Shown here: positions 1 to 10,000 of the stretch, one piece after another | Layout: each line of letters opens with the position of its first letter | Position numbering within the stretch: the stretch's first letter is position 1 | Source: Kiritimatiellota bacterium | Lineage (GTDB): Bacteria > Verrucomicrobiota > Kiritimatiellia > JAAZAB01 | Assembly: GCA_008636095.1 (NCBI GenBank) | Contig: VSJD01000259.1 | Coordinates: forward strand, 1 to 10,000 | Direction of reading: 5' to 3' | DNA: 10,000 nt | The notes under the pieces: generated by a model | What the model was told of the DNA's origin: nothing | The model's input: only the letters and a program-made list of their open reading frames with translations | Database searches by the model: none | Program-made: the position numbers and the translations under genes

Positions 1-167
1 TCTACTAAAATATCAAGTGTAAATGCTTGCTTTTTATCCGGCAAGGTGGCATTATTTATAAGTTAGTCACAGAGCTATCCCTTGCGTCTATCTTAACCCA
101 AGGGGGAAGTCTGATTTTCAGTATCAACTCGTATCAAGAACAGGAGGTGAACTCATAACAAACGCAC
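1..167. other. Non-coding left edge with a hairpin and an orphan Shine-Dalgarno sequence
   Basis: No coding frame is recognisable here. CCCTTG (79-84) and CAAGGG (99-104) can form a 6-bp stem around a 14-base loop. No T-run follows, so it is not a convincing terminator. GTATCAA occurs at 121-127 and again at 131-137, exactly one helical turn apart, and the related ATATCAAG occurs near 10-17. AGGAGGTGA at 142-150 is a full complement of the usual 16S rRNA 3' end, but no standard start codon lies at the right distance. The stretch may be the remains of, or the region downstream of, a gene lying left of the window. Confidence 0.4.
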
Positions 168-196
168 TTGATTTTGCCGTGTCCAAAATGTAATAA
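168..196 (+). promoter_or_regulatory. Candidate sigma-70-type promoter for the small exported protein
   Basis: TTGATT at 168-173 (-35-like) and TAATAA at 191-196 (-10-like) are separated by exactly 17 bases. Transcription would begin near 203, giving a leader of about 28 bases that contains the GAGG ribosome-binding site at 217-220, ten bases before the ATG at 231. The -10 match is only partial, and promoter consensus in this lineage is unknown, so this is a positional argument. Confidence 0.4.
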
Positions 197-230
197 CGAC
201 CTGATTTAACACAAGCGAGGAAGAATACAC

Positions 231-626
231 ATGAAGCGCATTGTTATCGGATTACTGGCTGTTTGTTTGTTGGGTTCACTGACGGCCCTGGCCGAGGAAA
301 AAGCGGTAAAGAAAAAAGATGCTTTGCAGGATATCACCACCGCAGGCAAGCTGGCCAAGCACCCCATGGGATTCGCTGTCACGGAAGCCGATGGTGTGGT
401 GGCAAAAGTCATTATCAAAAAAGCGACCAAGGAAGGTGAGACCGCCGTTGTTAATCTCGAACAATTTATCGGTAAGGACGTCGTACTGATCGGCATGGGC
501 ACCACGAAGACGAACAAGTCCGGCAAGATAACGAAGACCATCAAGACCGTGACCAGCATTGAAGAAATGGCTGCTCCGGTAGCGGCGGCTCCTGCAGCGG
601 CTGCTCCTGCAGCAGAAGCGAAGTAA
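231..626 (+). CDS. Small exported protein with an Ala/Pro-rich tail, function unknown
   Basis: This 131-residue protein starts with a clear Sec signal peptide: KR at residues 2-3, a hydrophobic stretch at about 4-18, and an ALA motif at 19-21 that predicts signal peptidase I cleavage before Glu22. Cys12 follows Val, so a lipobox is unlikely. The mature part (about 22-112) is rich in Lys, Val, Ile and Thr, alternates charged and aliphatic residues, and looks all-beta. The pattern recalls small periplasmic OB-fold-like domains, but I cannot assign a family. Residues 115-131 form a low-complexity Ala/Pro tail ending in EAK. The ATG is supported by GAGG ten bases upstream. The gene has its own promoter and terminator, so it is monocistronic. 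It is probably periplasmic or surface-associated. Confidence 0.8.
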   Translation: MKRIVIGLLAVCLLGSLTALAEEKAVKKKDALQDITTAGKLAKHPMGFAVTEADGVVAKVIIKKATKEGETAVVNLEQFIGKDVVLIGMGTTKTNKSGKITKTIKTVTSIEEMAAPVAAAPAAAAPAAEAK

Positions 627-670
627 GCTGAGAAGCCGGACCTAAGGCTAAAAGGCTTTGGACTAAAAGA

Positions 671-703
671 AGAGGGTCGCTCATCGGAGCGGCCCTCTTT
701 TTT
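671..703. terminator. Strong rho-independent terminator, probably bidirectional
   Basis: AGAGGGTCGCTC (671-682), loop ATCG (683-686) and GAGCGGCCCTCT (687-698) form a 12-bp stem with one G-U pair, followed on the plus strand by six T (698-703). It lies 45 bases after the stop of the exported protein. Read from the other strand the hairpin is followed by TCTTTT, and araB ends at 707, so the same structure can terminate both converging transcripts. Confidence 0.9.
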
Positions 704-706
704 CGT

Positions 707-2413
707 TCATGCCTGAGCGCATTTCTGTTTCAGCACCAGCAGATTTTTCATGAGACCAGAGAGGGGCGTGTGGCCCACTCGGGCCGTTTGGCCCACCCGG
801 GCCGTTTGGCCCGCAACCGCGCCAAAGGCGTCGTGCAGAACTTTATACTGACCATAGAATTCTTGATAGATCGCTACATGCCTCGGAATCGGGCGATAGA
901 TTTTTCGCTTGACCCCCGTCATCGCTTCGATCGCCGGCTCGATCGCCGGATACGCGCCCCCCGCCAGGGCCCCGGCAATCGCCGCCCCCAGCGCACAGGT
1001 CTGGCAAGAGCGCGAAATAAACATAGGCCGGTTGAGTACATCTGCATAAATCTGCATGAAGAGCTCGTTTTTTTCGGCAATTCCGCCACAGCAGACCACG
1101 CGTTCGATGGGAACACCGTATTCCTCAATCCGGTTGACAATGGTTAGCGCGCCGAAGGCCGTGGCCTCCAGCAGGGCACGGTAAATCTCCGCGCGGGTCG
1201 TGTGCAGTGTCATGCCGACCAGGAGTCCGGTCAATTGCGGGTCCACGAGAATGGTCCGGTTCCCGTTGTTCCAATCAAGCGCCAAGAGCCCGCTGGCGCC
1301 GGGTTTCAACCGGCGAGCTTCAGCGGTGAGCTTGACCTGCAAGGCATCGTGCCCCTGGCACACGCTGGTGACAAACCACCGGAAGATATCCCCCACGGCG
1401 GACTGACCCGCTTCGATGCCAATATAACCGGGCAAAACCGAACCATCCACAATCCCGCAGACACCGGGGATATCCGGCACCTGCATCGTGTTTTTTGCCA
1501 CCATAATATCACAGGTGGAGGTGCCGACAATCTTCACCAGCGTGCCGGTTTTGATCCCCGCTCCCACGGCGCCCAGGTGGGCATCGAATGCGCCCACGGC
1601 CACGGGCAGGCCCTCAGGCAGACCCCAGGTAGCCGCCCAGGCTTTGGTCAAACGGCCCGCCTGATGATCAATCGAAAACGATTCCGAGGGCATGCGCGCA
1701 CGGAGCCGCTCCAGGCGCGGATCGAGCGATGCCAGGAATTCGGCGTCCGGCATACCACCCCAATGGCGGTTAAACATGGCCTTGTGCCCGGCGGCACACA
1801 CCCCGCGCACAACATCCTCTGGCCGGCTGACACCGCACAACACGGCCGGAATGTAATCCTCCAACTCGATCCAGGCATACGTGGCCTCAAACAGGCCCCG
1901 ATCCACATTCAGACAATGCCACAGTTTGGCCCAATACCATTCCGAGGAATACACCCCACCGCACTTGGCGAGGAAATGCGGTCTTGATTTTTTCGCCTGC
2001 TCCGTGATCCGCGCCGCTTCTTCGAAGGCCGTGTGATCTTTCCAAAGCCAGGCATAGGCATTCAGATTCTTCTTATATTCCGGATGCAGACACATCGGCT
2101 GATTTTGCGCATCCACCGGGATTGGGGTTGACCCCGTGGTATCCACGCCGATCCCAATCACTTCATTCCCATGCGCGCCAAATTGCCGCCGCGCCTGGCT
2201 CAAAGCCGCTTTGACGACCCGCTCAAGGCATGCCACGTAGTCCGCCGGCGACTGACGCGCCAGGTTGTGGTCCTTGGAATGAAGCAAAATTCCGTCCGTG
2301 CCGCCGGGATAATTTACAACCGCCACGCCGACTTCCTGGCCGTTGGCCGTATTAACCACCAGCGCCCGCACCGAATTTGTGCCGTAATCAATGCCGAGAG
2401 TGTAGGTTGCCAT
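707..2413 (-). CDS. araB: Ribulokinase, FGGY kinase family
   Basis: ATP-dependent phosphorylation of L-ribulose to L-ribulose-5-phosphate in cytoplasmic L-arabinose catabolism. The 568-residue product matches the usual AraB length. Visible motifs are the N-terminal phosphate-binding GIDYGTNS (7-14), DTTGSTP (91-97), ELEDYIPAVL (183-192), GAFDAHLG (274-281) with the catalytic-base Asp277, GTSTCDIM (297-304), and CCGGIAEKN (441-449) followed by CALGAAIAGAL in the nucleotide-binding half. I chose the ATG at 2411-2413 because AGGAG lies nine bases upstream. The frame stays open for 24 more codons to an ATG at 2485, but that extension is an inverted repeat. Odd feature: residues about 535-549 repeat GQTARV, encoded by an 18-bp tandem DNA repeat, in the linker between the LHDAFG and LSGLMKNLL segments. 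araD lies just upstream. No araA is in view. Confidence 0.95.
   Translation of the reverse strand: MATYTLGIDYGTNSVRALVVNTANGQEVGVAVVNYPGGTDGILLHSKDHNLARQSPADYVACLERVVKAALSQARRQFGAHGNEVIGIGVDTTGSTPIPVDAQNQPMCLHPEYKKNLNAYAWLWKDHTAFEEAARITEQAKKSRPHFLAKCGGVYSSEWYWAKLWHCLNVDRGLFEATYAWIELEDYIPAVLCGVSRPEDVVRGVCAAGHKAMFNRHWGGMPDAEFLASLDPRLERLRARMPSESFSIDHQAGRLTKAWAATWGLPEGLPVAVGAFDAHLGAVGAGIKTGTLVKIVGTSTCDIMVAKNTMQVPDIPGVCGIVDGSVLPGYIGIEAGQSAVGDIFRWFVTSVCQGHDALQVKLTAEARRLKPGASGLLALDWNNGNRTILVDPQLTGLLVGMTLHTTRAEIYRALLEATAFGALTIVNRIEEYGVPIERVVCCGGIAEKNELFMQIYADVLNRPMFISRSCQTCALGAAIAGALAGGAYPAIEPAIEAMTGVKRKIYRPIPRHVAIYQEFYGQYKVLHDAFGAVAGQTARVGQTARVGHTPLSGLMKNLLVLKQKCAQA
772..812. repeat. 18-bp palindromic tandem repeat inside araB
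   Basis: GGCCCACTCGGGCCGTTT (772-789) and GGCCCACCCGGGCCGTTT (790-807) differ at one base, and a partial third copy begins at 808. Each contains GGCCC/GGGCC arms. The period is a multiple of three, so araB stays in frame and gains a GQTARV repeat in its C-terminal linker. Confidence 0.85.
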
Positions 2414-2451
2414 GATCGGATTCTCCTGCCTGTCTTGATGCATCGGAATTT

Positions 2452-2535
2452 CAAAATTGCCACAAAGATGCACAAAAAAGAGCATTAATTTATCATATTT
2501 GTGAATCTTGTGCTTTTTTGTGGCAAATCATTTTG
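2452..2535. repeat. Imperfect inverted repeat between araD and araB
   Basis: TTGCCACAAAGATGCACAAA (2457-2476) pairs with the arm at 2507-2526, whose reverse complement starts TTGCCACAAA and continues with GCACAA, with three mismatches over 20 positions. Flanking CAAAAT and ATTTTG extend the symmetry by a few bases with a small gap. The arms enclose about 30 AT-rich bases. The element lies in the araB leader on the minus strand, upstream of its ribosome-binding site. Multiple CACAA/TTGTG steps in each arm are typical of short intergenic repeat families. It could be a MITE-like element or an RNA hairpin, and a regulatory role is not shown. Confidence 0.7.
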
Positions 2536-2543
2536 TCAAAGTT

Positions 2544-2557
2544 GCGGCGTCTGCCGC
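2544..2557 (-). other. Small GC-rich hairpin immediately after the araD stop
   Basis: GCGGC (2544-2548), tetraloop GTCT, GCCGC (2553-2557) sit directly next to the araD stop codon at 2558-2560. The minus-strand sequence after the hairpin is AACTTTG, not a T-tract, so it is a weak terminator at best. A processing or stability hairpin between araD and araB is equally possible. Confidence 0.35.
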
Positions 2558-3424
2558 CTAATTCAAAGGGTTTAGTTTAGACTGCCCGTAATATGCTGAT
2601 CGCCCGTGCTTTCTTAAGTAATGCTTATCCAGTAGTGCCTGGGAAATGCCCGTGCGCCGGCCGCCCAGGCTACGCCGTAGGCTTCGCCGAGGCGAGTCAA
2701 GCAGAAAGGTCAAAAGCGCCATCTTGCTGATGGCTTCCAACACAATGGCGTTTTCCACGGCCGCCGCCGGGGTCGCGCCCCAAGCAAAAGGCGCATGGTT
2801 GGCGACCAGAATGAACGGACAGACCATCGGCTGGAGCCGGCATCCCGGCTGGAGCCGGCATCCTGGCTGGAGTCGCAGACGCCGGATTTTCTTTACGATC
2901 ATCCGGCCCGTATTGGCTTCATAGTTTTCCCGGATGGCGGATGGGCGCATGATCTCGGTGACGGGCACGGCGCCATAACAATAATCGGCATGGGTGGTAC
3001 CCATGCACGGCAGACTTCGGCAGGCTTGGGCAAAGGCCGTGGCATAGGTGGAATGGGTATGAACCACGCCGCCAATTTCGGAAAACTCGCGGTACAGTAC
3101 CAGATGGGTCGGCAGGTCCGTGGATGGCATGCGTACCGACTCCAGTCGAGATGCCGACTCCAGTCGAGATGCCGACTCCAGTCGGGATGCCGACTCCAGC
3201 CGGCGGCCATCCATGTCCGTCAGTACCATGTCGGCCGGCCGCAACGCGGCATAGTCCATGCCGCTGGGCTTAATCACCACAATACCGCGCCGGCGGTCAA
3301 TCCCACTGACATTCCCCCAGGTCATAGTCACCAGCCCTGATGCTTTCAGGCGGAGATTTTCCGCCCAAACCCGCCGGATCAAATCGTCCAGTGTCCGGCG
3401 GATTGATTTGGTTCGAATCGGCAT
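2558..3424 (-). CDS. araD: L-ribulose-5-phosphate 4-epimerase with repeat-built loop insertions
   Basis: Converts L-ribulose-5-phosphate to D-xylulose-5-phosphate, feeding arabinose into the pentose phosphate pathway; a Zn-dependent class II aldolase-fold enzyme. Visible motifs are WGNVS (36-40), KPSG (52-55), Zn ligands His122 and His124 in VVHTHS, Asp147 in GTTHADYCYG, the third Zn ligand His210 in LVANHAPFAWG, and Tyr279 in AYYGQ after LLDKHYLRKHG. All active-site residues of the E. coli enzyme appear present. The ATG at 3424 is preceded by GGAGG with an 8-base gap; a TTG 15 bases further up is less likely. The protein has 288 residues against about 231 in E. coli. The excess is mostly three in-frame insertions: LESASR repeats (about 76-97), LQPGCR repeats (about 185-199) and an Arg/Ser/Gly stretch (about 244-259). 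They fall in loops, so activity may survive. The gene precedes araB. Confidence 0.93.
   Translation of the reverse strand: MPIRTKSIRRTLDDLIRRVWAENLRLKASGLVTMTWGNVSGIDRRRGIVVIKPSGMDYAALRPADMVLTDMDGRRLESASRLESASRLESASRLESVRMPSTDLPTHLVLYREFSEIGGVVHTHSTYATAFAQACRSLPCMGTTHADYCYGAVPVTEIMRPSAIRENYEANTGRMIVKKIRRLRLQPGCRLQPGCRLQPMVCPFILVANHAPFAWGATPAAAVENAIVLEAISKMALLTFLLDSPRRSLRRSLGGRRTGISQALLDKHYLRKHGRSAYYGQSKLNPLN
2661..2698. repeat. Palindromic repeat insertion near the 3' end of araD
   Basis: GGCTACGCCGTA is followed directly by GGCTTCGCCGAG (about 2668-2691), two 12-base copies differing at three positions, inside a stretch with CGCC/GGCG symmetry. It encodes an Arg/Ser/Gly loop at araD residues about 244-259, absent from the E. 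coli enzyme. GCTACGC, or its complement, recurs in three non-coding places of this window: 5634-5640, 6203-6209 and 7607-7613. Confidence 0.6.
2828..2876. repeat. 18-bp tandem repeat inside araD, second insertion
   Basis: CGGCTGGAGCCGGCATCC occurs at 2828-2845 and identically at 2846-2863, then a diverged partial copy starts at 2864. The core CGGCTGGAGCCG is a 5-bp inverted repeat around GG. On the coding strand it reads as LQPGCR repeats just before the LVANHAPFAWG Zn-ligand segment. Confidence 0.9.
3136..3203. repeat. 18-bp tandem repeat inside araD, first insertion
   Basis: CCGACTCCAGTCGAGATG occurs at 3136-3153 and 3154-3171. A copy with one change lies at 3172-3189, and a 14-base partial copy at 3190-3203. 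The core CGACTCCAGTCG is a 5-bp inverted repeat around CC. The coding strand reads it as LESASR repeats between the DMDG turn and STDLPTH. Its reverse complement matches the second araD array, so the two arrays are one family in opposite orientation. Confidence 0.92.
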
Positions 3425-3504
3425 ATCAGTTTCCTCCAATCTTCTCCGTTCCGTCGCTTGTCTTCCCTTCTTCGCTGGGCTGGTGCCTGGCGTCCGTCAT
3501 TTGG

Positions 3505-3538
3505 CGTCCCACCTTCGCTAAAGCTATGGCGGGCAGGC
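3505..3538. repeat. 34-bp intergenic palindromic element, copy 1
   Basis: The stretch starts CGTCCC, contains CTTCGC, and ends GGGCAGGC. It aligns without gaps to 5664-5697, with about three quarters of positions identical. It lies three bases beyond the stop of the acyltransferase gene, in the gap before araD. The remainder of that gap (3425-3504) shows only the araD ribosome-binding site and no clear promoter. Confidence 0.65.
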
Positions 3539-3540
3539 CG

Positions 3541-4458
3541 TCATCCACTATCGGCCGTCGGTTCCAGTGGATCCAGAATCCAGCGTTTATTGAACCAGAA
3601 CCATTGTTCCGGCTGTTCCCGGATCGCGCGGTCAAAGACATCAAACACTTCCTGGGTAATCCGCTGCCAGTCCTCCTTTTTTTCCAGATTGGCATTCGGC
3701 CAGACCGGTTCCATGATCCGGTAGCGATGTCGCGTCCAACCTTGCCGCGTAATCACACAAGGAAACACCGGTACGCCGGTCATTTTCGCAATCAGTCCCA
3801 GCCCGCCGGCAATATTGGCCGTCTTGCCCAGAAACTGGATGACCACGCCTGGCGTGCGCGAACGCACATCCGGTAAAAGAGCAAGAACCTTACCCTCGCG
3901 GATTTTACGGACAATACCCTTCAGTACGGACGCACTGCGCTGAAGCGTTTCAAAACCCGTGCCCATGCGCATACGATGGATATATTCTTCCACCAGTTGA
4001 TTTTTCTGGTTCCCGGTTACGGTGAATAAGCGGACGCCGCACGCCAGGCTGGTCAGCGTGGCCATTTCCCACGAGCCCATGTGCGGCGCGGCAATAATGG
4101 CGCCCTGTCCGGTTTGCACGTGCGCAAGGATTTTACGGTCCGAATCGCCGACATCCACCACCGAACGGATCCACACCGGCGAGCTGACGGGAATCCTGAC
4201 CATTTCCACCGCCGTAAAACAAAAATCACGCCATGACTGCCAGGCGATACGGTTCACCTCTCGATTTGAATATCGCGTTCCAAAGACTTCCCGGATACGC
4301 TCCTTGGCCGCCGACACGCGATAGCGCAAAACATAAAAAACGAGCCCGGCGATCCCCCACCCCAACCCCAGCGCCACGCGGTACGGCAGGTGTTGAATCA
4401 GGCCGGCCACGGCGCGCACCGTCAGGTACTCCAAGACATGTTTGGGCCGGTGCTTCAC
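3541..4458 (-). CDS. LpxL/HtrB-family lysophospholipid acyltransferase
   Basis: This 305-residue protein belongs to the lipid A secondary acyltransferase family, which moves an acyl chain from acyl-ACP onto a lipid A precursor or related lipid at the inner membrane. It shows an N-terminal hydrophobic anchor (about 27-45), the catalytic HX4E motif HMGSWE (126-131), LLPDVRSRTPGV (194-205) with the following FLGKTANIAGG segment, and the conserved C-terminal QWFWFNKRW (285-293). The length is normal for the family. The start is GTG at 4456-4458, overlapping the DUF362 stop by four bases, which implies translational coupling. The actual acceptor is not shown: lipid A, another glycolipid or an ornithine-type lipid are possible, so I give no lpx symbol. 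It implies a Gram-negative envelope. Confidence 0.88.
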   Translation of the reverse strand: MKHRPKHVLEYLTVRAVAGLIQHLPYRVALGLGWGIAGLVFYVLRYRVSAAKERIREVFGTRYSNREVNRIAWQSWRDFCFTAVEMVRIPVSSPVWIRSVVDVGDSDRKILAHVQTGQGAIIAAPHMGSWEMATLTSLACGVRLFTVTGNQKNQLVEEYIHRMRMGTGFETLQRSASVLKGIVRKIREGKVLALLPDVRSRTPGVVIQFLGKTANIAGGLGLIAKMTGVPVFPCVITRQGWTRHRYRIMEPVWPNANLEKKEDWQRITQEVFDVFDRAIREQPEQWFWFNKRWILDPLEPTADSG

Positions 4459-5600
4459 GACGGCAATTTCCCCCGTTTACGAAGGTTTAATAAAAAGCTT
4501 TGCGTCATATTCACGGCCCGTTGGGGACATACCTCATGACAACAGCAACAGCCGATACAGGCGGCCGGATTCAAGACCGGCCGGGGCCCATCGGCTATGC
4601 GCAAGGCTGTAACCGGGCAGGCTTTGACGCACAAACCGCACTTTACACAGCGCGCCGTGAACGATGGCCGGATCCACACATACGGCGCCAACATCCGGAC
4701 CAGCCAGATTGGTATCCAATTCAGCAGGCGGGTGGTAGCGGGCACGCGGTACGGCGGCCGTTGGAGCGGTAACGGCACATTCCCAACCAATTCGATCTGG
4801 CTCCAATCGGCGACGCCAACTCCCGCCTGCTGGAGCAAGCCGAGATACGAAACCTTCTTGAGCGCAATCTTCAGTATATGACACATGGCGGCATCCAGGG
4901 CCACGCCGTCGGTCGAGCCTGCCAGAAACCCCAGGAGCACGAGCTCGCCCGCCGATGGCCCGTTCCCTTCCATGGCCACGACCGCATCACAGATGGTCAA
5001 TCCCGGCTTGACGCGCACGTAAAGCTCAGCCAGAAAGGCACAGAATTGGTCCGGGGTAGGATACTGCTTGTGCAACATGGTCTTTTGAAATCCAGGCAGG
5101 GTGCCATAGATATTTTTAATGGCATTGGTCAGCACGGTCAGCAGGTGCGTTTTCAGCTTGGGCATATTAATGACCAGTGCCGCATCCAGCACCGGTTTGG
5201 CTACGCTATAGACAACCCCCGCCCAATTAAACTGCACCGAACTGGACTTTTCCAGGTTGACGAGCGGAACCGATTCCTCGCCGCACATGGCCTTGAATCC
5301 CGTCTTTTCCCAAACTCGCTCGATCTGGATCGCGTTACAGGCACTATCGGCCACGATGGGACGCCCCCCCACGGCTTTAACCATACGGATCAAGGCCCGG
5401 ACCACTTCCGGATGCGTGGTGACGGCCTGTTCCGGAGTGCGAGCGCTGAGCATATTCGGCTTCAGCAGAACCGTCTGCCCGGGCCGCACCCAGGTGGCCA
5501 GCCCGCGCCCACCCAGATCGGCCACCAGCCTTTCAACGGCCGCTTGAACATTGGCAGGACTATAATCAGGACAGGCAGACAGGGCAACTTTTGTACGCAT
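4455..5600 (-). CDS. DUF362 protein with C-terminal 2[4Fe-4S] ferredoxin domain
   Basis: This 381-residue protein has an N-terminal DUF362 region (about 1-300) with KPNM (47-50), PKLKTH (147-152), NIYG (163-166) and VVAMEGNGP (207-215), all typical of that family. A hydrophobic segment (about 292-310) follows, then two ferredoxin Cys motifs: CVKCGLCVKACP (318-329) and CIGCCCCHEVCP (348-359). Each has the CxxCxxCxxxCP spacing for one [4Fe-4S] cluster, and the second has extra Cys residues in its loop. DUF362 proteins have no generally agreed activity; an electron-transfer or Fe-S redox role is an inference. The ATG at 5600 is chosen because AAGGA lies just upstream and the family starts near this point; the frame stays open 15 more codons. 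It overlaps the acyltransferase gene by four bases, so the two are co-translated. Confidence 0.88.
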   Translation of the reverse strand: MRTKVALSACPDYSPANVQAAVERLVADLGGRGLATWVRPGQTVLLKPNMLSARTPEQAVTTHPEVVRALIRMVKAVGGRPIVADSACNAIQIERVWEKTGFKAMCGEESVPLVNLEKSSSVQFNWAGVVYSVAKPVLDAALVINMPKLKTHLLTVLTNAIKNIYGTLPGFQKTMLHKQYPTPDQFCAFLAELYVRVKPGLTICDAVVAMEGNGPSAGELVLLGFLAGSTDGVALDAAMCHILKIALKKVSYLGLLQQAGVGVADWSQIELVGNVPLPLQRPPYRVPATTRLLNWIPIWLVRMLAPYVWIRPSFTARCVKCGLCVKACPVTALRIADGPRPVLNPAACIGCCCCHEVCPQRAVNMTQSFLLNLRKRGKLPS

Positions 5601-5663
5601 AAATCCTTCTTCTCCTGTCCAGCGTCTTGCCCTGCGTAGCCCCACGAGCGAAATAAAGGCCGG

Positions 5664-5697
5664 CGTCCCTGCTTCGCCAAGGCTTCGCAGGGCAGGC
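5664..5697. repeat. 34-bp intergenic palindromic element, copy 2
   Basis: This is the second copy of the element at 3505-3538. CCCTGC (5667-5672) pairs with GCAGGG (5687-5692), and inside them GCC-AA-GGC forms a second stem across a symmetric TTC/TTC internal loop. It lies between the DUF6941-like gene and the DUF362 gene. Confidence 0.7.
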
Positions 5698-5730
5698 TAG
5701 CATCCGTCGTCTGTCGTCGGTCTTTCTTTC

Positions 5731-5761
5731 GCACGCTTCACGTGCCCTGCTCGAAGCGGGG
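5731..5761. repeat. Pair of short hairpins after the DUF6941-like gene
   Basis: GCACG-CTTCA-CGTGC (5731-5745) is a perfect 5-bp hairpin. CCCTGCTCGAAGCGGGG (5746-5761) is an imperfect one with GCT/AGC at its core. Both lie just downstream of the stop at 5768 on the minus strand. No T-tract follows (GAAAGAAAG is read next), so they resemble REP-type hairpins or transcript-stability elements more than a terminator. Confidence 0.5.
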
Positions 5762-5767
5762 TAAACT

Positions 5768-6181
5768 TCACGCCGGCTTGGCCGGATTCATCTGCGCGCC
5801 ATGCAATTGCGTAACGCGCAAAGGATAGCGTAATTTCAAATCGTTATCCAACAGAATCTCCACCCAATAGGCACCGGGCTGTTCAAACCCCGTATTGACG
5901 AATATTTCCACATTCGTAGCGGTCGTTTCCGCGTTCTGCAGGCGAACGGGGATGGACTGTCCTTTCACCAGCACGGTGGACTGATCCGGCTTCAGTAAAC
6001 GGGTCAACTGCTGGAATGTACCCTCGCCCCCACACCAGCGGGTCACGACACAGATACGGGAAAACATCAGCGGAAATTGCTGGGCCGTGATGACCTCGAA
6101 CAGCCCGATCAACATGAATTTTCCATTCATTTCCTGACGGACATCATCACATATCACACTGGCCTGAAGGTCTGGAATCAT
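5768..6181 (-). CDS. DUF6941-like small cytoplasmic protein, function unknown
   Basis: This 137-residue protein has no signal peptide or membrane segment. Its N-terminus, with CDDVRQE (11-17) followed by a GKFMLIGLFE strand (20-29), resembles the family annotated DUF6941, whose members begin with a similar CDDVR-GK-LIG pattern; no activity is known for them. The rest looks like a beta-sandwich: short alternating strands, and a late strand around GAYWVEILLDND (103-114) that resembles the part of these proteins describing a ligand or partner face. The start is supported by TAGGAG nine bases before the ATG. Three Cys residues (11, 44, 50) do not form a metal-site pattern. It precedes the DUF362 gene by about 170 bases of repeats, so co-transcription is possible but unproven. 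Confidence 0.7.
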   Translation of the reverse strand: MIPDLQASVICDDVRQEMNGKFMLIGLFEVITAQQFPLMFSRICVVTRWCGGEGTFQQLTRLLKPDQSTVLVKGQSIPVRLQNAETTATNVEIFVNTGFEQPGAYWVEILLDNDLKLRYPLRVTQLHGAQMNPAKPA

Positions 6182-6200
6182 AGTTTGTTACTCCTAACGC

Positions 6201-6211
6201 GGGCTACGCCC
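6201..6211 (-). other. Short GGGC-GCCC hairpin in the leader of the DUF6941-like gene
   Basis: GGGC (6201-6204), TAC, GCCC (6208-6211) form a compact hairpin directly upstream of the TAGGAG ribosome-binding site on the minus strand. It shares the GCTACGC core with the repeat in araD and with other intergenic repeats, so it may be another small element; its position could also affect translation initiation. Confidence 0.4.
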
Positions 6212-6219
6212 TCAACCTA

Positions 6220-6246
6220 AGTATACTTCGCTCACGCGGAAATCAA
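6220..6246 (-). promoter_or_regulatory. Candidate promoter for the DUF6941-like gene
   Basis: On the minus strand TATACT (6220-6225) is a good -10 match. TTGATT (6241-6246) precedes it by 15 bases, shorter than the ideal 17. Transcription would start about 30 bases upstream of the ATG at 6181, with the GGGC-GCCC hairpin inside the leader. Confidence 0.35.
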
Positions 6247-6335
6247 TGGTTTCTGGTTCTTCAGCAAAACATTGACCACCACAATCAACGCCATGTTTGT
6301 AGCATCCAATCAAATCCCACGCGGCAAGACACACC

Positions 6336-7448
6336 CTATCCTGCTTTAATGTATTTTGACTTCTTTGCCGATTGTTTACGTTTGTCCTTATTCACGCGCG
6401 TTTTACGCCGACGTTTGGCCCGGATCGGACGCGGATGCCCCCCGGGACTCCCCTTGGTTTCCGGAAACAGATAATCGAGAAAATGGCGAGCCACTTTCCC
6501 ACCCTCGGGCGGCGAGATGGCCAGGTCCGGACTGAGTTCAATTACCCAATGTCGGCCGGTTTTTGAATTGACAAGGAAATCGACGCCGATAACCGGGACA
6601 TCGAACAGGCGGGCAATTTTTTGTGCTTCACAAACGAGATCAGTACTCACGGTCTCCGTGATTTCAGTGACGGAACCACCCGTATGATAATTCGATGTCA
6701 GGCGCACTTGGACGATCTTGCCCTTGCGCGGCACACTGTTGTAATCCAAGCCGAACGCCGCCAGATTTCGCCGCGTTTCGACATCCAGCGGGATACTGTT
6801 ACTGGCATCGACATTACGAACGCGTACATTTTTCTGCAGAATCAAAGAACGGATCGAACTGGCACCGTTGCCGACGACGAAAGCCGGCTCGCGCCGTATA
6901 GCCGCCACAAAGCGCCCGTTCACAAAAATCAGCCGGTGGTCCGAGCCTTCCACGTATTCCTCAATGACCATATCTTCGCTGAATTTCCGCGCCCGCTCGA
7001 TGGCGCGCTTCAGGTCCGCCATCGTGGTGACCGCCGAAGCAATCCCGCGCCCACCCCATTCCCGGCAGGGTTTGACGACGACAGATTTGTATTTCGCCAG
7101 GAAGGCCATGGCTTGATCGAGGCGGGAATATTTCATTTGCCTGGGCACGGAAAAGCCATAGCGCTCCAGAAACACATGGGCCAGACGCTTATCCTGGGCC
7201 ATGTAAAATGTAACCGCACCGACGCGGTCAGTCAGGGAATTGTAGCACCGGATTTTCCGGTCGCCGTGTTTGAGGATAAATATCGGTGTTTCCGCGTCAA
7301 TGACTTCAATGCCGATGCCGCGACGACGGGCTTCCTGGGTAATCGTGGTGGTATACACGGTTTTCACGGCGGCATGATGGCGGTTTGAGACACCAGTGTC
7401 AAGCGTGGCCATTATTATGGCATTGCCATTATGGACAGTTATTATCAT
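6336..7448 (-). CDS. ATP-grasp protein related to the cyanophycin synthetase ATP-binding domain
   Basis: A stand-alone ATP-grasp protein, up to 370 residues. Such enzymes form amide or peptide bonds through an acyl-phosphate. Visible parts are VVVKPCREWGGRGI (123-136) with the ATP Lys126 and a Gly-rich loop, VIEEYVEGSDHRL (161-173) with the adenine hinge and substrate-side DHR, RREPAFVVGNG (185-195), TGGSVTEITE (257-266), GVDFLV (288-293) and VIELSP (302-307). The order and wording closely follow the central domain of cyanophycin synthetase, but the N-terminal and Mur-ligase-like parts are absent. The metal-binding E-x-N is E-L-S here. Residues 340-370 are about half Lys/Arg. The start is uncertain: no good Shine-Dalgarno precedes the ATG at 7448 or the one at 7412 (residue 13). 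The substrate is unknown. Confidence 0.82.
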   Translation of the reverse strand: MIITVHNGNAIIMATLDTGVSNRHHAAVKTVYTTTITQEARRRGIGIEVIDAETPIFILKHGDRKIRCYNSLTDRVGAVTFYMAQDKRLAHVFLERYGFSVPRQMKYSRLDQAMAFLAKYKSVVVKPCREWGGRGIASAVTTMADLKRAIERARKFSEDMVIEEYVEGSDHRLIFVNGRFVAAIRREPAFVVGNGASSIRSLILQKNVRVRNVDASNSIPLDVETRRNLAAFGLDYNSVPRKGKIVQVRLTSNYHTGGSVTEITETVSTDLVCEAQKIARLFDVPVIGVDFLVNSKTGRHWVIELSPDLAISPPEGGKVARHFLDYLFPETKGSPGGHPRPIRAKRRRKTRVNKDKRKQSAKKSKYIKAG

Positions 7449-7473
7449 TATGACATTCCGTCGTCAGCGAATA

Positions 7474-7624
7474 TGTCATCCCGAGCGACTTGTCCGCCAT
7501 AGCTCCCTGAGCGACGGCGGAAGTCGAGGGATCTCCATTTGTGCGCAACATGTTCGGCTGTAGATTCTTCGACTTTCCGCCACAGGCGGACCCGCCTCTG
7601 GAGGGCGCTACGCTTATAATGACA
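7474..7624. repeat. Composite inverted-repeat element with nested palindromes
   Basis: The outer arms start TGTCATCCCGAGCG at the left end and, read inward from the right end on the other strand, TGTCATTATAAGCG. Each arm resumes after an interruption as AAGTCGA followed by (G/A)G(G/A)ATCT. The left interruption (7489-7520) carries TCCGCC...GGCGGA with inner GCTC/GAGC pairing. The right one (7576-7610) carries TCCGCC-ACA-GGCGGA plus a second small hairpin. The uninterrupted form resembles a widely seen intergenic repeat with CCCGAGCGAAGTCGAGGGAT. It fills the gap between the ATP-grasp gene and cutA. Confidence 0.8.
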
Positions 7625-7723
7625 GACCACCTGAACTCTGATGGCCGGGCATGGTCATAATTAGAATTGCTGCATTACAAGCTTGTCACCGGATATTATT
7701 TTCTGCATCATTCACATCGTTTT

Positions 7724-8080
7724 ATGCACTCGACAGCCCTATCCATTGTCCAAACAACCGTCGCCTCCCGTCGGGAGGCGCGGCGTCTGGCCGGTCTGAT
7801 AGTGAAAGAGCGTCTGGCGGCCTGTGTTCAGATTACACCCATTCACAGCACGTATCGCTGGCAGAACAAGGTGGAACAGGCCACAGAATGGCTGTTAGCA
7901 GCCAAAACCCGGAGCGCGCGAACCAAGGCGCTGATGGCATTCATCCGACGCCACCACCCATACGAGGTGCCGGAAATCATGGCTATGAGCATAACGCAGG
8001 TCCTGCCCGCCTACCGCCAGTGGGTGCTCCGGGAAACAAAGGCGATCAAGCGCTTGCGGGACGGTAAGGGTCGTGGCTAA
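7724..8080 (+). CDS. cutA: CutA1 family divalent-cation tolerance protein
   Basis: The 118-residue product matches the usual CutA1 length (about 105-115). CutA1 is a very stable trimeric cytoplasmic protein with a PII-like ferredoxin fold, linked in E. coli to copper and other divalent-metal tolerance, though its molecular role remains debated. Family hallmarks are IVQTTVASRREARRLA (8-23), RLAACVQI (30-37), YRW (44-46), EWLLAAKT (55-62) and HPYEVPEI (78-85), then YRQW (97-100). The ATG at 7724 fits the family N-terminus; an upstream in-frame ATG at 7667 would add 19 atypical residues. No convincing ribosome-binding site precedes 7724. TATAAT at 7615-7620, inside the right end of the composite repeat, could be a -10 element, but no -35 is seen. 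The gene converges with the truncated sigma factor. Confidence 0.92.
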   Translation: MHSTALSIVQTTVASRREARRLAGLIVKERLAACVQITPIHSTYRWQNKVEQATEWLLAAKTRSARTKALMAFIRRHHPYEVPEIMAMSITQVLPAYRQWVLRETKAIKRLRDGKGRG

Positions 8081-8118
8081 TGATGGGATAAAGAGGCGCG
8101 CGAGTGTGACTAACGACC

Positions 8119-8373
8119 TTATTGCTTATTCGCAGGACTGACCCCTTCGTCCCCAGACCCCTTCGTCCCCAGCGCTGATTCGCCACGGAATCTTTTAATG
8201 GATTGCATGACTTGAACCAAGGTATCCTGCACCAAGTCCTGCGCATCCGTCGGATTGCCGCACAAGAGACAGGCGGAACGAAACAGGCGGTCTCCGTAAA
8301 CGCGAATTATCTCGTCAATTGCGGAGGCATTCCCCTGCTTTAACGCCGCACTGATATCGGAATCGTTCATCAT
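8119..8373 (-). pseudogene. ECF sigma factor truncated after region 2 by a 16-bp repeat
   Basis: The reading frame gives 84 residues. Residues 22-67 are a good sigma-70 region 2: YGDRLFRSACLLCGN (26-40), then DAQDLVQDTLVQVMQ (43-57) and RFRGESA (61-67). After FRGESA an ECF factor should continue with the end of region 2, a linker and region 4 (helix-turn-helix for -35 binding), to about 170-190 residues. Instead the frame enters two 16-base direct repeats (LGTKGSGDEGVS) and stops five codons later. Nothing resembling region 4 is seen in any frame down to cutA. Without region 4 it should not recognise a promoter normally, so I call it a pseudogene; a short regulatory fragment cannot be excluded. 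No Shine-Dalgarno is evident at the ATG-ATG start. Confidence 0.75.
8141..8172. repeat. Two perfect 16-bp direct repeats at the sigma-factor breakpoint
   Basis: ACCCCTTCGTCCCCAG occurs at 8141-8156 and identically at 8157-8172. Because 16 is not a multiple of three, each copy shifts frame. The junction with recognisable sigma sequence is at about 8172. It resembles REP-like repeats mobilised by RAYT transposases, but no such transposase lies in the window. Confidence 0.85.
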
Positions 8374-8473
8374 CTGAATTAGTCACGTCTGCAGGGAGTT
8401 TTGCACGAAACTCAATTACGCCTCATTCAAATCCCGAAACACCGATGCGGGTGCTTTCCGTCCTTGTGTTTCA
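8374..8473. other. Gap between GH-like gene and sigma remnant, two weak hairpins
   Basis: GAGTTT (8396-8401) pairs with AAACTC (8408-8413). GAAACACC (8436-8443) pairs with GGTGCTTTC (8450-8458) with one bulge. The second lies 16 bases past the GH-like stop on the minus strand and could be a weak terminator, but no T-tract follows. No gene is seen here. Confidence 0.4.
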
Positions 8474-10000
8474 TCACTTCCTAAGCTCCAGCTTGATAGC
8501 GCCATAGCGACGGAGGTGGGTGGGGTTGATGCGGATGCGGCATACATTGTCGTTCGATTCGATGGGCAGCTGGACCGGCTCCCTGTTGTCGGGGGAGTAG
8601 ATGGTTGCTATGGTAATCTTGAACTCCGTCCGGATTTCAAGAGTGACGGAGCCGGAGAGCGATTTGGGGGCATAGGTGAGATCGCACGGGCGGCGGAAGG
8701 TCGCTTGCTTGCCGAGATCCAGCGGGGCCACGTTGAGCAGGTGCGCAACGAGGGCCTTGCCTTCCGGGGTCTCAATCTGATGAACGCTCACAAGGACTCC
8801 TTTGTTACCTTCGACAACCTGCCACGGCAGCGGCGCGGCGGCACGGCGGACTTCGGCGAGGAGGCGCTCACGCGTTTCGGCGTCGCGGGTGTCGTTCCAC
8901 TTAATCTCGATCTGGTCGGGTTCGAAGCCCGGGTCCGGCATCACTTGCGCGGCGCCGACTTTGTCTTTGTAATAGACGAAGTTCGATGGCGGCGCGGCAA
9001 TCCAATCGGCAAGGGGGTTCTTGGCGAGGCGCGCGCCGGTTTCGTCGCAGCCGGCGGTGTCGTTGGTGGCGATCACGGCGCCGTCACTCTTTACGTAGCG
9101 CTGAACTGCTTCGACTTGCGTTCCGGACAGGCAGGCGGCGTTCGGGAGGATCAGGAGCTTGTAGCGCGAGAGATCGCCGGCGAGGTCGAGGTCCAGGATG
9201 GTGTCGTAGGGGATGTTCGCCTCCAGCAGCATCTGTGACCAACCCAGCCATTCATTCAAGTAGTGATCAGGCGAAATGCCGCCGTAGATATCACGCGTCT
9301 GGCGGGAGAACAGCACAGCTATGTTAGAGATTAACCGGGGATTTTTGAACAACTCTTCGTGCTCGGATTCCCATCGGTAGGTGTCCCCTCCGTATTCCAC
9401 GGGTTCACTCAGCCAGAGGCGGTCGGCCATCACCAGGTTGAGCGCCCAAACAAAGAACTGCTCTTCGGCGGACTTGGTATAGTGGAGGGTGAACATCGGC
9501 TGCTCGGTGCGGCCACCGGTTTTGCCGAAGTGGCGGCCGATTCCGAGGTAGTAGCTGATCTCCGCGCATTGGCTACGCCAGAGGTAGTAGTAGCTGCTGG
9601 AGTTGTGAAAAGCTTCGTAGAAATTGAGGTCTACGCCGCGCGCGAATTCCTCGCCGGTCATACCCCAGCGCTGCGAAAGCCACATGCTCGACGCCCCGGC
9701 GAGGCAGCCGAGCAACGGGATATTCAGACCAGCATCGTTCATAGCCTTGCGCAGGTCCACGTAATAGTCGCCGACGGAGCGCATACGAAATCGCAGCCAG
9801 GAGCGGAACCAGGGGTCCTCGAAGTTGCCCCAGCACGGGTCGTCGGCGGAGGGCATCTTGCAGGTGGCGTGGGATTTATTAAACTTTTCGACGCAGAACT
9901 TGCACCCGCAGACGTACCAGGTGGGGCAAAATTCGATGTCGTCGGACATCAGACCGTCGATGCCGGTATCCTTGGCGAGGTTCAGGATGTAGTCGAAGTA
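8474..10000 (-). CDS. Large glycoside-hydrolase-like protein, C-terminal part (runs off window)
   Basis: The frame is open from the window edge to the TGA at 8474, giving 508 residues of a longer protein; an internal ATG at 9949 is not the start, because the upstream codons (YFDYILNLAKDTGIDGL) fit the same protein. Near the left of the fragment, GLMSDDIEFC is followed by a Cys cluster (CPTWYVCGCKFC) and another Cys pair (CKMPSADDPCW). The region reads like the second half of a TIM-barrel hydrolase of GH42 or alpha-amylase-like type. Around fragment residues 274-318, SRYKLLILPNAACLS and VQRYVKSDGAVIATND match the glutamine-amidotransferase-like domain that follows the barrel in beta-galactosidase-type enzymes. 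The tail is beta-rich. No catalytic pair can be assigned from the fragment, and no signal peptide can be checked. Probable role: polysaccharide or glycoside breakdown, perhaps feeding the ara pathway. Confidence 0.7.
   Translation of the reverse strand, partial: YFDYILNLAKDTGIDGLMSDDIEFCPTWYVCGCKFCVEKFNKSHATCKMPSADDPCWGNFEDPWFRSWLRFRMRSVGDYYVDLRKAMNDAGLNIPLLGCLAGASSMWLSQRWGMTGEEFARGVDLNFYEAFHNSSSYYYLWRSQCAEISYYLGIGRHFGKTGGRTEQPMFTLHYTKSAEEQFFVWALNLVMADRLWLSEPVEYGGDTYRWESEHEELFKNPRLISNIAVLFSRQTRDIYGGISPDHYLNEWLGWSQMLLEANIPYDTILDLDLAGDLSRYKLLILPNAACLSGTQVEAVQRYVKSDGAVIATNDTAGCDETGARLAKNPLADWIAAPPSNFVYYKDKVGAAQVMPDPGFEPDQIEIKWNDTRDAETRERLLAEVRRAAAPLPWQVVEGNKGVLVSVHQIETPEGKALVAHLLNVAPLDLGKQATFRRPCDLTYAPKSLSGSVTLEIRTEFKITIATIYSPDNREPVQLPIESNDNVCRIRINPTHLRRYGAIKLELRK

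Follow-up and report, generated by a model that had tools for sequence, protein, structure and literature searches.

In one genus of uncultured bacteria, many protein genes, core genes among them, contain tandem arrays that share their architecture from gene to gene, not their letters. We lean towards the reading that each array is born at its own locus from an 18-nt double-hairpin unit, S(5)-L1(4)-S'(5)-L2(4), and gains and loses whole units there. S and S' are the two arms of a hairpin and L1 and L2 are the spacers between them.

The window, by which we mean the whole 10,000-nucleotide stretch that was analysed, is one contig (G000:C109) of the 3.81 Mb draft genome G000. Going by the similarity of AraD, the closest relatives with a name are MAGs that carry the labels Kiritimatiellaeota (isolate LacPavin) and Lentisphaerae (groundwater). 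The kinase gene next to araD is called araB-type by its place beside araD, and its real start may be at a later ATG. The window has three arrays (see the table), and all of them have the same layout. Arms of 5 bp (S) alternate with their reverse complement (S') and are separated by two 4-nt spacers, so that S-L1-S'-L2 is repeated. The first-pass annotation described one 18-bp palindromic repeat inserted into araD in both orientations. Two araD arrays in opposite orientations are indeed confirmed by Tandem Repeats Finder (2828-2872, 2.5 x 18; 3136-3199, 3.6 x 18) and by inverted-repeat pairing (2828-2875 with 3155-3202, a 48-nt inverted repeat that is 88% complementary). It was also right that the two units differ at three positions, two of which are an A-T/G-C pair in the hairpin, and that both arrays are in frame and free of stops. 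Array 1 encodes LESASR, and the minus strand of array 2 encodes LQPGCR. Speaking of one inserted repeat was too narrow, since there is a third array in araB and there are dozens more in the genome and in three sister species.

Genes and 18-bp arrays in the window
Feature	Position	Strand	Evidence and composition
FGGY carbohydrate kinase, araB-type ribulokinase (by its place beside araD)	707..2485	-	PF02782, PF00370; hosts the third array
Third array, 3' part of araB	763..812	-	arms GGGCC/GGCCC; spacers GTTT/ACCC and variants; reads GQTARV
araD, L-ribulose-5-phosphate 4-epimerase (Aldolase_II)	2558..3424	-	PF00596, E 1.2e-39; 1jdi, E 5.3e-56; hosts arrays 1 and 2
araD array 2 (site 2)	2827..2876	-	arms CCGGC/GCCGG; spacers TGGA/CATC on the plus strand
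araD array 1 (site 1)	3136..3203	-	arms CCGAC/GTCGG; spacers TGGA/CATC on the minus strand

The arrays in the window differ in length from those of its relatives. Site 1 of araD is 54 nt (3 units) longer than in G001 and G003 and 36 nt longer than in G002 and G004. At site 2 the excess is 36 nt (2 units) over all four relatives compared from the same genus. Measured against the emptiest relatives, site 1 has 54 nt of extra DNA and site 2 has 36 nt. The araB array is equal in length in G002 and G003 and 36 nt longer than in G004 and G001, where just 20% of the left flank aligned. Relatives without the inserts have RRLESA-type and LRLQP-type codons at the two araD sites, which means that one unit-like stretch per site is native. 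The structure 1jdi, which we take to be the solved L-ribulose-5-phosphate 4-epimerase of E. coli, aligns without either insert stretch. The extra residues fall into two gaps of this alignment, one between TWGNVS and PSTDLPTH and the other immediately preceding PFILVANHAPFAWG. Read from the 1jdi alignment, both inserts would lie in loops.

We compared 27 AraD proteins, those of the window and 26 relatives (30 of 120 relatives were aligned; the fragment P0028 and the outgroups P0030, P0042 and P0076 were omitted). There are 0, 1, 2 or 3 extra 6-residue units at site 1 in 15, 9, 1 and 1 of them, with one irregular, and 0, 1 or 2 at site 2 in 16, 8 and 3. Each site varies on its own among the relatives. 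The first-pass annotation proposed looking for homologous araD genes that lack the unit, and they are found among these relatives. It would have given up its reading had the unit occurred nowhere else in the genome or had close relatives all shared the same insertions; the unit does occur elsewhere and the relatives do differ. There is a third variable spot in araD at 2662..2693 (minus strand). It is a 12-bp imperfect repeat of a different kind from the 5-4-5-4 layout, reads SPRRSLRRSLGG, and is present in two, one or no copies in relatives. Elsewhere in the window, a short ORF of 84 aa with sigma-70 region 2 (8119-8373) has two exact 16-bp copies in its 3' part (repeat 8140-8172) and is possibly a frame-shifted sigma factor gene.

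Searching G000 for the 18-mer with up to two mismatches finds 21 places, on seven contigs, against 3 for the pattern read backwards, so these matches are not chance. The same contigs hold further arrays that have this layout in other letters, such as GCGGT-CACC-ACCGC-TGGG, TCGGC-CGGT-GCCGA-CGAC and GCCAA-GTTG-TTGGC-ACCA. A detector that demands the 5-4-5-4 layout finds 46 arrays on 41 contigs of G000 (451 kb; 20 contigs taken blindly, 20 picked for matches, plus the window). Together with 34 from sister genomes there are 80 arrays, which reduce to 59 distinct units. From locus to locus the letters of arms and spacers change, and the 5-4-5-4 shape does not. One spacer pair, TGGA/CATC, is the commonest and is combined with different arms at many loci, and this suggests that loci exchange some sequence. 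The first-pass annotation had proposed a tiny mobile or expanding element. Expansion at many loci, in both orientations and in frame, is supported by the arrays of the genome and its sisters; that it is one repeat is not, with 49 of the 59 units seen once.

Nearly all of the sampled G000 arrays (45/46) sit in frame in credible protein genes. Pfam families are matched at E <= 1e-5 by 28 of the 30 host ORFs scanned, out of 34 that bear arrays. These families include GyrB, TopoVI-B, MurB, a MurD-like protein, a second three-domain Mur ligase, MraW/RsmH, SecG, UvrC and HypF, where the array is at L119:14850. There are also a phage-type integrase/recombinase, DsbD, CinA, TatD, CheA/CheW/CheR-type proteins and ABC transporters. 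Codon phases 0, 1 and 2 account for 25, 10 and 9 of the 44 arrays classed. The peptides are unrelated across phases (LEPASR, GWGRHP, AGTPAV), and phase 0 arrays mostly encode repeats rich in Ala, Gly, Pro, Ser or Thr. A long 7-bp microsatellite (ACAGACG-type) directly follows the last HypF domain at a contig end (L006:1706-1812, G000:C283).

Clear arrays are found by the dozen in G000 and three sister species, and there are few or none in G001 or in the phylum sample. A covariance model built from 12 arrays gives 87 matches in G000, 61 in G004, 50 in G002 (70% complete) and 25 in G003 at E <= 1 with 150 candidates scored per genome, where matches inside one array are counted separately. On the same terms G001, from the same genus, has 3, and 12 further genomes of the family and class have 0-6 apiece. 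Across 288 genomes of the phylum at E <= 0.001, matches occur only in G000 and G004, apart from a single one in G220; the filters of this search were stricter and G000 itself falls to 16 matches under them. Only 3 (G220, G034, G006) of 23 loci picked by the model from other genomes, G001 included, have an array by the detector, each a short one of two copies. AraD loci of relatives in the family and class (88 kb) and 27 kb of G001 yield no array by the detector, and the AraD loci of other bacteria (476 kb) yield one, which is A+T-rich. There is also local clustering along the chromosome in G004, where 12 kb (L130, G004:C49:180000-192000) has eight covariance-model matches in at least five separate arrays.

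Relatives could be mapped at 21 array sites, which gives 46 site-by-species comparisons. The length difference is a non-zero multiple of 18 nt in 35 of them; 4 are equal in length, 5 differ by other multiples of 3 and 2 by other lengths (two L119_449 rows overlap L119_352 rows, and a few comparisons rest on short flank matches). We infer the polarity of these differences, gain or loss, from few species. Compared by eye, several empty sites keep a piece of the array as native sequence, although where one tandem unit ends and the next starts is ambiguous. In the Mur ligase gene, G002, G003 and G004 keep the arm GCGGC, and G001 does not. Whole hairpins are present in the NYN gene of G004 (GTGGC-CATC-GCCAC) and the MurD-like gene of G003 (CGGGT-GTTT-ACCCG). 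Two empty sites, araD site 1 and the one in the Mur ligase gene, lack one of the two spacers, so that plain duplication of what was already there is not the whole story. Arrays can also change throughout between species, as in GCGGA-GGTG-TCCGC-CCCA (G000) versus GCGGA-GATG-TCCGC-TCCA (G004). In HypF the spacers are identical and the arms are TCGGC/GCCGA in G000, CCGAC/GTCGG in G004 and CCGGC/GCCGG in G002.

At two array positions another species has an unrelated insert (rsmH in G004 and the MurD-like gene in G001), so such positions look like stretches that tolerate insertion. The insert of G001 (L211, orthologous to L109:14866) makes the MurD-like gene 147 nt longer than in G000 and 165 nt longer than in G003, both multiples of 3. 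The sequence GCTATGGCGGGCAGGC at 3523-3538 of the window recurs reverse-complemented inside the rsmH insert of G004 (L207), where G000 has an 18-bp array. That position in rsmH is taken by a second repeat as well. Several families of dispersed repeats, about 50-240 bp long, are found at L119:2304-2543, 3128-3360, 12431-12541 and 13268-13346 and at L109:15585-15639. They are in many places in the same-genus genomes and, among the matches listed, most are also in G001.

The arms covary pairwise, with mutual information up to 1.43 bits. This is no independent proof because the detector selects for it. It applied no selection on the spacers, and these follow a rule of their own. If L1 is written as two dinucleotides, ab, then L2 is a'b', where each dinucleotide is reverse-complemented in place (pairs x1-y2, x2-y1, x3-y4, x4-y3). 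Over the 59 units 3.14 of 4 positions are complementary in this way, compared to 1.10+-0.13 when spacers are shuffled (maximum 1.56 in 5000 shuffles; like all the shuffles below, these ignore common descent of the units), or 0.78 per position against 0.28 expected. It is the best of 48 mappings tried (24 complementary, 24 identical), and the runner-up reaches 2.46. The rule holds in each of the three codon phases (means 3.28, 3.40, 3.78), so we reject a codon-level cause. Repeat counting of one spacer family is rejected as its source too, since the 37 distinct spacer pairs counted once each still give 2.76 versus 1.16+-0.16. The effect is weaker, 2.5 versus 1.48+-0.32, in 10 pairs that lie far from the two commonest families. 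A held-out set of 15 new units scores 3.0 against 1.50+-0.25 shuffled; its regions were chosen by the covariance model, 3 of the 20 have no detector array, and 2 of the 18 arrays are previously seen units.

The rule is strongest where an array is most uniform. It rises with homogeneity (Spearman 0.54, 102 arrays, orthologues included), and the ten perfectly homogeneous arrays average 3.9/4 for the spacers and 5.0/5 for the arms, with 9 of the 10 scoring 4 of 4. Homogeneous arrays are presumably young. This gradient suggests that arrays are born paired and decay later. The first-pass annotation held that the element is selected for its hairpin. That part of the claim is not supported. Pairing is at its best where arrays are perfectly homogeneous and weakens with heterogeneity, a pattern that birth in a paired state followed by decay would explain at least as well as selection. 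When neighbouring hairpins of an array are compared, 62 arm-pair cells vary (cells overlap, because each arm is compared in both hairpin registers). In 52 of them only one partner of the pair has changed; in the other 10 both have, and 9 of those 10 still pair.

With 5-bp arms, a period of 18 also stands out when DNA is searched without prior selection. In 653 kb of unselected DNA from G000 and G004, 5-bp arms with a 4-nt loop give 8 arrays at period 18 versus 8 at all other periods from 14 to 45 combined. Four of the 8 (L059, L346, L309:1301, L326; spacer-rule scores 3, 0, 2 and 2) have two copies only and could have arisen by chance. When the arms are 4 bp and the loop 4 nt, period 18 is barely ahead in the same DNA (12 arrays versus 11 at 15 and 10 at 30). 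Tandem repeats of other periods also occur.

Since arrays seem to be born paired and to decay afterwards, we lean towards a mutational process. It would copy the unit, folded out, at seed hairpins already present in the gene, and the products would survive only where the reading frame is kept. The seed would be a native half or whole hairpin. Hairpin-dependent copying would then add units that are already paired. It could be replication slippage or a switch of strands while the unit is folded out, or else rolling copying of an 18-nt dumbbell. Such a dumbbell, a 5-bp stem with two 4-nt loops, would give 18-nt units, arms in register and whole-unit steps. Copies would afterwards decay through ordinary mutation. 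Insertions would survive in tolerant protein stretches because 18 nt is six codons. The whole-unit differences in 35 of 46 comparisons, the native arms and hairpins at empty sites, the homogeneity gradient and the period-18 excess with 5-bp arms count for this origin. Against it, slippage alone would give other multiples of 3 too, 7 of the 46 length differences are non-zero and not divisible by 18, 52 of the 62 varying cells changed one side only, and period 18 hardly stands out with 4-bp arms. We reasoned through several fold-back copying schemes and rejected them, as none yields S-ab-S'-a'b'. More tentatively, the repeat may be one of geometry only. A process of this lineage would write S-ab-S'-a'b' into genes with letters taken from the target and with both the arms and, by complementarity of their dinucleotides, the spacers set at birth, so that an 18-nt dumbbell-like fold replicates and not a sequence. 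We think this is possible and would not bet on it.

One can imagine a dispersed mobile palindrome, as in the Rickettsia palindromic elements, that is moved into genes by a transposase or by recombination and then drifts. Ten of the 59 units are indeed common to two to four arrays (some of these are orthologues in sister species), and CGAC/CGGT with GCCGA arms occurs in three different genes of G000. Both orientations and in-frame insertion in unrelated genes would also follow, and G000 has four Y1 transposase matches. However, most units are seen once, and the arms in several cases resemble local native sequence. Y1_Tnp is also present in array-poor relatives (2 matches in G001, 2 to 11 in each of G005-G010), and the array-rich G002, at 70% completeness, has no match. 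We reject the link to this transposase, because the occurrence of PF01797 does not track the arrays among the 12 genomes searched, and we consider a mobile palindrome unlikely. The arrays might also be ordinary coding minisatellites: slippage of any chance repeat, survival of the in-frame products, and hairpins that are incidental to G+C-rich DNA. Slippage typically leaves whole-unit changes in coding DNA, and arrays with 4-bp arms are almost as numerous at periods 15 and 30 as at 18. This does not account for the way period 18 stands out with 5-bp arms, nor for the few or no matches in same-genus G001 and the sampled phylum, and slippage would not predict spacer complementarity. We find it improbable that the arrays are nothing else.

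Selection could act on either the nucleic acid or the peptide. If the structure of single-stranded DNA or mRNA were selected, the spacer rule could be explained by docking: loops would attach to the feet of adjacent hairpins through two 2-bp helices. Spacer covariation in all three codon phases argues for this, as does the outcome of double arm-pair changes, of which 9 of 10 still pair and each of those 9 changes one or more amino acids. However, arm and spacer pairings cross, so by our reasoning they do not form one planar fold, and pairing fades in heterogeneous arrays. A geometry that would use both pairings is a hairpin loop docked on the feet of another hairpin; DNA bi-loop dimers, as described in part of PMC9414646, are a loose parallel. 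In a test of loop docking at array ends both flank halves are above chance, and foot and distal positions are not separated. We give structural selection little credence. Selection of the peptide, with small-residue repeats serving as linkers and the DNA pattern following from codon choice, is the hardest to accept. It would suit phase 0 being the commonest with its small residues, but the same nucleotide rule is kept in three phases that encode unrelated peptides, and many AraD relatives do without the peptide. The locus-born arrays described above remain the explanation that we prefer.

These arrays matter for several reasons. The Rickettsia palindromes posed the question of how DNA invades genes in frame, and a similar question arises here in a lineage far from Rickettsia. 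The unit keeps its geometry while its letters follow the gene, be it GyrB, the Mur enzymes, SecG or UvrC. Several copy-number states per site in relatives make the birth, growth and decay of coding palindromes directly measurable, and the spacer rule is an exact and testable clue to the copying mechanism. A search of the literature on Kiritimatiellota repeats and tandem palindromes found no such arrays in titles and the starts of abstracts, with subscription journals mostly outside its scope.

Among known systems the Rickettsia palindromic elements are the nearest by behaviour, and their size, sequence families and conserved peptide are a misfit. In both, hairpin-forming DNA sits in frame in unrelated genes. 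The Rickettsia elements are said, in the part of PMC6649704 drawn on here, to lose repeat identity over time, and the present arrays seem to do the same. They are described in part of PMC10969869 as about 150 bp long, in ten sequence families, with a conserved peptide. Here there are 18-bp tandem units that share no sequence or peptide, use three phases and vary in copy number by whole units. The coding inverted repeats of Nematomorpha mitochondria, described in the same part of PMC6649704, are gained and lost between species, have perfect arms of up to 142 bp and have been proposed to arise by template switching. Inverted repeats in protein genes with gain and loss between species are common to both, but the 5-bp arms here are in tandem, and the spacer rule is absent from that part of their description. 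REPs are extragenic by name and GTAG- or CGTC-tagged (in the portion of PMC3733652 used); our arrays resemble REP/BIME as short palindromes in many copies, but are intragenic and have no Y1_Tnp (RAYT) association. The guide of IS608 pairs with its target at A+16:T-3 and A+17:T-4 (PMC5934647, in the section drawn on), a different pattern from the spacer pairs here, and we reject guide/cleavage pairing of that type. PARCELs are intragenic tandem repeats with DNA dyad symmetry too, and the portion of PMC2996958 drawn on gives them a 25-residue amphipathic motif in ORFs without assigned functions, whereas the units here have 6 residues and lie mostly in known protein families. Coding minisatellites and VNTRs have the same tandem, in-frame variation by whole units (35 of the 46 comparisons, and the AraD relatives), but not a single 5-4-5-4 hairpin geometry with covariation across dozens of unrelated loci. 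By these comparisons the arrays would be a variant of coding palindromes or minisatellites, and may yet prove to be a class of their own.
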